A stretch of 64,000 nucleotides of DNA, taken from the NCBI RefSeq assembly GCF_009720485.1, contig NZ_CP045245.1, positions 3,720,001 through 3,784,000 of the forward strand. Direction: 5' to 3'. Shown in pieces: positions 1 to 64,000 of the stretch (position 1 is its first letter; each line of letters opens with the position of its first letter). The position numbers were made by a program, and so were the translations under genes. This stretch comes from Cellulomonas sp. JZ18. Its GTDB lineage: Bacteria > Actinomycetota > Actinomycetes > Actinomycetales > Cellulomonadaceae. The notes beneath the pieces were generated by a model. The model was not told the DNA's origin and did no database searches. It saw only the letters and a list, made by a program, of their open reading frames with translations.

Positions 1-897
1 ACGTGCTCCGCCGGCTACGTCGGCCTCACCTTCGACGACGGCCCCAACGCGAGCACGACCAACCAGATCATCAGCACCCTGCGGCAGTACGGCGCGACCG
101 CCGCCGTGTTCCCCACGGGTCAGAACGCCCAGAACAACGCGACCCTCATGCAGGCGTACAAGAACGCCGGCTTCCAGATCGGCAACCACAGCTGGGACCA
201 CCCGCACCTGGTGCAGCAGTCGCAGTCACAGGTGCAGTCGCAGCTGTCCCGCACGCAGCAGGCGATCCAGCAGACCGCGGGCGTCACGCCGACCGTGTTC
301 CGCCCGCCCTACGGCGAGACGAACGCGACCGTCAGCTCGGTCGCCTCGTCGCTCGGTCTGCGCGTCGTCACCTGGGACGTCGACTCCACCGACTGGAACA
401 ACGCGAGCGCCGCGTCGATCCGGCAGGCCGCCACCCGCCTGACCGACGGGCAGACGATCCTCCTGCACGACTGGCCGGCCGCGACCGTGCAGGCGCTGCC
501 CGGCATCCTGCAGGACCTGCGCTCGCGCAACCTCTGCACGGGCCACATCTCGGCCGGCACCGGGCGGGTCGTCGCCCCGGCCGGCTCCGGCGGCGGCACG
601 ACGCCCCCGCCGACGACGCCCCCGCCCACCGGTGGCGGTGGCGGCAGCTGCACCGCGACGGCCACGAAGGGCCAGGAGTGGGGCGACCGCTTCAACGTCA
701 CCTACGCCGTCCGGGCCTCCGGCAGCTGGGCCGTGACCGTCTACCCGAACACGGGCCAGTCGATCCAGAGCTCGTGGGGCGCCACCCGCAACGGCACCAC
801 CTTCACCGGCAGCGGCAACGCGTCGTTCGGCGTCACCTACTACAAGGGCAGCCAGAACATCACCTGGGTCCCCACCGGCATCTGCTCACCGCGCTGA
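1..897 (+). CDS. Secreted NodB-type polysaccharide deacetylase with C-terminal CBM2b (5' end outside window)
   Basis: The reading frame is open from base 1, so the N-terminus lies upstream. All NodB (carbohydrate esterase 4) motifs are visible in order: TFDDGP at residues 10-15, the metal-binding NHSWDHPHL, FRPPYG, the DSTDW segment and ILLHDW. A Gly/Pro/Thr linker (about 195-215) leads to an ~84-residue module bounded by two cysteines that matches CBM2b, with QEWGDRF and SSWGA carrying the expected surface tryptophans. The Arg in WGDR is the residue reported to orient one Trp for xylan rather than cellulose binding in C. fimi Xyn11A. The likely role is extracellular deacetylation of acetylxylan (or chitin oligomers). 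C. fimi Xyn11A is GH11-CBM2b-NodB-CBM2b, so the missing upstream part may carry another GH11 domain. Confidence 0.9.
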   Translation, partial: TCSAGYVGLTFDDGPNASTTNQIISTLRQYGATAAVFPTGQNAQNNATLMQAYKNAGFQIGNHSWDHPHLVQQSQSQVQSQLSRTQQAIQQTAGVTPTVFRPPYGETNATVSSVASSLGLRVVTWDVDSTDWNNASAASIRQAATRLTDGQTILLHDWPAATVQALPGILQDLRSRNLCTGHISAGTGRVVAPAGSGGGTTPPPTTPPPTGGGGGSCTATATKGQEWGDRFNVTYAVRASGSWAVTVYPNTGQSIQSSWGATRNGTTFTGSGNASFGVTYYKGSQNITWVPTGICSPR

Positions 898-2046
<1,149 letters not shown>

Positions 2047-2073
2047 CCCACCCGGTCGACCCATCGCCCACCC

Positions 2074-2112
2074 GAACGCCCGGTCCGCACCTCCCTCGCG
2101 GACCGGGCGTTC
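2074..2112 (+). terminator. Perfect 15-bp stem terminator of the xylanase gene
   Basis: Positions 2074-2088 and 2098-2112 are perfect inverted complements (GAACGCCCGGTCCGC and GCGGACCGGGCGTTC) with a 9-nt loop. The hairpin starts 27 nt after the xylanase stop codon and has no U-run. Confidence 0.8.
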
Positions 2113-2172
2113 GCACACCCACCCGCCGCCCCGGCACCCCGCCCGTCCGCCCCGAGATCCTCACCTCCCCGC

Positions 2173-2246
2173 CGAGTCCGCCGCGTAGGTGCCGAGCTCG
2201 CGACCTCCAGGTGCCGTACTCGACGCCGAGCCGACGTACTCGGTGG
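2173..2246. repeat. Intergenic four-unit element, copy A
   Basis: Four related 12-nt cores begin at 2173, 2193, 2215 and 2235, spaced 20, 22 and 20 nt. They read CGAGTCCGCCGC, CGAGCTCGCGAC, CGTACTCGACGC and CGTACTCGGTGG. Two more copies with almost the same spacing lie at 3335 and 8929. This copy is upstream of the DUF559 gene. The function is unknown. Confidence 0.6.
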
Positions 2247-2318
2247 ACGCGTCCCGGCCTGTCCACAGGTCGTCGGTGCTCGGCCCCACGGGCGGTGACG
2301 GGCACCGAGGCTCGGCGC

Positions 2319-3290
2319 ATGCCTCGTCGTCCCGGTCCACCGTCCGCGCTCCAGCTCGACCCCACCCCGCTGCCGACCGTGCACCTGCACGGGCACCACC
2401 CACCCGAGGACGTCCGGCGCCTGCTCGCCACCGGGACGTGGACGCGGGTGCGGCGCGGCGCGTCCGTCGACGCGCCGGGACCAGGACGCCACGACCGTCG
2501 CACCGCGCTCGCCCGCGTCGTCGCGGTGCACCGCCAGTCGTCGCACCCACCGCTCCTCGTGCGCGAGTCGGCGGCGCTCGTGTGGGGCCTCCCGCTCGCC
2601 GCGGTCCCCCGTGTCACGCACGTCGCCCAGGCGTCGCACCCCAGTGACCGCAGCGCTGCGGACGTGGTCCGGCACGTCGTTCACGTCCCCGCCGAGCACC
2701 GCACCGTGCACCGCGGGCTGCACGTGACGACGCTCGAGCGGACCGTCGTCGACTGCGCCGCCACGCTCGACCCGTACGGCGGGCTCGTCGTCGCCGACGC
2801 CGCCCTGCACGCCGGGGCGGACCCGGACCGGATCGGCGCGATGCTCGAGGCCGCACGTGGACGGCGGGGCGTGCGCCGCGCACGGGCGGTCGTCGCCGCG
2901 GCGGACGGCGGGGCGGAGTCGCCCGGTGAGACCTGGACGCGCTGGACGCTGCTGCGGTTCGGTCTGCCGACGCCCGAGACGCAGGTCGCCGTCGTGACGC
3001 CGGCCGGCCGCTACTGGGGCGACCTCGGCTACCCCGGCCGCCGGGTGCTCGTCGAGTACGACGGCGCCGAGAAGTACGGCACGGACGCCGCCGCCGCGGT
3101 CGACGCCCTGCGTCAGGAGCGCCGACGGCAGCTGGCCGTCGAGGAGGCGGGCTGGCGCGTCGTGCGGGCGACGGCCGCCGACCGGCGGGACCCCGCACGT
3201 CTGGTGACCCGTGTGCAGTCGCTGCTGCCCGACGTCCGCCCGACCCCCCGCCCGGACCTCCAGCCCCCGCCCCGCACCCCCACCCGCTGA
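2319..3290 (+). CDS. AbiEi-like winged-helix plus DUF559 nuclease-fold protein
   Basis: The protein has 323 residues. The N-terminal part (about 25-70, with LATGTWTRVRRGASVD) resembles the winged-helix of AbiEi-type type IV antitoxins. The C-terminal part (about 205-305) has the DUF559/Vsr-like PD-(D/E)XK pattern: an early Glu in SPGETWTRW, then an Asp in WGDLGY, then the signature VEYDGAEKYG. Such fusions are common orphan genes in actinobacteria, and no AbiEii nucleotidyltransferase partner is present here. A role in nucleic-acid metabolism or defence is inference only. The ATG follows a weak GAGG. The gene is bracketed by two copies of the four-unit repeat. Confidence 0.8.
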   Translation: MPRRPGPPSALQLDPTPLPTVHLHGHHPPEDVRRLLATGTWTRVRRGASVDAPGPGRHDRRTALARVVAVHRQSSHPPLLVRESAALVWGLPLAAVPRVTHVAQASHPSDRSAADVVRHVVHVPAEHRTVHRGLHVTTLERTVVDCAATLDPYGGLVVADAALHAGADPDRIGAMLEAARGRRGVRRARAVVAAADGGAESPGETWTRWTLLRFGLPTPETQVAVVTPAGRYWGDLGYPGRRVLVEYDGAEKYGTDAAAAVDALRQERRRQLAVEEAGWRVVRATAADRRDPARLVTRVQSLLPDVRPTPRPDLQPPPRTPTR

Positions 3291-3334
3291 CGCACCGCTG
3301 CGCCCACTCCCCACCCGCGGCCGCGATCCCTCGC

Positions 3335-3407
3335 CGAGTTCGGGGTTCTGTCGCGAGTTCGCGATCTCGAGGTCGCGTACTCGGCACGGAACCACCGAGC
3401 TCGGCGT
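3335..3407. repeat. Intergenic four-unit element, copy B
   Basis: Units start at 3335, 3354, 3376 and 3396 (spacing 19, 22, 20) with cores CGAGTTCGGGGT, CGAGTTCGCGAT, CGTACTCGGCAC and CGAGCTCGGCGT. Units 3-4 are joined by GGAACCAC, and in copy C by GCAACCAC. The element sits between convergent genes. Confidence 0.65.
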
Positions 3408-3451
3408 CGGGCGGGGCGGGGTCCGGGGGCTCGGGGGCCCGGTGTTCGGGG

Positions 3452-4123
3452 CTACGGGGTGAGGAGCTCGGCGGGGACGGCGGTGAGCGAGCGGACGACG
3501 TGCGCCGGCGAGTCGGGGCGGGCACGCCCGGCGCGGTCGAGCAGCACCGCGGCGATGCCGAGCGCCTGCGCACCCGCGACGTCCGCAGCCGGCGAGTCGC
3601 CGACGTGCACCGCGTCCGCCGGCGCGACACCCAGCCGGTCGAGCGCGAGCAGGAACGGCTCCGGGCGCGGCTTGTACGCACGCGCGTCCTCGCTCGTCAC
3701 GACCGCGTCGACGTGCAGCCCGTGGTGCGCGAGGACGGCGGCGGCGTCGTCCCGGTCGACGTCGGAGACGAGGCACACGGGCACGTCCACCGCGTCGAGC
3801 GCGTCGAGGAACGCCCGCGCGTCGGGCAGCAGGCGCGGGGCGCGCCACGCCGCCCGGGACGTCGTGAGCCACGCGTCGCCGTCGACGGTCACGCCGAACG
3901 CGTCCGCGAGGTGCCGGAGCGTGGACCGCGTCAGGTCGGCCAGGGTGCGGAACGCGTCGCCGTGCGCGTCGCCGCCGGCCCACAGGTGCGTCGTCCACGC
4001 GGCCTCCACGTCGGCGACCGGGGCGCCCGACCGGGCGGCGACGTCGGTGCAGATCCGGGCCACCACCGCGTCGTCGTCCTCGACGAGCGTGCCGTAGAGG
4101 TCGACCAGCACGGCGCGGGGCAC
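3452..4123 (-). CDS. HAD-superfamily hydrolase
   Basis: The protein has 223 residues and starts at GTG, with a TAGCCT hexamer ending 7 nt upstream, which suggests a leaderless transcript. HAD motif I is VDLYGT: the nucleophilic Asp is present, but the second acidic residue of the usual DxD is replaced by Tyr, as in the haloacid-dehalogenase/phosphatase subgroup that starts DxYGT. Motif II is LVSDVD, motif III the Lys in YKPRPEPF, and motif IV HVGDSPAADVAGA. A helical cap lies between motifs I and II (C1 type). It probably acts on a small phosphorylated or halogenated substrate. The substrate cannot be told from sequence. Confidence 0.9.
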   Translation of the reverse strand: MPRAVLVDLYGTLVEDDDAVVARICTDVAARSGAPVADVEAAWTTHLWAGGDAHGDAFRTLADLTRSTLRHLADAFGVTVDGDAWLTTSRAAWRAPRLLPDARAFLDALDAVDVPVCLVSDVDRDDAAAVLAHHGLHVDAVVTSEDARAYKPRPEPFLLALDRLGVAPADAVHVGDSPAADVAGAQALGIAAVLLDRAGRARPDSPAHVVRSLTAVPAELLTP

Positions 4124-4142
4124 GGCGGGCAGGCTACCGGTC

Positions 4143-4195
4143 CGGCCCTGCCCCGGGGCGCCGGCGGACGCTCGCCGACGCCGCGGGCAGGGCCG
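4143..4195 (-). terminator. Hairpin terminator of the beta-helix gene
   Basis: Eleven bases at 4143-4153 (CGGCCCTGCCC) pair perfectly with 4185-4195 (GGGCAGGGCCG), and an inner CGGCG/CGCCG stem stacks inside the loop. It lies just after the minus-strand stop codon at 4206 and before the HAD gene. Confidence 0.65.
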
Positions 4196-4205
4196 CGCCC
4201 CCGGG

Positions 4206-5426
4206 TCAGCAGCGCTGAACCGGCCCGCTGACGTTCCGGATCACGAGGTTGTCGGCGCACGGGTTCTCGACGATGCGCGCCCCGTTGGCCAGGGTGAGGT
4301 TCTGCAGGGTGATGTCCCGGTTGCCGGGGAACTCCGCGCGCTCGGCGAGCCGGACGTCCCCGCGGGAGACGGTGCCGCTCGTGGTCGCGAGGCTGACGTT
4401 GGTGCAGTTCTCGATGAGCACCGGGTTGTTGCCGGTGTTCGTCAGCTCGACGCGGTTCACCCGCAGCCCACCGCTCTCGGAGACGCAGAAGATCCCGCGC
4501 CCGCCGCCGCTCGCACGGACGGTCCCGACCTCGATGTTCGTCGGGTAGGAGCTGCCGACGCGGCCCGCCCGGTTGGCGATGCGGAACGCGGCGTACCCCG
4601 TGCCGGCGGCGACGTTGACGGCGTCGACCGTGCCGACGCGCGCGTTGATCGTCTGGTTGAGCAGGAGCCCCGACTCGCGGACGTCGCGCGCCGTGAGGGT
4701 GCCGAGCGTGAAGCCGTCGACGCCGTACGTCTCGACGGCGTGCGAGCCGGCGCCGGACACGTACGCGCGGTCGATGCTGATGTTGCGCGCGAAGCGGGAG
4801 CGGTCGCCGTGGTTGTCGACGCGGATGCCGATGCCGCCGCCGGACAGGCGCATGTCGACGTCCCGCAGCCGCAGGTCGTCGACGTTGCGCGCGAAGATCC
4901 CGTAGACGGGCGTGCCGGTCATCGCCAGCCGGGCGACCTCGATGTCGCGGACCCCGCGCATGTAGATGCCGGCGACGTTGCCGGACCCGGAGCCGCTGAC
5001 GTGGATGGTGCCGCAGGACTCGAACGCGGTGTGGCTGGGCAGCGTGATGCGGGCGTTCGCGCTCATGGTCCCGGAGCCGTTGACGACGACGCGCTGCTTG
5101 CTGGTGCGGCCGGCGTCGAGCCCGTCGACGGCGCGCTGGATGGCGGTGAGCATGTCGGAGCCGGACCACAGCTCGCGGGTGCCGCGGTAGGCGCGCCAGG
5201 TGCTGCCGTCCTGGACGGCGGAGCCGTGGACGGTCGAGCCGGTGCAGCTGGTGCCGGGTGCGGCGTGCGCGGCGGGCACCGCGACGAGGCCGGCGGCGAG
5301 GGTGGCGCCGGCCGCGAGCGCCGCGAGGACGGCGCGTCGGCGTGCGGGCCGGAGGGGGCGCGCAGATCGGGCGTGACGCGTCGTTCGGGCAGGTCGTGCG
5401 GTTCGGGCGAGCAGGGAGGACGGCAT
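4206..5426 (-). CDS. Secreted right-handed parallel beta-helix protein (pectin-lyase fold)
   Basis: The protein has 406 residues from the ATG that follows GAGAGG, with a long signal peptide (Arg-rich n-region, hydrophobic core, cut near AHAAPG). The mature part is built of about 22-25-residue rungs rich in Asn, Val, Ile and Gly (runs such as IEVARLAMTG and LRLRDVDMRL), the look of a parallel beta-helix of the pectate-lyase-like superfamily. Cys pairs near the start and end could clamp the helix caps. I see no motif that fixes an enzyme activity. Given its xylanase and cellulase neighbours and a LacI-type operator upstream, polysaccharide lyase or hydrolase activity on plant cell wall is plausible but unproven. 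Confidence 0.8.
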   Translation of the reverse strand: MPSSLLARTARPARTTRHARSARPLRPARRRAVLAALAAGATLAAGLVAVPAAHAAPGTSCTGSTVHGSAVQDGSTWRAYRGTRELWSGSDMLTAIQRAVDGLDAGRTSKQRVVVNGSGTMSANARITLPSHTAFESCGTIHVSGSGSGNVAGIYMRGVRDIEVARLAMTGTPVYGIFARNVDDLRLRDVDMRLSGGGIGIRVDNHGDRSRFARNISIDRAYVSGAGSHAVETYGVDGFTLGTLTARDVRESGLLLNQTINARVGTVDAVNVAAGTGYAAFRIANRAGRVGSSYPTNIEVGTVRASGGGRGIFCVSESGGLRVNRVELTNTGNNPVLIENCTNVSLATTSGTVSRGDVRLAERAEFPGNRDITLQNLTLANGARIVENPCADNLVIRNVSGPVQRC

Positions 5427-5537
5427 GCGGTGACCTCTCGTCGGGCCGCCGGGCGACGTGCGGGCGTGCGTCGGTGGACGCCCAGCCGGTCGGCCGGTCT
5501 CGACCGTAGGCGGCGTCACGCAGCAGGAGGGACGGTT

Positions 5538-5549
5538 TGAATCGTTTCG
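5538..5549. promoter_or_regulatory. LacI-type operator upstream of the beta-helix gene
   Basis: TGAATCGTTTCG is a near-perfect dyad with the central CG typical of LacI-family operators (TGAAnCGnTTCA pattern). It lies 112 bp upstream of the minus-strand beta-helix start and about 77 bp before the plus-strand DUF2809 start. Control of the beta-helix gene by a sugar-responsive repressor is inferred. Confidence 0.45.
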
Positions 5550-5625
5550 GAGCGCGCTTTCCGCACGTTTGACCCCGCAGCGGTGCCTGTGCTCGCAGCC
5601 CCTCGCGAGCCGCTACCGTCACCGC

Positions 5626-6057
5626 GTGCTCCCCTCCCTCCGGCGCGCCGCGGACCGGCGTCCGGCCGCCGCGCGTCGGCGGGATCCCCTCGTGGCCGCA
5701 GCCGCCGTGGTCCTCGCCTGCGGCCTCGCCGTCTCCCGCGGTGGCGGCCTGGGCGCGGACCTCGCCGGCGGCGCGCTGTACGCGGCGCTCGTGCACCTGC
5801 TCGTGCTGCTGGTCGCCCCGCGGACGCGCCCCGGCGTGGCCGCAGCCGTGGCGCTCGGTGCGTGCGTCACGGTGGAGCTCGCCCAGCTGACACCCGTACC
5901 CGCCACGGTGGTGGCGGCGTGGCCGCCGGCCGCGTACGTGCTCGGGTCGACGTTCGTGCCCACCGACCTGCTCGCGTACGCGGCCGGGGTGGCCGTCGTC
6001 GCGGCCGCGGACGTCCTCGCGCGCCGGGCACCCCGGGGGCCGGACCCCGCCGCCTGA
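5626..6057 (+). CDS. DUF2809-family small integral membrane protein
   Basis: The protein has 143 residues with about four hydrophobic segments and the family-typical VTVELAQLTP in the third and DLLAYAAGV before the last. GTG at 5626 is chosen because TACCGT (5614-5619) ends 6 nt before it, matching the leaderless -10 spacing used throughout this window. No function is established for the family. The gene stands alone between divergent and convergent neighbours. Confidence 0.75.
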   Translation: MLPSLRRAADRRPAAARRRDPLVAAAAVVLACGLAVSRGGGLGADLAGGALYAALVHLLVLLVAPRTRPGVAAAVALGACVTVELAQLTPVPATVVAAWPPAAYVLGSTFVPTDLLAYAAGVAVVAAADVLARRAPRGPDPAA

Positions 6058-6107
6058 CCGGCCGCCGCCCGACCCGGCTCACCGCTCGACCCGGCGGCGC
6101 CCGGCCC

Positions 6108-6848
6108 TCAGCCCGTCGGCCGCCGGTACACCGACACGTGCGAGCGCGACTCCGCCGTGAACGGCGTCCCCGACCAGTCGGCGTGCCGCTCCTCGAGCAC
6201 CAGCCCGGCGAGGCGCGCCATCAGGTCGAGCTCCGCCGGCCACACGTACCGGTGGCCGCTGCGCCACACCTCCGCCGTCCCGTCGTCGTCCCACCGCACG
6301 TGGTGCGAGACGAGCCGCTGGTGCAGCGGGTCGACCGTGTCGACGCCCAGGTACCGGTCCGCGGACGCGAACAGGACGCCCGGCTGCCCCGGTGGCAGCA
6401 CGCGCAGGTCCGGCACCTCGAGCTCGACGACGAACCGCCCGCCCGGCACCAGGTGACGCGCCGCGTTGGCGACGCACGCGACCTGCGCGTCCTGCGTGAG
6501 CAGGTTCGAGATCGCGTTGTAGACGACGTAGACGAGCGCGAACTCCCCCGGCACGCTCGCCGTCGCCATGTCGCCCAGCACGACCGGGAGCGTCGCCTCG
6601 TCGACCTTCGTCCGCAGCTGCGCGAGCATCGCCGCCGACAGCTCGACGCCCGCCACCGGCACGCCGCGCGCGGCGAGCGGCACGGCGACGCGCCCGGTCC
6701 CGACGGCGAGCTCCAGCGCGCGGCCGTCCCCGGCCAGTGCGGCGAGGCGGTCGACGGTCGGGTCGAGCACCTCCGGCGCGAACATGCCGACGCCCGGGGT
6801 GTCGTAGCGTCGCGCCGTCCGCTCGTCCCAGATGTCTCGGTGGTCCAC
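6108..6848 (-). CDS. Class I SAM-dependent methyltransferase
   Basis: The protein has 246 residues from GTG. SAM-binding motif I is ALELAVGTGRVAVPLA. An acidic residue follows in AGVELS, then VVLGDMA and a post-motif strand GGRFVVELEVP. The C-terminal WPAELDLMARLAGL block is shared with the broken gene at about 61.9 kb, so the two are paralogs. The substrate is unknown. An A/G-rich -10-like GAGCGT ends 6 nt before the GTG, consistent with a leaderless start. Confidence 0.88.
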   Translation of the reverse strand: MDHRDIWDERTARRYDTPGVGMFAPEVLDPTVDRLAALAGDGRALELAVGTGRVAVPLAARGVPVAGVELSAAMLAQLRTKVDEATLPVVLGDMATASVPGEFALVYVVYNAISNLLTQDAQVACVANAARHLVPGGRFVVELEVPDLRVLPPGQPGVLFASADRYLGVDTVDPLHQRLVSHHVRWDDDGTAEVWRSGHRYVWPAELDLMARLAGLVLEERHADWSGTPFTAESRSHVSVYRRPTG

Positions 6849-6976
6849 GCCGCGACGCTCGTCCTGACGACGGCGGCGCGTCAACGGGTTTGCGCGGCAG
6901 GACGGGCGGCGGGCGGGCCGCGAGCGTCGGCACCGTCGCCTGACCTCCCGCCCCCGCCCGCACCCGCGCCGCGTTC

Positions 6977-6990
6977 CCGAAGCGTTCCGG
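6977..6990. promoter_or_regulatory. Upstream LacI-like operator of the endoglucanase
   Basis: CCGAAGCGTTCCGG is an imperfect dyad centred on CG and shares GAAGCG with the perfect palindrome 50 bp downstream. The pair could allow looping or cooperative repression. Confidence 0.4.
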
Positions 6991-7026
6991 GGGTTCCGGA
7001 CGAACCGCCCGCGTCCGTACACTCCG

Positions 7027-7042
7027 GTCGAAGCGCTTCGAC
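7027..7042. promoter_or_regulatory. Perfect 16-bp LacI-family operator of the endoglucanase
   Basis: GTCGAAGCGCTTCGAC is a perfect palindrome 84 bp before the cellulase start. Its GCGC core resembles the CelR operator class (GAGCGCTC-type) known in cellulolytic actinobacteria. Derepression by cellobiose is inferred from that class, not visible here. Confidence 0.65.
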
Positions 7043-7125
7043 GTTCCGGTCGTCGCAGCCCGTGGGCACCGTCGCCCGCGCCGCCGGGGCACCGCCGCCC
7101 CCCGCGCTCGAAGGAGAGCACACAC

Positions 7126-8823
7126 GTGAACCGACGCCTGTGGGCGAGCGTCACCGCGCTCGTCTCGACCGCGGCGCTCGCCGCCGGCCTCGCCGCACCC
7201 GCGGCCGCCGCGCCCGACGCCGCCACCGCACGCGCACCGAAGCAGACGGCGGCGCAGAAGACCGTCGCCGCGATGCAGCCCGGCTGGAACCTCGGCAACA
7301 CGCTCGACGCCGTCGGCCCCGACGAGACCGCGTGGGGCAACCCGCGCGTCACCGAGGACCTGTTCGACGCCGTCGAGGACGAGGGCTTCAACAGCGTCCG
7401 CATCCCGGTGACGTTCGGTCAGCACCAGGGGCCGGCGCCCGAGTACGCGGTCGACCCGGTGTTCCTCGACCGCGTCGAGGAGGTCGTCGACATGGCGCTC
7501 GACGAGGGCCTGTACGTCCTGCTCGACGTCCACCACGACTCGTGGCAGTGGATCAACCAGATGCCGACGCAGCACGACGCGGTGCTCGCGCAGTACACCG
7601 CCCTGTGGGAGCAGCTGGCCGAGCGGTTCCGCGACCACCCGAGGCGGCTGCTGCTGGAGAGCGTGAACGAGCCGCAGTTCGCGGGCGTCGACGACGCGAC
7701 GTCGTACGCGCTGCTGCACGAGCTCAACGTCGTGTTCCACGAGATCGTCCGCTCGTCCGGCGGGCGCAACGCCGACCGCGTGCTCGTCCTGCCGACCCTG
7801 CACACCAACGCCGAGCAGGGCCGCCTCGACGCGCTGACCGCGACGTTCGAGCAGCTCGACGACCCGAACCTCGCCGCGACCGTCCACTACTACGGCTACT
7901 GGCCGTTCAGCGTGAACGTCGCGGGCGGCTACCGGTACGACGCGACCGCGCAGGCGGACACCGAGGGCACGTTCGCGCGCGTGCACGACTCGTTCGTCGC
8001 GCAGGGGATCCCCGTGATCCTCGGCGAGTACGGCCTGCTCGGGTTCGACCGGCACACGGGCACGATCCAGCAGGGCGAGAAGCTGAAGTTCTTCGAGCAC
8101 GTCGGCCACCTGGCCCGCACGACGGGCGTCACCACGATGCTGTGGGACAACGGCCAGCACCTGTCGCGGACCGCGTTCACGTGGCAGGACCCGGCGCTGT
8201 TCGCGCAGATCCGCGAGAGCTGGAAGCGGCAGTCCGGCACGGCGTCGACCGACCAGGTGTTCGTGCGTCCCGGCGCGGTCGCCGACCAGACGGTGACGCT
8301 GCACCCGAACGGCAACCGCGTGAAGGACGTCCGCCTCGACGGCCGGCGCCTGAAGCCGTCGCAGTACCGCCTCGACGGCGACGTGCTCACCCTGCCGGCG
8401 GCGCTGCTGCAGCCGCTCGTCGCCGACGGCACCCACGGCCCGCGCGCGGTCGTGGAGGTCCGGTTCAGCAAGGGCCTGCCGTGGCGGATCGAGGTCGTCG
8501 CCGCCGACACGCCCGTGCTCGGTGACGCGGCCGGCACGGTCGACGACCTCGCGATCCCGACGGACTTCCGCGGCGACCGCCTCGCCACGATGGAGGCGCG
8601 GTACGCCGACGGCACGAACGCCGGGCCGCACGGGTGGACGTCATTCAAGGAGTTCGACGTGACGTTCGCCCCCGAGGACGGCCGCATCGTGCTCCGCCCG
8701 GCGTTCTTCGCCGAGGTCACCGACGGTGCACCCGTGCACCTGACGTTCCACTTCTGGAGCGGCGACACGGTGAGCTACACGGTGACCCGCACGGGCACCA
8801 CGGTCACCGGCACCGCCGCCTGA
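7126..8823 (+). CDS. Secreted GH5 (subfamily 4-like) endo-beta-1,4-glucanase with X2 and CBM46 modules
   Basis: The protein has 565 residues; the GTG start follows GAAGGAG with good spacing. The signal peptide ends near AAAAPDA (about 30). The GH5 catalytic domain (about 45-370) contains PGWNLGNTLDA, FNSVRIPV, the acid/base E182 in SVNEPQ, HYYGYWPFS and the nucleophile E301 in ILGEYG. An Ig-like CBM_X2 domain follows (about 375-460, FVRPGAVADQTVTL). The last ~100 residues (TDFRGDRLATMEARYADG, HGWTSFKEFDVTF) look like CBM46. The GH5_4-X2-CBM46 order is known from Bacillus Cel5B-type enzymes acting on cellulose, beta-glucan and xyloglucan. Two LacI-like operators lie upstream. Confidence 0.95.
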   Translation: MNRRLWASVTALVSTAALAAGLAAPAAAAPDAATARAPKQTAAQKTVAAMQPGWNLGNTLDAVGPDETAWGNPRVTEDLFDAVEDEGFNSVRIPVTFGQHQGPAPEYAVDPVFLDRVEEVVDMALDEGLYVLLDVHHDSWQWINQMPTQHDAVLAQYTALWEQLAERFRDHPRRLLLESVNEPQFAGVDDATSYALLHELNVVFHEIVRSSGGRNADRVLVLPTLHTNAEQGRLDALTATFEQLDDPNLAATVHYYGYWPFSVNVAGGYRYDATAQADTEGTFARVHDSFVAQGIPVILGEYGLLGFDRHTGTIQQGEKLKFFEHVGHLARTTGVTTMLWDNGQHLSRTAFTWQDPALFAQIRESWKRQSGTASTDQVFVRPGAVADQTVTLHPNGNRVKDVRLDGRRLKPSQYRLDGDVLTLPAALLQPLVADGTHGPRAVVEVRFSKGLPWRIEVVAADTPVLGDAAGTVDDLAIPTDFRGDRLATMEARYADGTNAGPHGWTSFKEFDVTFAPEDGRIVLRPAFFAEVTDGAPVHLTFHFWSGDTVSYTVTRTGTTVTGTAA

Positions 8824-9162
8824 CCCACCCGCCCCGTCCGGTCCTCCGGCGGACCCACCCGCCCCCGTCCCGGCCCGGCCCGGCCCCCGCCCCGTCCTCC
8901 GGCCCGTCCCCCCGCTCCCCCCTCCCCGCGAGTCCGGCACCTGTGCGTCGAGTTCGGCACTCGTAGCCGTCGGACTCGGCACGCAACCACCGATCTCGGC
9001 GGCGGTGGGCGGGGCGGGGGCGGAGGCCGGGCGGGGGACCGAGGCGGGGCGGGGACCCGGCGGGGGCCGTGCAGGACCGGGCGGGGGCGTCGGCGGGCGG
9101 CGGGGCGTCCGGTGGACCACCCTGGACGGCGGGCGCGCCGAGCAGGGCGGGGGTGGTCGGGC
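8824..9162. other. 339-bp non-coding gap with GC-rich low-complexity sequence and repeat copy C
   Basis: After the cellulase stop there is a C-rich, G-poor stretch (8824-8928), then the four-unit repeat (8929-9002), then a G-rich, C-poor stretch (9003-9150). No credible gene is visible. The C-rich to G-rich switch around the repeat is a strong local strand asymmetry. Confidence 0.6.
8929..9002. repeat. Intergenic four-unit element, copy C
   Basis: Units start at 8929, 8949, 8971 and 8991 (spacing 20, 22, 20) with cores CGAGTCCGGCAC, CGAGTTCGGCAC, CGGACTCGGCAC and CGATCTCGGCGG. It is the most regular of the three copies. Confidence 0.65.
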
Positions 9163-10617
9163 GTGGAGTGGTTCGACGCCGAGGGGTACACGATCGCGCG
9201 CGAGGTCGTGCAGCGCGGCGTCGCGGCGGTCTTCGTCCTGGGGTTCGTCGCGGTGCTGCGCCAGTTCCGGCCGCTGCTCGGCGAGCACGGGCTGCTGCCG
9301 GTGCCGGCGTTCACGGCCCGGGTGCCGTTCCGCGCCAGCCCCAGCCTGTTCCACCGGTGGTTCTCCGACCGGCTGGTCGTGGTCGTCGGCTGGGTCGGCG
9401 TCGTGGTCGCGCTGACGCTCGTCGCCGGGCTCCCGCAGCAGGGACCGCCGTGGCTGTCGGCGCTCGCGTTCCTGCTGCTGTGGGCGCTGTACCTGTCGGT
9501 CGTCAATGTCGGGCAGGTGTTCTACGGGTTCGGCTGGGAGTCGTTGCTGCTCGAGGCGGGGTTCCTCGTGGCGTTCCTCGGGTCGGACGACGTCGCGCCG
9601 CCGGTCACCGTGCTCGCGCTGCTGTGGTGGCTCGTCTTCCGCCTCGAGTTCGGCGCGGGGCTCATCAAGTGGCGGGGCGACCCGGCGTGGCGGGACCTGA
9701 CGGCGCTGTACTACCACCACGAGACGCAGCCCATGCCGGGCCCGCTGAGCCGCCTGTTCCACCTGCTGCCGCGTCCGCTGCACAAGGTCGAGGTGGTCGC
9801 GAACCACGTGACGCAGCTGGTCGTGCCGTTCGGGCTGCTGGTGCCCGGGCCTGTGGCGTCGACGGCCGCGGCGGTCATGGTCGTCACGCAGCTGTGGCTC
9901 GTGCTGTCCGGCAACTTCGCGTGGCTGAACTGGTTGACGATCGTCCTGGCGTGCGCGGCGATCGACGACGCGTCGTGGCGGTGGGCCCTCGGCCTCGTCG
10001 GCGCGGACGTCGCCCCCGCCGCACCGGCCGCCGACCCGCCGCTGTGGTTCGTCGTCGTGGTCCTGGCCGTCACCGCGCTGTGCGTGTGGATCAGCCGGCA
10101 CCCGCTGCGCAACCTGCTGTCGCGCCACCAGGCGATGAACGCCTCCTTCAACGTCTGGCACCTGGTCAACGCGTACGGGGCGTTCGGCTCCATCACGCGC
10201 CGGCGCACGGAGGTCGTGGTCGAGGGGACGCGCGACCCCGACCCGGCGACCGCCACGTGGCTCGAGTACGAGTTCCGCGGCAAGCCCACCGACGTGCGCC
10301 GCCTGCCCCGCCAGTACGCGCCGTACCACCTGCGCCTCGACTGGGGGATGTGGTTCCTCGCGCTCGGCTCGTCGTCGCAGCTGCGCTGGTTCGTGCCGTT
10401 CCTGGGCCGGCTGCTCGAGGCCGACCGGCCCACGCTGCGGCTGCTCGCACGCGACCCGTTCGACGGGGAGCGGCCCCGGTGGGTGCGCGCGCACCTGTAC
10501 CGGTACCGGTTCGCGACCCGCGCGGAGCGCCGCGCCACCGGGCAGCGGTGGGTGCGCGAGGACGACGGCCTCATGATCGGCGCCATGGACAGCACCCGGT
10601 TCGCACGCATGCGCTGA
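9163..10617 (+). CDS. Lipase maturation factor (LMF1/DUF1222)-family membrane protein
   Basis: The protein has 484 residues if the GTG of VEWFDAEGY is used; a start 51 nt upstream is possible. The first ~360 residues carry about eight membrane segments. Hallmarks of the family are the loop LEFGAGLIKWRGDPAWRDLTALYYHHETQPMP-like region and the soluble C-terminal block WLEYEFRGKP and APYHLRLDWGMWF. In animals LMF1 helps dimeric lipases fold in the ER. The bacterial role is not established; assistance to secreted enzymes is speculation. No operon partner is evident. Confidence 0.88.
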   Translation: MEWFDAEGYTIAREVVQRGVAAVFVLGFVAVLRQFRPLLGEHGLLPVPAFTARVPFRASPSLFHRWFSDRLVVVVGWVGVVVALTLVAGLPQQGPPWLSALAFLLLWALYLSVVNVGQVFYGFGWESLLLEAGFLVAFLGSDDVAPPVTVLALLWWLVFRLEFGAGLIKWRGDPAWRDLTALYYHHETQPMPGPLSRLFHLLPRPLHKVEVVANHVTQLVVPFGLLVPGPVASTAAAVMVVTQLWLVLSGNFAWLNWLTIVLACAAIDDASWRWALGLVGADVAPAAPAADPPLWFVVVVLAVTALCVWISRHPLRNLLSRHQAMNASFNVWHLVNAYGAFGSITRRRTEVVVEGTRDPDPATATWLEYEFRGKPTDVRRLPRQYAPYHLRLDWGMWFLALGSSSQLRWFVPFLGRLLEADRPTLRLLARDPFDGERPRWVRAHLYRYRFATRAERRATGQRWVREDDGLMIGAMDSTRFARMR

Positions 10618-10704
10618 CGAGCCCCGGACGTCGGCCACCGCACCCGCGGACGCACGGGCGAATCCGCGTGCACCGCCGCGTGCGCCCCTGCGACGATGAC
10701 GCCC

Positions 10705-12075
10705 ATGTCCCCCTCGTCCCCGCGCGCCTCCCCTGCCCGGGCACCGGCCCGCGGGCTCGCGGTGACGGCCGACCCGGAGGCGTCGACCGGCGCGCCCGGG
10801 ACGACGCCGGCTCCTCCGCCGCGCGGCGTCGCGGGACCGCTCGTCGAGCGCCTGCTGCCCGCGCGCCTCGGCACGGGGATCCGGTGGCTGCTCGCGTCGT
10901 CCTGGTCGACCAACCTCGGCGACGGCCTGCTGCTCGCGGCCGGCCCGCTGCTCGTCGCCTCGCGCACCGACGACCCGTTCCTCGTCGCGCTCGCCGCGCT
11001 CCTCACGTGGCTGCCGCCGCTGCTGTTCGGCCTGTGGGCGGGGGTGCTGACCGACCGGCTCGACCGGCGCCGACTCGTGGTGACGGTCAACGTCGTGCGG
11101 GTCGGGGTGCTCGCGGCGCTCGCGGCCGCGGTGGCGCTCGACGCCGCGCCGATCGCGGTGGTGCTCGCGGCGCTGTTCCTCGTCGCGACGGCTGAGACGT
11201 TCGCCGACAACACCTTCAACGCGCTCGTGCCGACGCTCGTCGCGCGCGACGACCTCGCGGTCGCCAACGCGCGCATGCAGACCGCGTTCATCGCGCTCAA
11301 CCAGCTCGCCGGGCCGCCGCTGGGCGCCGCGCTGTTCGCGGTCGGGCACGCCTGGCCGGTCGCGGCCGACGCGCTGCTCGTCGCCGCCGGCGTCGCGCTC
11401 GTCGCGCGGGTGCGCCTGCCCGAGCGCGCGTCCGACCACCACGAGCGCAGCCACGTGCTGGCCGACGTCGCCGAGGGCGTCCGCTGGGTGTGGCACCACG
11501 CCGCCGTGCGCACGCTGGTCCTGACGATCCTCATCTTCAACGTGACGTTCGGCGCCGCGTTCTCGGTGCTCGTCCTGTACGCGCAGGAGCGCCTCGGCCT
11601 CGGCGAGGTCGGCTACGGCCTGCTGACGACGACGCAGGCGCTCGGCGGCCTCGCCGGCATCGCGGCGTACGGCTGGCTGACGGCGCGCGTCTCCCTCGCG
11701 AACCTCCTGCGCGTCGGCCTGGTCATCGAGACCCTCACGCACCTGGCGCTCGCGCTGACGACGCAGGCGTGGCTGGCCCTCGGCATCTTCTTCGTCTTCG
11801 GCGCGCACGCGTTCGTCTGGGGCACGACGTCGGTGACGGTGCGCCAGCGCGCCGTCCCGCACCGGCTGCAGGGGCGCGTCGGCAGCGTGAACCTCGTCGG
11901 CGTCTTCGGCGGGCTCGTGCTCGGCGCGGGGATCGGTGGCGCGCTCGCGCAGCGGTACGGCGTGACGGCGCCGTTCTGGTTCGCGTTCGCGGGCTCGGCC
12001 GTGTTCGTCGTGCTCATCTGGCACCAGCTGCGCCACGTCGCGCACGCGGACGAGCAGGACGCGCCCGCCGCGTGA
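10705..12075 (+). CDS. MFS transporter, EntS-like (MFS_3) exporter family
   Basis: The protein has 456 residues from the ATG that follows a GACGAT -10-like hexamer by 7 nt; an in-frame ATG 9 nt earlier is the alternative. It has twelve predicted membrane segments. The conserved loop 2-3 motif GVLTDRLDRRRLVV is the Major Facilitator signature, and the central break carries RADV/VLADVAEGVRWVW. It is related to the MFS protein at 14.6 kb. The likely role is proton-driven efflux of a small molecule (siderophore, antibiotic or metabolite). The substrate is unknown. Confidence 0.88.
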   Translation: MSPSSPRASPARAPARGLAVTADPEASTGAPGTTPAPPPRGVAGPLVERLLPARLGTGIRWLLASSWSTNLGDGLLLAAGPLLVASRTDDPFLVALAALLTWLPPLLFGLWAGVLTDRLDRRRLVVTVNVVRVGVLAALAAAVALDAAPIAVVLAALFLVATAETFADNTFNALVPTLVARDDLAVANARMQTAFIALNQLAGPPLGAALFAVGHAWPVAADALLVAAGVALVARVRLPERASDHHERSHVLADVAEGVRWVWHHAAVRTLVLTILIFNVTFGAAFSVLVLYAQERLGLGEVGYGLLTTTQALGGLAGIAAYGWLTARVSLANLLRVGLVIETLTHLALALTTQAWLALGIFFVFGAHAFVWGTTSVTVRQRAVPHRLQGRVGSVNLVGVFGGLVLGAGIGGALAQRYGVTAPFWFAFAGSAVFVVLIWHQLRHVAHADEQDAPAA

Positions 12076-12090
12076 CGCCGAGGGGCACCG

Positions 12091-12870
12091 TCAGGCGATG
12101 AGGGACTGCCCGCCGTCCACGAACACCTCCGTGCCGCTGACGTGGCTCGCCGCGTCGGACGCGAGGAACGCGATGACGTCGGCGACCTGCTGCGACGACC
12201 CGGACCGCTCGCCCGTCAGCGGGATCTGCCCGTCGGGGTACTCGGCCGCGACGCCGAGGTCCTCGGTGCCGCGCTGCTCGGTGTTGTCGTCGATCTCGGT
12301 GTCGATCGCGCCCGGGCAGACGGCGTTCACGCGCACCCCGCGCGGGCCCAGCTCCACGGCCACCATCCGCGCGAACGCCACCTGCCCGGCCTTGCTCGTC
12401 GCGTACGCCGACGCGCCCGAGTTGCTGAACGTGCGCGTCCCGTTGATGGACGCGACGACGACGACCGCACCGCCCTGCCGCACCAGCAGCGGCACGGCGT
12501 AGCGCACCGTGAGGAACGTGCCCGTGAGGTTCGTCGCGATCGTCGACTCCCACTCCTGCGGCTCGAGCTCCTCCAGCGGCGCCCACACGCCGTTGACACC
12601 GGCGTTCGCGACCACCACGTCGAGGCGGCCGAGCTCGCGCTCGACGCGCTCGTAGACCTCGCGGACGGCAGCGGCGTCGGCCACGTCCGCGGCCACCGGG
12701 AGCACCGTGCCGCCGGCCCCGCGGATCTCCTCCGCCACGTCGTCCGCGCTGTCCTGGCTGTGCCCGAGCGCGACGACGGTCGCACCGTCCTGCGCGAGCC
12801 GCAGCGCCGTCGCCCGTCCGATGCCCGACCCCGCGCCCGTGACCAGCGCGACCTTGCCCTGCAGCGTCAT
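12091..12870 (-). CDS. Short-chain dehydrogenase/reductase (classical SDR)
   Basis: The protein has 259 residues, the usual classical SDR size. The Rossmann motif TGAGSGIG is at 11-18, NAG at 89-91, the catalytic Tyr and Lys at Y156 and K160 (SAYATSK), Asn114 in the fourth helix, and the substrate-side Ser in VASIN. After the cofactor strand the sequence is ALGHSQ, without an acidic residue at the NAD-selective position, which points weakly to NADP(H). The C-terminal VSGTEVFVDGGQ is typical. The substrate is unknown. The gene ends 16 bp from the convergent MFS stop. Confidence 0.92.
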   Translation of the reverse strand: MTLQGKVALVTGAGSGIGRATALRLAQDGATVVALGHSQDSADDVAEEIRGAGGTVLPVAADVADAAAVREVYERVERELGRLDVVVANAGVNGVWAPLEELEPQEWESTIATNLTGTFLTVRYAVPLLVRQGGAVVVVASINGTRTFSNSGASAYATSKAGQVAFARMVAVELGPRGVRVNAVCPGAIDTEIDDNTEQRGTEDLGVAAEYPDGQIPLTGERSGSSQQVADVIAFLASDAASHVSGTEVFVDGGQSLIA

Positions 12871-12973
12871 CCCGCACCCCTCCCGTGGCCGACGTCGTCG
12901 ACGCTAGCCAGGCACCCGGTCCCGCGCCCGGTGAGCGGCGGCACGCGGCGCCCGGGCGTGCTAGCACTGCCCC

Positions 12974-13318
12974 ATGGACCTCGCCGACGAGCTCATGACC
13001 TCCGAGCGGCGCCTCGCGCACGGTCGCGGCGCCGAGTACGCCGACACCCTCACCGACGACGCCCTCGTGGTCGTCCCCGGCGCCGTGCTCGACCGGGACG
13101 CGTGCGTCGCGGCGATGGACGCCTCCGACGGCTGGGACGACGTCGAGCTGGGCGCGCCCCGGCTCGTGGCGTCGGGCGACGTCGCGACCGTCGTCTACCC
13201 CTTCCGCGGGCGCCGCGGGGAGTGGACGTACCGCGCGACGCTCGCGTCGACGTACCGGCGCACGGACTCCGGGTGGCGCCTCGTGCTGCACCAGCAGACC
13301 CCCGAGCCGACCGGCTGA
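12974..13318 (+). CDS. NTF2-like (SnoaL/DUF4440-type) small protein
   Basis: The protein has 114 residues. The pattern of an N-terminal helix (ADELMTSERRLAHGRG), a short acidic segment, then strands ending in YRRTDSGWRLVLHQQTP is the DUF4440/SnoaL variant of the NTF2 cone fold. The GWRLVLHQQT ending is a strong hallmark. Members are enzymes or small-ligand binders, and nothing here tells which. TAGCAC ends 6 nt before the ATG, suggesting a leaderless start. Confidence 0.8.
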   Translation: MDLADELMTSERRLAHGRGAEYADTLTDDALVVVPGAVLDRDACVAAMDASDGWDDVELGAPRLVASGDVATVVYPFRGRRGEWTYRATLASTYRRTDSGWRLVLHQQTPEPTG

Positions 13319-13322
13319 CGGC

Positions 13323-13985
13323 TCACGCGGACGGCCGCGTCCACACCGCCGACCACCGCCAGTAGACGTGCCGCCGCCAGCGCGCGCCGGGCAGCAGTTC
13401 GGCCACGAGGCGGCGCATCTGCGCGTACGTGCACGGCGGCGGCCAGACCGTGGGCGACGGGTGCTCCCAGTACCCGCGGCGCCGGCGCGCGACGTGGTCG
13501 AGGACGAGTCCGGCGACCCCGGGCGGGAGGTCGGCGGGGCCCGACGCGCGGGCCAGACCGACCACCGCGAGCCGGCCGCCCGGGCGGACCAGGTCGGCCA
13601 GGCGCAGCAGCCCCGTGCGCGCGTCGAGGTGGTGCAGCGTCGCGACCGCCGCGACGAGGTCGAACGACGCGGGGGCGAACGGGTACGTGAGCACGTCCCC
13701 CTCCACGTAGGTGACGTCGTCCCCGGCGGCCCGGGCCTGCGCGAGGCTCGGCGCGTGCAGGTCGATGCCCGTGACCTCGGGTACCAGCGCACGCAGCCGG
13801 CGGGCGAGCATGCCCTCGCCGCACCCGGCGTCGAGCGCGGTGCGCGCGCCGTCGGGCACGGCCGCGATCACGACCGGGTGGTAGTGGACGTTGTGGTTCC
13901 AGCGCGGCGGGTCGTCGCTCGCCCGGGCGTCGGCACCGGTCCCGACGCCGTCGCCCGGACGGCGGGCCTCCCGGTCGGCGCTCAC
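13323..13985 (-). CDS. Class I SAM-dependent methyltransferase (Methyltransf_11/25 type)
   Basis: The protein has 220 residues. GTG overlaps the stop of the upstream Nudix gene (GTGA), indicating translational coupling. Motif I is ALDAGCGEGMLARRL. An Asp follows in VTGIDLHAP, then EGDVLTYPF and the post-I motif FDLVAAVATLHHLD. The N-terminal NHNVHYHPVV and C-terminal RHVYWRWSAVWTRP are typical of an actinobacterial small-molecule methyltransferase group. The substrate is unknown. Confidence 0.88.
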   Translation of the reverse strand: MSADREARRPGDGVGTGADARASDDPPRWNHNVHYHPVVIAAVPDGARTALDAGCGEGMLARRLRALVPEVTGIDLHAPSLAQARAAGDDVTYVEGDVLTYPFAPASFDLVAAVATLHHLDARTGLLRLADLVRPGGRLAVVGLARASGPADLPPGVAGLVLDHVARRRRGYWEHPSPTVWPPPCTYAQMRRLVAELLPGARWRRHVYWRWSAVWTRPSA

Positions 13986-14485
13986 GCCCGCACCGTCGCC
14001 GCGACCAGCGCGTCGATCGCCGGCACCTGCCCGGCGACCAGCCGCTCGCGGGCCTCGTCGAGACCGCACCACACCGCCCGGTCCACCTCGGGGAACGTGG
14101 TGCGGCGCCCCGAGCGGGGGGGCCACTCGGCCTCCACCGTGCTCACCCCCGGACGGGTGGTGAGGTCGTCGCACGCCGGGTCGTCGGGCGAGCCGACGAG
14201 CTCCGCGGGCACCTCGACGGCGAGGACGACGACGACCTTGCCGGACGCGTAGCGGAACGCGCCGAGCTCCACCGCGGGCAGGTCGGGCGCCGGGACGCCG
14301 ACCTCCTCGTGGAACTCGCGCCGCGCGGCGGCAGCCGCGTCCTCCCCCGGCTCGACGACGCCCTTCGGCACGGTCCACGCGCGCGCGTCCTTGCGGGCCC
14401 AGAACGGACCACCCATGTGGGCGATGAGCACGCGCGGCGTGGCACCGCCGTGGTGCAGGAGGATCCCCGCGCTCGTCACGGCCAT
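13982..14485 (-). CDS. Nudix hydrolase
   Basis: The protein has 167 residues. A complete Nudix box GX5EX7REUXEEXGU occupies residues 42-64 (starting GVVEPGE and ending REFHEEVGV), giving the metal-binding Glu residues. The N-terminal SAGILLHH and the strand WTVPKGVVEPGED fit the DUF4916/NTP-pyrophosphohydrolase-like subgroup. It probably hydrolyses a nucleoside diphosphate derivative. It forms a two-gene unit with the downstream methyltransferase through a GTGA overlap. Confidence 0.92.
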   Translation of the reverse strand: MAVTSAGILLHHGGATPRVLIAHMGGPFWARKDARAWTVPKGVVEPGEDAAAAARREFHEEVGVPAPDLPAVELGAFRYASGKVVVVLAVEVPAELVGSPDDPACDDLTTRPGVSTVEAEWPPRSGRRTTFPEVDRAVWCGLDEARERLVAGQVPAIDALVAATVRA

Positions 14486-14588
14486 CCGCGGACCGTACCG
14501 CCTCGGTGCGGCGGGACGGGGACGAACCGGGACGGGAGGGGCGGTGAGGGCAGCCGCGCACTCTTGTCATCCGCCCGCGTGAAACTGC

Positions 14589-14594
14589 TACGGT
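14589..14594 (+). promoter_or_regulatory. Leaderless -10 hexamer TACGGT
   Basis: TACGGT matches TANNNT and ends 7 nt before the ATG of the MFS gene, with no Shine-Dalgarno sequence between them. Confidence 0.5.
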
Positions 14595-14601
14595 GCCGCG
14601 C

Positions 14602-15876
14602 ATGCCGAGCCCCGGGCACCGTCCTGCCTTCTGGTGGCTGTGGACGTCGTCAGGGCTCTCGAACGCCGCCGACGGCGTCCTCAAGACCGCGCTGCCGCTC
14701 GTCGCGCTGCGCTACACCGACTCCCCCGCCGTGGTCGCCGGCATCGCGCTCGCGCTGTCCCTGCCCTGGCTGCTCGTGTCGCTGCCCGCCGGCGCGCTCG
14801 CCGACCGGTGGGACCGCCGTCGCACGATGCTCGTCGCCAACGTGGTCCGCGCGTCCGCGCTGGTCGCGCTCGTCGCGCTGCCCGCGGACGGGCCGGCCTC
14901 GCTGGGGCTGCTCTACGCGCTCGCCCTCGTGGTCGGGACCGCCGAGGTCTTCCACGACACCAGCGCGCAGTCGATCCTTCCCCAGGTCGTCGGGCGCGAG
15001 CACCTCGACCGCGCGAACGGGCGCCTCTACGCGGTCGAGGTGACCGCCAACCAGTTCGTCGGGCCGCCGCTCGGCGGCGTGCTCGTCGCCGCGGGCGTCG
15101 CGCTCGCGCTCGTGTCGCCCGCGCTGCTGTGGGTGCTCGCGGTCCTCGCGCTCCTCATGGTGCGCGGGTCGTTCCGGCCCACGCGTGCCGCCGCCCGGAC
15201 CACGATGCGCGCCGACGTCGCCGAGGGCCTGCGCTTCCTGTGGCGGCGGCCGGTGCTGCGCACGCTCGCCCTCATGGTCGGCGTCTCCAACCTCGCCGAG
15301 TTCGCGATGATGTCGGTCTTCGTGCTGTGGGCCGTCGGGCCGGACTCGGTGCTCGGCCTCAGCGAGCCGGGCTACGGGGCGCTCGCGACCGCCGCCGCCG
15401 TGGGTGCGGTGCTCGGCTCGCTCGGCGCCGAGCGGGTCGCCGCACGCCTCGGGCGCACGCTGAGCCTCGCCCTGTGCGTCGTGGTCGCCGCGGCGTCGCA
15501 CGCCGTCCCGGTGCTCACCACGCAGGTGCTCGTCGTCGCCGCCGTGTGGGCCGCCGCCGGCGCGGGCATCGCCGTGTGGAACGTCGTCACGGTCTCGCTG
15601 CGCCAGCGCCTCACGCCCGACCACCTGCTGGGTCGGCTCACGTCCGCGTACCGGCTCCTGGCGTGGGGGACGATGCCGGTCGGCGCCCTGCTCGGCGGGC
15701 TCGTCGGCGAGCACGTCGGCCTCGCGCAGGTGTTCGTCGTCGCGACCGTGCTCGACCTGCTCCTGCTGCTGTGCCTGCCGGTGCTGCGCGAGCGGCACCT
15801 GCGCGAGGCGGAGGCGGAGGTGGTCGGACGGGACGCGGACGACGCGCTCGCGGTCAGCCGGTCCGACGCCGGGTGA
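14602..15876 (+). CDS. MFS transporter, MFS_3/EntS-like
   Basis: The protein has 424 residues from ATG at 14602. It has twelve membrane segments with the loop motif GALADRWDRRRTML and, in the middle, MRADVAEGLRFLWRRP before the second half. It is paralogous in layout to the 10.7-kb MFS protein. The last 23 bp overlap the convergent RsbW-like gene. Function as a multidrug or metabolite exporter is inferred from the family. Confidence 0.88.
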   Translation: MPSPGHRPAFWWLWTSSGLSNAADGVLKTALPLVALRYTDSPAVVAGIALALSLPWLLVSLPAGALADRWDRRRTMLVANVVRASALVALVALPADGPASLGLLYALALVVGTAEVFHDTSAQSILPQVVGREHLDRANGRLYAVEVTANQFVGPPLGGVLVAAGVALALVSPALLWVLAVLALLMVRGSFRPTRAAARTTMRADVAEGLRFLWRRPVLRTLALMVGVSNLAEFAMMSVFVLWAVGPDSVLGLSEPGYGALATAAAVGAVLGSLGAERVAARLGRTLSLALCVVVAAASHAVPVLTTQVLVVAAVWAAAGAGIAVWNVVTVSLRQRLTPDHLLGRLTSAYRLLAWGTMPVGALLGGLVGEHVGLAQVFVVATVLDLLLLLCLPVLRERHLREAEAEVVGRDADDALAVSRSDAG

Positions 15877-16266
15877 GCGTCCAGCGCGTGCCGTCGCCCT
15901 CGGCGGTGCACGCGACGTCGACGAGCGCCGCCACGATGGCCAGGCCGCGACCGGACTCGGCCTGCGCGTCCGGCATCGCCGGGGCGAGGTCGAGCATCGG
16001 CGGGGGCCTGCCTGCTCGGCCACCGCGACGACGACGTCCGGCCGCACCGTGACGTGCACGCCCGCGCCGTGCCACGTCCCGTCGGGGCCGTGCCGCACGA
16101 CGTTGCCGGCGACCTCGACGAGCGCGGTCTCGACCGCGACCCGGTCGGTCTCGCCGACGTCGCCCGCCGCCCGCCACAGCTCCTCCAGGGCGTGGTGGAC
16201 CCGGTCGAGCACACCGGCGGCGTCCTCGCCCTCCAGCGGGAGGTCGAGGTGGGCGTCAGGCGGCAC
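15854..16266 (-). pseudogene. RsbW/SpoIIAB-like anti-sigma kinase, frameshifted
   Basis: The first half (from GTG at 16266) reads as a GHKL ATPase: the N-box VETALVEVAGNVVRHG is clear, followed by HVTVRPDVVVAVAEQ. The second half lies in another frame: PPPMLDLAPAMPDAQAES, then the G2 box GRGLAIVAALVDVA and GTRWTLTRR. One base appears missing beside the G5 run at 16002-16006; restoring it joins the frames into a ~137-aa protein. The family binds and phosphorylates STAS antagonists and sequesters a sigma factor or target. The start overlaps the upstream STAS gene by 11 nt. It is either a true null or a sequence error. Confidence 0.8.
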
Positions 16267-16591
16267 CGGCGGCGTCCTCGACCGTGTCGTACGGCGTGAG
16301 CACGCGGTCCATGGTGGTCAGGCGCAGCACGGTGAGCACCTGGCCGTTGACGCGGGCGATGCGCAGGTCGCCGCCCGCCGCCCGGGCACGACGCAGACCG
16401 CCCACCAGGGCGCCGAGGCCCGAGGAGTCCATGAACGCGGTCTCCTCCAGGTCGACGACGACGACGGCGCTGCCGGCGTCGACCACGCGGTCGACCTCCG
16501 CCTTGAGCTCACCGGCGGTCACCATCGTCAGCCTGCCCTGCGGCCGCAGCACGGCGACCCCGCCGGCCCGCACGTCCTTCGCGATCTCCAT
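16256..16591 (-). CDS. STAS-domain anti-sigma factor antagonist (SpoIIAA/RsbV-like)
   Basis: The protein has 111 residues. The phosphorylatable serine block is VDLEETAFMDSSGLGALVGG, the canonical STAS D-SSGL site. The fold pattern (N-terminal strand VAVLRPQGRLTM, then the helix after the serine, then LRIARVNGQVLTVLRLTTMD) is complete. It starts within the stop codon of the upstream glycosyltransferase (TGATG), so translation is coupled. It is the only intact gene in this four-gene module. It is predicted to be phosphorylated by the RsbW-like kinase and dephosphorylated by the PP2C phosphatase, of which only a fragment remains. Confidence 0.92.
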   Translation of the reverse strand: MEIAKDVRAGGVAVLRPQGRLTMVTAGELKAEVDRVVDAGSAVVVVDLEETAFMDSSGLGALVGGLRRARAAGGDLRIARVNGQVLTVLRLTTMDRVLTPYDTVEDAAGAA

Positions 16592-18602
16592 CAGACCTCC
16601 TCCTCGGCGCCCTGGTACCCGCGGTACCGCAGCGCCTGCACGATCACGCTGAGCACGACCAGGTCGTAGGCGACCCAGGCGAGGTTCACGAACGTCCCGA
16701 CCCACGGTGCGTACCCCAGGGACCACCGCACGACGCCGACGACCGCCGCGACCACGAGCACCGCCATCGCCGTCAGCTGCGGCAGGACGATCCGCCACGC
16801 CCCGGTCGACGACTGCCGCACCTTCGGGGTCACGGCGAAGCCGAGCGGGCGCCCCCACCACACGTTGGCCGCCGCGGTCCACGTCGCCTTGATCCACACG
16901 GGGAACAGCGCGAGCGCGTACTGCTGCCCCCGCCACGTGCGCAGCCCGCGGGCCGCCACGAGGAACAGCAGCTGGCTCGCGACCTGGAACGGCACGAACC
17001 GTGCGAAGAAGTCGACGCTCCACGCGGTGACCGGCAGGACCCCGAAGCACAGGAAGATCACGGGCGCCGCGAGGTAGACCACCGCCGTGAACCCGGACAG
17101 GTAGCTCCACATCGTCGCGCCGTACATGAGGCGCTGCCCCAGCCGCAGGCCCTTCACGGTGAGCGGGTTCTCCTGCAGGAAGACCTGCAGCGTGCCCTGC
17201 GCCCAGCGCAGCCGCTGCGTGATCATCGTGCCCAGGTCCTCGGGGCGAGGCCGTGGGCGAGGCTCTCGTGGTGGTAGACGGTCTTCCACCCGAGCGCGTG
17301 CAGGCGCATGGCGGTCGCCATGTCCTCGGTCACCGAGAGGGTGGCGACGGGCATGACGGGCATCGCCTCGTCGCCGCGGTCCACGTCGACCGCGCGCACG
17401 AGCGTGCGCACCGACGCGAGCGCGCCGAGCGGGGACCACTCGCGCGCGTCGAGCGCGGCCAGGGCCTCGGCCCGGACCGGGTCGGGCCGCGCGTCGCCGG
17501 CGGCCCCCTCCCCGACGTCCTCCCCGGGAGCCTGCGCGGTGCCCGGCCCGGCACCGACGTCGGCGGGGGCCGCCGCCAGGGCCGGCGCCAGCTCGCCCAG
17601 CGCCTCGAGGTCCGCGCGGATCGCCGCCATGTCGGCCGCGACGACGGACGACGACACCTCGTCCACGCGCCGCTGGAACGCGTACGTGACGTCGGCGAGC
17701 GGCTCGTCCGCGTCGAGCCGGCGCAGCGCGTGCGTCGCGGCCCGGGCGATCTCGTCGAGCGCCGCCGCGACCCGCGGGTCCTCCGCCTGCCGGCGCGCCC
17801 GTTGCAGCACGCGGCGGCTCGTGTGCAGCGCCGCGCGCACGGCGCGCTCGGTCTCCCGCACGTACCCGACGAGGCCGAGCTGCATGAGCGCGTCCCGGCG
17901 CAGGATGGCGTTCGACCCGCAGAAGAACGCCGCGTTCCACCCGTCCTTGCCCTGCTGGATGGGCCCGTAGAAGAGCGGGGCCTGGCTGCCGAGCGGGTCC
18001 GCCTCGGGGACGTTCGTGAAGAACTGCGGCGTCTGGACGAGCGCGACCGCGGGGTCCTCGAAGTAGGCGACCGTGCGGTCGAGGATCTGCGGGGAGGGGA
18101 TCTGGTCGGCGTCGAGGACGAGGATCAGCTCGCCGTCCGTCAGGCCCAGCGCGTTGTTGAGGTTGCCGGCCTTGGCGTGCTTCGGCCGGTCCGCCCAGTC
18201 GGCCCCGCGGACGATGTAGCCGACGCCCAGCCGCTCGGCCTCGGCCCGCATCTCGGGCCGCGCGCCGTCGTCGAGCACCCACGTGCGGTGCGGGTAGCGG
18301 ATGTCCCGCGCGGCCTGCGCGGTCCGGGCGACGAGCTCGACGGGCTCGTCGTACGTCGTGATGAAGACGTCGACCGTGACGCCCTCCGGGGCGGGGCCGG
18401 GGTCCTCACGCGGCTTCGCCCTCCACATCGTGATGCCGAAGAGCGTGACGTCGACCAGCGAGTACGTCTCGGCGACCACGAGCGGCACCGCGATCCACCA
18501 CGCCGACCAGTTCACCGACTCCAGCCAGCGCCACACGATGTAGTTCACGCCCAGCACGAGGGTGAGCGTGACGACGACGCGGAGCGCGACCAGGCGCCTC
18601 AC
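16591..18602 (-). pseudogene. Cellulose-synthase-like GT2 membrane glycosyltransferase, frameshifted
   Basis: The intact product would be about 670 aa. The GTG start (18602) overlaps the stop of the upstream gene (GTGA). The N-terminal frame shows two membrane helices (VVVTLTLVLGVNYIVWRW), the GT2 start VDVFITTYDEP, the acidic substrate-binding motifs VLDDGARPE and LVLDADQIPSP, FFCGSNAILRRDA, and an Ala/Glu-rich insertion of about 150 residues. It stops at 17223. The rest continues in another frame: EDLGTMITQRLRWAQGTLQV, the Q(Q/R)xRW processivity motif, followed by about six membrane helices. One base is missing near 17240-17245 beside a G4 run. It probably polymerises a beta-glycan across the membrane. 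Whether it is functional in the living strain is open. Confidence 0.88.
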
Positions 18603-18802
18603 GTGGCGGCCCCGCGCCGCACGGCCACGACCGTGACGTCGTCCGGCCGGGTACCGCTGCCGGCGGCGAGCGCGAGCACCCGGTCGACCGCCTCCTGCGC
18701 CCGGTCGAAGCGCTCCTCCGGCGGGGTGTCGAGCAGGTCGAGCCGGTGCACCGCGGCGAGCCGCTCCTCCTCGGTGGCGCGCGCGCCGTCGGTGCTCCCC
18801 AT
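18599..18802 (-). pseudogene. 67-aa deletion remnant of a GAF-PP2C (SpoIIE-type) phosphatase
   Basis: The first ~35 residues (ATEEERLAAVHRLDLLDTPP, then EERFDR) are the standard opening of a GAF-domain sensor. The last ~30 (VLALAAGSGTRPDDVTVVAV, then RRG) are the standard ending of a PP2C/SpoIIE phosphatase domain. Everything between, normally several hundred residues, is absent without loss of frame, so this looks like a clean internal deletion. The promoter is kept: TAGCGT (minus strand, 18809-18814) ends 6 nt before the ATG. Its stop overlaps the glycosyltransferase start. Lost function: dephosphorylating the STAS protein. A genuine small protein cannot be fully excluded. Confidence 0.7.
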
Positions 18803-18906
18803 GCGACGACGCTAACCCCGCCGCCCACGCCGCCACCCGCCAGGAGTCGCGCTTGCCCGGAATGTCGCGACGCATCACCCCAGGTCAGCAGGTGGGCACG
18901 CGTCCG

Positions 18907-19473
18907 TCAGGCCGGCCCGCCCAGCGCCGCGTCGACCGCGCCGAGGAAGTCGTCGAGGTCGTCCGGGGTGCGCGACGTGACGAGCGTGAAGCCGCCGGCG
19001 TCGTCGCTCACCACGGACTTGTCGACCCACTCGCCGCCGGCGTTGCGCACGTCGGTGGCGAGCGACGGGTACGACGTGAGCGTCTTGCCCTGCAGCAGGC
19101 CCGCCTCGACGAGCGACCAGGGGCCGTGGCAGATCGCCGCGACGGGCCGGCCGGACCTGGCGAACTCCGTGACGATCGCGATCGCGTCGTCCTGCAGGCG
19201 CAGGTTGTCGGCGTTGATCGTGCCGCCGGGCACGAGCAGGAGGTCGTACCCCTGGCCGTCGACGGCGGAGATCGTCGTGTCCGGGTCGACGGTGCGGCCC
19301 GGGTCCTTGTCGCCGACGAGCGTCTGGATCGGGGACTCCTCGACGGCGGCGACGTCGACCTGGGCGCCTGCTTCGCGCAGGTGCTCGACGGGGACGACGA
19401 GCTCGTCCTGCTCCACGCCGTAGTTCGTGACGACGGCGAGCACGCGGCGGCCGGTGAGGTCGGTGGCGGGCAT
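18907..19473 (-). CDS. DJ-1/PfpI-family protein (type 1 glutamine-amidotransferase-like)
   Basis: The protein has 188 residues from the ATG behind GAAGGAG. The nucleophile elbow AAICHGPW puts Cys115 in the AxCHG context of the PfpI/YhbO group. The acidic residue that polarises this Cys is expected in DELVVPVEHL near the N-terminus, and YDLLLVPGG is also typical. Related proteins act as deglycases, chaperones or general stress proteins. The gene is divergent from the YCII/ECF cluster, with which it shares a 155-bp intergenic region. Confidence 0.92.
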   Translation of the reverse strand: MPATDLTGRRVLAVVTNYGVEQDELVVPVEHLREAGAQVDVAAVEESPIQTLVGDKDPGRTVDPDTTISAVDGQGYDLLLVPGGTINADNLRLQDDAIAIVTEFARSGRPVAAICHGPWSLVEAGLLQGKTLTSYPSLATDVRNAGGEWVDKSVVSDDAGGFTLVTSRTPDDLDDFLGAVDAALGGPA

Positions 19474-19628
19474 GGCTTCGCTCCTTCGGGTCGGGTGCGA
19501 TGTCCCTGCCACGCTAGGTCGGGCCCGGTCGCGCCGCAGGACGAGGACGCCCTGTCGAAATCCGGGACCCTCGCGCGTCCTGTCCCGTGACGGGCACAGT
19601 GGGTGCCCCGGACGAGAGGAGACCGGCC

Positions 19629-20000
19629 ATGGCCGAGGCACAGACGTACCTGGTGATGCTGTGGGGCGACGAGGCGCCGTGGGCGGACGCGACGCCGGAG
19701 CAGATGGCGGCGGCGTACGCCGACCACGACCGCTTCTCGAAGGCGTGCGCCGAGGCGGGGCACGAGATCGTCGGCGGCGAGGAGCTGCAGGGCGCGCGCA
19801 GCGCGACGCTCGTGCGTCCCGCCGCGGACGGGTACGAGGTCGTCGACGGGCCGTACACGGAGACCGTGGAGCAGCTGGGCGGGTACTACCTGATCCGCAC
19901 CGCGGACCTCGCGGGCCTGCAGTCGCTGGTGCCGATGATCATGGACGGCGGCACGGTCGAGATCCGTCCGATCGTCGACCACTCCGGGGCGACCTCGTGA
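19629..20000 (+). CDS. YCII/DGPF-domain protein
   Basis: The protein has 123 residues; ATG preceded by GAGAGGAGA. The DGPF-family core is present as VVDGPYTETVEQLGGYYLI with the following LVPMIMDGGTVEIRPI strand, a ferredoxin-like alpha/beta dimeric fold. It is the first gene of a three-gene operon with a second DGPF protein (GTGA overlap) and an ECF42-type sigma factor. In that ECF group, DGPF proteins are the conserved genomic partners and their exact role is undefined. Confidence 0.9.
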   Translation: MAEAQTYLVMLWGDEAPWADATPEQMAAAYADHDRFSKACAEAGHEIVGGEELQGARSATLVRPAADGYEVVDGPYTETVEQLGGYYLIRTADLAGLQSLVPMIMDGGTVEIRPIVDHSGATS

Positions 20001-20338
20001 GGGTCCTCGTCCTGCTCTACCAGGACGAGCGGGTCTGGGCCGAGGCCGACGAGGCGGAGCGCGCGCGGTACTACGCGCAGCACGCGGCGTTCGACGTCGC
20101 GCTGCGCGAGGCGGGCGTCACCGTCGTCGCGGCCGAGGCGCTCGCGGGCGTCCGGTCCGCGGTGACGTTCCGGCGCCGCGGCGAGGACGAGACGCTCGTG
20201 GACGGGCCGTTCGCGGAGACGGCCGAGCAGCTGGGCGGGTTCTACCTGCTGGACGCCCCGGACCTCGCCGCCGTCACCGGCACGCTCGGGACCCTGCCGG
20301 AGTACACCCTCGAGGTCCGGCCGGTCGCCGAGGTATGA
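19997..20338 (+). CDS. Second YCII/DGPF-domain protein
   Basis: The protein has 113 residues. GTG overlaps the stop of the preceding DGPF gene, and its own stop overlaps the ATG of the sigma factor (ATGA). The motif is LVDGPFAETAEQLGGFYLL, nearly the same as in the upstream protein but in a shorter frame starting VRVLVLLYQDERVW. The tandem arrangement suggests duplication followed by divergence, or a heterodimer. Confidence 0.9.
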   Translation: MRVLVLLYQDERVWAEADEAERARYYAQHAAFDVALREAGVTVVAAEALAGVRSAVTFRRRGEDETLVDGPFAETAEQLGGFYLLDAPDLAAVTGTLGTLPEYTLEVRPVAEV

Positions 20339-21600
20339 CGACGGACGTCGACGCGGCCCTGGCGGACGCCTGGCGCACCCACTGGTCGCGCGTCGTGGCC
20401 CTGCTCGTCGCGCAGTTCGCGAGCCCCGACCTGGCCGAGGACGGCGCTGCGGACGCGTTCGAGGCGGCCGCCCGCACCTGGCCCGTCGACGGCGTCCCGT
20501 CGAGCCCCGGCGCCTGGCTGCTCACCGCGGCCCGGCGCCGGGTGCTCGACCGGCTGCGGGCCCGCGCCGTGCACCTGCGCAAGGAGCCGCTGATGGTCGT
20601 CGACGCGCAGATGCGTGCGCTCGCGGCCGCGGCGGTCGACCCGGGCGCGCACGTCGCGGACGAGCAGCTGCGGCTCGTGCTGGCGTGCTGCCACCCCGCG
20701 CTCGCGCCCGCGGACCGCGTGGCGCTGACGCTGCGGTTCGTCGTCGGCCTGACCACGGCCGACATCGCGCGCCTGCAGCTCGTGCAGCACACCGCCATGT
20801 CGGCGCGGCTCACGCGGGCGAAGAAGCGGCTCGCGACGTCGGGCATCGCGTTCGCCGTCCCGCCGCCGGACCGGCTCGACGAGCGCCTCGACGCGGTCGC
20901 CACCGTCCTCTACCTCGTGTTCACCGCGGGCTACCAGCCGGCGGACGTGCCGGGCGGCCTGCGCATCGACCTCGCGGACGAGGCGGTCCGGCTGACGCGT
21001 GAGCTCGACCGGCTCGTCGGCGGGCGGCCCGGCCTGCGGGCGCTGCTCGCGCTCATGCTGCTGCAGCACTCCCGCCGGGACGCGCGCGTGGACGCGGACG
21101 GGCGGATCGTCCTGCTGCCCGACCAGGACCGCACGCGCTGGCACGCGGACGAGATCACGGAGGGGCTCGCGCTCGTCCGTGCGCTGCCCCCGCTCGCGGG
21201 GCTCGCGGAGGACCACCGGCTGCAGGCCCTCGTCGCGGCCGAGCACGCCGCGGCCCGTACCCCGCGAGAGACCCGCTGGGACGTCGTCGCGGGCCTGTAC
21301 GCCGCGCTCGAGCAGCGCACCGGCTCGCCGGTGGTGCGGCTGGCCCGCGCGGTCGCGGTGGCGGAGGCGGCCGGGCCCGCTGCGGGTCTGGCGCTGCTCG
21401 ACGGGCTGGACGACGTCCTGGCGCACCACCACCGCCTGCCGGCCGTGCGCGGCGAGCTGCTGCTGCGTGCGGGACGCGCACCCGAGGCCGTCGCGGCGTT
21501 CGAACGGGCGCTCGCGCTCGTGCCCGCACCCGCCGAGCGGGTGCACCTGACGGAGCGGCTCGCGGCCGCCCGGGAGGCCGTGGGCCGCGACGACGCGTGA
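20335..21600 (+). CDS. ECF42-type RNA polymerase sigma factor with long C-terminal extension
   Basis: The protein has 421 residues. Sigma region 2 lies at about 12-80 (WRTHWSRVVALLVAQF, the acidic DLAEDGAADAFEAA, and WLLTAARRRVLDRLR). Region 4 lies at about 115-170 (CCHPALAPADRVALTLRFVV, then GLTTADIARLQLVQHTAMSARLTRAKKRL). The remaining ~240 residues form an alpha-helical extension with the family-typical VLYLVFTAGYQ, WHADEITEGLALV and a TPR-like end. ECF42 proteins are linked to DGPF proteins and lack an obvious anti-sigma factor, which matches this context; the C-terminal extension is thought to regulate activity. Confidence 0.93.
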   Translation: MTTDVDAALADAWRTHWSRVVALLVAQFASPDLAEDGAADAFEAAARTWPVDGVPSSPGAWLLTAARRRVLDRLRARAVHLRKEPLMVVDAQMRALAAAAVDPGAHVADEQLRLVLACCHPALAPADRVALTLRFVVGLTTADIARLQLVQHTAMSARLTRAKKRLATSGIAFAVPPPDRLDERLDAVATVLYLVFTAGYQPADVPGGLRIDLADEAVRLTRELDRLVGGRPGLRALLALMLLQHSRRDARVDADGRIVLLPDQDRTRWHADEITEGLALVRALPPLAGLAEDHRLQALVAAEHAAARTPRETRWDVVAGLYAALEQRTGSPVVRLARAVAVAEAAGPAAGLALLDGLDDVLAHHHRLPAVRGELLLRAGRAPEAVAAFERALALVPAPAERVHLTERLAAAREAVGRDDA

Positions 21601-21634
21601 CGGGACGCCACCAGGGCACGCGCCGGCCACCGGC

Positions 21635-22273
21635 TCACGCCGCGACGACCGCCCGCTCCCACGCCTCGCCGGACGTGCGGCGGAAGCCGACCCGCTCGAG
21701 GTAGGGCGCCGACCCCGGGGGCGCCGTCGGCACGACGAGCCGGCGCAGCCCGTGCGCGGCGAACACGTCGCTGTCCCGGTACACGAACTCCCCGGGCGTG
21801 AAGTCGCGGAAGCGCGGCGTCACCCAGTCGAGCAGGACGAGGCCCGTGCCGTCACCCGCGTCGCGGACCAGCACCACGCCCACCGTCTCGTCGCCGCGCA
21901 CCACGAGGAACGCGAGCTCGTCCCCCTCGCCGGCGGCCACGTCCCGCGCGGGGGCGGTCCGGTGCCGGGCGACGTCGTCGGCGTGCACCGCCAGCACGTG
22001 CCGCAGGTACGCGTCGTCGGGCGCGACCTCGACCACCGCGTACACGCGCGCGTCGTCCCGCTCCCGGCGCAGCCGCCACAGCCAGTAGACGTTGATGAGC
22101 GAGATCGCGCCGTTCATCGCCGCGAACGCCCAGATGCCGAACACGGCGTTGTACGCGGTCGCGAGCAGCGAGCCCACCAGGTTCATGACCCGGAACCGCC
22201 ACACGCGCGCCTGCATGAGGGACACCACGACCAGCACGGAGCCGGCCCACCCGACGACCTCGAGCCACACCAC
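21635..22273 (-). CDS. YgjV-like membrane protein fused to a GNAT-like domain
   Basis: The protein has 212 residues from the GTG that lies 6 nt after TACGCT (leaderless); an in-frame GTG 18 nt upstream is possible. Residues 1-80 carry three hydrophobic helices of the YgjV type (WAGSVLVVVSLMQARVWRFR, MNLVGSLLATAYNAVFGIW, ISLINVYWLWRL). Residues 95-210 look like a degenerate acetyltransferase (LAFLVVRGDETVGVVLVRD, LDWVTPRFRDFTPGEFVY, PYLERVGFRR). This fusion is recurrent in actinobacteria as far as I know, but its function is not established. Confidence 0.75.
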   Translation of the reverse strand: MVWLEVVGWAGSVLVVVSLMQARVWRFRVMNLVGSLLATAYNAVFGIWAFAAMNGAISLINVYWLWRLRRERDDARVYAVVEVAPDDAYLRHVLAVHADDVARHRTAPARDVAAGEGDELAFLVVRGDETVGVVLVRDAGDGTGLVLLDWVTPRFRDFTPGEFVYRDSDVFAAHGLRRLVVPTAPPGSAPYLERVGFRRTSGEAWERAVVAA

Positions 22274-22421
22274 CGCGGGAGCGTATGCCACCCGCTCGCC
22301 GTTCCCGGCCTCCCGTGGGCCCGGGGCACCGGGAAGGGCGGGTGGCCGGGGCGGGTGAGGTTCGGCTCCCGCCCGGTAAAGGCGTCGACGGCGCGGCGGC
22401 GCCGCGAGGACAGTGGCACCC

Positions 22422-23534
22422 ATGGAGAGCACGACCGCCACCTGGACGCTGCACGAGCTGCCGCTCGTCGTCACGCCGGAGGACCCCGACGCCTGGCTGG
22501 TCGTCGGCATGGTGCGGGCCCGCAACGCGGTGATCCGCGCCGACTGGGACCACGACGACTTCGCCTCCACGGAGCAGGAGACGTTCTCCGACCTGCGGCA
22601 CCAGCGGTACACGCGCCGCCGCCGCGTCGTCGCGCTCGTCGACGGTGCCGACGGCGACCCCGACCGCGTCGTCGGGTACGCGCGGCTCGACCTGCCCCTG
22701 CAGGAGAACACGCACACCGGGTACGCCGACGTCGGCGTCCTGCCCTCGCACCGCGGCCGCGGCATCGGCACGGCGCTGCACGCCGCGGCGCTGGACCTCG
22801 CACGCGGCGACGGACGCGCCAAGCTCATGGTCGAGACGGACCACGCCGTCGAGCCTGCCGAGGGTCCCGGCGCCCTGTCGGCGCCCACCGGCTCGGGGCG
22901 GGTCCCGGCCGACGCGCCGTCCGTGCGGTTCGCGCAGCGGCACGGGTGGCGGCTCGAGCAGGTCGTGCGCCACTCGCGCCTGCACCTGCCGGTCGCGCCC
23001 GACCTGCTGGACCGCTACCGGCGGGAGTCGCACGAGCGCGCCGGTGACGACTACCGCGTCGTGCAGTGGGAGGACGCCTGCCCGGACGCCTGGGTCGACC
23101 AGTTCGCCCTGCTCAACACCCGCATGAGCACCGACGTCCCGCTCGGGGGCCTCGACCTCGAGGAGGACGTGTGGGACGCGGCCCGCGTCCGCACGACCGA
23201 GGAGCAGGTCCTCGGGCGCGGTGAGCACCTGCTCACGTCGGCCGTCGAGCACGTGCCCACGGGCACGCTGGTCGCGTTCTCGTCGTTCCAGGTGCCCGGG
23301 CACAGCGACGAGTTCGTGTGGCAGGGCGACACGCTGGTGCTGAAGGAGCACCGCGGACGGCGCCTCGGGATGCTCGTCAAGGTCGCGCAGCTCGACCTGC
23401 TCGCCCGCGTGCGGCCGACGGTGCGCCGCATCAGCACGTGGAACGCCGAGGAGAACAGCTGGATGCTCGCCATCAACGTGGCGCTCGGGTTCCGGCCCGA
23501 GGGCTGCGTCGGGGAGTGGCAGGTCGAGCTCTGA
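22422..23534 (+). CDS. Tandem GNAT-domain acetyltransferase
   Basis: The protein has 370 residues. The first GNAT domain has the acetyl-CoA loop LPSHRGRGIGTALHAAAL (about 108-125). The second has LKEHRGRRLGMLVKVAQL (about 308-325) followed by NAEENSWMLAINVALGFRP. The two-domain layout resembles mycothiol synthase (MshD)-like proteins, but length and flanks fit generic double-GNAT proteins better. The start ATG follows a GACAGT hexamer by 7 nt. The substrate is unknown. Confidence 0.88.
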   Translation: MESTTATWTLHELPLVVTPEDPDAWLVVGMVRARNAVIRADWDHDDFASTEQETFSDLRHQRYTRRRRVVALVDGADGDPDRVVGYARLDLPLQENTHTGYADVGVLPSHRGRGIGTALHAAALDLARGDGRAKLMVETDHAVEPAEGPGALSAPTGSGRVPADAPSVRFAQRHGWRLEQVVRHSRLHLPVAPDLLDRYRRESHERAGDDYRVVQWEDACPDAWVDQFALLNTRMSTDVPLGGLDLEEDVWDAARVRTTEEQVLGRGEHLLTSAVEHVPTGTLVAFSSFQVPGHSDEFVWQGDTLVLKEHRGRRLGMLVKVAQLDLLARVRPTVRRISTWNAEENSWMLAINVALGFRPEGCVGEWQVEL

Positions 23535-23541
23535 CGGCGGT

Positions 23542-23784
23542 TCAGGCGAGCACGGTGACCGTCGAGCCCGGGCTCATCCGGTCCGCGACCCGCCAGCCGA
23601 CCTCGGCGGCGGCCGCGGCGTCCGCCGCGTCGACGTGCAGCGTGAACTGCACGCTGCCGTCGTCCTGACGGACCGCCTCCTCGACCTGCACGGCGTCCTC
23701 GCCCGCGACGGCGTCGTCGATCGACGCGACGTCGCCGGCCTCGGCGGTGGGCAGGGCGGTGCCGGACACGCGGAACGTGGGCAT
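23542..23784 (-). CDS. Small hypothetical protein (80 aa)
   Basis: An acidic 80-residue protein, MPTFRVSGTALPTAEAG at the start and STVTVLA at the end, with alternating strand-like segments (SVQFTLHVDA) and an Ala-rich helix. No known family recognised. A GAGGGACCC element precedes the ATG. It is convergent with the GNAT gene, 7 bp away. The even codon bias supports a real gene. Confidence 0.6.
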   Translation of the reverse strand: MPTFRVSGTALPTAEAGDVASIDDAVAGEDAVQVEEAVRQDDGSVQFTLHVDAADAAAAAEVGWRVADRMSPGSTVTVLA

Positions 23785-23869
23785 GGGTCCCTCCTGGGGC
23801 TCGGGGCTCGTCTGACCCGCCCAGCGTCACCCGGGACCGGCCCCGCCGCGCGGCGAGCGCGACGGTGGG

Positions 23870-24304
23870 TCAGCGGTCGTCGTCCTCGGGGGCGCGCAGG
23901 CTCTCGGCGAGGGTGCGCAGCTCGCCGGTGAGCCGGTCGAGCTCCTCGGCGTACCCGTCCGGCGCCCCCTCCGCGGTCGCCTCCAGCTCGTCGACCGCCG
24001 CCTCGAGACGTTCCGCCGCGGCCGTCCGTCCCTCCTCCGTGCCCCGGTCACGCAGCGAGACGGCCTCGTCCACGGCACCGCGGGCCTCGTCCAGCGCGGC
24101 ACCGGCCTGCTCGCGCACGCCCTCGTCGGCGTCCTGGAGCCGGCCCTCGAGACCGTCGAGGCGCTCCTCGAAGGCGTCGGCGCGCACCTGGTCCTCGCTC
24201 GGCTCCGTGGACACGGTCGACGGGACGGCGTCCGGCTCTCCCCCGGCGCAGCCGGTGAGCAGCAGCCCTCCCGCCAGCACGACCACCACACCCGCTCGAC
24301 GCAC
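23870..24304 (-). CDS. Predicted lipoprotein with coiled-coil
   Basis: The protein has 144 residues; GTG preceded by GAGGAGGA. The signal peptide VRRAGVVVVLAGG ends in the lipobox LLTGC at 16-20. The mature part is almost entirely heptad-rich helix (FEERLDGLEGRLQDADEGVR, LEAAVDELEATAEG), rich in Ala, Glu, Asp and Arg, so an extracytoplasmic membrane-tethered coiled-coil is likely. No family or function recognised. Confidence 0.8.
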   Translation of the reverse strand: MRRAGVVVVLAGGLLLTGCAGGEPDAVPSTVSTEPSEDQVRADAFEERLDGLEGRLQDADEGVREQAGAALDEARGAVDEAVSLRDRGTEEGRTAAAERLEAAVDELEATAEGAPDGYAEELDRLTGELRTLAESLRAPEDDDR

Positions 24305-24467
24305 GGCTCCTCCTCCGGCTCGCCCCCGTCCAGTCTGTGCGGGGCGGACGGCACCGCCCGCCCGCCCGCCGATCACGCCCGGGGGTGGAGGACCGGTCGT
24401 CCTGTCGGCGGGGCCCGCTACGGTGCGGCGTGCAGGCACCCCCCGCTCGCTCCGCCGGAAGGACACC

Positions 24468-24899
24468 ATGACGACGACCGTGCCCCTGACGGGGAGCCGC
24501 CAGGTGCGGCTCGTGACGGACCTCGACGCCTCGCGGGCCTGGTACCGCGACGTGCTCGGCTGCGAGGTCGACGCGTGGGGGCACGCGCTGCGCGACGCCT
24601 TCCAGCTCGTGCTCCAGCAGGCGGCCGACCCCGCGCACGTGCGCCCGAACGCGGTCGCCGCACCGCGCGACACCTACCCCACGGACTGGCGTGGTCCGCA
24701 GGAGGGCTGGGACTCCTACGTCTTCGTCGAGTTCGACGACTTCGGGGCGCTCGTCGCCGAGCTGCGCGAGCGGGGTGCCGACCTGGGCGCGGGGCCCGTC
24801 GAGGCCACGCACAGCGACGGCACGACCTTCCGCAACGTCACCGTGCGGGACCCCGACGGGTACGCGATCGTGTTCGGCTGCGGCGCGCGCCGCGGCTGA
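24468..24899 (+). CDS. Glyoxalase/VOC-family protein
   Basis: The protein has 143 residues from the ATG behind GGAAGGA. It carries a paired beta-alpha-beta-beta-beta VOC layout: LVTDLDASRAWYRDVLGCEV opens the fold, VFVEFDDFGALVAELRERGA opens the second half, and NVTVRDPDGYAIVFG closes it. The terminal metal Glu is not evident in the last strand, so it may be a ligand-binding (for example antibiotic-sequestering) rather than enzymatic member. Function unassigned. Confidence 0.88.
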   Translation: MTTTVPLTGSRQVRLVTDLDASRAWYRDVLGCEVDAWGHALRDAFQLVLQQAADPAHVRPNAVAAPRDTYPTDWRGPQEGWDSYVFVEFDDFGALVAELRERGADLGAGPVEATHSDGTTFRNVTVRDPDGYAIVFGCGARRG

Positions 24900-24903
24900 C
24901 CGG

Positions 24904-25658
24904 TCAGGACGCCGTCGCCGCGACGGCACCCCACCAGCCGGCCCAGCGCCGCCGCGCCTCGGCGAGCGTCGCCTCGTCGAGGCCGTACGTCGACAGGACC
25001 GCCGAGATGCGGCCGTGCGGCGGGTGGTGCCCCGCCGGCTCGAGCATGAGCACCAGCAGCGACTCGGCGATGCCGTGCAGGTGGATGCCCACCTGGTGCG
25101 CGGTGCGGTGCACGAGCGTCCCGCCGACGCGTGACCCGTCGGGCCGCGTCACGTCGACGTGCGCACCGACGGGCAGTCCCCGGACCCCGTGCAGACCCGC
25201 CCGGTACAGCAGCGGGTCGCGCCGGTCCCCCGCGTCGAGCCCCAGCACCGCGAGCGTCACGCGGTCCTCCCCCGGGTGGTGCTCGAGCGCGAACCGCAGC
25301 TGCTGCACGAACGCGATCCAGCCCTCGTCGATCTCGTCGTAGACACCGTCGAAGGGGCGAGTCCGTCGTGGCTGCGGCGGGTGATCGTCACGTGCGTGCG
25401 CCGCGGCTCGTCGTCCCGCGCGGTGACCGTGAGGACGTCGTGGTGGGGCCACGTCAGGGCGCGCGTGGTGCGCCCGTCCGCGTGCGCGTGGTGCTCGCGC
25501 GGGCCGTCGACGAAGATCTGGCGGATCTCGGCGTCGAGGTCCGGGTGGTCCCAGCCGAACCAGCGCCGGACGAGGCGCGGGTCGCGCAGGTGCGCCCACA
25601 CGTCCGCCACGGGGGCGGCGACGTCCACCGACACGATCTCCCGGGTTTCCAGCGTCAT
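24904..25658 (-). pseudogene. SRPBCC (START-like/AHSA1) protein, frameshifted
   Basis: The protein would be about 250 aa. The N-terminal frame (ATG at 25658) reads IVSVDVAAPVADVWAHLRDP and LVRRWFGWDHP, the usual AHSA1/SRPBCC opening. It then shifts frame at the C4/G4 run at 25354-25357, after which PFDGVYDEIDEGWIAFVQQL continues the same domain, followed by a ~120-residue C-terminal extension (HVDVTRPDGSRVGGTLVHRT). One missing base explains the break. Proteins of this family bind hydrophobic ligands or regulate chaperones. It is either a genuine null or a sequence error. Confidence 0.75.
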
Positions 25659-25825
25659 CGCTGCTCACTTCCGTCGCGGGCCACGGACCGGTGTGCTGCT
25701 GACGACGTTACCCACGCCCGGGCGGCACGGCGAGGGCGGCAGGAGGGGCGCGGGGAAGGGCCCGCGTGCGGGACCTCGGGCGCGTCGGGGCGGCGAGGGA
25801 AGGTGTCGCGCACGGGCGTACGCAC

Positions 25826-25839
25826 CGTGTGCGCACACG
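25826..25839. promoter_or_regulatory. Perfect 14-bp palindrome in the 25.7-25.9 kb gap
   Basis: CGTGTGCGCACACG is a perfect dyad in the 272-bp gap between the SRPBCC and thiQ genes, about 100 bp after the thiQ stop. It could be an operator or part of a terminator. No gene start within 150 bp points to it clearly. Confidence 0.3.
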
Positions 25840-25849
25840 CGCAGAGGAC

Positions 25850-25925
25850 CACCTCCTCGGCCGCGCGGCACGCCCTCCGCCGGGACCCTCCTCCGCCGCG
25901 ACACCTCCTCGGCCGCGCGGCACGC
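25850..25925. repeat. 24-bp direct repeat, 52-bp period
   Basis: CACCTCCTCGGCCGCGCG plus GCACGC is present identically at 25850-25873 and 25902-25925; the spacer contains a partial third match (CCTCCTCCGCCGCG). The second copy ends 6 bp before the last base of the thiQ stop codon. Confidence 0.7.
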
Positions 25926-25930
25926 GCGCC

Positions 25931-27100
25931 TCAGCCCTCTGCGGCCGGCTCCGGGGCGACCCACGCGCCGGGCAACGGCGCGACGGCGGCGGCGTCGACG
26001 CGCAGCGGGACGTCGTCGCCCGGCGTGCAGGACCACCCGGCGGGCGCCAGCGCGGTGACGCGTCCCACCCCCGGCACGTCCGCGACGACCTCGGTCCGCC
26101 CGCGCCGCGAGCGCAGGAGGAGGCACGGGGCCGTCAGCGGTGCCCCAGCCGGGTCCTCCGCGACGACGAACGCGCCGGCGGCGAGGGCGAGCGTCGTGCC
26201 GGCGCTCGGGCGTGCGGCCCCCGACCCGGTGGACGCGGCGGTGGCCGTCCCCGTGGCGGGCGCCGTCGCCGTCGCCGTCGCCGTCGCCGTGGCCGTCGCC
26301 GTGGCCCTCGCAGCGGCCGTCGCCGTGACGAGGGCCCGCACCGCCGCGGGTGCGGCGTCGACGTCGGCGGGCACGTCGACGAACGCCTCGTACCCGAGGA
26401 ACTCCGCGACCCGCCGCGACGCCGGCCGCGACCACAGCGCCGCGGGCGCGGCGACCTGCAGCAGGCGTCCGGCGTCCATGACGGCGACGCGGTCGGCGAC
26501 CGCGAACGCCTCGTCGTGGTCGTGCGTGACGAACAGCGCGGTGGTGCCGGTGGTGACGAGGACGTCGCGCAGGTCGAGCGCGAGCCGCTCGCGCAGGGAC
26601 CGGTCGAGCGCGGACAGCGGCTCGTCGAGCAGCAGCAGGCGCGGGCGCGGGGCGAGGGCCCGGGCGAGGGCGACCCGCTGACGCTCACCGCCCGAGAGCG
26701 TCGCGACGTCGCGGCGCTGCGTGCCGGGCAGCCCGACGAGGTCGAGCAGCTCGGCGACGCGCGCCGAGCGCTCCGCCCGGGGCCGGCTCGCGAGGCCGTA
26801 CGCGACGTTGCCCGCGACGTCGAGGTGCCCGAACAGCTGCCCGTCCTGGAACAGCAGGCCGAACCCGCGCCGGTGCACGGGCACGCCGCTGACGCCGACG
26901 CCGTCCCAGGCGACGTCGCCACCGGCGAGCGGCTCGAGGCCGGCGACGGCCCGCAGCAGGGACGACTTGCCGCACCCGGAGGGGCCCAGCAGCGCGACGA
27001 CCTCGCCCACGGGCACGTCGAGCGACACCCCGTCGACGGCCGCCCGCGCCGCACCGGGGTACCGCACCACCACGTCCCGCACACCCAGCCCGTCGCTCAC
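25931..27100 (-). CDS. thiQ: Thiamine ABC transporter ATPase with C-terminal TOBE-like extension
   Basis: The protein has 389 residues. GTG overlaps the permease stop (GTGA). Walker A is LLGPSGCGKSS, the signature TLSGGERQRVALARAL, Walker B LLLLDEPLSALD, and the switch His is in FVTHDHDEAF. After the ATPase core (about 240 residues) comes an Ala/Thr run (ATATATATAT) encoded by hexanucleotide repeats, then a TOBE-like beta domain (TEVVADVPGVGRVTALAP). The assignment to thiamine rests on the operon position behind a TPP riboswitch with thiB and thiP. E. coli ThiQ is shorter (about 230 aa) and lacks this extension. Confidence 0.88.
   Translation of the reverse strand: MSDGLGVRDVVVRYPGAARAAVDGVSLDVPVGEVVALLGPSGCGKSSLLRAVAGLEPLAGGDVAWDGVGVSGVPVHRRGFGLLFQDGQLFGHLDVAGNVAYGLASRPRAERSARVAELLDLVGLPGTQRRDVATLSGGERQRVALARALAPRPRLLLLDEPLSALDRSLRERLALDLRDVLVTTGTTALFVTHDHDEAFAVADRVAVMDAGRLLQVAAPAALWSRPASRRVAEFLGYEAFVDVPADVDAAPAAVRALVTATAAARATATATATATATATAPATGTATAASTGSGAARPSAGTTLALAAGAFVVAEDPAGAPLTAPCLLLRSRRGRTEVVADVPGVGRVTALAPAGWSCTPGDDVPLRVDAAAVAPLPGAWVAPEPAAEG
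26262..26306. repeat. Hexanucleotide tandem repeat (GCCGTC/GCCGTG) inside thiQ
   Basis: About 7.5 units of GCCGTC or GCCGTG run without interruption. They encode the Ala-Thr linker of the ATPase on the minus strand. Because the unit is 6 bp, slippage would change linker length without frameshift. Confidence 0.7.
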
Positions 27101-28824
27101 CAGCTGCTCCCCGCACCGGGCGAGCGCAGCCGCTCGCACACCGCCACGATCCCCGCGGTCAGCGCCGCGAGCAGCACGGACGCCGCCAGCGCCGTGCCGT
27201 AGTTCTCCACCCCGGGCCGCCCGAGCAGCCGGAAGATCACGACCGGCAGCGTCGGGTTCTCCGGCCGGGCCAGGAACGACGTCGCCCCGAACTCCCCGAG
27301 CGAGGCCGCGAACGCGAACCCCAGCGCGAGGCCGAGGGAGCGCAGCGCGACGGCCAGGTCGACGGTCCGCAGCACGCGGGCCGGGGACGCGCCGAGCGTC
27401 GCCGCCGCCTCCCGCAGGCGCGGGTCGACCGCGCGCAGCACGGGCAGCACCGTGCGCACCACGAGCGGCACCGCGACGACCGCCTGCGCGACCGGCACCA
27501 GCACGCCCGACGTCCGCAGGTCGAGCGGCAGCCCGAACGGCCGGTCCATCGAGACCAGGAACCCGAACCCCACGGTCACCGCCGACACCCCGAGCGGCAG
27601 CATGAACAGCGCGTCGAGGCCCGCGACGGCCCGCCGCCCGGCGGCCGCGCGCGGGCGGCGCGACACCACGAGCGCGACCAGCCCGCCGACGACGAGCGCG
27701 AGCACGGTGGCGTCGAGCGCGACCCGCAGCGACGTCACCGCCGCCTCCCACGGCGTCACGCGCAGCACGTCGGCCGGCTCGGCCAGCCGGGCGTAGTTGC
27801 CCAGCCCCCACCCGTCCGGCGTGCGCAGCGAGCGGACCACGAGGTTCACGAGCGGCAGCGCGATCAGGCCGGCGACGGTGACGGCGGTGACGACGACGGC
27901 GACCAGGTCGAACGGGTCGCGCAGGCGCACGGGGTGCGCGGCGTCGACGGGCTCGGTCAGGTGCAGCGCCCGCTCGGTGCGGGCGCGGGCGCGACCGGCG
28001 AGCGCGAGCGCGGCGACCACGACGACGAGCTGCACGACCGACAGCACCGCGGCGGCGCGCAGGTCGAGGAACTGCGTCGTCTGCACCCAGATCTCGGTCT
28101 CGACGGTCCCGAACTGCCGGCCGCCGAGCACGAGGACCGTGCCGAACGCCGTCGCGCAGAAGAGGAAGGTGAGGGACGCGGCCGACGCGATCGCCGGGGC
28201 CAGGGCCGGCAGCGTCACCGTGCGGAACGCGCGCCACGGCGAGGCGCCCAGCGAGCGCGCGGCCTGCTCGGCGCGCGGGTCCAGCCGCTCCCACAGGCCG
28301 CCGACCGTGCGGACGACGACGGCGGTGTTGAAGAAGACGAGCGCCAGCACGATCGCCGTCATCGTGCCGTCGAGGCCGAGCCCGCCCAGCAGGCCGTTCT
28401 CGACCAGCAGCGAGCGGAACGCGACGCCGACCACGACGGTCGGCAGCACGAACGGCACGGTGACGAACGCCCGCACCGCACCGCGCCCGGGGAACGTGCA
28501 CCGGTGCAGCAGGTACGCGGCGGGGACCCCGAGCAGCACCGACCCGAGCGTGCCGAGCGTCGCCTGCGTGAGCGTCTGCCCGACGATCCGCCACGTGCGC
28601 GGCCGCCCCAGCACGTCCGCGAACCCGCCCAGGTCGAGCCCGCCGTCGGTGACGAACCCGCGGCCGACGATCGCCGCGACCGGCCAGGCGAAGAACACCC
28701 CGAGGAACACCAGCGGCACGACGACCGCGCCGCCCCAGAACAGGACGCGCCCGGGCGGCACGCCGCCGCCGCGCGGCCCGGAAGCCGGTGCGGCGGGGCG
28801 TGCCCGCTCGAGCGTCGTCGTCAT
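27097..28824 (-). CDS. thiP: Thiamine ABC transporter permease (two fused membrane halves)
   Basis: The protein has 575 residues with about twelve membrane segments arranged as two binding-protein-dependent permease domains. The EAA-like cytoplasmic loops are AARSLGASPWRAFRTVTLP in the first half and EAAATLGASPARVLRTVDL in the second. The fused two-half permease is characteristic of ThiP and of Fe3+ permeases (SfuB/FbpB). The TPP riboswitch selects thiamine. It starts 16 nt after thiB and overlaps thiQ. Confidence 0.9.
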   Translation of the reverse strand: MTTTLERARPAAPASGPRGGGVPPGRVLFWGGAVVVPLVFLGVFFAWPVAAIVGRGFVTDGGLDLGGFADVLGRPRTWRIVGQTLTQATLGTLGSVLLGVPAAYLLHRCTFPGRGAVRAFVTVPFVLPTVVVGVAFRSLLVENGLLGGLGLDGTMTAIVLALVFFNTAVVVRTVGGLWERLDPRAEQAARSLGASPWRAFRTVTLPALAPAIASAASLTFLFCATAFGTVLVLGGRQFGTVETEIWVQTTQFLDLRAAAVLSVVQLVVVVAALALAGRARARTERALHLTEPVDAAHPVRLRDPFDLVAVVVTAVTVAGLIALPLVNLVVRSLRTPDGWGLGNYARLAEPADVLRVTPWEAAVTSLRVALDATVLALVVGGLVALVVSRRPRAAAGRRAVAGLDALFMLPLGVSAVTVGFGFLVSMDRPFGLPLDLRTSGVLVPVAQAVVAVPLVVRTVLPVLRAVDPRLREAAATLGASPARVLRTVDLAVALRSLGLALGFAFAASLGEFGATSFLARPENPTLPVVIFRLLGRPGVENYGTALAASVLLAALTAGIVAVCERLRSPGAGSSW

Positions 28825-28840
28825 GTCGTCCCCGGGTCGG

Positions 28841-29938
28841 TCAGCCGACGACCGTGTCGGACCAGGTCGTCAGCCACTCCTCGCGGTGCGCGTCGACGTC
28901 CGCCGGGGCGACCTCGAACGGCTGCTCCGCGAGCGGCGCCCAGCGGGCCCACTCCTCCGGCAGCTCGACGGCGGTGCTGACCGGGTAGACGTACATCGAC
29001 CCGGGCAGGTCGGCCTGGACGGCGTCGGAGAGCAGGAAGTCGATCAGCTGCGCCCCACCCTCGGGGTTGTCGGCGCCCGCGAGCACGCCCGCGTACTCGA
29101 CCTGGCGGAAGCACGTGTCCAGCAGCGCGCGGGTCGTCGGCTCGGTGCCGCCCTCGGGGACGGTGGCCGGCGGGGAGGACGCGTACGACAGCACGATCGG
29201 CCGCGGCCCGTCGCCGCCGCCCGCGGTGAAGTCCGTGTAGTACGCCTCGCTCCAGCCGTCGGCGACCTTCAGGCCGTTGTCGCGCAGGCCCGCCCAGTAG
29301 TCGACCCAGCCGTCCTCGCCGAACGCGCCGATCGTGGCGAGGACGAACGCCAGTCCCGGCGACGAGGTGACGGGGTCGGGCACGACGAGCAGGTCGCGGT
29401 AGGCCGGGTCGAGCAGGCTCTCGAGCGTCGTCGGCTCGGGCACGCCGTGCTCGGCGAACCAGGCGGTGTCGACGTTGACGCAGACGTCGGAGTAGTCGAT
29501 CGCGGTCAGCGCGCCCTCGTCGTCGCCCTCGACCGCGTACTGCGCCGCGTCCTGCGCCGCCGGGGCCGTGACGTCGGCCGGGACGACGACGCCCTCGTCG
29601 AGCGCACGCGTCGCGAACGCGTTGTCGAGGCCGTAGACGACGTCGCCGAGGGGCGCGTCCTTGGTCAGCACGAGCTGGTTCGCCAGGGCGCCGGCGTCCG
29701 CCTGCTGCACGACCTCGACGGTCAGCCCGGACTCCTCCTCGAACTGCTCGAGCAGCCCCTCGGACAGCGCGAAGGACTCGTGCGTCACGAGCGTGACGGT
29801 GCCGGCGTCGGCGGTGCCGGTCGCGTCGTCGCTCGCGCCGCCGCCGGAGCCGACGGCCGAGCAGGCGGTCAGGGCGAGCGCGGCGGCGCCGGTCAGGCTC
29901 GTGAGCGCGAGCGCGCGCCGGGTCGTGCGGGGGGTCAT
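28841..29938 (-). CDS. thiB: Thiamine ABC transporter substrate-binding lipoprotein
   Basis: The protein has 365 residues from the ATG behind CGGAGGA; earlier in-frame starts lie inside the regulatory leader. Lipobox LALTACS at about 20-26. The mature protein follows the ThiB/TbpA pattern: VTLVTHESFALSEGLLEQFE, DVVYGLDNAFATRALDEGVV, AIDYSDVCVNVDTAWFAEH, PVTSSPGLAFVLATIG, PIVLSYASSPP and AGADNPEGGAQLIDFLLS. It captures thiamine, thiamine phosphate or TPP outside the cell for ThiP/ThiQ. It is the first gene of the operon and directly downstream of the TPP riboswitch. Confidence 0.93.
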   Translation of the reverse strand: MTPRTTRRALALTSLTGAAALALTACSAVGSGGGASDDATGTADAGTVTLVTHESFALSEGLLEQFEEESGLTVEVVQQADAGALANQLVLTKDAPLGDVVYGLDNAFATRALDEGVVVPADVTAPAAQDAAQYAVEGDDEGALTAIDYSDVCVNVDTAWFAEHGVPEPTTLESLLDPAYRDLLVVPDPVTSSPGLAFVLATIGAFGEDGWVDYWAGLRDNGLKVADGWSEAYYTDFTAGGGDGPRPIVLSYASSPPATVPEGGTEPTTRALLDTCFRQVEYAGVLAGADNPEGGAQLIDFLLSDAVQADLPGSMYVYPVSTAVELPEEWARWAPLAEQPFEVAPADVDAHREEWLTTWSDTVVG

Positions 29939-29943
29939 CGTGT

Positions 29944-29963
29944 CCTCCGTCGTCGTGCGGAGG
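29944..29963 (-). promoter_or_regulatory. Shine-Dalgarno-sequestering hairpin of thiB
   Basis: On the minus strand CCTCCG (29963-29958) can pair perfectly with CGGAGG (29949-29944), which is the thiB Shine-Dalgarno sequence, through an 8-nt loop. The SD ends 5 nt before the ATG. This is a natural off-state expression platform for the adjacent riboswitch. Confidence 0.65.
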
Positions 29964-30019
29964 GGTCCCCGCCGACGACGCACCCGCGGGCACGACGACC
30001 GGCGGGGAAAGAGCTGCCC

Positions 30020-30120
30020 GACTCCCTACGCCGGTATCACCCGGATCAGGTTCGAGGGTCTGCGGTGGTCCGCACTCTCAGCGCCCGGGCGCCCGTGCGG
30101 CGCTCGACGCTCCCCTGTCG
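30020..30120 (-). ncRNA. TPP (THI-box) riboswitch
   Basis: On the minus strand the aptamer shows the conserved blocks in order: GGGGAGC at its 5' side, CTGAGA (30081-30076), ACCCTCGAACCTGATCCGG, GTGATACCGGCGTAGGGAG. These are the pyrimidine- and pyrophosphate-sensing loops of the TPP family. It lies about 80 nt upstream of thiB and would switch the thiBPQ operon off when TPP is plentiful, apparently at translation through the SD hairpin. Confidence 0.96.
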
Positions 30121-30263
30121 TTCACGGCCGATCCTAGTCCTGTCGCGCGGGTGGTCCGGACGCCCGTCCGGGGCCGTCGGCGCCCGCACCGGACTGCGGA
30201 GCACGGCGTGCGCCGATAGCGTCGTCCCTGGTAGCGGACATGACGCACGACCTGGGAGGACGC

Positions 30264-30518
30264 GTGGCGGACAACGACAAGTCGATGGTGGCGAAGATCG
30301 TCGGGATGGGCGTGACGCTCGGCGCCGTGTGGGTCGCGAACAAGGTCGTCGACACCGCGTGGGAGAAGACGAAGGGGCACAAGCCGCCGGCCGCGGACTC
30401 GACGGACGAGGACATCAAGTTCTCGGAGGTGGCGCTGGCCGCGGTGATCACGGGCGCCGTGGTGGCCCTCTCGCGCGTGCTCGCCACGCGCGGCGCGGCC
30501 AAGCTCATCGCCCGCTGA
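30264..30518 (+). CDS. DUF4235 small membrane protein
   Basis: The protein has 84 residues. GTG at 30264 is chosen because GGGAGGA lies just upstream. The pattern VAKIVGMGVTLGAVWVANKV (membrane helix 1), WEKTKGHKPP, FSEVALAAVITGAVVALSRV (helix 2) and an RGAAKLIAR end is the DUF4235 signature. It is usually annotated hypothetical. No operon partner. Confidence 0.85.
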   Translation: MADNDKSMVAKIVGMGVTLGAVWVANKVVDTAWEKTKGHKPPAADSTDEDIKFSEVALAAVITGAVVALSRVLATRGAAKLIAR

Positions 30519-30536
30519 CGCGCGGCCCGCGGCGCC

Positions 30537-32108
30537 TCAGTGGCCGGCGCCCAGGGTGCCGGCGAGGCGGTCCAGGCGGGCCCTGCTGTCCGCGTTGACG
30601 CCGACGAACTCCACCTGGGTGCCGCGGGCGGCGTAGCGGGTGCGGATCGCGTCGAGCGCCGCGACCGTGGACGCGTCCCACACGTGCGCACGGGACAGGT
30701 CGATGACGACGCGCGCCGGGTCGCCCGCGTAGTCGAAGCGGTGCACGAGGTCGTTCGACGACGCGAAGAACAGCGCGCCCTCGACGGCGTAGACGCGCGT
30801 CCCGTCGTCGTCGGACGCGTCGAGCCGCGTCACGCTCGTCAGGTGCGCGACGCGCCGCGCGAACAGGACCGTCGCCACCAGCACGCCGACGCCCACGCCG
30901 TAGGCGAGGTTGTGGGTCGCCACGGTGACCGCGACGGTCGAGACCATCACGGCCGTCTCGGACAGCGGCATGCGGCGCAGCGTGCGCAGCGAGTGCCAGT
31001 CGAACGTGCCGACCGCGACCATGACCATCACGGCCACGAGAGCCGCCATCGGCATGATCGCGACGACGTCGCCGAGCCCGACGCACAGCGCCAGCAGGAA
31101 CACGCCGGCGAGGAACGTGGAGATCCGCGTGCGGGCGCCGGAGACCTTCACGTTGATCATCGTCTGGCCGATCATCGCGCAGCCGCCCATGCCGCCGAAG
31201 AAGCCGGTGACGACGTTCGCGACGCCCTGCCCCCACGACTCGCGCGTCTTGTCGGAGTGGGTGTCCGTGACCTCGTCGACGAGCTTGGCGGTCATGAGCG
31301 ACTCGAGCAGGCCCACGACGGCCATGGCGAGCGCGTACGGGAGCACGATCTGCAGCGTCTCGAGGGTGAACGGCACGTCCGGGACGAGCAGCGTGGGCAG
31401 GCTCTCCGGCAGCGCGCCCTCGTCACCGACGGTCGGCACGACGATCCCGGCGGCCACGACGAGGACCGTCAGCAGGACGATCGCGACGAGGGGCGCGGGG
31501 ACCACGGTCGTGAACCGCGGCAGCAGCACCATGATCGCGATGCCGGCGGCGACGAGCGCGTAGACGACCCACGGCACGTCGACGAGGTGCGTGAGCTGCG
31601 ACGTGAAGATGAGGATCGCGAGCGCGTTGACGAAGCCGACCATCACCGAGCGCGGGATGAAGCGCATCAGCCGGGCGACGCCCGCCAGCCCGAGCACGAC
31701 CTGCAGCACGCCCGCCAGCACCACGGTCGCGAGCAGGTACTCGACGCCGTGCTCGCGCACGACGGGCGCCACGACGAGGGCGACCGCGCCGGTCGCGGCG
31801 GAGATCATGGCCGGCCGCCCGCCGACGACCGCGATCGTCACCGCCATCGTGAACGACGCGAACAGACCCACGCGCGGGTCGACGCCCGCGATGATCGAGA
31901 ACGCGATCGCCTCGGGGATGAGCGCGAGGGCCACGACGAGGCCCGCGAGCACCTCGGTCCGCAGGCGCGCCGGCGAGCGCAGCGCCGCGCGGACGGACCA
32001 GGCCCGGTCGGCCTCCGGGGGCCCGTCCACGGGCACGGGTGCGGCGGCGGGGTCGGGCAGCGGGACGGCGGACGCGGACGTGGCGTCGGGGGGCGTGTCG
32101 GCGGGCAC
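30537..32108 (-). CDS. SulP-family anion permease with C-terminal STAS domain
   Basis: The protein has 523 residues from the GTG behind GGAAGGGG. Residues 50-420 carry 10-12 membrane segments with the SulP hallmarks GLVVALALIPEAIAFSIIAG, VDPRVGLFASF, FVNALAILIF and VTGFFGGMGGCAMIGQTMIN. A shortened STAS domain follows (VYAVEGALFFASSNDLVH, then VVIDLSRAHVWDASTVAALD). Family members move sulfate, bicarbonate or other anions; the substrate here is undetermined. The gene is divergent from a merR-type gene, with a perfect operator palindrome between them. Confidence 0.92.
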   Translation of the reverse strand: MPADTPPDATSASAVPLPDPAAAPVPVDGPPEADRAWSVRAALRSPARLRTEVLAGLVVALALIPEAIAFSIIAGVDPRVGLFASFTMAVTIAVVGGRPAMISAATGAVALVVAPVVREHGVEYLLATVVLAGVLQVVLGLAGVARLMRFIPRSVMVGFVNALAILIFTSQLTHLVDVPWVVYALVAAGIAIMVLLPRFTTVVPAPLVAIVLLTVLVVAAGIVVPTVGDEGALPESLPTLLVPDVPFTLETLQIVLPYALAMAVVGLLESLMTAKLVDEVTDTHSDKTRESWGQGVANVVTGFFGGMGGCAMIGQTMINVKVSGARTRISTFLAGVFLLALCVGLGDVVAIMPMAALVAVMVMVAVGTFDWHSLRTLRRMPLSETAVMVSTVAVTVATHNLAYGVGVGVLVATVLFARRVAHLTSVTRLDASDDDGTRVYAVEGALFFASSNDLVHRFDYAGDPARVVIDLSRAHVWDASTVAALDAIRTRYAARGTQVEFVGVNADSRARLDRLAGTLGAGH

Positions 32109-32197
32109 GGCTGTCCCCTTCCGGGGTGACGAGGGGTGTCGGGACCGCGCGCGGCGTCGGGCACGGCAGGGCGAGGCGCCCTGGGGCGAGAACAACT

Positions 32198-32217
32198 CTA
32201 CCCTCACGTGAGGGTAG
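32198..32217. promoter_or_regulatory. Perfect 20-bp MerR-type operator
   Basis: CTACCCTCACGTGAGGGTAG is a perfect palindrome in the merR-sulP intergenic region, 90 bp from the SulP start and 50 bp from the MerR start. MerR proteins bind such dyads between -35 and -10 of their target promoter. Confidence 0.8.
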
Positions 32218-32266
32218 GGTCGGGCGTCCGCGGGGCGAGGCCGCGGCGACCGGCAGGATGGTGCCC

Positions 32267-32644
32267 ATGACGGACGAGCCCCCGACGACCATGCACATCG
32301 GCGCGGTCGCCGAGCGCACCGGACTGTCGCTGCGCACCCTGCGCCACTACGACGAGGTCGGCCTGCTGCGCCCGTCCGCCCGCACCGACGGCGGGTTCCG
32401 CCTCTACACCGACGCCGACGTCGAGCGCCTGCTGCTCATCCGCCGCATGAAGCCGCTCGGCTTCACGCTCGAGGAGATGGCGGACCTGCTCGCCGTCACC
32501 GACCGGATCGCGGCAGGCGACGTGGACGAGGGCGTGCGCGCGCAGCTCGCGGGCCACCTCGCCGCCGCCCGGGAGCGACGCGCCGACCTCGCGCGCCGCC
32601 TCGCGATGGCCGACGAGTTCATCGCCCTGCTCGAGGCGCGCTGA
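32267..32644 (+). CDS. MerR-family transcriptional regulator
   Basis: The protein has 125 residues. The winged HTH is MHIGAVAERTGLSLRTLRHY followed by DEVGLLRPSARTDGGFRLYT, then VERLLLIRRMKPLGFTLEEM and a C-terminal dimerisation helix. There is no Cys pair or other metal site and no separate ligand domain, so the inducer is unknown. A CAGGAT hexamer ends 7 nt before the ATG. Its probable targets are itself and the divergent SulP gene. Confidence 0.92.
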   Translation: MTDEPPTTMHIGAVAERTGLSLRTLRHYDEVGLLRPSARTDGGFRLYTDADVERLLLIRRMKPLGFTLEEMADLLAVTDRIAAGDVDEGVRAQLAGHLAAARERRADLARRLAMADEFIALLEAR

Positions 32645-32678
32645 CCGCACGGCGCCCCGGCGGCCGCGTCGAGGCCGG

Positions 32679-33119
32679 TCAGCGAGGGCCGACGACCCCG
32701 TCCGGCTCGGGCGCGTCCGGTCCCGTCGCCTCCCCGGACTCCGGGTCGTCGGTCGCGTCGTTGCCCGCGGCCCGCAGGTCCCGCGTGAGCTCGTCGACGA
32801 CCAGCAGGTCGTGCCGCACCTTGCCGGTGCGGTAGCCGGCGCGTCCGACCATGTGCGCGGCGACCGGGGCGGTGAGCATCTGGAAGACCGCGACGAGGAC
32901 GAGCGCCCACACCGCGCCGCCCTCGCGCAGCCGCAGCGCGAGCCCGACCAGCACGAGGATCAGCCCGAGCGTCTGCGGCTTGGTGCCCGCGTGCATGCGC
33001 GACAGCAGGTCGGGGAACCGCAGGGCGCCGGCGCCCGCCGCGAGCACGAAGAACGCGCCGCCCAGCAGGCAGACGACCGACACGACGTCCGCGACGAGGG
33101 TCCACTGCTCCTCGCTCAT
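32679..33119 (-). CDS. mnhG: Na+/H+ antiporter subunit G
   Basis: The protein has 146 residues with three membrane segments. The family core FFVLAAGAGALRFPDLLSRM, HAGTKPQTLGLILVLVGLAL and LVAVFQMLTAPVAAHMVGRAGYR is clear. An acidic tail of about 30 residues extends past the usual C-terminus. It is the last gene of the Mrp operon, 28 nt after mnhF. Mrp complexes exchange cytoplasmic Na+ for H+, and all subunits are needed. Confidence 0.95.
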   Translation of the reverse strand: MSEEQWTLVADVVSVVCLLGGAFFVLAAGAGALRFPDLLSRMHAGTKPQTLGLILVLVGLALRLREGGAVWALVLVAVFQMLTAPVAAHMVGRAGYRTGKVRHDLLVVDELTRDLRAAGNDATDDPESGEATGPDAPEPDGVVGPR

Positions 33120-33147
33120 GCGCGCCCCCTCCCCCGGGTCGCCCCCG

Positions 33148-33597
33148 TCATCGGACCTCCCCCTCGGCCCCGCCGCCGTGCGACTCGGCGTCCGGCTCGT
33201 CCTCGACCGTGTCCTGCGTGCTCTCGGGCACGTGCCGGCGGCGGCGCCGCGCCTCCTCCTCCTGCTCGCGGCGGCGGCGCTCGGCCTCCTCGGCGGCGAC
33301 CTCCTCGCGCGTGCGCACGCGCCCCTCGCCCTCGGGCTCGACGGACGCGAAGCGCGCGATGGTCACCGACCCGACGAACCCGACGAGGGACAGCACGACG
33401 AGGATCGGCACGACGTCGGCCCGGCGGCGCGCGGCCGCGTACAGCGCGACGGCGGCGACCATCGCCGTGACGACGATGTCGAGCGCGACCGTGCGGTCGA
33501 GCATCGACGGGCCCTTCTCCGCGCGCACGACCGCGAAGGTCGCACCGAGGGTGAGCAGCACGGCGCTGACGCCGACCACCACGTCCATCGCGGTCAC
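33148..33597 (-). CDS. mnhF: Na+/H+ antiporter subunit F with long charged tail
   Basis: The protein has 149 residues; MnhF proteins are usually about 90. The membrane part (three helices) has the family motifs AEKGPSMLDRTVALDIV and RRRADVVPILVVLSLVGFVG. Past about residue 88 comes an unusual Glu/Arg-rich segment (TREEVAAEEAERRRREQEEE and RRRRRHVP), likely a cytoplasmic single alpha-helix or coiled coil. GTG overlaps the mnhE stop (GTGA). Confidence 0.93.
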   Translation of the reverse strand: MTAMDVVVGVSAVLLTLGATFAVVRAEKGPSMLDRTVALDIVVTAMVAAVALYAAARRRADVVPILVVLSLVGFVGSVTIARFASVEPEGEGRVRTREEVAAEEAERRRREQEEEARRRRRHVPESTQDTVEDEPDAESHGGGAEGEVR

Positions 33598-34172
33598 CGC
33601 GCCACCTCCGCCCGGTTGCGCCCCCGACCCGGTGCCAACCCGGCCTCGGCGAGCTCCTCGTCCGACGCGAGCGCGCGCAGCAGCCGCTCCTCCTGCTCCA
33701 GCACCGAGCGCCGCGCCGCCTCGACCCCGCCCGACGTCTCGACGTCGAGCACGTGGATGTACAGCCGGCCCGTGAGCCGGTGCGCCTCGACGACGAGCGA
33801 GCCCGGCACGAGGGACACCAGCTCGGCGGTCAGCGTGAGGTACAGGTCGGAGTGGCTGCGCAGCTGCACGCACACGACCGCGCCCCGCGGGGTGTGCCGC
33901 GGCCGCAGCGCCACCCAGCTGACCTCGAACGACGCGCGCACGAGGTCGACGAGGAAGCGCCCGACCAGCACCGCCAGCGCACCCGGCCGCACACGCCCGC
34001 GCAGGTCGATCGGCGTCATGCGCAGGCCCACCGTCACCACGACGCCCAGCAGCGCGCCGTTGACGACGTTCCCGAGGGTCACGTCGCCCCACAGCAGGAC
34101 CCACACGGCGGTCAGCCACAGGACGGTGGGCCACTGCGTGCGCAGCGAGCCGCGACGGGGGTGCAGGCTCAC
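33594..34172 (-). CDS. mnhE: Na+/H+ antiporter subunit E
   Basis: The protein has 192 residues. The two N-terminal membrane helices include WLTAVWVLLWGDVTLGNVVN, followed by the conserved soluble part with VVVTVGLRMTP, LVGRFLVDLVRASFEV, HSDLYLTLTAELVSLVPGS and VLDVETSGGVEAARR. It overlaps both neighbours by GTGA, so the operon is tightly coupled. Confidence 0.95.
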   Translation of the reverse strand: MSLHPRRGSLRTQWPTVLWLTAVWVLLWGDVTLGNVVNGALLGVVVTVGLRMTPIDLRGRVRPGALAVLVGRFLVDLVRASFEVSWVALRPRHTPRGAVVCVQLRSHSDLYLTLTAELVSLVPGSLVVEAHRLTGRLYIHVLDVETSGGVEAARRSVLEQEERLLRALASDEELAEAGLAPGRGRNRAEVAR

Positions 34173-35752
34173 GGCTCCACCTCCACCGCGTCGTCGGAGC
34201 CGGGCTCGTCGTCGGTCTCGGCCACGTCGGCCGACTCGCCCAGCCCACGGCGGCCGTCGGGCAGGACCGCCTCGACGTAGGGCGTGCGCTCGATGAGCGT
34301 CTCGGCGGCGCGCTCGGTGTACGAGTACAGCGGACCGGCGAAGACCGTCAGCGCGAGGCCGACGGTGACCAGCGCGCCGGCGGGGACGGCCATCGTCGCG
34401 GGCACCCGGGTGCGCGGCAGCTCCTCGGGCGGCGTCTGCCAGAACGCCTTGTTCCACGCCTTCACGAGTGCGTACAGGGTGAGCAGCGACGTGACCACGG
34501 ACCCGACGACCAGCGTGTACGCCAGCGGCGTGCCCACGGCGACGCCCGCCTCCAGCAGGCCGACCTTGCCGAGGAAGCCCGAGAGCGGCGGGATGCCGGC
34601 GAGGTTCATCGCGGGCACGAAGAACAGGACCGCCAGCACGGGGGCGAGCTTCGCGAGCCCGCCGAGCCGGTCCAGCGACGTCGTCCCGCCGTACCGCTCG
34701 ACGAGCCCGACCACGAGGAACAGCGCCGTCTGGACGGTGATGTGGTGCACCACGTAGTAGATCGCCGCGGTCCAGCCGGTCTCGGTGCCGAGCGCGATGC
34801 CGAACACCATGTACCCGATGTGGCTGACGAGCGTGAAGGACAGGAGTCGCTTCACGTCGTCCTGCGCGACCGCGCCGAGGATGCCGACGAGCATCGTCGC
34901 GAGGGCGAGCACCATGAGCACGTCGTCGACGCGCCCCTCGGGGAACAGCAGGCTCTGCGTGCGGATGATCGCGTACACGCCGACCTTGGTGAGCAGGCCC
35001 GCGAACACCGCGGTGACCGGCGCGGGCGCCGTCGGGTACGAGTCCGGCAGCCACGCCGACAGCGGGAAGACGGCGGCCTTGATGCCGAACGCCAGCAGCA
35101 GGGCGACCTGCAGCACGAGCCGCACGCCCGGGTCGACCTCCGGCAGCCGGAGCGCGAGCTGCGCGAGGTTGAGCGTCCCGGTCGCGGCGTACACGGCGCC
35201 GATGGCGACCAGGAAGAGGATCGACGACAGGATCGACACGACGACGTAGACCGTGCCGGCCCGGATGCGCTCGCCGGTGCCGCTGAGCGAGATCAGCACG
35301 TACGACGCCGCGAGCAGGATCTCGAAGCCGACGTAGATGTTGAACAGGTCGCCCGAGAGGAACGCGTTCGCGACCCCCGCGGACAGCACGAGGTACGTCG
35401 GGTGGTAGATCGAGACGGGTGCCCCGCTCTCCCCGTCCTGCTGACCCTGCGCGAGCGAGTACAGCAGGACGCACAGCGTCACCGCCGACGAGACGGTCAG
35501 CATGAGCGCGGAGAGCCGGTCCGCGACGAGGTCGATGCCGACCGGCGCGGCCCACCCGCCGACGTCGACGACCACCGGTCCGCCGTCGGCCAGCACGAGC
35601 AGCCCCGCCGACACCACGAGCACGGCCGAGAGCGCGACGACCGTCACGATCCGCTGCAGGCGCGGGCGTCGCGCGAGCGCCAGCGTCAGCCCGGCGGCCG
35701 AGAGCGGCAGCACGACCGGCAGCGGGACGAGCCACGTCCAGTCCGTGGTCAT
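34169..35752 (-). CDS. mnhD: Na+/H+ antiporter subunit D
   Basis: The protein has 527 residues with about 14 membrane segments, homologous to complex I NuoN/NuoM subunits. Hallmarks are NAFLSGDLFNIYVGFEILLA (key Glu in TM5), a Lys in AFGIKAAVFPLSAWLPDSYP, PVTAVFAGLLTKVGVYAIIR, DDVKRLLSFTLVSHIGYMVF and MNLAGIPPLSGFLGKVGLL. It forms the proton/sodium-translocating core with MnhA. An acidic C-terminal tail (ESADVAETDDEPGSDD) is unusual. ATGA overlap with mnhC. Confidence 0.95.
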   Translation of the reverse strand: MTTDWTWLVPLPVVLPLSAAGLTLALARRPRLQRIVTVVALSAVLVVSAGLLVLADGGPVVVDVGGWAAPVGIDLVADRLSALMLTVSSAVTLCVLLYSLAQGQQDGESGAPVSIYHPTYLVLSAGVANAFLSGDLFNIYVGFEILLAASYVLISLSGTGERIRAGTVYVVVSILSSILFLVAIGAVYAATGTLNLAQLALRLPEVDPGVRLVLQVALLLAFGIKAAVFPLSAWLPDSYPTAPAPVTAVFAGLLTKVGVYAIIRTQSLLFPEGRVDDVLMVLALATMLVGILGAVAQDDVKRLLSFTLVSHIGYMVFGIALGTETGWTAAIYYVVHHITVQTALFLVVGLVERYGGTTSLDRLGGLAKLAPVLAVLFFVPAMNLAGIPPLSGFLGKVGLLEAGVAVGTPLAYTLVVGSVVTSLLTLYALVKAWNKAFWQTPPEELPRTRVPATMAVPAGALVTVGLALTVFAGPLYSYTERAAETLIERTPYVEAVLPDGRRGLGESADVAETDDEPGSDDAVEVEP

Positions 35753-36285
35753 CGCGTCACCCCCGCCGTGCTGTCCTCGTCGTCCTGCGCCGGCCCGTGG
35801 TCGACGGCACCGGACCCCGGCCCGCCGCGGTCGGTCTCGTCGCGTGCGATCGCCGCCTCCTCGGCGAGGGTCTCGCCGTCGCCCTCGGTGTCCGTGTCCT
35901 CGAAGGCGCGCTCGTCGCGCGCCGCGAGCCGGGCGATGCGGCGGTCCTCGACGTCGTCCTGCACCTCGTCGTGCCGGTGCAGCTGCCACGAGCGGTACGC
36001 CATGGCCAGCAGGAACGCGGTGAGGCCGAGCGTGATGACGATGGCGGTCAGCACGAGCGCCTGCGGCAGGGGGTCGGACATCTCCCCCTCCGCGGTCACG
36101 CCGATCAGCGGCGGTCCGCCCGCGGCGCCGCCGGCCACGAGGATGAGCAGGTTGGCGCCGTTGCTGAGCAGGGCGACCCCGACGAGCACGCGCGTCAGGC
36201 TGCGCTCGAGCACGAGGTACGTGCCGGCGGCGAACAGGACGCCGATCACGACGACGAGCGTCAGGTTCGGGCTCATGTCGATCAC
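35749..36285 (-). CDS. mnhC: Na+/H+ antiporter subunit C
   Basis: The protein has 178 residues; three membrane segments homologous to NuoK (GTYLVLERSLTRVLVGVALL, SNGANLLIL, DPLPQALVLTAIVITLGLTA). A ~70-residue highly acidic tail follows (DEVQDDVEDRRIARLAARDE and onward), longer than the usual ~115-residue subunit. GTG overlaps the stop of mnhA. Confidence 0.95.
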   Translation of the reverse strand: MIDMSPNLTLVVVIGVLFAAGTYLVLERSLTRVLVGVALLSNGANLLILVAGGAAGGPPLIGVTAEGEMSDPLPQALVLTAIVITLGLTAFLLAMAYRSWQLHRHDEVQDDVEDRRIARLAARDERAFEDTDTEGDGETLAEEAAIARDETDRGGPGSGAVDHGPAQDDEDSTAGVTR

Positions 36286-39200
36286 GGGACCACCTCCGGC
36301 CCCTGGCCGGACCCGCGCTCGACGGCGTGCCCCGCCGCGCGCGCCGGGACCGTCTCGCCGGCCGCCAGCCGCGCCAGGTCGTCGCCGCCGACCGCGTCGG
36401 CGGCGACCTCGTCCTCGCCGGACTCGGCGCGGCGGTCGATCTCGGCGCCGAGGCTGCGCAGCACGTCGAGCACGAGCCCGACGACCACGAGGTACACACC
36501 CACGTCGAAGAACAGGCTGGTCACGAGCTTCACCTCGCCCCAGACCGGCAGCGTGAACTCGAGGATCCACGACTGCAGCACCGTGCCGCCGAACACGAGC
36601 GCCCCCAGGCCGACGCCGGCCGACAGGAACAGCCCCAGGCCCAGCAGCACGCCCGGCTGCACCGGTGCGGCCTCGCCGAGCTCGTAGCGCCCGCCCGCCA
36701 GGTACCGGACCGCGAGCGCGATGCCCGTGACCAGACCCGCGGCGAACCCCCCGCCGGGCTGGTTGTGGCCGCTGAACAGCAGGTACACCGAGTACACGAT
36801 CATCGTGTGGAAGAGGAGCCGCACGACGACCTCGAAGATGACGGAGCGGCGCTGGGGTGCGAGCGTGCGCCCGGCGCGCAGCCACTCCCGGGCGCGCGCG
36901 CCCGTGCCGACGCCCGCCCGGCGGGTGCCCGGGGGGCCCGGCTCGGCGTCCGCCGGCACCTCGACGGAGCCCGCGGGACGGCGGATCGCCGCCATCGGGT
37001 CGGGCACCCCGCCCCACACCGCCCGGTCGGCCGGAGCCTCCCGCTCGCGGAAGATGCGGCCGGACCGCGCGGACAGGAAGACGAGCGAGGCGACGCCGGT
37101 CGCGGCGACCAGCAGCACCGAGATCTCGCCCATGGTGTCCCACGCCCGGATGTCGACGAGCGTGACGTTGACGATGTTCTTGCCGCCGCCGAACTCGTAC
37201 GCCTCCTCGGCGAAGTCGGCGGACACCGGCGCGTGCACGCGCGCGGACGGCGCGACGAGGGCGATCCCCGCGACGACGACGCCCACGGCGACGCCGATCG
37301 CGAGCCGCACGTACCGCGACAGCGCGAGCGGGCGGTCGGAGAAGTAGGGGGGCAGGCGCCGCAGCACGAGCACGAAGACGACCAGCGAGATCGTCTCGAC
37401 GAGCACCTGGGTGAGCGCGAGGTCGGGGGCACCGTGCAGCAGGAACAGCCCCGCGATCGCGTACCCGCCGATGCCCAGCAGGATGATCGCCTTGAGCCGG
37501 CGCCGGGCGCGCGCGGCGAGGACCGCGGACACGACGACCACCGCGCCGAACACGGCCTGGGCGGCGTAGTCCCAGGGCCGCACGGCGTCGGGCCACGACG
37601 TGCCGGACGCGACGGCCGTCCCGACGGCCGTGCACCACGCGACCAGGATGATGCCGAGGTAGACGGGCAGCGAACCGCGCTGGGTGATCGCGGTGACGTC
37701 GGCCGCGAGGTCGTCCAGGCGGCGCATGGACCGGCGGTAGACGCGGTCGGCCTCGAGCGCGCGCGGCGCGCGTGCCTGCCAGCGCTCCACCCGGTCCCGG
37801 GCGACGAACAGCAGCGCGCCGACGCCGAGGATCGCGACCGTGAGCCAGAAGGCCGGCGTGATCCCCGCCCACAGCACCAGGTGCCCGGGCTCACCCGTGG
37901 GGTACGTCGACGCGTGCGGCAGCAGCAGGTCCTCACCGAGGCCCGGCAGCAGCGCGACCGCCACACCGAGCAGGGCCAGCACCAGCGCGGGCCACACGAG
38001 CAGCAGCGACGGGTGGGTGATCGAGGCGGGGGCCGCGGACTCCTGCCCGCCCTCGGCGAGCGACGTCGTGGTCGTGCCACCCTCGCCGTCGTCCGTCTGC
38101 GCCTTCGTCAGCACCGCCTTCTTGGTCGCGAACGCGCCCCACCACAGGCGCAGCCCGTACGCGACGGTGAGCGCCGAGCCGACGACGACCGCGACGAGCA
38201 CGACCCACCCGAGCGGGTCGCCCTCCGCGTGCAGCAGCGCCTCGAGCCCCGCCTCCTTGGCGACGTAGCCCGCGAACGGCGGCAGGCCGATCATCGACGC
38301 GGTCGCGAGCGCGCCGGCCGCGGCCGTCCACGGCAGCTCGCGGCCCACGCCCGACAGGCGCCGCAGGTCACGTGTGCCGCAGGCGGCGTCGACGATGCCC
38401 ACGACGAGGAACAGCGACGCCTTGAACATGGCGTGCGCGCCGAGCATCGCGAGGCCGGCGAGCGCCGCCCCCTGGGTCCCCTGGCCGACGAGCAGGACGA
38501 TGAGGCCGAGCTGGCTGACCGTGCCGAAGGCGAGGACGAGCTTGAGGTCGTGCTGGCGCAGCGCCCGGTAGCCGCCCACGAGCAGCGTGCCCGCGCCGAG
38601 GACGACGACCGACCACTGCCACACCGGCTGGTCCGCGTACGCGGGGGCGAAGCGGGCGACCAGGTACACGCCCGCCTTCACCATCGCCGCCGCGTGCAGG
38701 TACGCGCTCACGGGCGTCGGCGCCGCCATCGCGGCGGGCAGCCAGAAGTGGAAGGGGACGAGCGCCGACTTCGTCACCGCGCCGGCGAGCAGGCACGCGA
38801 CGCCCGCGACGACGAGCGGCCCCTGCGTCGGCGGGTCCGCGAGCAGCGCGGACAGCGAGTAGGACCCGGCCTCGTGCGCGAGCAGGACGACGCCGACGAG
38901 CATCGCCAGACCACCGGCGGTGGTCACCACGATGGCCTGCATCGCCGCGCGGCGGCTGGCCTTGCGGTCCGCGTAGTGGCCGATGAGCAGGTACGACGTC
39001 ACCGTCGTCAGCTCCCAGAACACGAACAGCAGGAGCATGTCGTCGGCCGTGACCAGGCCGAGCATCGAGCCCGCGAAGGCCGTGAAGACGCCGCCGAAGC
39101 GGCCCAGGCCGGACGCGGTCGGCGTGAAGTAGGCCGAGCAGTAGACGAGCACCAGCGCACCGACGCCGCCCACGACGACCGTCATCAGCCACGACAGCGT

Positions 39201-39419
39201 GTCCAGCCGGAACGACAGCTCCAGACCCAGCGTCGGGATCCACTCGACCACCTCGACCGGGCCGCGCCCGTCCCGCACGGCCACGGTCTGCGCGAGCGCC
39301 CACGCGGCCGCCGAGGCGGGGGCCAGGGCGAGGATCCAGAACGCCCGGCGACCGAGCCACGCGACGAGCGCGGGCGCGACGAGGGCCGCTGCGAGGTGCA
39401 CGGTCAGCAGCAGCAGCAA
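36282..39419 (-). CDS. mnhA: Na+/H+ antiporter fused subunits A and B
   Basis: The protein has 1045 residues. I take TTG at 39419, because it starts the hydrophobic first helix (LLLLLTVHLAAALVAP), GGAGAG lies 9 nt upstream, and upstream in-frame residues are low-complexity. The MnhA part (NuoL-like) has LLFVFWELTTVTSYLLIGHY, TKSALVPFHFWLPAAMAAP, TPVSAYLHAAAMVKAGVYLV and AFGTVSQLGLI. Next comes a DUF4040/MbhD- and MbhE-like region (LGIGGYAIAGLFLLHGAPDL, ALTQVLVETISLVVFVLVLR), then a complete MnhB domain at the C-terminus (FHTMIVYSVYLLFSGHNQPG, GGFAAGLVTGIAL). MnhAB fusion is usual in actinobacteria. Confidence 0.93.
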   Translation of the reverse strand: MLLLLTVHLAAALVAPALVAWLGRRAFWILALAPASAAAWALAQTVAVRDGRGPVEVVEWIPTLGLELSFRLDTLSWLMTVVVGGVGALVLVYCSAYFTPTASGLGRFGGVFTAFAGSMLGLVTADDMLLLFVFWELTTVTSYLLIGHYADRKASRRAAMQAIVVTTAGGLAMLVGVVLLAHEAGSYSLSALLADPPTQGPLVVAGVACLLAGAVTKSALVPFHFWLPAAMAAPTPVSAYLHAAAMVKAGVYLVARFAPAYADQPVWQWSVVVLGAGTLLVGGYRALRQHDLKLVLAFGTVSQLGLIVLLVGQGTQGAALAGLAMLGAHAMFKASLFLVVGIVDAACGTRDLRRLSGVGRELPWTAAAGALATASMIGLPPFAGYVAKEAGLEALLHAEGDPLGWVVLVAVVVGSALTVAYGLRLWWGAFATKKAVLTKAQTDDGEGGTTTTSLAEGGQESAAPASITHPSLLLVWPALVLALLGVAVALLPGLGEDLLLPHASTYPTGEPGHLVLWAGITPAFWLTVAILGVGALLFVARDRVERWQARAPRALEADRVYRRSMRRLDDLAADVTAITQRGSLPVYLGIILVAWCTAVGTAVASGTSWPDAVRPWDYAAQAVFGAVVVVSAVLAARARRRLKAIILLGIGGYAIAGLFLLHGAPDLALTQVLVETISLVVFVLVLRRLPPYFSDRPLALSRYVRLAIGVAVGVVVAGIALVAPSARVHAPVSADFAEEAYEFGGGKNIVNVTLVDIRAWDTMGEISVLLVAATGVASLVFLSARSGRIFREREAPADRAVWGGVPDPMAAIRRPAGSVEVPADAEPGPPGTRRAGVGTGARAREWLRAGRTLAPQRRSVIFEVVVRLLFHTMIVYSVYLLFSGHNQPGGGFAAGLVTGIALAVRYLAGGRYELGEAAPVQPGVLLGLGLFLSAGVGLGALVFGGTVLQSWILEFTLPVWGEVKLVTSLFFDVGVYLVVVGLVLDVLRSLGAEIDRRAESGEDEVAADAVGGDDLARLAAGETVPARAAGHAVERGSGQGPEVVP

Positions 39420-39707
39420 CGTCCGGCTCTCCGTCCTGGTCGGGGGCGGTGGGCGGCAGGTGTCGATGTGGCCCGACCCGGACCGCGCCAGGGGCACGGG
39501 CGTCCGGGGACCGCCCCGGGGGGAGCCGGGCGGCCGGGTGGTCGAAGGTGCGGCCATGCGCGGCGACGCGGGAGCGCCGTCGTGATGGGCAAGGGAGCAC
39601 CAGCACTCTATCAAGCGCTCGTCGTGCCGCCGGTCCTGCGCTCACCCGCCCGGGTGGACGCGTTCGCGCTGGTGGGGGCTGTGGACGGGTCGTACCGCCC
39701 CCGCGGT
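39420..39707. other. Leader region upstream of the Mrp operon
   Basis: This 288-bp gap holds a candidate minus-strand -10 TAGAGT (39610-39605) about 185 nt before the mnhA TTG, a CCGGGGACCGCCCCGG hairpin near 39508-39525, and an open but low-complexity frame in phase with mnhA. The long leader could carry regulation, but no known riboswitch is recognisable. Confidence 0.35.
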
Positions 39708-39995
39708 TCAGAGCCGGATCGGCTCGCCGAGGAGCACCATCCCCGGCGGGAACTGCCCGTCCATGACGGTCTCGACCTGCCGCCGCGCCTCCTCGCCGCT
39801 CTCCGCGTGCACCTGCAGCTCGAGGGTGGTCGGGCCGGGGTCGGGGCGGCCGGCGTCCGCCTCCCCGTCGTCGACGGGGGCGTCCGGCATCTCGGCCGCC
39901 AGGCCGGAGGTCCGCAGCCGGTCCAGGAACGTGCTGCCGTCCCGCTTGGCGGTGTCGAGGTCGGGGAACGTGACGGGGATGACGAAGGTCTCCAT
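39708..39995 (-). CDS. Small hypothetical protein (95 aa)
   Basis: The protein starts METFVIPVTFPDLDTAKRDG and ends MDGQFPPGMVLLGEPIRL. The layout (strand, helix, acidic Pro/Asp-rich loop, strand TTLELQVHAESGEEARRQVE) suggests a small ferredoxin-like alpha/beta fold. No family recognised. A GGAG lies upstream of the ATG. It stands alone between the Mrp leader and the uncharacterised family gene. Confidence 0.6.
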   Translation of the reverse strand: METFVIPVTFPDLDTAKRDGSTFLDRLRTSGLAAEMPDAPVDDGEADAGRPDPGPTTLELQVHAESGEEARRQVETVMDGQFPPGMVLLGEPIRL

Positions 39996-40072
39996 CCGTC
40001 CATGCTCCGTGCCGTGGTCGCGACGGCAACCCGCGGCGGCTCCTCGGTCGCCGTGAGCGGCCCGCCCGGCCG

Positions 40073-40537
40073 TCAGGGCCAGGTGATCGGCAGGTTGCCG
40101 AACCCGCCGCCGCGGGGCAGGGCGGTCAGCGGCGACGTCCGGACCTCGCGGCCGTCCTCCAGCCAGCGCGCCTGGTCCGCGAGCAGCTCGAGGGCGCTGC
40201 CGTGGTCGCGGACACGGCGCCACCGCAGGTCGGCCGCCAGCTCGCGGACGACCTCGGCGGACTGCGACGCCTGGTGCTGCCGGTGCACGCGGACGAGTGG
40301 CACGCGCGCACGACGCCAGCCGTTGAACCGGTCCAGCGCGAGGTCGACGCCGCGGCGGTGGACGACGAACGTGACGTAGGCGCGGTCGTCCGCGAGCACG
40401 GGGCGGATCCGCCACGTGCGCCGGGTGGGCGTCAGCAGGCCCGTGACCCGGTCGAACGTCCCGGCGACCGGGTCGCTCGCACCGGGGTGGAGCGCCCGGA
40501 GGACGAGCACGTCGTCGTCGTCGGTGGTCGCGGGCAC
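40073..40537 (-). CDS. Uncharacterised protein, paralog of 51.1-kb and 51.6-kb genes
   Basis: The protein has 154 residues; GTG behind GAGGGAGGA. It shares a sequence pattern with the product at 51122-51589: TG(L)[49 protein letters not shown] and [20 protein letters not shown]. The conserved C-terminal half also appears in the membrane protein at 51642-52244. No membrane segment or signal peptide. Function unknown; probably an actinobacteria-restricted family. Confidence 0.75.
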
Positions 40538-40699
40538 GCACGTCCTCCCTCGCGGGTCCGGCACCGGACCGTCCGCGCCGAAAGGTACCGGACGCGGGCC
40601 GGGCACAGGACGTCGCAGCCGGCGCGACCGGGAGGCGCGGGGGCGTGCCGGGCAGGTGGACGGAGCCGAACGTCCGGCCTGCCCGTCGGCGCCGGCCGT

Positions 40700-40705
40700 T
40701 AGCGT
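40700..40705 (+). promoter_or_regulatory. Leaderless -10 hexamer TAGCGT
   Basis: TAGCGT ends 7 nt before the GTG of the Fe-S oxidoreductase gene; no Shine-Dalgarno sequence lies between. Confidence 0.5.
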
Positions 40706-40712
40706 GAGCGCC

Positions 40713-43043
40713 GTGAGCCCCCTGCAGGTCGTGTGCGTCGTGCTGGCGTCCGTCGCGACGGTCGTCGGCGTGGCCGCGTTCGCGCGCGGCGTCGTGGTGA
40801 TCGTGCGGACGGTGCGGATCGGACGCGCCGCGCCCGGGCGGTCCGGACCGGCGGGCGTGCGGCTGCGCACGCTGCTGCGCGAGGTGGTGGGGCACGGGCG
40901 CTTCCAGCAGCGGCCCGCGGTGCGCGCGGCGCACTGGGTGGTCATGGTGTCGTTCCCCGTCCTGGTCGTGACGCTGCTGACGGGGTACGGGCAGCTCGTC
41001 GACCCGCGGTACGGGCTGCCGGTGCTCGGGCACTGGGCACCGCTCGAGTGGGCCGTCGAGGCGTTCGCGTGGCTCGGGCTCGTCGGCATCGCGTACCTGA
41101 CGTCGGTGCGCCTGCGGGCGCGTCCGCGACCCGCGGTGCCCGTGACGACGGGCGCACGGGCCGAGGAGGGTGCGGACGCGGTCCCCCACGCGGGTGGCGA
41201 GCCGCAGCCCGTGACCGCGCAGCAGCGGCGCTCCCGGTTCTTCCGGTCGAACATGCGCTGGGCGTACGTCGTCGAGGCGACCATCTGGCTCGTCGTGCTC
41301 GCCGTGCTGGCCCTGCGGGGGCTCGAGTACGCGCTCGGGGTGCAGGACGGGGAGCCGTGGGCGTCGGCGCTGCACTTCCCGCTGACCGCGTGGTTCGGGG
41401 CGGCGTGGACCGGGGCGTCGGCCGCGACGCTCGAGGCCGCCGTGCTCGTCGTCGCGACCGTGAAGATCCTCGTCTCGATGGGCTGGTTCGTGTTCGTCGG
41501 CCTGTCACCGACGGCCGGCATCGCCTGGCACCGGTTCCTCGCGGTGGTCAACGTGTACGCGCGCCGCGAGCCGGACGGCGCCCCGGCGCTCGGCCCGCTG
41601 GCCCCGCTGCGCGGCCCGGACGGGGAGGCGCTCGACCTCACGGCCGCCGAGGACCTGCCGGACGACGTGCGGCTCGGCGCCGGCGCCGTCGAGGACCTCA
41701 CGTGGAAGCAGCTGCTCGACACCGCCACCTGCACCGAGTGCGGCCGCTGCCAGGAGCAGTGCCCGGCCTGGGCGACCGGGAAGCCGCTCAACCCCAAGCT
41801 CGTCATGACGGCGCTGCGCGACCACGCCGCCGCCACCGCGCCCTACGTGACGGCGGCGCGGGCCGCGGGGGCGTCCGCCGAGGCCGCGGCCGACCCGCAC
41901 CTGGGCCTGGACCTCGTGGGCGCCGGCGTGATCGACCCGGACGTGCTGTGGTCCTGCACGACGTGCGGCGCGTGCGTCCAGCAGTGCCCGGTCGACATCG
42001 AGCACGTCGACACGCTCGTGGACGTCCGGCGCTACCAGGTGCTCATGGAGTCGGCGTTCCCCGCCGAGCTCGGCGGCACGTTCACGAAGATGGAGCGCCG
42101 CGGGAACCCGTGGGGCCTGCCGGCGCGGCAGCGGCTCGACTGGGCGAAGGGGCTGCCGTTCGACGTGCCGGTCGTCGGCGCCGACGTGGAGTCGGCCGCC
42201 GACGTCGACTACCTGTTCTGGGTCGGCTGCGCCGGGGCCTTCGAGGACCGGGCGAAGCGCACGACGCGGGCGGTCGCCGAGCTGCTGCACGTCGCGGGCG
42301 TCTCGTTCGCCGTCCTCGGCGACGGCGAGACCTGCAGCGGCGACCCCGCCCGCCGTGCCGGCAACGAGCTGCTCTACCAGACGCTCGCGACGCAGAACGT
42401 CGAGACCCTCACCGAGGCCGGTGCGCAGCGGGTCGTCGTGACGTGCGCGCACTGCTTCAACACGATCTCGCGCGAGTACCCGGCGATGGGCGGGCGGTTC
42501 GAGGTCGTGCACCACACGCAGCTGCTCGACCGGCTCGTCGCCGAGGGACGCCTGCGCTTCGCCCCCGGCACCGGCGACGACGGCACGGGCCGGACCGTGA
42601 CCTACCACGACCCCTGCTACCTGGGCCGGCACAACGAGGTCTACACGCCCCCGCGCGACCTCGTCGCCGCGATCCCGGGCGTGGAGCTGGCCGAGATGCC
42701 GCGCAACCGCGAGACGTCGTTCTGCTGCGGCGCCGGCGGTGCGCGGATGTGGATGGAGGAGAGCATCGGCGAGCGCATCGGCACCGTCCGCGCGGCCGAG
42801 GCGGTCGCGACCGGTGCCGACGCGATCGCGACCGCCTGCCCGTTCTGCACCGTGATGCTCAGCGACGGCGTCGCCGCCGCGGCACGGGCCGCGGAGGCGG
42901 GCGAGCCGGCGCCGGCGCCGGCGGCGGGCGGCCCGCGCGGCACGGCAGCGCCCGGCGCACCCGTCGCGCGGCCGGGGGTGCCGGAGGTCGCCGACATCGC
43001 GGTGCTCCTGCTCGACCGCGTCGCGGACCGCCCGACGCGCTGA
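40713..43043 (+). CDS. Membrane-anchored heterodisulfide-reductase-like Fe-S oxidoreductase
   Basis: The protein has 776 residues. Residues 1-290 carry about five membrane segments resembling a NarI/HdrE-type cytochrome b unit (conserved His in [15 protein letters not shown] and [10 protein letters not shown]). Two [4Fe-4S] motifs follow: [12 protein letters not shown] and [12 protein letters not shown]. Two CCG (cysteine-rich) domains complete the HdrD/GlpC-like part ([71 protein letters not shown]). The fusion probably moves electrons between the quinone pool and a soluble or disulfide partner. Donor and acceptor are unknown. A Pro/Ala-rich stretch precedes the C-terminus. Confidence 0.92.
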
Positions 43044-43098
43044 GCGCCGGACGGTCCGGCCGACCGCGCCGCGCCGGTGCGCCCCGGTGCCCGCGCCG

Positions 43099-43986
43099 TC
43101 AGCCCCGGCGGGTCACCGCCTCACGGCGCGCCGCGAGCAGCGCGACCGCGCCGAGCAGCACGGCGCTGCCGAGCACCCAGGCGACGTGCACCGCCACCGG
43201 CTGCGTGGCCGCCCCCGTGAACGCGGCCACGTCCGCGTCGGGCATGACGAGCCGGTACGCGAGCTGCCCGAAGTGGAACGTCGGCAGGTACGGCGCGATG
43301 TCGCCCATGACGTCCGGCAGCTCCGAGAGCGGCATGAAGAACCCCGAGGCGAACGCGAGGGGCAGGAACAGCAGGTTCGCGACGACGGTCGCCGCGCGCG
43401 GCCGCGCCAGGTACGCGATCGCGAACCCCAGGGTGCTGAACAGCAGCACGCCCGCCGTCATGAACGCCGCGAACGCCGCCCACTCCCCCGCGTCGAGCCG
43501 CACCCCGCCCGCGAGCGCCGCCAGCAGGCCGGTGCTGAGCACGATGAGCAGCGCGTGCACCGCCGCGGTCAGCGACGTGCCCGCCAGGTACACGCCCGTG
43601 GGGAACGGCGTCGCGCGCAGCGTCCGGAACCACCCGCGGCCGCGGTCCTTGGCGACGTTCTCGCCGAACGTGAACAGCGCGAGCGAGACGACGCCGTAGG
43701 CGGTGAGGGAGACGAGCATCGCCAGACCGACGCGGGTGCCGCCCGGCAGCGTCGACGACGCGTTCGGCAGCCCGAACATCGCGTAGAGCAGCACGGGCAC
43801 GGCCACGGCGCCCACCGCGAACTCGGCGTTGCGGAACGACGAGCGCAGGTCGACCACGACGGCGGCGGCCAGCAGCCCGGCCCGTCCGCCGGTGGGCCGC
43901 GGGGCCGCCGCGCGCGGTGCGGGGGCGGCGGGCGCGGCGGGCCGTGCCGTGCCGTGCGTCGCGGAGGTGCGGGGTGTCGTCGTCAT
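43099..43986 (-). CDS. ABC-2 type transporter permease
   Basis: The protein has 295 residues with six membrane segments after a Pro/Ala-rich ~35-residue N-terminus. ABC-2 features are FAVGAVAVPVLLYAMFGLPN, ENVAKDRGRGWFRTLRATPF, AYLARPRAATVVANLLFLPL and the periplasmic FASGFFMPLSELPDVM. It pairs with the ATPase upstream (ATGA overlap). Next to a divergent two-component system, this resembles antibiotic-efflux or lipid-export modules. The substrate is unknown. Confidence 0.9.
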   Translation of the reverse strand: MTTTPRTSATHGTARPAAPAAPAPRAAAPRPTGGRAGLLAAAVVVDLRSSFRNAEFAVGAVAVPVLLYAMFGLPNASSTLPGGTRVGLAMLVSLTAYGVVSLALFTFGENVAKDRGRGWFRTLRATPFPTGVYLAGTSLTAAVHALLIVLSTGLLAALAGGVRLDAGEWAAFAAFMTAGVLLFSTLGFAIAYLARPRAATVVANLLFLPLAFASGFFMPLSELPDVMGDIAPYLPTFHFGQLAYRLVMPDADVAAFTGAATQPVAVHVAWVLGSAVLLGAVALLAARREAVTRRG

Positions 43987-44711
43987 CGGTCCTCTCCGTC
44001 CGGTCCGGCGCTCGTGCGCTCCTGCGTGAGGGTGAGGAAGACCTCCTCGAGGTCGTCCCGCCCGTGGTGCGTCAGCTCGTCGGGGCTCGCGTCGGCCCGC
44101 ACGCGACCGTCCGCGAGCACGACGACGCGGTCCGCGACGCCCTGCGCCTCGGCGAGGTCGTGGGTCGCGAAGACGACGGTCGCGCCGTCGGCGACGCTCT
44201 CGCGGGCCCGCTCCCAGAAGGCGCGGCGCGAGGCGACGTCCATCGCGGCGGTGGGCTCGTCGAGCAGCAGCAGGTCGGGGGCGCCGACCAGGGCCATCGC
44301 GAGCAGCAGGCGCTGCCGCTCCCCGCCGGACAGGGCGGTGACGACCTTGTCCGCGTGCCTCGTCAACGCGGTGCGGGCCAGCACGTCGTCGGTCCGGTGC
44401 GCGCGCGGGTACGCCCGGCCGACCAGCCCCACCAGCTCACGCACGGTCACCTGGTCGGGCAGGCCCGCGCCCTGCAGCATCGCGCCGACGCGCCCCCGTT
44501 GCGTCCCCGGCCGTCCCCCGAGCACGCGCACGCGTCCCTGCGTCGGCCGCGCGAGCCCGAGCAGCAGCTCGAACGTCGTCGTCTTGCCCGCCCCGTTCGG
44601 GCCGAGCACGGCGACCAGCTCCCCCTCCTCGACCACCAGGTCGAGGCCGTCGAGCGCCGGGACGCCCGCGTACTCCTTGTGCACGTCGTCCAGCTCCAGC
44701 ACCGCGGCCAC
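43983..44711 (-). CDS. ABC-2 transporter ATP-binding protein
   Basis: The protein has 242 residues if GTG at 44711 (GGAAGGGGG upstream) is used; in-frame starts further upstream give a longer low-complexity N-terminus. Walker A VLGPNGAGKTTT, Q-loop VGAMLQGAGLP, signature ALSGGERQRLLLAMALV, Walker B LLLLDEPTAAMD, switch His in FATHDLAEA. The missing basic patch and export-type Q-loop fit DrrA-like exporters. Translationally coupled to its permease. Confidence 0.92.
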   Translation of the reverse strand: MAAVLELDDVHKEYAGVPALDGLDLVVEEGELVAVLGPNGAGKTTTFELLLGLARPTQGRVRVLGGRPGTQRGRVGAMLQGAGLPDQVTVRELVGLVGRAYPRAHRTDDVLARTALTRHADKVVTALSGGERQRLLLAMALVGAPDLLLLDEPTAAMDVASRRAFWERARESVADGATVVFATHDLAEAQGVADRVVVLADGRVRADASPDELTHHGRDDLEEVFLTLTQERTSAGPDGEDR

Positions 44712-44862
44712 GGCGGCCCCCTTCCCTCGTCCGTCGCCACCCCCGTCGGGCGGCTGTCCGGCGTCCTCGACGCTAGGGACGGAACCGGGGGCGGCGGACG
44801 TGCCGGCGGTCACCGGACGCACCCATGACCTCCGGCACTCCCGGGCGCCGCGGGGCCCGCGC

Positions 44863-44868
44863 TACGGT
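44863..44868 (+). promoter_or_regulatory. Leaderless -10 hexamer TACGGT
   Basis: TACGGT ends 6 nt before the GTG of the histidine kinase gene. Confidence 0.5.
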
Positions 44869-44874
44869 CGCCGG

Positions 44875-46116
44875 GTGGACGCCGTCGGGAGCCCCACCCC
44901 TGCGGGCTCCCGCGCGGCCGACCCGCCCCGCGCGGCTCCCCGGCCGCCCGCCCCCACGCAGCCCGCCGACCGGCTGGGCGCGGGCGCCGGCATGCTCGCC
45001 GTCGTCGCGGTCGGGGTCGCCCAGGTCGTCACCGACCTGACCTTCAGCGACGCCCCGGCGGCGGCCCGGGCCGTGTGGTGGGCCGCGTTCGCGGTGTACG
45101 CGGTCGCGTTCGCCCTCGACGCCGAGCTCGTGCCGCTGCGCCGCCAGCCGCCCGAGCGCGTGCTCGTCGTCGTGCTCGTCGTCGCCGCCTCGGTCGCCTG
45201 GGTCGCGAACCCCTCCGCCGACTGGACGCCGGTGCTGTTCGTGGTCACCGCGGCGGCGGCGACCGCGCTGCTCAGCCCGTCCGGCGTCGTCGGTCTGGTC
45301 ACCCTGCAGTCCCTGGTGACGGCCGTGGGCGCGGCGCTCGACGGGCGGGGGACCATCGGCGTGCCCTTCACGGTGGCGATCTACGCGTCGTTCCAGGCGT
45401 TCGCGGCGATCGTCGTGCGGACGGCCATGCGCGAGGCGCAGGCCCGCGAGGAGGCCGACGCGGCCCACGCCGCGCTCGCGGCCGTGCACGCCGACCTCGC
45501 CGCCGCGCACGCCGACCTGCGGGCGACCAGCGCGCTGCTGGGGGCGTCGAGCCGGGACGCCGAGCGGCTGCGCATCGCGCGGGACCTGCACGACGTGGTC
45601 GGCCACCAGCTCACCGCGCTCGCGCTGGAGCTCGAGATCGCCTCCCACCGCGTCGACGGGGAGGCCGCGGAGCACGTCGCGCGCGCCCGCGCCGTCGCCA
45701 AGGACCTGCTGCGGGACGTCCGGACGGTGGTCGGCGAGCTGCGCGGCGGCGCCGGGGGCCTGGAGCCGACCCTGCGCGAGGTGCTCGACCTGCCCGGCCT
45801 GACGGTCGCGCTGTCCGTCGACCCGGCCCTGCGGCTCGACGACGCGCGCCTCGTCGCGATCGTGCGGTGCGTGCAGGAGGCGGGCACCAACGCCCTGCGG
45901 CACGCGCCGGGCGCGACACGGCTCGCCGTGCGGGTGCGGCGGGAGGGCGACGACGTCGAGGTCGACGTGCACGACGACGGCCCCGGCGCGCTCGCGTGGG
46001 AGCCCGGGCACGGGCTGCGGGGGATGCAGGAGCGCGTCGCCGCGCTCGGCGGGACGCTCGCCGTCGACCCCGGCCCGGGCCGGGGGTTCCGGGTCACCGC
46101 GCGGGTGCCGGCGTGA
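44875..46116 (+). CDS. NarL-type sensor histidine kinase (HisKA_3)
   Basis: The protein has 413 residues. Five or six membrane helices lie in the first ~185 residues. A coiled coil follows (AREEADAAHAALAAVHADLA), then the dimerisation/phosphoacceptor box RLRIARDLHDVVGHQLTALA with His239, and the HATPase domain with N-box VQEAGTNALRHA and G-box VDVHDDGPG plus GHGLRGMQERVAALGG. There is no extracellular sensor domain, so it probably senses within the membrane, as DesK/LiaS-like kinases do. GTGA overlap with the response regulator. Divergent from the ABC exporter that it may control. Confidence 0.93.
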   Translation: MDAVGSPTPAGSRAADPPRAAPRPPAPTQPADRLGAGAGMLAVVAVGVAQVVTDLTFSDAPAAARAVWWAAFAVYAVAFALDAELVPLRRQPPERVLVVVLVVAASVAWVANPSADWTPVLFVVTAAAATALLSPSGVVGLVTLQSLVTAVGAALDGRGTIGVPFTVAIYASFQAFAAIVVRTAMREAQAREEADAAHAALAAVHADLAAAHADLRATSALLGASSRDAERLRIARDLHDVVGHQLTALALELEIASHRVDGEAAEHVARARAVAKDLLRDVRTVVGELRGGAGGLEPTLREVLDLPGLTVALSVDPALRLDDARLVAIVRCVQEAGTNALRHAPGATRLAVRVRREGDDVEVDVHDDGPGALAWEPGHGLRGMQERVAALGGTLAVDPGPGRGFRVTARVPA

Positions 46117-46760
46117 TCCGGGTCGTGCTGGTCGACGACCAGACGCTGGTCCGCCAGGGGGTGCGGGGGCTGCTCGCGCTGACCGACGCGGTCGACGTCG
46201 TGGCCGAGGGGGCCGACGGCGACGAGGCGCTCGCCCTGGTCGCCGAGCACCGTCCGGACGTCCTGCTGCTCGACCTGCAGATGCCGCGCCGGGACGGGAT
46301 CGCGGTGCTGGAGGCGCTGCGGGAGGCGGACGACCCGACGCCCGTGCTCGTGCTGACGACCTTCGACGACGACGCGCTCGTCGCGCGGGCGCTCGGGGCT
46401 GGCGCGCGCGGCTACCTGCTCAAGGACGTCACGCTCGACCAGCTCGTCGACGCGGTGCGGCGCGTCGCGGGCGGCGAGCGCCTGTGGCAGCCGGCGGTCA
46501 CCGACCGGCTGCTGCGCGCGCTGCTCGACCGACCGGCCGCCGTCGACGGCATCGACCGTCCCGACCCGCTCACCGCGCGCGAGCTCGACGTGCTGCGGCT
46601 GCTCGCGGCGGGCTGGTCGAACCGCGAGATCGCGGACTCCCTGCACCTCGCGCCCGGCACGGTGAAGAACCACGTGTCCGCCGTGCTGCTCAAGCTCGGC
46701 GTGCGGGACCGCACGCGCGCGGTGCTGCGGGCGCTGGAGCTGGGGCTCCTGGGGTCCTGA
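46113..46760 (+). CDS. NarL/FixJ-family response regulator
   Basis: The protein has 215 residues. The receiver domain has the acidic pair VDDQ, phosphoacceptor D54 in LLLDLQMPRRDG, and the Lys in GYLLKDVT. The C-terminal LuxR HTH is LTARELDVLRLLAAGWSNRE followed by IADSLHLAPGTVKNHVSAVL. It pairs with the upstream kinase by a 4-nt overlap. A likely target is the divergent ABC exporter promoter. Confidence 0.95.
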   Translation: MIRVVLVDDQTLVRQGVRGLLALTDAVDVVAEGADGDEALALVAEHRPDVLLLDLQMPRRDGIAVLEALREADDPTPVLVLTTFDDDALVARALGAGARGYLLKDVTLDQLVDAVRRVAGGERLWQPAVTDRLLRALLDRPAAVDGIDRPDPLTARELDVLRLLAAGWSNREIADSLHLAPGTVKNHVSAVLLKLGVRDRTRAVLRALELGLLGS

Positions 46761-46788
46761 CGCGGGCGCGGCCGGGTCGGCCGTGCGC

Positions 46789-46818
46789 GGGCGCGGCGCC
46801 GCGGTGGGCGCCGCGCCC
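46789..46818. terminator. Bidirectional terminator, perfect 12-bp stem
   Basis: GGGCGCGGCGCC (46789-46800) and GGCGCCGCGCCC (46807-46818) are perfect complements around a 6-nt loop, between two convergent genes. Confidence 0.75.
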
Positions 46819-46825
46819 GGCGGCG

Positions 46826-47785
46826 TCACGGCCGGGGACCCCGCAGCGTCACCAGGATGCTGCCGCCCACCTCCATGTCGACGGTCGTGCAGTCGGCGTC
46901 CGGGTCCTCGATCGCGGTCGTCGGCCAGTGGTGCTCGAAGCCGAGCGCCTCGTCGGCGACGGCGACGGCCGCGTCGAGGTCGAGGCACCGCTGCGCGACG
47001 CCGGCGCGCAGGGCGTCCCGGACGGTGGCCACCGGGCCTCCCGGCGTCGCACCCCCCTCGGACGACGACGCCGACGGGCCCGTGACGACGCGGACGGTCC
47101 GGGTCGCCGGCTCGACGAGGACGCCGGCGCAGGCCTCGGGCGCGCCCCCGCTCGCCGTGACCGGCGCGACCTCCCAGTCCACGCCCAGCCGCTGCGCGTC
47201 GGCCCGCACCAGCGCCGTCGCGTCCTCGACGCTCGTGCACCCGGCCCCGAGCCCGTCGACCACGTCGTTCGCCCGCGCCTGGAGCTCGCGCAGCGCGACG
47301 CTCTCCGACCAGTCGTCCTGGACGCGCGCCCCGTCCGGGACCTGCCCGGCGGGGGCGACCCACAGCTGGTCGGCGTACCAGAACGCCACCGGGTCGGTGA
47401 TCGCCGGGAGCCCGTTCAGGCGCTGGTACTCCTGGCAGTCCGGCACGGGGTCGCCCGTGAGGAGCGGTCCGCTCGCGACCGGCTCGTCCTGCGTCGGGCC
47501 CACCCACGTCGTCGCGCACTTGACGCCGTCGGAGACCCCCTGGCTGCTCTGGACGTACCACTGCTGGTAGCCCGCCCACGCCGCCCCGGCTCCCACGAGC
47601 CCGGTCGCCAGCACCGCGGCCAGCAGCCCGCGCCGCAGCCCGCGCCGCCCCGCCGGCCGTGCGGCCGTCGTCGTCCCGTCCGTCGCCATGATCGCCTCGC
47701 TCATCCCGCGCGTGTCCGCGTGCCGCAGGGCGTCCCGGCCCGCCGGGTCGGCGGCCCTCAGCCGGCCGATCAGGTCGTCGCTCAT
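46826..47785 (-). CDS. Single-pass membrane protein, partner of an ECF sigma factor
   Basis: The protein has 319 residues. Its ATG overlaps the sigma-factor stop (ATGA). Residues 1-45 (MSDDLIGRLRAADPAGRDAL onward) look like a cytoplasmic anti-sigma-like stretch, followed by one membrane helix (LLAAVLATGLVGAGAAWAGY) and a ~250-residue extracytoplasmic domain with scattered cysteines and no recognised fold. The short N-terminal segment before a TM helix and the coupled position suggest an anti-sigma role, but no zinc-binding HxxxCxxC motif is present. Confidence 0.75.
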   Translation of the reverse strand: MSDDLIGRLRAADPAGRDALRHADTRGMSEAIMATDGTTTAARPAGRRGLRRGLLAAVLATGLVGAGAAWAGYQQWYVQSSQGVSDGVKCATTWVGPTQDEPVASGPLLTGDPVPDCQEYQRLNGLPAITDPVAFWYADQLWVAPAGQVPDGARVQDDWSESVALRELQARANDVVDGLGAGCTSVEDATALVRADAQRLGVDWEVAPVTASGGAPEACAGVLVEPATRTVRVVTGPSASSSEGGATPGGPVATVRDALRAGVAQRCLDLDAAVAVADEALGFEHHWPTTAIEDPDADCTTVDMEVGGSILVTLRGPRP

Positions 47786-48426
47786 CGCGCCTCCTCGGTC
47801 ACCGGACGGGCGACCGCCCGTCCGGACAGGACGTGTCCGGTCCTCGCGTCGCGTCGCACTGCCTGCGGTGCGTCGCCCTCCGCCTCGAGCGCCGCGAGCT
47901 GGGCGAGCAGACGTCGTCGCGCGCGGTGCAGCCGCACCCGCACGGTCGCACGCGGCACACCGAGCACCAGCGCGATCTCGTCGCGCGCGAGCTCCTCCCA
48001 GGCCACGAGGCGCAGCAGCTCGCGGTCGTCGGGTGCGAGCCGGTCCAGGGCCGTGAGCAGCACGGGGTCGGCCGGCTCGGGCGGCGGCGCGACCTCCTCG
48101 AGCGAGGACCGCAGCCGGTCCGCGAGCGCGAGCCTGCGCCGCTCGCCCCGGTAGTGGTTGGCCAGCACGCGGCGCGCCACGCCGAACAGCCACGGGCGCG
48201 CCTGCGCGTCGCGCGGGACGTCGTCGAGCCGGCGCCAGGCCACCAGGTAGGTCTCGGCGACGACGTCGGCGGCGTCCGCCGGGTCCGCGACGCGCCGCAC
48301 GGCGTAGGCGAGCAGCGCGTGCTGGTGGGCCTCGAACAGGCGGACGAACCGGGCGCGGTGCGGGTCGTCGGCCGTCGCGGGGTCGGGCGGCCCGGTGCGC
48401 GGGGGGCCGGACGGGTCGGTGCTCAC
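47782..48426 (-). CDS. ECF RNA polymerase sigma factor
   Basis: The protein has 214 residues; GTG behind GGAAGGAG. Sigma region 2 is FVRLFEAHQHALLAYAVRRV with ADVVAETYLVAWRRLDDVP and RPWLFGVARRVLANHYRGER. Region 4 is LAPDDRELLRLVAWEELARD followed by IALVLGVPRATVRVRLHRAR. The gene is coupled to the following membrane protein, a common arrangement for a sigma/anti-sigma pair. The regulon is unknown. Confidence 0.93.
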   Translation of the reverse strand: MSTDPSGPPRTGPPDPATADDPHRARFVRLFEAHQHALLAYAVRRVADPADAADVVAETYLVAWRRLDDVPRDAQARPWLFGVARRVLANHYRGERRRLALADRLRSSLEEVAPPPEPADPVLLTALDRLAPDDRELLRLVAWEELARDEIALVLGVPRATVRVRLHRARRRLLAQLAALEAEGDAPQAVRRDARTGHVLSGRAVARPVTEEAR

Positions 48427-48504
48427 GGCGCTCCTTCCGGAGGGAGGACGGTCACCTTGCACGTGTCCGGCACCGCCCGGGGCGTTGCACCCGCCGCTGC
48501 GGTG

Positions 48505-49479
48505 TCAGCGCAGCGCCCGGGCGATCCCCGCGTGCTTGGCCAGCAGCATCTGGCCCCAGGCCAGCCGGGCGACGGGACGCAGCAGCAGCCCCACGGCCGC
48601 GCGCCAGCCGCCCGTCCCGAGCCAGCGGACGGTGAGGTCCACGCGCGTGCCGCCCCCGGACGAGGTGAGCGCGACCGCCAGGCGCTGCACAGGCTCGCCG
48701 CCGGGCCGGTCCGGACGGCGCAGCTCCCACTCGACCAGGCGCCCTTCCTCCCGCGCGACGGGGACGACCTCCTGCCGCTCGAACCCGGGCGGCACGGGCT
48801 TGGCGCCCTCCGCCTCGCCGACCAGCGTCGCGACCAGGACGCCGTCGGCCCGCTCCTCGACGGACGCGTACCACGGGTCCCACGCGGTGCGGCGCGCCGG
48901 GTCGGTCACCAGCGACCAGACCTCGGCGGGCGACGCCGGGACCCAGCCGCGGCGGGTCACGGTGCGCCACGGGCGCGGGTCCGGGCTGAACAGGGCACCG
49001 GCGGGCGCGGTCGCCGTGGGGACCCACGCGTCGAGCGCGGTCAGGACGCGCTCCGCGTCGAGCCCGAGCACGGCGAGCACCTCCACCACGAACCCGCTGG
49101 GCTCGCGCACGAGGTCCTGCAGGATCCGGCGGTCGTCGGCCAGGCGCACGTCCCACTGGCCCGCCGTGAGCACGCGGTCGGCGCGCGGCGACCACGGCAG
49201 CCCGCCTCCCGTGCGGGGCAGCGTGCGCGGCTGGGCCGGCGGCGCGGGCACGCCGGCGCGGGCGAGCCGGTCGGCGTGGACCTGCGCGACGGCGGACCGC
49301 GCGCGGTCGACCGTGACGCCGAGCGAGCGCAGCACGTCGCCCGCCGGGCCGCCGACGGCCGTGAGCGCGACGAGCAGGTCGTCGAGCTCGAGCTCGGCGT
49401 GCCCGACGCGGTAGGCCTCCTCGGTGGCCGTGACGACGATCTGCTGCGAGAGGACGACGGCGTCCGTCAGGCGGCTCAT
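48505..49479 (-). CDS. Clp N-domain / SRPBCC fusion protein
   Basis: The protein has 324 residues. Residues 1-165 contain a double Clp-N-like repeat (RVGHAELELDDLLVALTAVG, then GFVVEVLAVLGLDAERVLTA). Residues 175-320 form a polyketide-cyclase/SRPBCC domain (RRGWVPASPAEVWSLVTDPA, RRTAWDPWYASVE, RVDLTVRWLG). Its ATG overlaps the stop of a small HTH gene. Clp_N domains usually act as adaptors in proteolysis; why one is fused to a ligand-binding fold is unknown. Confidence 0.85.
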   Translation of the reverse strand: MSRLTDAVVLSQQIVVTATEEAYRVGHAELELDDLLVALTAVGGPAGDVLRSLGVTVDRARSAVAQVHADRLARAGVPAPPAQPRTLPRTGGGLPWSPRADRVLTAGQWDVRLADDRRILQDLVREPSGFVVEVLAVLGLDAERVLTALDAWVPTATAPAGALFSPDPRPWRTVTRRGWVPASPAEVWSLVTDPARRTAWDPWYASVEERADGVLVATLVGEAEGAKPVPPGFERQEVVPVAREEGRLVEWELRRPDRPGGEPVQRLAVALTSSGGGTRVDLTVRWLGTGGWRAAVGLLLRPVARLAWGQMLLAKHAGIARALR

Positions 49480-49724
49480 GTGCGGTTCCTCCGGGGGACG
49501 GCGATGGTCGGGTCGATGCGCCTGGCGTACTTCTTGTGCACGGCCTGCCGCGTGACGCCGAGGGCGTCGGCGACCTCCTGCCAGCTCATGCCGGCGCGCA
49601 GCGCGGCCTCGACCTGGCGCAGCTCGTAGGACTCGACGAGCACCCGCAGCGAGGACACGGCCCGCAGGCCGGTGAGCGGGTCGGACGTGTCGCTCGCGGC
49701 GACCGCCACGTCGGGCTGGTCCAC
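49476..49724 (-). CDS. Small helix-turn-helix DNA-binding protein
   Basis: The protein has 82 residues from the GTG that follows TAGGTT by 7 nt (leaderless). The HTH is VEAALRAGMSWQEVADALGV followed by TRQAVHKKYARRID, similar to small sigma-region-4/Rrf-like helix-turn-helix proteins of actinobacteria. It is co-transcribed with the Clp_N-SRPBCC gene. It probably autoregulates through the palindrome over its own -10. Confidence 0.85.
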   Translation of the reverse strand: MDQPDVAVAASDTSDPLTGLRAVSSLRVLVESYELRQVEAALRAGMSWQEVADALGVTRQAVHKKYARRIDPTIAVPRRNRT

Positions 49725-49730
49725 GCGTGT

Positions 49731-49761
49731 CAACCTAGGTTGCTCAACACGCGCTTGTCAA
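49731..49761 (-). promoter_or_regulatory. Full -35/-10 promoter with palindrome over the -10
   Basis: On the minus strand TTGACA (49761-49756), an 18-nt spacer and TAGGTT (49737-49732) make a clear sigma-70-type promoter. The -10 lies inside a perfect 12-bp palindrome CAACCTAGGTTG (49731-49742). GTTGCTCA is repeated in the plus-strand reading (about 49739 and 49767). Confidence 0.75.
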
Positions 49762-49829
49762 CGCTTGTTGCTCAGGGTGCGAGCGCCGCGGACGGCGCCG
49801 GCGTCGGGGCGCCCGGCGGCCGCCTGCCG

Positions 49830-49835
49830 TAGCGT
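49830..49835 (+). promoter_or_regulatory. Leaderless -10 hexamer TAGCGT
   Basis: TAGCGT ends 6 nt before the GTG start of the permease at 49842. Confidence 0.5.
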
Positions 49836-49841
49836 CCGCCT

Positions 49842-51014
49842 GTGCGTGCGGTCCGTCGGGTGCCCTGGTGGCTGGTGGCCGTCGTCGTCGGCGCCGCGCT
49901 CGTCGCGACCGGCGCGCTGCCGGCGGCCGACGCGCACGACCTTGTCGAGCGCACCGGCCCGGTGCTGCTGTTCCTGGCCGCGCTCACGGTCGTCGCCGAG
50001 CTCTGCTCCGGCGCCGGGCTCTTCGACGCCGCGGCGGCGGCGACGTCCCGGCTCGCCCGCGGCCGACGCCCCGTGCTGTGGCTGCTCGTCGTCGTGCTCG
50101 CGACCGTGTCCACCGCGGTGCTCTCCCTCGACACGACGGCCGTGCTGCTGACGCCCGTCGTCGTCGCGCTCGCCCGGCGCACCGGCTCGGACCCGCTGCG
50201 GTTCGCGCTCGTCGTCGTCGCCCTCGCGAACACGGCGTCGCTCGTCCTGCCGGTCTCCAACCTGACGAACCTGCTCGCCGACCGCGCGCTGCGCGCGACC
50301 GGCGCCGACTACCTCGCCCTCATGTGGGCGCCCGCGCTGACCGCGGTCGTCGTCACGGTGGCCCTGCTGGCGCTGCGGGACCGCCGGTCCGTCCGCGGTC
50401 GGTACGGCGCCGCGCCGGGACGCCCGGTGCCGGACCGGCCGCTGCTGGTCGTCGCGGCCGTGACGACGGTGCTCATGGCGGCCGCGTTCGTGGCCGGCGT
50501 CGAGCCCGTGGTCGCCGGTGCCGCGGCCGCGGCCGTGCTGGCGGTCGCCACCGCGGTGCGCCGCCGACCGTGGCCCGCTCCCCCGGCCGACCTCGTGCCG
50601 TGGCGCACGCTGCTCGTCGTCGCCGGGCTGTTCGTCGTCGTCGAGACGCTGCGGGTGCACGGCGGGGCCGCGCTCGCGGCGGGGGCCGCCGGGGACGGGC
50701 ACGGGATCGGCGACCTGCTGCGCCTGGCCGCGACGGCCGCGCTCGCGTCGAACGTCGTCAACAACCTGCCCGCGTACCTCGCGCTGGAGCCGGCCGCCGC
50801 CGGCGAACCGCTGCGGCTCGCGGCGCTGCTGGTCGGCACCGGGGCCGGGGCGGTCCTCACGCCGTGGGGCTCGCTCGCGACCGTGCTGTGGTGGCAGCGC
50901 TGCCGGGCGCTGCTGCTGCACGTGCCCGCGGGGGTGGTCGTGCGCCAGGGACTGCTGCTCGCGGCCCCGGTCGTGGCGGCGTCCGTCGCGGCGCTCGTCG
51001 CGGCGTCCCGCTGA
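49842..51014 (+). CDS. ArsB/NhaD-superfamily (SLC13-like) permease
   Basis: The protein has 390 residues with about eleven membrane segments. The ion-transporter pattern is LFLAALTVVAELCSGAGLFD, VVLATVSTAVLSLDTTAVLL, TPVVVALARR, NTASLVLPVSNLTNLLA and, in the second half, ASNVVNNLPAYLALEP with VGTGAGAVLTPWGSLATVLW. The two T/S-N-x-P-type hairpins match ArsB/CitM-like transporters. Arsenite efflux or dicarboxylate transport are both possible; no arsR or arsC neighbour supports arsenic. Confidence 0.88.
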   Translation: MRAVRRVPWWLVAVVVGAALVATGALPAADAHDLVERTGPVLLFLAALTVVAELCSGAGLFDAAAAATSRLARGRRPVLWLLVVVLATVSTAVLSLDTTAVLLTPVVVALARRTGSDPLRFALVVVALANTASLVLPVSNLTNLLADRALRATGADYLALMWAPALTAVVVTVALLALRDRRSVRGRYGAAPGRPVPDRPLLVVAAVTTVLMAAAFVAGVEPVVAGAAAAAVLAVATAVRRRPWPAPPADLVPWRTLLVVAGLFVVVETLRVHGGAALAAGAAGDGHGIGDLLRLAATAALASNVVNNLPAYLALEPAAAGEPLRLAALLVGTGAGAVLTPWGSLATVLWWQRCRALLLHVPAGVVVRQGLLLAAPVVAASVAALVAASR

Positions 51015-51121
51015 GCGCCGCGACGCCCGGGCGGACGGGCGACGCCCGCGCCGCCGGCGTGCCGGCTCGGGTAGGTTGCGACGGCCACGCCGTCGCCGGG
51101 CGGCTCGGAGGAAGGACCCCC

Positions 51122-51589
51122 ATGTCGCAGACCGCCGACGGTCGAGCCGCGCTCGTGCTCCCGGCTCTCGACCGGGCAGCCCGCGGCCGCCTGGCCGCGA
51201 CGCTCGACACCACGTCCGGCCTGCTGACGCCCGCGCGGCGCACCTGGCGCACCCGGCCCGTCGTCGCGGACGGCCGGGCCCACGTCTGGTTCGCCGTCCG
51301 GCGTCGCGGGGTCGACCTCTCCCTCGAGCGGTACAAGGGCCTGCGGCGCGCGACCGTGCCCCTGGTGCGCGTGCGCCGCCGGTACGAGGCGAGCCAGTCC
51401 CCCGAGCTCCTGCTCGCGCTCGCCGACGAGCTGGAGCGGCGGGGGGTGCGGGACGTCCCCCACGTCGTGCGCCGGCTCCGCGACCAGGCCCGGTGGCTGG
51501 AGGACGGGGGCGACCTGCGCGGCTCCCCCCTGAAGGCGCTGCCGCGGGAGAACGTGCTGCTCGACCTGCTGAGCCTGCCGTCGCCGTGA
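51122..51589 (+). CDS. Uncharacterised protein, paralog of 40.1-kb gene
   Basis: The protein has 155 residues; ATG behind GGAGGAAGGA. It shares with the 40-kb protein [66 protein letters not shown] and SPLKALPRE. It is soluble, with no signal peptide. It lies 52 bp before a membrane relative of the family, so the two probably form an operon. Function unknown. Confidence 0.75.
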   Translation: MSQTADGRAALVLPALDRAARGRLAATLDTTSGLLTPARRTWRTRPVVADGRAHVWFAVRRRGVDLSLERYKGLRRATVPLVRVRRRYEASQSPELLLALADELERRGVRDVPHVVRRLRDQARWLEDGGDLRGSPLKALPRENVLLDLLSLPSP

Positions 51590-51641
51590 CCACCTCCCGC
51601 CCCTCGGCCCCCACCTCGACCCGACAGGACGGAGGACGACC

Positions 51642-52244
51642 GTGACCGGTGGACCGGTGCGCGTCCCGGAGCTGCGCTCGCGCAGCTGGTACCGCTGGGT
51701 CACGGCGACCTTCGTGGCCGTCCTCGTGATGATGGCGTGGGTGGCGGTCACCCAGCCGGAGAACCGCGTGTGGGTGGCGGTCACGCTGCCGCTCATGGGG
51801 CTCTGGGTGACGTTCCTGGTCCGGCGGTCCGTCACCTTCGACCCGGGGACCGGCGTCGTGACACGCACCGTGGTCGGCGTCTCCCGGGAGCTCCGGCTCG
51901 TCCCGGGCACCGAGGTCGCCCTCGTGCCCAACGGCGCCGGCGCCCTCCTGCTCGCACTCCGCCCGCCCGGTGCCCGCCGGCGCACGTACCTGCTGATCCT
52001 CTCGATGACGGACTACGTCGAGGCGTCGCAGCCGCCGGAGCTGCTGCGCGGCCTGGCCGACACGCTCGAGCGCTTCTGCGGCCCGGCGACGCGCGCCGTC
52101 GTGCGACAGCTGCGCGAGCAGGCCGATCACGTGGCCGGCGGCGGGACCGCGCGCACCTCCCCCCTGGCCGCGCTGCTGACCTACGGCGTCCTGCGGGCCG
52201 CCAAGGCCGGCGGTGCGGGCGGCATCGTCGGTCACCTGGACTGA
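51642..52244 (+). CDS. Membrane protein related to the 40-kb/51-kb uncharacterised family
   Basis: The protein has 200 residues; GTG behind GGAGGA. Two membrane helices (FVAVLVMMAWVAV, VWVAVTLPLMGLWVTFLV) are followed by a PH-like domain pattern (TFDPGTGVVTRTVVGVSREL, RLVPGTEVALVP) and then the shared C-terminal block EASQPPELLRGLADTLERF, VVRQLREQADHVAGG, RTSPLAAL. It ends 13 bp inside the convergent acyltransferase gene. Confidence 0.75.
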   Translation: MTGGPVRVPELRSRSWYRWVTATFVAVLVMMAWVAVTQPENRVWVAVTLPLMGLWVTFLVRRSVTFDPGTGVVTRTVVGVSRELRLVPGTEVALVPNGAGALLLALRPPGARRRTYLLILSMTDYVEASQPPELLRGLADTLERFCGPATRAVVRQLREQADHVAGGGTARTSPLAALLTYGVLRAAKAGGAGGIVGHLD

Positions 52245-52861
52245 GCGGGCACCCCTCGTCGGCCGACGGCGGACGCGACCTCCAGGAACGTCAGGCGCGC
52301 ACGCTTGGTCGGCAGCTCGACCTCGGGGCCGAGGACGGCGCCCAGCTGCTCGGCACGGCGCAGCATCGCCGTGTTGCGGGCGTCGGGCTCGCCGACGATC
52401 CGCGTGGCACCGGTCGTCTCGGCCGCGACGCGCACCAGCGCGAGGAGCAGGCGCTGGGAGAAGCCCCGCTCGCGCCCGGGCGGACGGGCGCCGACCAGCA
52501 CGTGCACGCCCAGGTCGCCCGGCTGCACGTCGTACACCTCGCCCACCGGGTCGTGCGCCGGCTCGTAGACCTGCACCAGGGCGACCGGGACGCCGTCCAC
52601 GCGGGACAGCAGGGCGTGGTGGTGCTCCAGCCCGTCGACGAACGCGTACGTCTCGCGCAGCTCGTCCGTCGTCAGGTGCCCCAGCCCCCAGAACTCCGTG
52701 CCGCGCGCGGTGCACCAGGCGTGCAGGGTCGGCACGTCCCCGTCGAGGTCGAGGACCGACGTGGTCAGGACGCCCAGACCGTCCACCGTGCGCTCGTCGA
52801 CGACCGTGCCGCCCGGCAGCCCGGCCCACGCGGACGTCAGCCCGCGGCCCGCCGCCGTCAC
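52232..52861 (-). CDS. Second siderophore-type N-acyltransferase (IucB/RhbD/DesC-like GNAT)
   Basis: The protein has 209 residues; GTG overlaps the acylase stop (GTGA). Typical of the AlcB/IucB/DesC group are DLGVHVLVGARPPGRERGFS, ALVRVAAETTGATRIVGEPD and ARNTAMLRRAEQLGAVLGPE, followed by LPTKRARLTFLEV. It is the last gene of the siderophore operon and distinct from DesC. It may acylate a hydroxylamine with a different acyl-CoA and so widen the product range. This is inferred. Confidence 0.88.
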   Translation of the reverse strand: MTAAGRGLTSAWAGLPGGTVVDERTVDGLGVLTTSVLDLDGDVPTLHAWCTARGTEFWGLGHLTTDELRETYAFVDGLEHHHALLSRVDGVPVALVQVYEPAHDPVGEVYDVQPGDLGVHVLVGARPPGRERGFSQRLLLALVRVAAETTGATRIVGEPDARNTAMLRRAEQLGAVLGPEVELPTKRARLTFLEVASAVGRRGVPAQSR

Positions 52862-55185
52862 TCCCCCACCCCGTCGGGCAGCGGCTCGCGCGCGAGCCGC
52901 TCCCAGTCGGTCACCACGCGCGCCGTCCGCGCGACCGCCCACGCGGCGTGCTGGTCCGCGAAGTGCGGGCTGCGCGGGTCGCCGCTCGTGCCGAACGGCA
53001 CGCCCCACCGGCTGCGGTCCCGGTCGGCCAGGTCCCAGACCCAGCGCGCCACCGAGCCGCGGAACGCACGGTCCGTGACGCCCGGCACGGTGCCCGTGCA
53101 GCGCAGCGTGTCCTGGTCGCCCGCGAGCGGCAGCGCGGGCACGGCCGGCACGGTCGCCCCGGGGACGTCCGCGAGCACGTGCGCCGGCAGCACGGTGTGC
53201 CGGGCGCCCCACGTCTCGTCCGGCGACGCGCCGGCGGCGACCTCCTCGAGGGCCGCGCGCACGTGGGCGGGTCCGTCGATGCCGAGGTCGGCACGGTCGA
53301 GCAGCGCACCGAGCGCCTGGCCGACGCGTCCGCGCAGGCCGAACCACGCGTCGAACGCGGGCCCGGCCCGGTGGGGCGCGGCGAGCGCGACCAGCGCCGG
53401 CTCCGCGACGAGCCGGGCGACGAGCGCACCCCGCAGGTCGGCGAGCAGCGCAGCCTCGTGCGAGCCGGCGTCCATGTGCAGGTCCCACGCGAGCAGGCGG
53501 TCGCGGACGGCGGCCGCCGCGGGGCTCAGCCCGTCGGCCGCCGCGACGTGCCGCAGCAGCCGGCCGGCGCCGGCCCAGTGCGTGTCGGCGTGGATCTCCG
53601 CCATGTCCGACGGGCCGAGGGCCCGGTCCCGGCGCTCGTCGAGCAGCGCGCGCAGGCGGGTCGCACGGTCCGGGCTGTAGACGGCGCCGTGGTGCCGCTC
53701 GGGTGCGGGTGGCCACTCGTTCGCGTCCGCCGCGGTGTCGGTGACGACCCGCGGTGCGGGCAGGGTCCGCCAGGGGCGCGGCGCGTGCGCCGGGTCCCAG
53801 GCGCGCAGGGGCAGCAGCCGGTCGTCGGGGTCGCGGTCCGCGACGCGGCCGGCGTCGAAGGACAGGACGGTGCCGTCGGCGTCGGCGGCGAGCACGCGGT
53901 TGACGGGGTCGACCCAGCCCGCGAGCGCGGCCGCGACGTCGTGCGCGGTGCGGGCGCGCAGCAGCGGGCGCAGGCAGGCGAACCCCAGGTCGTCGTCGAC
54001 CCGCGGCTGCAGGCGCACCGACCGGGCCTCCTCGCCGGTGACGGGGACGGCGCCGGTCGGCACGTCGTCCTGCGGTGCGGCGACGTCCTCGTCGGGTGCG
54101 GCGGGCGTGCCCTCGTCCACGGCGAGCACCCCGGCCGCGACGGCGTCCTGCGCGTCCTGCGTCGACGTCGGGGCGCCGGGCGCTCCGGACGTGCCGGGCG
54201 CGCGGCCGTCCTGCTCCGACGGGATCCCGCGGACCACGACCGGCCCGCGCGCGGTCTCCAGCACGTCGACCGTCAGCGGCTCCCCGCCGCGCACGCGCAC
54301 GTGCGCCGTCGTCCGCTCGACCGGCTCCCACCCGTCCGGCCCGAGCGCCTCCCAGGCACCGGCCCCCGTGCGGCGCAGCCGCTCACGGAACACCTCGGCG
54401 GCGTGCGCGACGGCGTTCGTGATGCCCCAGGCGGCTGTCCCCGCGTGCCCGAAGTGCGGCAGCCCCGGCACGCCCGGGAACGCGAGCCCGAGCACGTCGT
54501 ACTCGGGGCACGCGAGGCGGATCTGCTGGTAGACGCCGGGCAGCTCGAGGACGCGGTGCGGGTCGCCCGCGAGCAGCGGGCGTCCCGACGCGGTGCGCGA
54601 CCCGTGCAGCGCCCACGCGTTGGACCCGCTGGAGGGCCCGTCGGACGCGGGGTCGAACAGCCGCACGAGGTCGAGCGGGTCGACGGCCGCGAGACCCGGG
54701 TGACCGGACGCGCGGGCGGCCCGCACGACGTGGTCGTGCCACAGCACGCGCGGGAACGTCGAGAACAGCGCGTGGTTGACGAGGAACACGCCGAGCGGCG
54801 CCCACGCGGGCCACGGGTCGTCGGGCGTGCTGCCGCCGAGGACGCGGTCGAGCTCGTCGACCTCCACGGGCCGCTCCGCCGACGCCAGCCCCGCGTTCAC
54901 GCCCGCCGTGTAGGCGTCCACCCACGCGCGGTCGTCGTCCCCCAGCGCCGCGTACGCACGCTGCGCCGTGTCCGGCAGGCGCAGCCGGTGCGCGACGACG
55001 TCCCACGCGACGCCGGCCTCGCCGATGTGCTCCGCGAGCCGCCCCTCGGCGCGCCAGCGGTCGGTCTGCACCTGCCACGCGCGGTCGCGCGCCGTCACCC
55101 AGCCCTGGCCGTAGGCCAGTGCGAGCTCGTCGGACGCGCGCACGTGCGGGACGCCGCACGCGTCCCGGAAGACCTCGAAGCCCAT
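52858..55185 (-). CDS. Penicillin-acylase-family (Ntn-hydrolase) amidase, apparently cytoplasmic
   Basis: The protein has 775 residues. It begins directly with VFRDACGVPHVRASDELALA, the usual first block of the mature alpha chain, with no signal peptide. The autocatalytic junction and nucleophile is Ser188 in SSGSNAW. Later blocks are PLLAGDPHR, HFGHAGTAAWGITN, DPVNRVLAADADG and the end SRWGVPFGTSGDPRS. Family members hydrolyse acyl-amide bonds (penicillin G, acyl-homoserine lactones, aculeacin). Within the siderophore operon it may hydrolyse or transacylate hydroxamate amides. Its start is 1 nt after the desD stop. An Ala/Asp/Pro-rich low-complexity insert lies at about 320-370. Confidence 0.9.
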   Translation of the reverse strand: MGFEVFRDACGVPHVRASDELALAYGQGWVTARDRAWQVQTDRWRAEGRLAEHIGEAGVAWDVVAHRLRLPDTAQRAYAALGDDDRAWVDAYTAGVNAGLASAERPVEVDELDRVLGGSTPDDPWPAWAPLGVFLVNHALFSTFPRVLWHDHVVRAARASGHPGLAAVDPLDLVRLFDPASDGPSSGSNAWALHGSRTASGRPLLAGDPHRVLELPGVYQQIRLACPEYDVLGLAFPGVPGLPHFGHAGTAAWGITNAVAHAAEVFRERLRRTGAGAWEALGPDGWEPVERTTAHVRVRGGEPLTVDVLETARGPVVVRGIPSEQDGRAPGTSGAPGAPTSTQDAQDAVAAGVLAVDEGTPAAPDEDVAAPQDDVPTGAVPVTGEEARSVRLQPRVDDDLGFACLRPLLRARTAHDVAAALAGWVDPVNRVLAADADGTVLSFDAGRVADRDPDDRLLPLRAWDPAHAPRPWRTLPAPRVVTDTAADANEWPPAPERHHGAVYSPDRATRLRALLDERRDRALGPSDMAEIHADTHWAGAGRLLRHVAAADGLSPAAAAVRDRLLAWDLHMDAGSHEAALLADLRGALVARLVAEPALVALAAPHRAGPAFDAWFGLRGRVGQALGALLDRADLGIDGPAHVRAALEEVAAGASPDETWGARHTVLPAHVLADVPGATVPAVPALPLAGDQDTLRCTGTVPGVTDRAFRGSVARWVWDLADRDRSRWGVPFGTSGDPRSPHFADQHAAWAVARTARVVTDWERLAREPLPDGVGE

Positions 55186-55186
55186 G

Positions 55187-57112
55187 TCAGGCAGTCTCGT
55201 CCGCGGGGTGGCCGGCGGCCCGGCGCGGGGCGTCCGCCGCCGGCACGTCACCCGCCCGGTCGTCCTCCTGCCCGGCGACGGCGCCGCGCGCGACCGGGTT
55301 GGCGAGGGTGCCCGCGTAGATGAGGGACGACGACTGGTCGGCCAGGTCGACCATCTGCAGCGTGTTGCGCAGCTGCAGCCGGTTGAGGCACGAGTGCGCG
55401 AAGCGCGGCGCGCGCAGGTCGACGCCGGACGGCAGGTCGGGGTGGTCGGCGAGGTGCCCGTCGACCGTCTCCGCGACGACGCCCCAGAACGCCCCCTCGG
55501 TGAGCACGCCGTCGGTGACGAGCACCGCGGCGAGGTGCCGCAGCACGCCGTCGAGCACGTCGGTGAAGATCGCGAGCGCCTTCTCGTCGTCGTCGACGAC
55601 GGCGCGGATGCGCTCGACCTCGGGCGGCAGCGGGCGGTCGGACAGGACGGCGACCTCCTCGCCGATGTCCTTGAGGAACGCGCCGACGGGCACGTGGTCG
55701 GACCACACCAGGATGACGTTCTCGCCGTGCGGCATGAACGCGAGGTCGTGCGCGCGCAGGCAGTGCACGAGCGGGCGCAGGTAGACGCGCAGGTAGGCGC
55801 GCAGCCAGTCGGCCGGGTCCAGGCCGGACGCGCGGACCGCCGCGGTGGCGTACGCGTCGCCGGCGGCGTCACGGTGCAGCAGGGCGGCCATCGTCGTCGC
55901 GCGATGCCCGGGCGCGAGCAGCGTGTGCGGCTGCTCGCGCCACAGCGCCGCGAGCATCTTGCGGTGCGCGTTGGGGCGGGGCGTGCGGTGGTAGACGTCG
56001 CCCGTGTAGCCGATGGACGCGCGCTCGCGCAGCACCCGCACGCCGCACGCGGCGAGCTCGGGGTCGGAGTCGACGAGGTCCGCGACCCAGTCGTTGATCG
56101 CGGGCGTGGCCCGCATGTACGCGGGCGACAGGCCGCGCAGGAACCCCATGTTCTGGATCGCGACGGCCGTCTTGACGTAGTGCCGGTCCGGCCGGCTGAC
56201 GTTGAGGAACGTGCGCACGGACTGCTGCGCGCGGTACTCGTCGTCCGACTCGCCGAGGAGGACGAGGTCGCGGCGCGCGACGTCGGGGGCGAACGTCACC
56301 GCGACGCGGTGCTCCCACTGCCACGGGTGCACGGGCAGGTAGCGGTAGTCCGCGGGGTCGAGGCCGAGGTCGCGCAGCCGCGCCTCGAAGCGGGCGAGCG
56401 TGGCAGGGTCCAGCTCGTGCCGGTACAGGGCGTCCTCGGTGAGGCCCGCGCCGGTGGCGACGTGGCTGACGGCGCGGCGGGCGGCGAGCCACACGAGCCG
56501 CACGGGCCGGCCCGCCTCGGGGCTGTAGGCGTCGTGCTCGCTGACCCCGTACCCGATGCGCCCGTTGTTCGCGACGAACGACGGGTGCCCCTCGGTCATC
56601 GCCTGCTCGACCGTGGCCAGGTCGGCGTCCAGCAGCTCGGCGACCGTCGGCTGCGGGCGGGCGCGCCGGTACGCCGCGCTCGCCAGGGTGGACGACAGCT
56701 CCTCGAGGTACAGCGCGAGCAGGTCGTCGGGGATGCGCAGCAGCGGCTGCAGCTCCAGCACGAGGTCGAGCACGTCGAGCGGGGCGGGCTCGCCGTCGAC
56801 CTCGCGGGTCAGCGTGGACCGGTCGACCGCCCAGTGCTCCAGTGCGAGACGCCGGGCGCGGAACCGGTAGACGGCGCGGTGCCCGTCCGGGGCGTCGAGC
56901 GCGACGACGTACGCGCGTGCCTCGCCGGGGCCGGGCGCGGCGGACCGGTCCAGCGCGGGAGCCAGGAGCCGCTCGTGCGCGAACTCCGCCAGCGCCTTCG
57001 CCACGAGGTGACGCTGCGCCGCCGCGAGGTGCTCGGGCGTCAGGTGGTCCGCCGGGTGGGGAGGCCGGGCCGGGCCGCCGAGGGCGACGGGCGGGAGGTC
57101 GGTCAGCGTCAT
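55187..57112 (-). CDS. desD: NRPS-independent siderophore synthetase (DesD/IucC family)
   Basis: The protein has 641 residues, the family size. IucA/IucC hallmarks are TEGHPSFVANNGRIGYG (ATP loop), YLPVHPWQWEH, SVRTFLNVSRPDRHYVKTAV, IQNMGFLRGLSPAYM, and the ferric reductase-like FhuF C-terminal segment with LVHCLRAHDLAFMPHGENV and RFAHSCLNRLQLRNTLQMV. DesD condenses N-hydroxy-N-succinyl (or acetyl) cadaverine units into desferrioxamines. The neighbours desA, desB and desC support this product class. ATGA overlap with desC. Confidence 0.95.
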   Translation of the reverse strand: MTLTDLPPVALGGPARPPHPADHLTPEHLAAAQRHLVAKALAEFAHERLLAPALDRSAAPGPGEARAYVVALDAPDGHRAVYRFRARRLALEHWAVDRSTLTREVDGEPAPLDVLDLVLELQPLLRIPDDLLALYLEELSSTLASAAYRRARPQPTVAELLDADLATVEQAMTEGHPSFVANNGRIGYGVSEHDAYSPEAGRPVRLVWLAARRAVSHVATGAGLTEDALYRHELDPATLARFEARLRDLGLDPADYRYLPVHPWQWEHRVAVTFAPDVARRDLVLLGESDDEYRAQQSVRTFLNVSRPDRHYVKTAVAIQNMGFLRGLSPAYMRATPAINDWVADLVDSDPELAACGVRVLRERASIGYTGDVYHRTPRPNAHRKMLAALWREQPHTLLAPGHRATTMAALLHRDAAGDAYATAAVRASGLDPADWLRAYLRVYLRPLVHCLRAHDLAFMPHGENVILVWSDHVPVGAFLKDIGEEVAVLSDRPLPPEVERIRAVVDDDEKALAIFTDVLDGVLRHLAAVLVTDGVLTEGAFWGVVAETVDGHLADHPDLPSGVDLRAPRFAHSCLNRLQLRNTLQMVDLADQSSSLIYAGTLANPVARGAVAGQEDDRAGDVPAADAPRRAAGHPADETA

Positions 57113-57738
57113 CGGGGGTCCTCGTGGGTCGTGGTGGCGCCGAGCCGGCTCGCGGCGAAGTCCTCGCGCGTGCACACGGACAGCGCCGCACGCTTGCCGG
57201 GCAGGTCGACCTCGCGCACGACGCGGAAGCCCGCGGCGGCGTTCTTGGCGGCGATGGCGGTGTTGCGCACGTCCGGCTCGACGACGACGCGCTGGGCGCG
57301 CAGCGTGCCGAAGCAGAACCGCATGGTGGCGGCCATGACGGCGTCGGTGAGCCCGTGCAGGCGCGGACCCTGCGGCGGGGCGACGAGCAGGTGCATGCCG
57401 ACGTCGCCCGTGCGGGCGCGGTACACGCCCTTGAGCAGGACGCGCGACGGGTCGTACGTCTCCACCATGAACGTCGGCCGGCCCGCGACGCGGCCGATCC
57501 ACGCGTGCTCGTCGGTGGACTCCGCGAGCCGCTGCTCGTACGCGAGGACCTCGTCCAGGCCCAGGTCCTGCATCTGCCAGAACGCGGACGCCGGGTGCGT
57601 GAGCCAGTGGTGCAGCACCTGCGCGTCGCGCTCGGGGACGACGCGGTCCAGGCGGACCGGCCCGATGCGCTTCCACGCCTCGTCGCGCACGACCTGCGCG
57701 GACAGCGGCTCGGTGGCCTGCGAGCGCCAGCCCGTCAC
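57109..57738 (-). CDS. desC: Siderophore N-acyltransferase (DesC-like GNAT)
   Basis: The protein has 209 residues; GTG overlaps the desB stop, and its own stop overlaps desD. The IucB-like core is HHWLTHPASAFWQMQDLGLD, YRARTGDVGMHLLVAPPQGP, CFGTLRAQRVVVEPDVRNTA and EVDLPGKRAALSVCTREDF. In desferrioxamine synthesis this enzyme acylates N-hydroxycadaverine with succinyl-CoA or acetyl-CoA. Confidence 0.94.
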   Translation of the reverse strand: MTGWRSQATEPLSAQVVRDEAWKRIGPVRLDRVVPERDAQVLHHWLTHPASAFWQMQDLGLDEVLAYEQRLAESTDEHAWIGRVAGRPTFMVETYDPSRVLLKGVYRARTGDVGMHLLVAPPQGPRLHGLTDAVMAATMRFCFGTLRAQRVVVEPDVRNTAIAAKNAAAGFRVVREVDLPGKRAALSVCTREDFAASRLGATTTHEDPR

Positions 57739-59138
57739 CGCGCTGCCTCGCCGCCGTGGGCGACGGGGGCGACCGAAGCCGCGGGTGCGGCGGGGACGAC
57801 CGTCCCCGCCGGCGCCGGCTCTGCACCCGTCGGCACGCCGAACTCCTGGAACGCGATGCGCCGCTCGCGCGGGTACACCTCGCGCCCGCACACGGCCGCG
57901 AGGATCGTCGACGACCGCCACGGCCCGAAGCCGAGGTCCGGCGCGGTGAGGCCGTGCGTGTGCTCCTCGCCGTTCTGCACGAACACGCGCCCGCGACCGC
58001 CGTCGACCGAGTAGTCGCGCGCCACGGCCAGCCGCCCGCGCTCGTCCCACTCCAGCCGGTGCGCGATGCCGAGGACCACGTCCGGCACCTGCGCGACGTA
58101 GCCCGTGGCGAGCACGAGCGCCTCGGTGGTGCGCTCGTGCTCGGTGCCGAGCTGCGCGTGCCGCAGCCGCAGCGTGTACCGCTCACCGTCCCACGCGGCG
58201 CCCGTGACCTCGGTGTCCGTCAGCAGCGTCGTCGGCACGGGGCCGGTGGCGCTCTTGCGGTAGAGGGCGTCGTAGATGTCGTCGACGAGGTCGGCGCTGA
58301 TCCCCTTGTAGAGGCCGCGCTGCTCGCGGGTGAGGCGGTCGCGCAGGTCGGCCGGCAGCGCGTGGAAGTGGTCGGTGTACTCCGGCGACGTCATCTCCAG
58401 CGTCAGCTTCGTGTACTCCATCGGGAAGAACCGGGGCGAGCGCGTCACCCAGTCCACGCGCTGCCCGCCCGGGCCCGTGCCCTCCAGCAGGTCGCGGTAC
58501 ACCTCCGCCGCGGACTGGCCCGAGCCGACGACCGTGACCGAGGCCGCCGACCGCAGCCGGTCGCGGTGCGGCAGGTAGTCCGACGAGTGCACGACCGGCC
58601 CGTCGAGCCCGCGCAGCGCCGCGGGGACGACGGGCTGCGTGCCGACGCCCAGCACGACGTGACGCGTCCGGTACGACTCGACGGAGCCGTCCGCCCGGCG
58701 CGCGTGCACGACGTACAGGTCCTCGTCGTGCGGGTCGACCTCGACCGCCGTCACGGTGCGCCCCCAGCGCAGCGCGGGCAGCTGCGCCGCCACCCACCGG
58801 CAGTACGCGTCGTACTCCGCGCGCAGCGGGTAGAAGCTCTCGCGGATGTAGAACGCGTACAGCCGGCCCGTCGCCTTGAGCCACGCGAGGAACGAGTACG
58901 GGCTGGTCGGGTCGGCCATCGTCACGAGGTCCGCGAGGAACGGGACCTGGATCGTCGCGCCCTCGAGCATCATCCCCGGGTGCCAGCGGAACTCCTCGGC
59001 GCGGTCGAGGAAGACGGTGTCGAGGTCGAGCGGGTCCGCGAGCGCCGCGAGCCCCAGGTTGAAGGGGCCGATGCCCACGCCGACGAGGTCGTGGACGCGC
59101 GCGTCGGGCACGACGGCGGTCGTGCCGTCCGCCGTCAT
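57735..59138 (-). CDS. desB: Lysine/ornithine/cadaverine N-monooxygenase (DesB-like)
   Basis: The protein has 467 residues. The FAD site is DLVGVGIGPFNLGLAAL, with WHPGMMLEGATIQVPFLADL and TMADPTSPYSFLAWL typical of microbial N-hydroxylases; NADPH site SVTVVGSGQSAAEVYRDLL; the family ATGY motif is ALVLATGYVAQ. It converts cadaverine to N-hydroxycadaverine using O2, FAD and NADPH. A ~25-residue Ala/Pro/Val tail follows the core. Overlaps both desA and desC by 4 nt. Confidence 0.95.
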   Translation of the reverse strand: MTADGTTAVVPDARVHDLVGVGIGPFNLGLAALADPLDLDTVFLDRAEEFRWHPGMMLEGATIQVPFLADLVTMADPTSPYSFLAWLKATGRLYAFYIRESFYPLRAEYDAYCRWVAAQLPALRWGRTVTAVEVDPHDEDLYVVHARRADGSVESYRTRHVVLGVGTQPVVPAALRGLDGPVVHSSDYLPHRDRLRSAASVTVVGSGQSAAEVYRDLLEGTGPGGQRVDWVTRSPRFFPMEYTKLTLEMTSPEYTDHFHALPADLRDRLTREQRGLYKGISADLVDDIYDALYRKSATGPVPTTLLTDTEVTGAAWDGERYTLRLRHAQLGTEHERTTEALVLATGYVAQVPDVVLGIAHRLEWDERGRLAVARDYSVDGGRGRVFVQNGEEHTHGLTAPDLGFGPWRSSTILAAVCGREVYPRERRIAFQEFGVPTGAEPAPAGTVVPAAPAASVAPVAHGGEAAR

Positions 59139-60589
59139 CGCGCCACCGCCGGGTCCGCCGCGAGCAGGTCGTCGCCCTCGAGCAGCGCGGCCGCCGCCTG
59201 CCGGACCAGCTCCAGCACGTGCCGCACGTCCGCGACGGTCGTCTCGGGGTTGAGCAGCGTGAGCTTGAGGCACGGGCGCCCGTCCACCGTGGTGCGGGCG
59301 ACGAGCGCGCGCCCGGAGTCGAACAGCACGCGCCGCACCTGCCCGACCAGCGCGTCCGCACGGGCGTCGTCCAAGCCGTCCGGCTGGTAGCGGAACATGA
59401 CGGTCGACAGGTCCGTCGGCGAGAGCAGCCGGAGGTCAGGGTCGGCGTCGACCACCCGGTGCACGGCCGCGGCCAGGTCGATCGTCGCGTCGACCATCTC
59501 GCCGATCCGGTCGGCGCCGAGGGCGCGCAGCGTCGCCCAGAGCTTGAGCGCGTCGAACCGGCGCGTCGTCTGCAGGGACACGTCGACCTGGTTCGGCTCG
59601 TCCTCGTGCTCGGGGTTGAGGTAGTCCGCGTGGTGCGCGACGAGCCGCAGGTCGGCCGCGTGCCGCACGACCAGCGCCGAGGACGACACCGGCTGGAAGA
59701 ACGCCTTGTGGAAGTCGACCGTCACCGAGCGGGCGCGCTCGATGCCGTCGAGCAGGTGCCGGCGCGTGCGGCTGACGAGCAGCCCGCAGCCGTACGCCGC
59801 GTCGACGTGCAGCCAGACGTCCGCGGCGTCGCACGCGTCCGCGATCGGTGCGAGCGGGTCGATGCAGCCGCGGTCGGTCGTGCCGGCGGTCGCGACGACG
59901 GCCATCGCGAGGCGGCCGTCCTGCTCGACGTGCCGCAGCGCGATCGCCAGCGCGTCGGGCCGCATGCGCCCCTGCTCGTCCACGGGGACGAGGCGGACGG
60001 CGTCGGGTGCGAGGCCGAGCAGGCGCGCGGACTTCTGCACCGAGAAGTGGCTCGAGGCCGTCGCGAGCACGACGAGGTCGCGGATGCCGACGCCGGGAGC
60101 CGTGGCGAGCGCGTGCTCGCGCGCCACGAGCAGCGCCTGCAGGTTCGACTGCGTGCCGCCGGACGTGAAGACGCCGCCGCCCGCGAGGAAGCCGATGCGC
60201 TGCGCCGTCCACGCCACGAGCCGGCGCTCCATCAGCGTGCCGACCGTCGACTGGTCGTAGGTGTCGACGCTCGGGTTGATCGCCGCGAGCACGGCCTCCG
60301 CCGCGACGGCCGGCACGGCGACGGGGCAGTTGAGGTGGGCCGTGTACGCGGGGTCGTGGAACCAGACGGCGTGCTGGGCGAACAGCTCGTCGACCTCGCG
60401 CATCGCGGCCGCCGTGCCCCGGCCCGGCGCGTCGAGGTCGACCGCGTCGACGAGGGCCTGCAGGTGCTCGCGGCTCGCGCCCGAGAACGGCTGGGTGGTG
60501 GTGCGGAACCGGGACGCGACCCGGTCGACGGTGCCGCGCATCGCGTCGACGTAGGCGTCGGCGCTCGCGGCGGACAGCAGCTCGTGCAC
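59135..60589 (-). CDS. desA: PLP-dependent lysine decarboxylase (DesA-like, group II)
   Basis: The protein has 484 residues from the GTG behind GGGAGAT. Group II decarboxylase features are GVFTSGGTQSNLQALLVARE, the PLP-pairing Asp in WLHVDAAYGCGLLVS, the Schiff-base Lys in VTVDFHKAFFQPVSSSALVV and the end CLKLTLLNPETT. In this operon the expected reaction is L-lysine to cadaverine, the first step of desferrioxamine synthesis; L-2,4-diaminobutyrate decarboxylase is the alternative within the family. It is the first operon gene, directly behind two iron-box-like dyads. Confidence 0.94.
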   Translation of the reverse strand: MHELLSAASADAYVDAMRGTVDRVASRFRTTTQPFSGASREHLQALVDAVDLDAPGRGTAAAMREVDELFAQHAVWFHDPAYTAHLNCPVAVPAVAAEAVLAAINPSVDTYDQSTVGTLMERRLVAWTAQRIGFLAGGGVFTSGGTQSNLQALLVAREHALATAPGVGIRDLVVLATASSHFSVQKSARLLGLAPDAVRLVPVDEQGRMRPDALAIALRHVEQDGRLAMAVVATAGTTDRGCIDPLAPIADACDAADVWLHVDAAYGCGLLVSRTRRHLLDGIERARSVTVDFHKAFFQPVSSSALVVRHAADLRLVAHHADYLNPEHEDEPNQVDVSLQTTRRFDALKLWATLRALGADRIGEMVDATIDLAAAVHRVVDADPDLRLLSPTDLSTVMFRYQPDGLDDARADALVGQVRRVLFDSGRALVARTTVDGRPCLKLTLLNPETTVADVRHVLELVRQAAAALLEGDDLLAADPAVAR

Positions 60590-60639
60590 GCGTGGATCTC
60601 CCCTGCGGCGGGCACGCCCCGCTGCCGGGACGCGCGTAG

Positions 60640-60668
60640 TGAGGTCTGCCTCAGTAAGGCGGGCCTAA
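60640..60668 (-). promoter_or_regulatory. Tandem iron boxes (DmdR/IdeR-type) before desA
   Basis: Two adjoining 14-bp dyads lie 50-80 bp upstream of desA: TGAGGTCTGCCTCA (60640-60653) and TAAGGCGGGCCTAA (60655-60668). Read on the minus strand the latter gives TTAGGCCCGCCTTA. Both match the TTAGG/CCTAA half-sites of DtxR-family iron repressors. Repression when iron is sufficient is inferred. Confidence 0.75.
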
Positions 60669-60763
60669 CATACGCGAAGCGGGCGATCCGTCAAGGTCCG
60701 TCCACGCACGGAGCGCGGACCACGGCGGCGCGGCGGCGCGGGCGCCGAGCGCGGACGTGCAGG

Positions 60764-61531
60764 TCAGGAGCGCCGCAGCGGCAGCCAGTCGAGGACGTCC
60801 CGGATGTGCCGGTCCCAGTAGCCCCACTCGTGGTCGCCCGGGTGGACGTGCGCCTCGACGGGCACGCCCCGGGCCGTCGCCTGCTCGACGAACAGGTGCT
60901 GCGCGTCGACGAGGAAGTCCTGCGCACCGCACGTCGCGTACAGCGCGGGCAGCGTCGCGGGGTCCGCGCGCTCCAGCAGGGCGAGCAGGTCGTCGTCCGT
61001 GCCGGCCGGGTCGCTGCCCGCCCACACGTGCGGCACCCGCACGTGCAGCTCGGTCGCGCGTGGCCCGCCGACCACGAGCGCGCCCGACAGGCTCGCCGCC
61101 GCCGCGAACCGCTCCGGCTGCCGCAGCGCCCACTTGAACGCCCCGTACCCGCCCATCGACAGCCCCGCGACGAACGTGTCCTCCCGGCGGTCCGACACCC
61201 GGAAGAAGTGCTGCACCACCCGCGGCAGCTCCTCGGACAGGAACGTCCAGTACGCCCCGCCGTACGCCTCGTCGGTGTAGAACGACCGCCCGCCGCGCGG
61301 CATGACGACGGCCAGGCCGCGGTCCGCGACGTAGCGCTCGATCGACGTGCGGCGCAGCCAGATCGACTCGTCGTCGCTCAGCCCGTGCAGCAGGTACAGC
61401 ACGGGCGGCGGACCGGCCAGGTCCGCGCCGCCCATCCCGATCTGACCGCGGGCGGCCTCCGGCAGCAGCACGGTCGCCGCCGTGCTGGTCTGCAGCGCCT
61501 CGGAGAAGAAGTGGCAGGTCAGCAGCGCCAT
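60764..61531 (-). CDS. Alpha/beta-hydrolase esterase (S-formylglutathione hydrolase/enterochelin esterase-like)
   Basis: The protein has 255 residues from the ATG behind GGAAGGA. Ser125 sits in the nucleophile elbow AGLSMGGYGA. The acid and His are expected in CGAQDFLVDAQ and HPGDHEWGYW. LYLLHGLSDDESIWLRRTSI resembles the tributyrin-esterase/EstA-like group. It is on the same strand as the siderophore operon but 175 bp upstream of it, beyond the iron boxes. A role in siderophore or cell-wall ester hydrolysis is possible but not shown. Confidence 0.9.
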   Translation of the reverse strand: MALLTCHFFSEALQTSTAATVLLPEAARGQIGMGGADLAGPPPVLYLLHGLSDDESIWLRRTSIERYVADRGLAVVMPRGGRSFYTDEAYGGAYWTFLSEELPRVVQHFFRVSDRREDTFVAGLSMGGYGAFKWALRQPERFAAAASLSGALVVGGPRATELHVRVPHVWAGSDPAGTDDDLLALLERADPATLPALYATCGAQDFLVDAQHLFVEQATARGVPVEAHVHPGDHEWGYWDRHIRDVLDWLPLRRS

Positions 61532-61666
61532 CGCGGCGTCCTTCCGGTGGGGTCCGTCGTCGACGCTAGCGGTGCGGTGCGACACCGGCGAGGCGGACCG
61601 GCTCGGGGCCCGGGCGAGAGGTCGGCGGCCGCACGTCGGGGTCCGACCGCCGACCTCGGCACGCCC

Positions 61667-61849
61667 TCAGTCGCCGCCGCCACCGCCGTCCGCGCCACCG
61701 TCCCCGCCGCCGTCGCCGTGGTCGTCGCCCCCGACGGCAGCCGAGCCGTCCCGGCGCGAGGCGACCACGCGCTTCGAGTGCAGTGCCGACGCCACCGCCG
61801 AGAGCGCGATTCCGACGGCGACGACGGTCACTCCGATCACGGGCTCCAT
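61667..61849 (-). CDS. Small single-pass membrane protein (60 aa)
   Basis: One N-terminal membrane helix (MEPVIGVTVVAVGIALSAVA) is followed by a short basic stretch (HSKRVVASRRDG) and a Gly/Asp-rich tail. A GAGCTGAGATGG context precedes the ATG. No family recognised. It may be real because of the clean helix plus positive-inside pattern, but it could be spurious. Confidence 0.45.
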   Translation of the reverse strand: MEPVIGVTVVAVGIALSAVASALHSKRVVASRRDGSAAVGGDDHGDGGGDGGADGGGGGD

Positions 61850-61877
61850 CTCAGCTCCTCAGGCCGTGCGTGGCGGT

Positions 61878-62164
61878 TCAGTCGAGCGCCGGCTCGTACA
61901 CCGAGATGTGACGTCCGGAACGCTGCTGGAAGACCGTACCGAGCCAGTCCTCGTACCTCTCGGTCAGGCGCAGGCCGGCGATCCGGGCCATGAGGTCGAG
62001 CTCGGCCGGCCAGGGTCGCCCGGCTCGGGCAGGTCCTCGACCGTGACGCGTCCGCCCAGCAGCCGCGCGGGAACGTGCGCCTGCTCGTGGGGGCGCGCGG
62101 TGCTGATCGTGATCGACGTGGCGCGCAGCCGGGGCCCGCCGGCGCGGACGTCGTCGTCGCTCAT
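61878..62164 (-). pseudogene. C-terminal remnant of a SAM methyltransferase
   Basis: The end of the minus-strand frame reads WPAELDLMARIAGLRLTERY, EDWLGTVFQQRSGRHISVYE, which aligns with the last 50 residues of the methyltransferase at 6108-6848 (WPAELDLMARLAGLVLEERH). A second frame upstream (from ATG at 62164, RLRATSITISTARPHEQAHV) continues the domain, so a frameshift lies near 62010-62025. The SAM-binding N-terminal ~150 residues are missing. It is a decayed paralog. Confidence 0.7.
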
Positions 62165-62510
62165 GCCCCGATGCTGGCACCGGACCCGCCCTCCGTCACG
62201 CACGCCCGACCCCGCCCCGACCACCAGCCGCCTCTCTCTCCCGCCGACGCGACGACCCGCGCCCTCCGGGCGGTGCGACGAGACCGTGATCGTGCACCGG
62301 TCGCGGCCCGCGTCGGTGCACGACCACGGGGTCGCGCGCGGAGCCGGCGTCGGGGCCGGCCCGGCGTCGCGCCCGGAGCCGACACGCCCGGACCGGGACA
62401 CACCGGGCGCTTGACGCAGGCCGGCCGGGCGGCTGGGGTGAACGCCGTCCACGCCCCTGACCTGCACCGGAGGTGACCGTGCGCCGCAGCGGACCGGAGC
62501 CGGCGGCGTC
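62165..62510. other. 346-bp gap without a convincing gene
   Basis: The reading frames here are Arg/Pro-rich and lack any recognisable domain. It is probably decayed sequence of the broken methyltransferase plus the promoter region of the YdjM-like gene. No terminator or operator stands out. Confidence 0.5.
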
Positions 62511-63385
62511 GTGAAGGGCGCCCACCACGCGCTCTGCGGCGCCGCCGCGTGGGTGGCCGTCGCCTCGACCGCGCCGTACACGCTCGGCTGGTACCCGGTC
62601 TCGCCGCTCGGCGTCGTCGCCGGTGCGTTCGTCTGCGCGGGCGCCGCGCTCGCCCCCGACGCGGACCACCACGACGCGACGATCGCGCACTCCCTGCCGC
62701 CGGTGTCCGAGTGGGTGTGCGACGTCGTGGGGCGCCTCGCGGGCGGGCACCGCAACGGGACGCACTCGGTGTTGGGCGTCGGCGTGCTCACCGCGCTCGC
62801 GTGGGGGCGGGGCAGGTCACCATCACCACCGAGCGCCTCGGGGAGCTCGCGCTCGGGGCCGGGGTCCTGTCGCTGCTGCTCGTGGCGTTCGCGGCACGCG
62901 CCCTCGGCCTCGCCCGGCGGCGGCTGGACGCGTGGGCGCTCGCGCTCGCGCTCGCGGCCTTCGTCACCGTGGCGGCCCCCACGGAGTGGGACTGGCTGCC
63001 CGTGGCCGTCGGGCTGGGCGCGGCGGTGCACGTCGCGGGCGACATGCTGACGGGCAGCGGCGTCCCCCTGCTGTGGCCCTGGGAGCCGCGACCGCCGCGC
63101 TGGTGGCGCCGCACCCCGGTGCTCAACGACGTCTGGACCGCCGGGGGCAACCTCGCGCTGCCGCTGCTGGGCACCACGGGGTCCTGGCGGGAGCGGCTGC
63201 TGGTCGCGCCGCTGACGGCCTACGCGGCGTACGGGGTGGGCGCGGCGGTGGTCGGCGGGTCGCTCACGGCGCTGGGGTACGACGCCGACCGGGTGCTGGA
63301 GCGCGTGTGGGAGGCCGCGGGCGCGCTGGTCACCACGGCGACGGTCGTCGGCGCCGTCACCCTCCGGGCGCCGCTGCCGGGCTGA
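62511..63385 (+). pseudogene. YdjM-like membrane-bound metal-dependent hydrolase, frameshifted
   Basis: From GTG at 62511 the N-terminal frame has the family pattern HHALCGAAAW, LAPDADHHDATIAHSLPPVS, and GGHRNGTHSVLGVGVLTALA, the His/Asp metal site of LexA-regulated YdjM-like proteins. The frame then shifts in the G5/G4 runs (62803-62812), after which QVTITTERLGELALGAGVLS and AVHVAGDMLTGSGVPLLWPW continue the same protein to a stop at 63385. One missing base explains the break. The intact product would be about 290 aa. Confidence 0.8.
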
Positions 63386-63848
63386 CGGGACGCACGGCCG
63401 GTCCTGCCGTGAAGAACGTCAGCTCGGGCCCGTAGTCCCCGTCGCGGACCGCGTCGACGACGAACCGGCGACCGGGGAAGGCGCGGTCGAGGGCCGCGTG
63501 CCAGAACCAGGCCATCGGCTCCACGAGGAGCTCCGCCTCGCGCGCGTCGAAGCCCCTGCTGGGGAGCAGGTCCCAGACGTGGACGTGGTTGACCACCTTC
63601 TCGACGGCCGCGACGTCGCCCAGGCGGTCGAACCAGTCGTCCACGACGGCGAGGTCGGTGCGGAACCCGCGCAGCACCGCGCCCCGGTGCTCGACGAACG
63701 GGGGTGCCAGGAGGGCCATGACCGCGGCGATCGTCCCCGCGGAGCCGTGCACGCCGATGAACGGGCGCGGGTCCTGCGGGTGCGCGTCGTCCAGCAGCTC
63801 GGTGAGCTCCGCGAACCCGCGGAGGTCCAGCTCGGGACGGTCCGTCAT
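63357..63848 (-). CDS. Hypothetical protein (163 aa)
   Basis: The protein starts MTDRPELDLRGFAELTELLD and ends with GPELTFFTAGPAVRPVSPAA. Its central region (FRTDLAVVDDWFDRLGDVAA, VEKVVNHVHVWDLLPSRGFD, PMAWFWHAALDRAFPGRRFV) is rich in Trp, His and Asp. It does not match a family I can name. ATG follows CAGGAG. The 3' ends of this gene and the YdjM-like gene overlap by 29 bp. Confidence 0.7.
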   Translation of the reverse strand: MTDRPELDLRGFAELTELLDDAHPQDPRPFIGVHGSAGTIAAVMALLAPPFVEHRGAVLRGFRTDLAVVDDWFDRLGDVAAVEKVVNHVHVWDLLPSRGFDAREAELLVEPMAWFWHAALDRAFPGRRFVVDAVRDGDYGPELTFFTAGPAVRPVSPAAAPGG

Positions 63849-64000
63849 CGCACGCTCCTGCCCGCCCGAGGTCGTCGGGCCCCGTGGACCGCGCCGGGCC
63901 CGGTGCGCCGCACGCACCCGGCGGGCCGGCGCCGTGCCGGACACCAGCCGCGCGACCACCACCGGCGGGGCGGACCGGCCGGGTCCGGCACGGCCAGGCG

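Follow-up and report, generated by a model that had tools for sequence, protein, structure and literature searches.

The window analysed here, a 64,000-nucleotide stretch of the Cellulomonas sp. JZ18 chromosome, carries a nuclease gene on the forward strand (2319-3290, with the start codon chosen by us) whose translation gives a 323-residue protein, P0001. The gene is bracketed by two copies of a four-word palindromic element. Copy 1 (2168-2247) occupies the gap between a GH11 gene and the nuclease gene and forms the left flank of the nuclease cassette, while copy 2 (3330-3408) forms its right flank, 39 bp past the stop codon in a convergent gap. A third, dispersed copy (8924-9003) lies between a GH5 cellulase gene and a gene of the lipase-maturation-factor family (neighbours named by Pfam); no strand is assigned to any of the three. 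A covariance model of the element, R1, places them at these coordinates with scores of 76.1, 77.7 and 78.3 bits (E = 4.9e-13, 2.2e-13 and 1.6e-13, respectively). R1 was trained on 15 copies that included these three, and the independent evidence is therefore the size of the family: across the 4.04-Mb Cellulomonas chromosome, R1 finds 31 distinct copies (E<=1e-4). Plain BLAST already reveals the family, a single copy retrieving 40 matches at E<=1.

A preliminary description of this DNA had reported three copies of a four-unit arrangement confined to intergenic DNA, and this is borne out. All 31 copies lie outside called genes (a simple custom gene-caller, with a coding fraction of 0.88 in the window). 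Neither outcome that would have refuted the observation, chance frequency or an explanation by coding sequence, occurred. A single 12-mer core, by comparison, turns up in the window at close to the chance rate (61 observed, 48.9 expected, with 5/100 shuffles equal or higher), so the significance of the element rests on its four-unit arrangement.

Each element consists of four ~11-nt words with a direct period of 19-20 bp. Their order is > > < <, two direct and two inverted, such that the second pair of units is the reverse complement of the first and the whole forms a ~78-bp palindrome. The four units and their 20/22/20 spacing, which is consistent with copies of 79-80 bp, had been recognised before, but the inverted order was hidden because the word of this genome is itself nearly a dyad. 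Word columns are overall better conserved than linker columns (profile judged by eye). Among 121 gene-flanking palindromes, and with a self-match defined as at least nine of 10 bases, an arm matched itself at a shift of 19 in 43% of cases and of 20 in 16.5%, and at any other shift between 11 and 26 in no more than 0.4%; this geometry is common to unrelated words. Similarly, words repeat at 19 or 20 bp in 68 of 84 strong-palindrome loci, with no other shift present in force. Word conservation and the 19/20 shifts support well, in outline, the earlier reading of protein sites arrayed two helical turns apart, although that reading missed the palindromic order, the flanked nuclease as the likely binder, and the variation of the word between genomes and paralogues. 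Linker covariation, sought as evidence of a hairpin, was absent in the scattered copies, and words paired just weakly better within copies than between them. Against shuffling, the outer word pairs gave a clear excess in genome G028 (0/1000), a weak one in G000 (37/1000) and none in G076 or G008. Scattered copies thus do not require a full hairpin. Tandem unit arrays that are not hairpins also exist.

The proposed link to secreted glycanases is local, comprising the GH11 and GH5 genes beside the window copies, and looks incidental; a visual check of the N-terminal portions of 45 neighbouring proteins suggests a mixed set around the other copies. When neighbour proteins were clustered, some other families also recurred, the largest cluster having 7 members, and the nuclease was picked out because in two genomes it lay between two copies. 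An Rfam scan of window positions 1-12000 at E<=0.1 matched no family to the element copies. The one hit in that region, a sub-threshold IRES_Bip match, falls at 8328-8412 and does not touch the copies. Among 72,556 plasmid records there was one weak partial match. An exact-pattern scan of named genomes found matches in just two contigs of one Cellulomonas; species differ in their words.

P0001 is a fusion of an AbiEi-like DNA-binding half (residues ~19-196) and a Vsr/EDxHD-type nuclease half (residues ~201-307). Its AlphaFold2 model (pLDDT 94.7, pTM 0.92) matches both Vsr/EDxHD nucleases and AbiEi in structural searches, and the nearest structural match of the nuclease half is the homing endonuclease I-Bth0305I. 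Eight residues (D160, S201, R208, D235, E246, D248, G249 and R270) are invariant in 64 sequences of the family, and neither P0001 nor any of 64 family members has a Y1 transposase domain among its Pfam matches. Of 149 genomes sampled from the order, 136 encode family proteins, named at source as hypothetical protein, DUF559, 'very-short-patch-repair endonuclease' or 'AbiEi antitoxin'; we found no assigned role for them.

The association between nuclease and repeat extends well beyond the window. Similarity between the two flanks exceeded the best of 138 control genes at 67 of 85 nuclease loci in the genus and 20 of 27 in other genera of the order, the remaining 18 and 7 falling within the control range, and the flanking arrangement occurs in several families of the order. 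Outside the order, flank repeats rose above controls at just 9 of 24 loci, and at 0/11 of the most divergent (L300-L310); in one set of loci, three from the order among them, none displayed the 19/20 period. The multiplicity of k-mers in flanks was also tried and dropped, since where the DNA is GC-rich it failed to tell nuclease genes from controls. Nuclease paralogues carry their own ~11-nt words, and several such paralogue-word families coexist within one genome. The cassettes look vertically inherited: in 18 locus pairs selected for similar genes or elements, the cassette kept its locus, with matches on both sides in 16 and on one side in 2, and in none of these pairs had an element gained the gene.

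Scattered copies tend to match the nuclease of their own genome. When their words were compared with nuclease flanks from 51 genomes, the own genome ranked first in 18 of 62 cases (1.2 expected) and did not in the other 44; the median own-genome rank was three or better in 10 of 20 genomes and worse than three in the other 10, the two poorest medians being 42 and 50 of 51; for many copies of G000 the flanks of G085 outrank its own. Gene presence is associated with repeat abundance (Fisher 3.5e-6, Spearman 0.48), although 7 of the 21 genomes that lack a strong gene match still carry elements. Most of the sites compared with one relative have changed their word in concert, and the ppx-PadR site bears different words in different genomes. 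We rejected the idea that the winged-helix part alone carries specificity, because word similarity tracked this part no better than the rest of the protein (Mantel values of 0.19, 0.245 and 0.20 for the N-terminal, middle and C-terminal parts, with no clear winner). We saw no sign of a transposition event, a target-site duplication or an exact empty site. The ppx site, compared between occupied and unoccupied states in 30 of 81 genomes, lacks a strong palindrome in some, and its boundaries are not placeable.

We consider it probable that the element supplies the cis component of a two-part repeat system, one resembling REP/RAYT but employing a different enzyme. We infer that the nuclease binds the words, cuts and thereby spreads or converts the copies. 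Its gene, vertically inherited at a fixed locus, sits between two palindromes whose words the AbiEi-like half probably binds, perhaps as a dimer of dimers seated along a single face of the helix or on a hairpin extruded from it. The Vsr/EDxHD-type half would then nick or cut at the bound element, and repair or copying from another element would spread copies into intergenic DNA and overwrite old ones, so that the nuclease, its flanking copies and the scattered copies could switch word together.

As described for these systems, a RAYT gene is flanked by two palindromic extragenic repeats with non-autonomous copies scattered elsewhere; repeat and enzyme co-vary, the gene evolves faster than its neighbours, its presence correlates with repeat abundance, and REP copies usually number over 100 (PMC2817692), a REP palindrome being defined by a GTAG or CGTC tag on one of its ends (PMC3733652). 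Our system shares the gene between cognate repeats, the scattered copies, the co-variation and the correlation of presence with abundance; the nuclease also diverges faster than its immediate neighbours (74% against 83-95% identity in one genome pair, G000/G076). It differs in its AbiEi-like and Vsr/EDxHD-type enzyme in place of HUH/Y1, its four-word layout, its tens of copies, and the absence of either tag from the consensus of 21 of its 31 copies.

An alternative, which we regard as rather unlikely, is that the gene is simply a free-standing EDxHD-type homing nuclease with the elements as its targets, double-strand breaks and gene conversion spreading word and cassette without a single-stranded hairpin step. 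The match to the catalytic fold of I-Bth0305I suits this reading, and biased conversion would give the concerted change at orthologous sites and the differing words at the ppx-PadR site. However, the selected pairs show cassettes keeping their locus and no element acquiring a gene, sites cuttable by the host's own nuclease should be harmful, and the palindromic form is left unexplained. Compared with known EDxHD/Vsr-like homing endonucleases, the nuclease here is joined to an AbiEi-like half and coupled to repeats dispersed through the genome, and nothing at the locus points to an intron or intein. A parent transposon and its MITEs carry terminal inverted repeats and likewise combine one coding copy bounded by the repeat with short non-autonomous copies, but each boundary here is a complete palindrome rather than half of a terminal inverted repeat.

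It is less probable still that the nuclease has been domesticated and uses the arrays as binding sites in organising the chromosome or controlling replication, with selection rather than copying keeping words in step. The strict geometry and the apparent vertical inheritance fit such a host function, as does avoidance of the terminus half by 21 of 22 loci in G000, 18 of 20 among those listed in G008, and 24 of 24 copies in G076 (origin taken as position 0, by collinearity). G028, however, has no origin bias (30/54 among the loci listed), and we therefore rejected an origin domain as a general property of the family; the distribution of R1 elements across the genus is patchy (present in 60 of 81 genomes, with some words escaping the model), and several paralogue-word families share a genome. 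Bidirectional terminators or mRNA 3'-end hairpins turned repeats are very improbable: copies frequently lie near stop codons and favour convergent gaps (9 of 23, with 3 divergent, against 3 and 13 of 30 in the window background), yet the three divergent gaps, the lack of linker covariation, the non-hairpin arrays and the lack of an Rfam match to the copies in window positions 1-12000 all count against this, and neither the flanked nuclease nor the genome-specific words would be explained. We give equally little credence to an anti-phage or toxin-antitoxin role in which the flanking repeats are merely autoregulatory. The PADLOC AbiEi profile matches the nuclease (E 7.6e-8) and the fold agrees, but its immediate neighbours in the window, the GH11 gene and a HAD-hydrolase gene, have no AbiEii toxin profile, and such a role would leave the 29 copies scattered elsewhere in the genome unexplained. 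P0001 differs from the AbiEi antitoxin of the type IV AbiE system and from Rv2827c in having a nuclease half.

The coupling of a nuclease to cognate scattered repeats has apparently not been described before; among the open-access papers searched, no title or abstract start describes such an association. Whether the REP/RAYT way of life arose separately here, with order-wide AbiEi-like/Vsr-type nucleases each spreading and converting intergenic copies of its own four-word palindrome, and several nuclease-word pairs competing on one chromosome to rewrite the same sites in step, we judge to be evenly balanced. If so, these nucleases would represent a second, unrelated enzymatic means by which a dispersed family of palindromic repeats is maintained. 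Coupling to cognate repeats would give the family proteins a testable role, and natural word switching may offer a route to decoding their DNA recognition. More generally, the repeat system would explain a class of high-GC intergenic repeats that may be mistaken for regulatory sites.

The preliminary description had reported three intergenic copies of a four-core element, and the sequence bears it out: copies 1, 2 and 3 are present at 2168-2247, 3330-3408 and 8924-9003. A single 12-mer core occurs in the window at roughly chance frequency, but the four-unit arrangement is beyond chance. The chromosome forms one contig of 4.04 Mb with dnaA at the start. A BLAST search with one copy revealed further family members across it, and a covariance model built from 15 copies (R1) recovers 31 distinct copies at E<=1e-4. 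All 31 lie between genes as called by our own simple gene-caller. They are distributed over 23 gaps (9 convergent, 11 co-directional, 3 divergent); the window's background gaps of 60 bp or more number 3, 14 and 13 respectively. Copies 1 and 3 adjoin glycoside hydrolase genes, a GH11 (1042-2046) and a GH5 with CBM46 and CBM_X2 (7126-8823).

The element consensus, CCCGCCGAGTTCGGCAGTTCCGTGCCGAGTTCGGCAGCTGCAGGTGGCGGACTCGGCACAGAACCGCCGAACTCGGCGGG, represents 21 of the 31 copies, with eight of 79 bp and two irregular ones left aside. Units 1 and 2 repeat each other in direct orientation and units 3 and 4 are their reverse complement, which makes the whole element palindromic; folding energies span -25 to -76 kcal/mol (17 copies, both strands). 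Variant forms also occur on this chromosome. Five-unit versions lie near 3.458 Mb, and at 193440-193720 (L031) a tandem run of some seven single units with a period of about 20 bp sits beside one oppositely oriented unit. Whole elements are duplicated in tandem at spacings of 122 to 178 bp, with 155-157 bp in four of seven cases; the 155-157 bp spacing occurs in three separate places (3457742-3458132, L032; 1218052-1218286, L034; 467645-467881, L035).

Copies 1 and 2 enclose a 323-aa nuclease gene (window 2319-3290), an arrangement seen again in a second Cellulomonas genome, G008, and later widely. Within the genus, 67 of 81 genomes have nuclease homologues (E<=1e-10), and R1 places elements on both sides of the gene at 24 of 30 loci tested (E<=0.1). 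Independently of R1, the upstream and downstream 350 bp share a repeat scoring above the best of 255 shuffles at 73 of 85 loci, five of 90 having been dropped for short flanks. At 67 of 85 the shared repeat also outscores that of each of 138 control genes drawn from the window's own genome. Mismatched flank pairs from different genomes beat shuffles in 10% of 850 cases, a rate that we attribute to shared element families; the top ones outscore every matched pair. When palindromes were scored instead, both flanks exceeded the best of 139 control genes at 28 of the 85 loci within the genus and at 8 of the 27 beyond it; they passed the controls' 95th percentile at 47 of 85 and 13 of 27.

The association extends beyond the genus. 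Across the order, 136 of the 149 genomes sampled have homologues, as do 60 of the 64 genera, and flank repeats beat every control gene at 20 of 27 loci outside the genus, with six families represented. Across the phylum, 53 of 198 genomes carry homologues (E<=1e-20). Outside the order, flank repeats rise above controls at 9 of 24 loci, and at none of the 11 most divergent (L300-L310).

What is conserved is the spacing. Strong flanking palindromes (121 in all) occur at 84 of 112 loci in 61 genomes, and their arms match themselves (9 or more of 10 bases) at a shift of 19 in 43% and of 20 in 16.5%, with every other shift from 11 to 26 at no more than 0.4% and shuffled arms at no more than 0.2%. 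A shift of 19 or 20 is the unique best at 68 of the 84 loci and at none of the remaining 16; this period is absent from every locus of the outside-order flank analysis, including three from the order. The words themselves differ widely among loci, and the geometry is therefore conserved while the sequence is not.

R1 matches 27 of 35 other Cellulomonas genomes and one of 22 genomes of other genera. Copies fetched elsewhere for the most part preserve the > > < < layout and the CGAG/CTCG corners, with words that differ by genome. A second word, CGAGCGCGG(T/C)A, recurs in several other Cellulomonas species (L066, L071, L074, L111). Origin bias is strong in the window's genome, G000 (21 of 22 loci), and in G008 (18 of 20 among loci listed), and is not seen in G028 (30 of 54 among loci listed). 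In G000, G008 and G076, unlike G028, scattered copies avoid the half of the chromosome nearest the terminus; in G000 the positions concerned are 40 kb-1.22 Mb and 3.12-3.95 Mb.

Gene presence correlates with element presence over the 81 genomes. Among those with the gene at E<=1e-20, 53 have elements and seven do not; among those without it at that threshold, seven have elements and 14 do not. Six of the seven with a gene and no R1 element (G004, G033, G058, G063, G064, G088) each have a nuclease locus whose two flanks share a repeat scoring above the control genes, which means that their words escape R1; the remaining genome, G012, lies outside the flank comparison. Paralogues within one genome carry different words, three in G000 for example, where the second paralogue (L167, 2612494-2613720, 2.61 Mb) has its own family of about nine scattered copies, with no match in G028. 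Within G028, one copy (L111) matches the flank of one paralogue (L155) and others match a different paralogue. In a set of 62 scattered copies drawn from 20 genomes, 18 have the nuclease flanks of the same genome ranking first of 51 genomes (1.2 expected); the 62 are what remains of 74 copies once the two window flanks, a gene flank from G008 and nine copies whose genomes had no fetched nuclease locus are set aside. Because copies within a genome are not independent, the safer figure is the count by genome: the median own-flank rank is 3 or better in 10 of 20. Two genomes, G035 and G033, rank their own flanks 42 and 50, and many copies in G000 score higher against a G085 flank bearing the same word than against their own.

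Words also change in concert at most of the shared sites compared. Among 18 pairs of nuclease loci picked for similar genes or elements, coding matches flank the locus on both sides in 16, three of which depend on at least one match of just 27-52 aa, and on one side in two. At what is apparently the same locus the word reads TTCGGCAC in G000, TTCGCCGG in G076 and CCTCGTCAC in G094 (for G000 and G094 the match is one-sided). The 15 G076 element loci compared, out of 24 copies, include five scattered ones and the two gene flanks at positions with a G000 copy. At six of these seven sites the G076 copy is closer to its fellow G076 copies, taken by their median, than to its G000 orthologue; the exception, the ppx site at 3005240 (35.6 versus 33.9), retains a trace of positional orthology. 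The ppx-PadR gap carries different words in several genomes and no strong palindrome in others (30 of 81 examined).

The spacing is strict, the words are conserved and the linkers are free to vary, all of which points to recognition of the words by a protein. From the flanking position, the specificity and the concerted change, we infer that this reader is the product of the gene lying between two elements, and its fold and invariant residues suggest that it cuts. Copying might then proceed through a single-stranded hairpin, as the abstract of PMC3116915 suggests for REPINs, or, as in homing, through double-strand-break repair. According to the abstract of PMC2817692, RAYT genes are flanked by two REPs, co-evolve with them, outpace their neighbours and track REP abundance, and each trait described there has a counterpart here. 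We found no description of the nuclease-element system in the open-access literature, the scope of our search. For all these matches, the enzyme is something other than an HUH transposase, and no GTAG or CGTC tag occurs in the element; the nuclease and its elements would therefore operate in the manner of REP/RAYT, yet they do not belong to that group.
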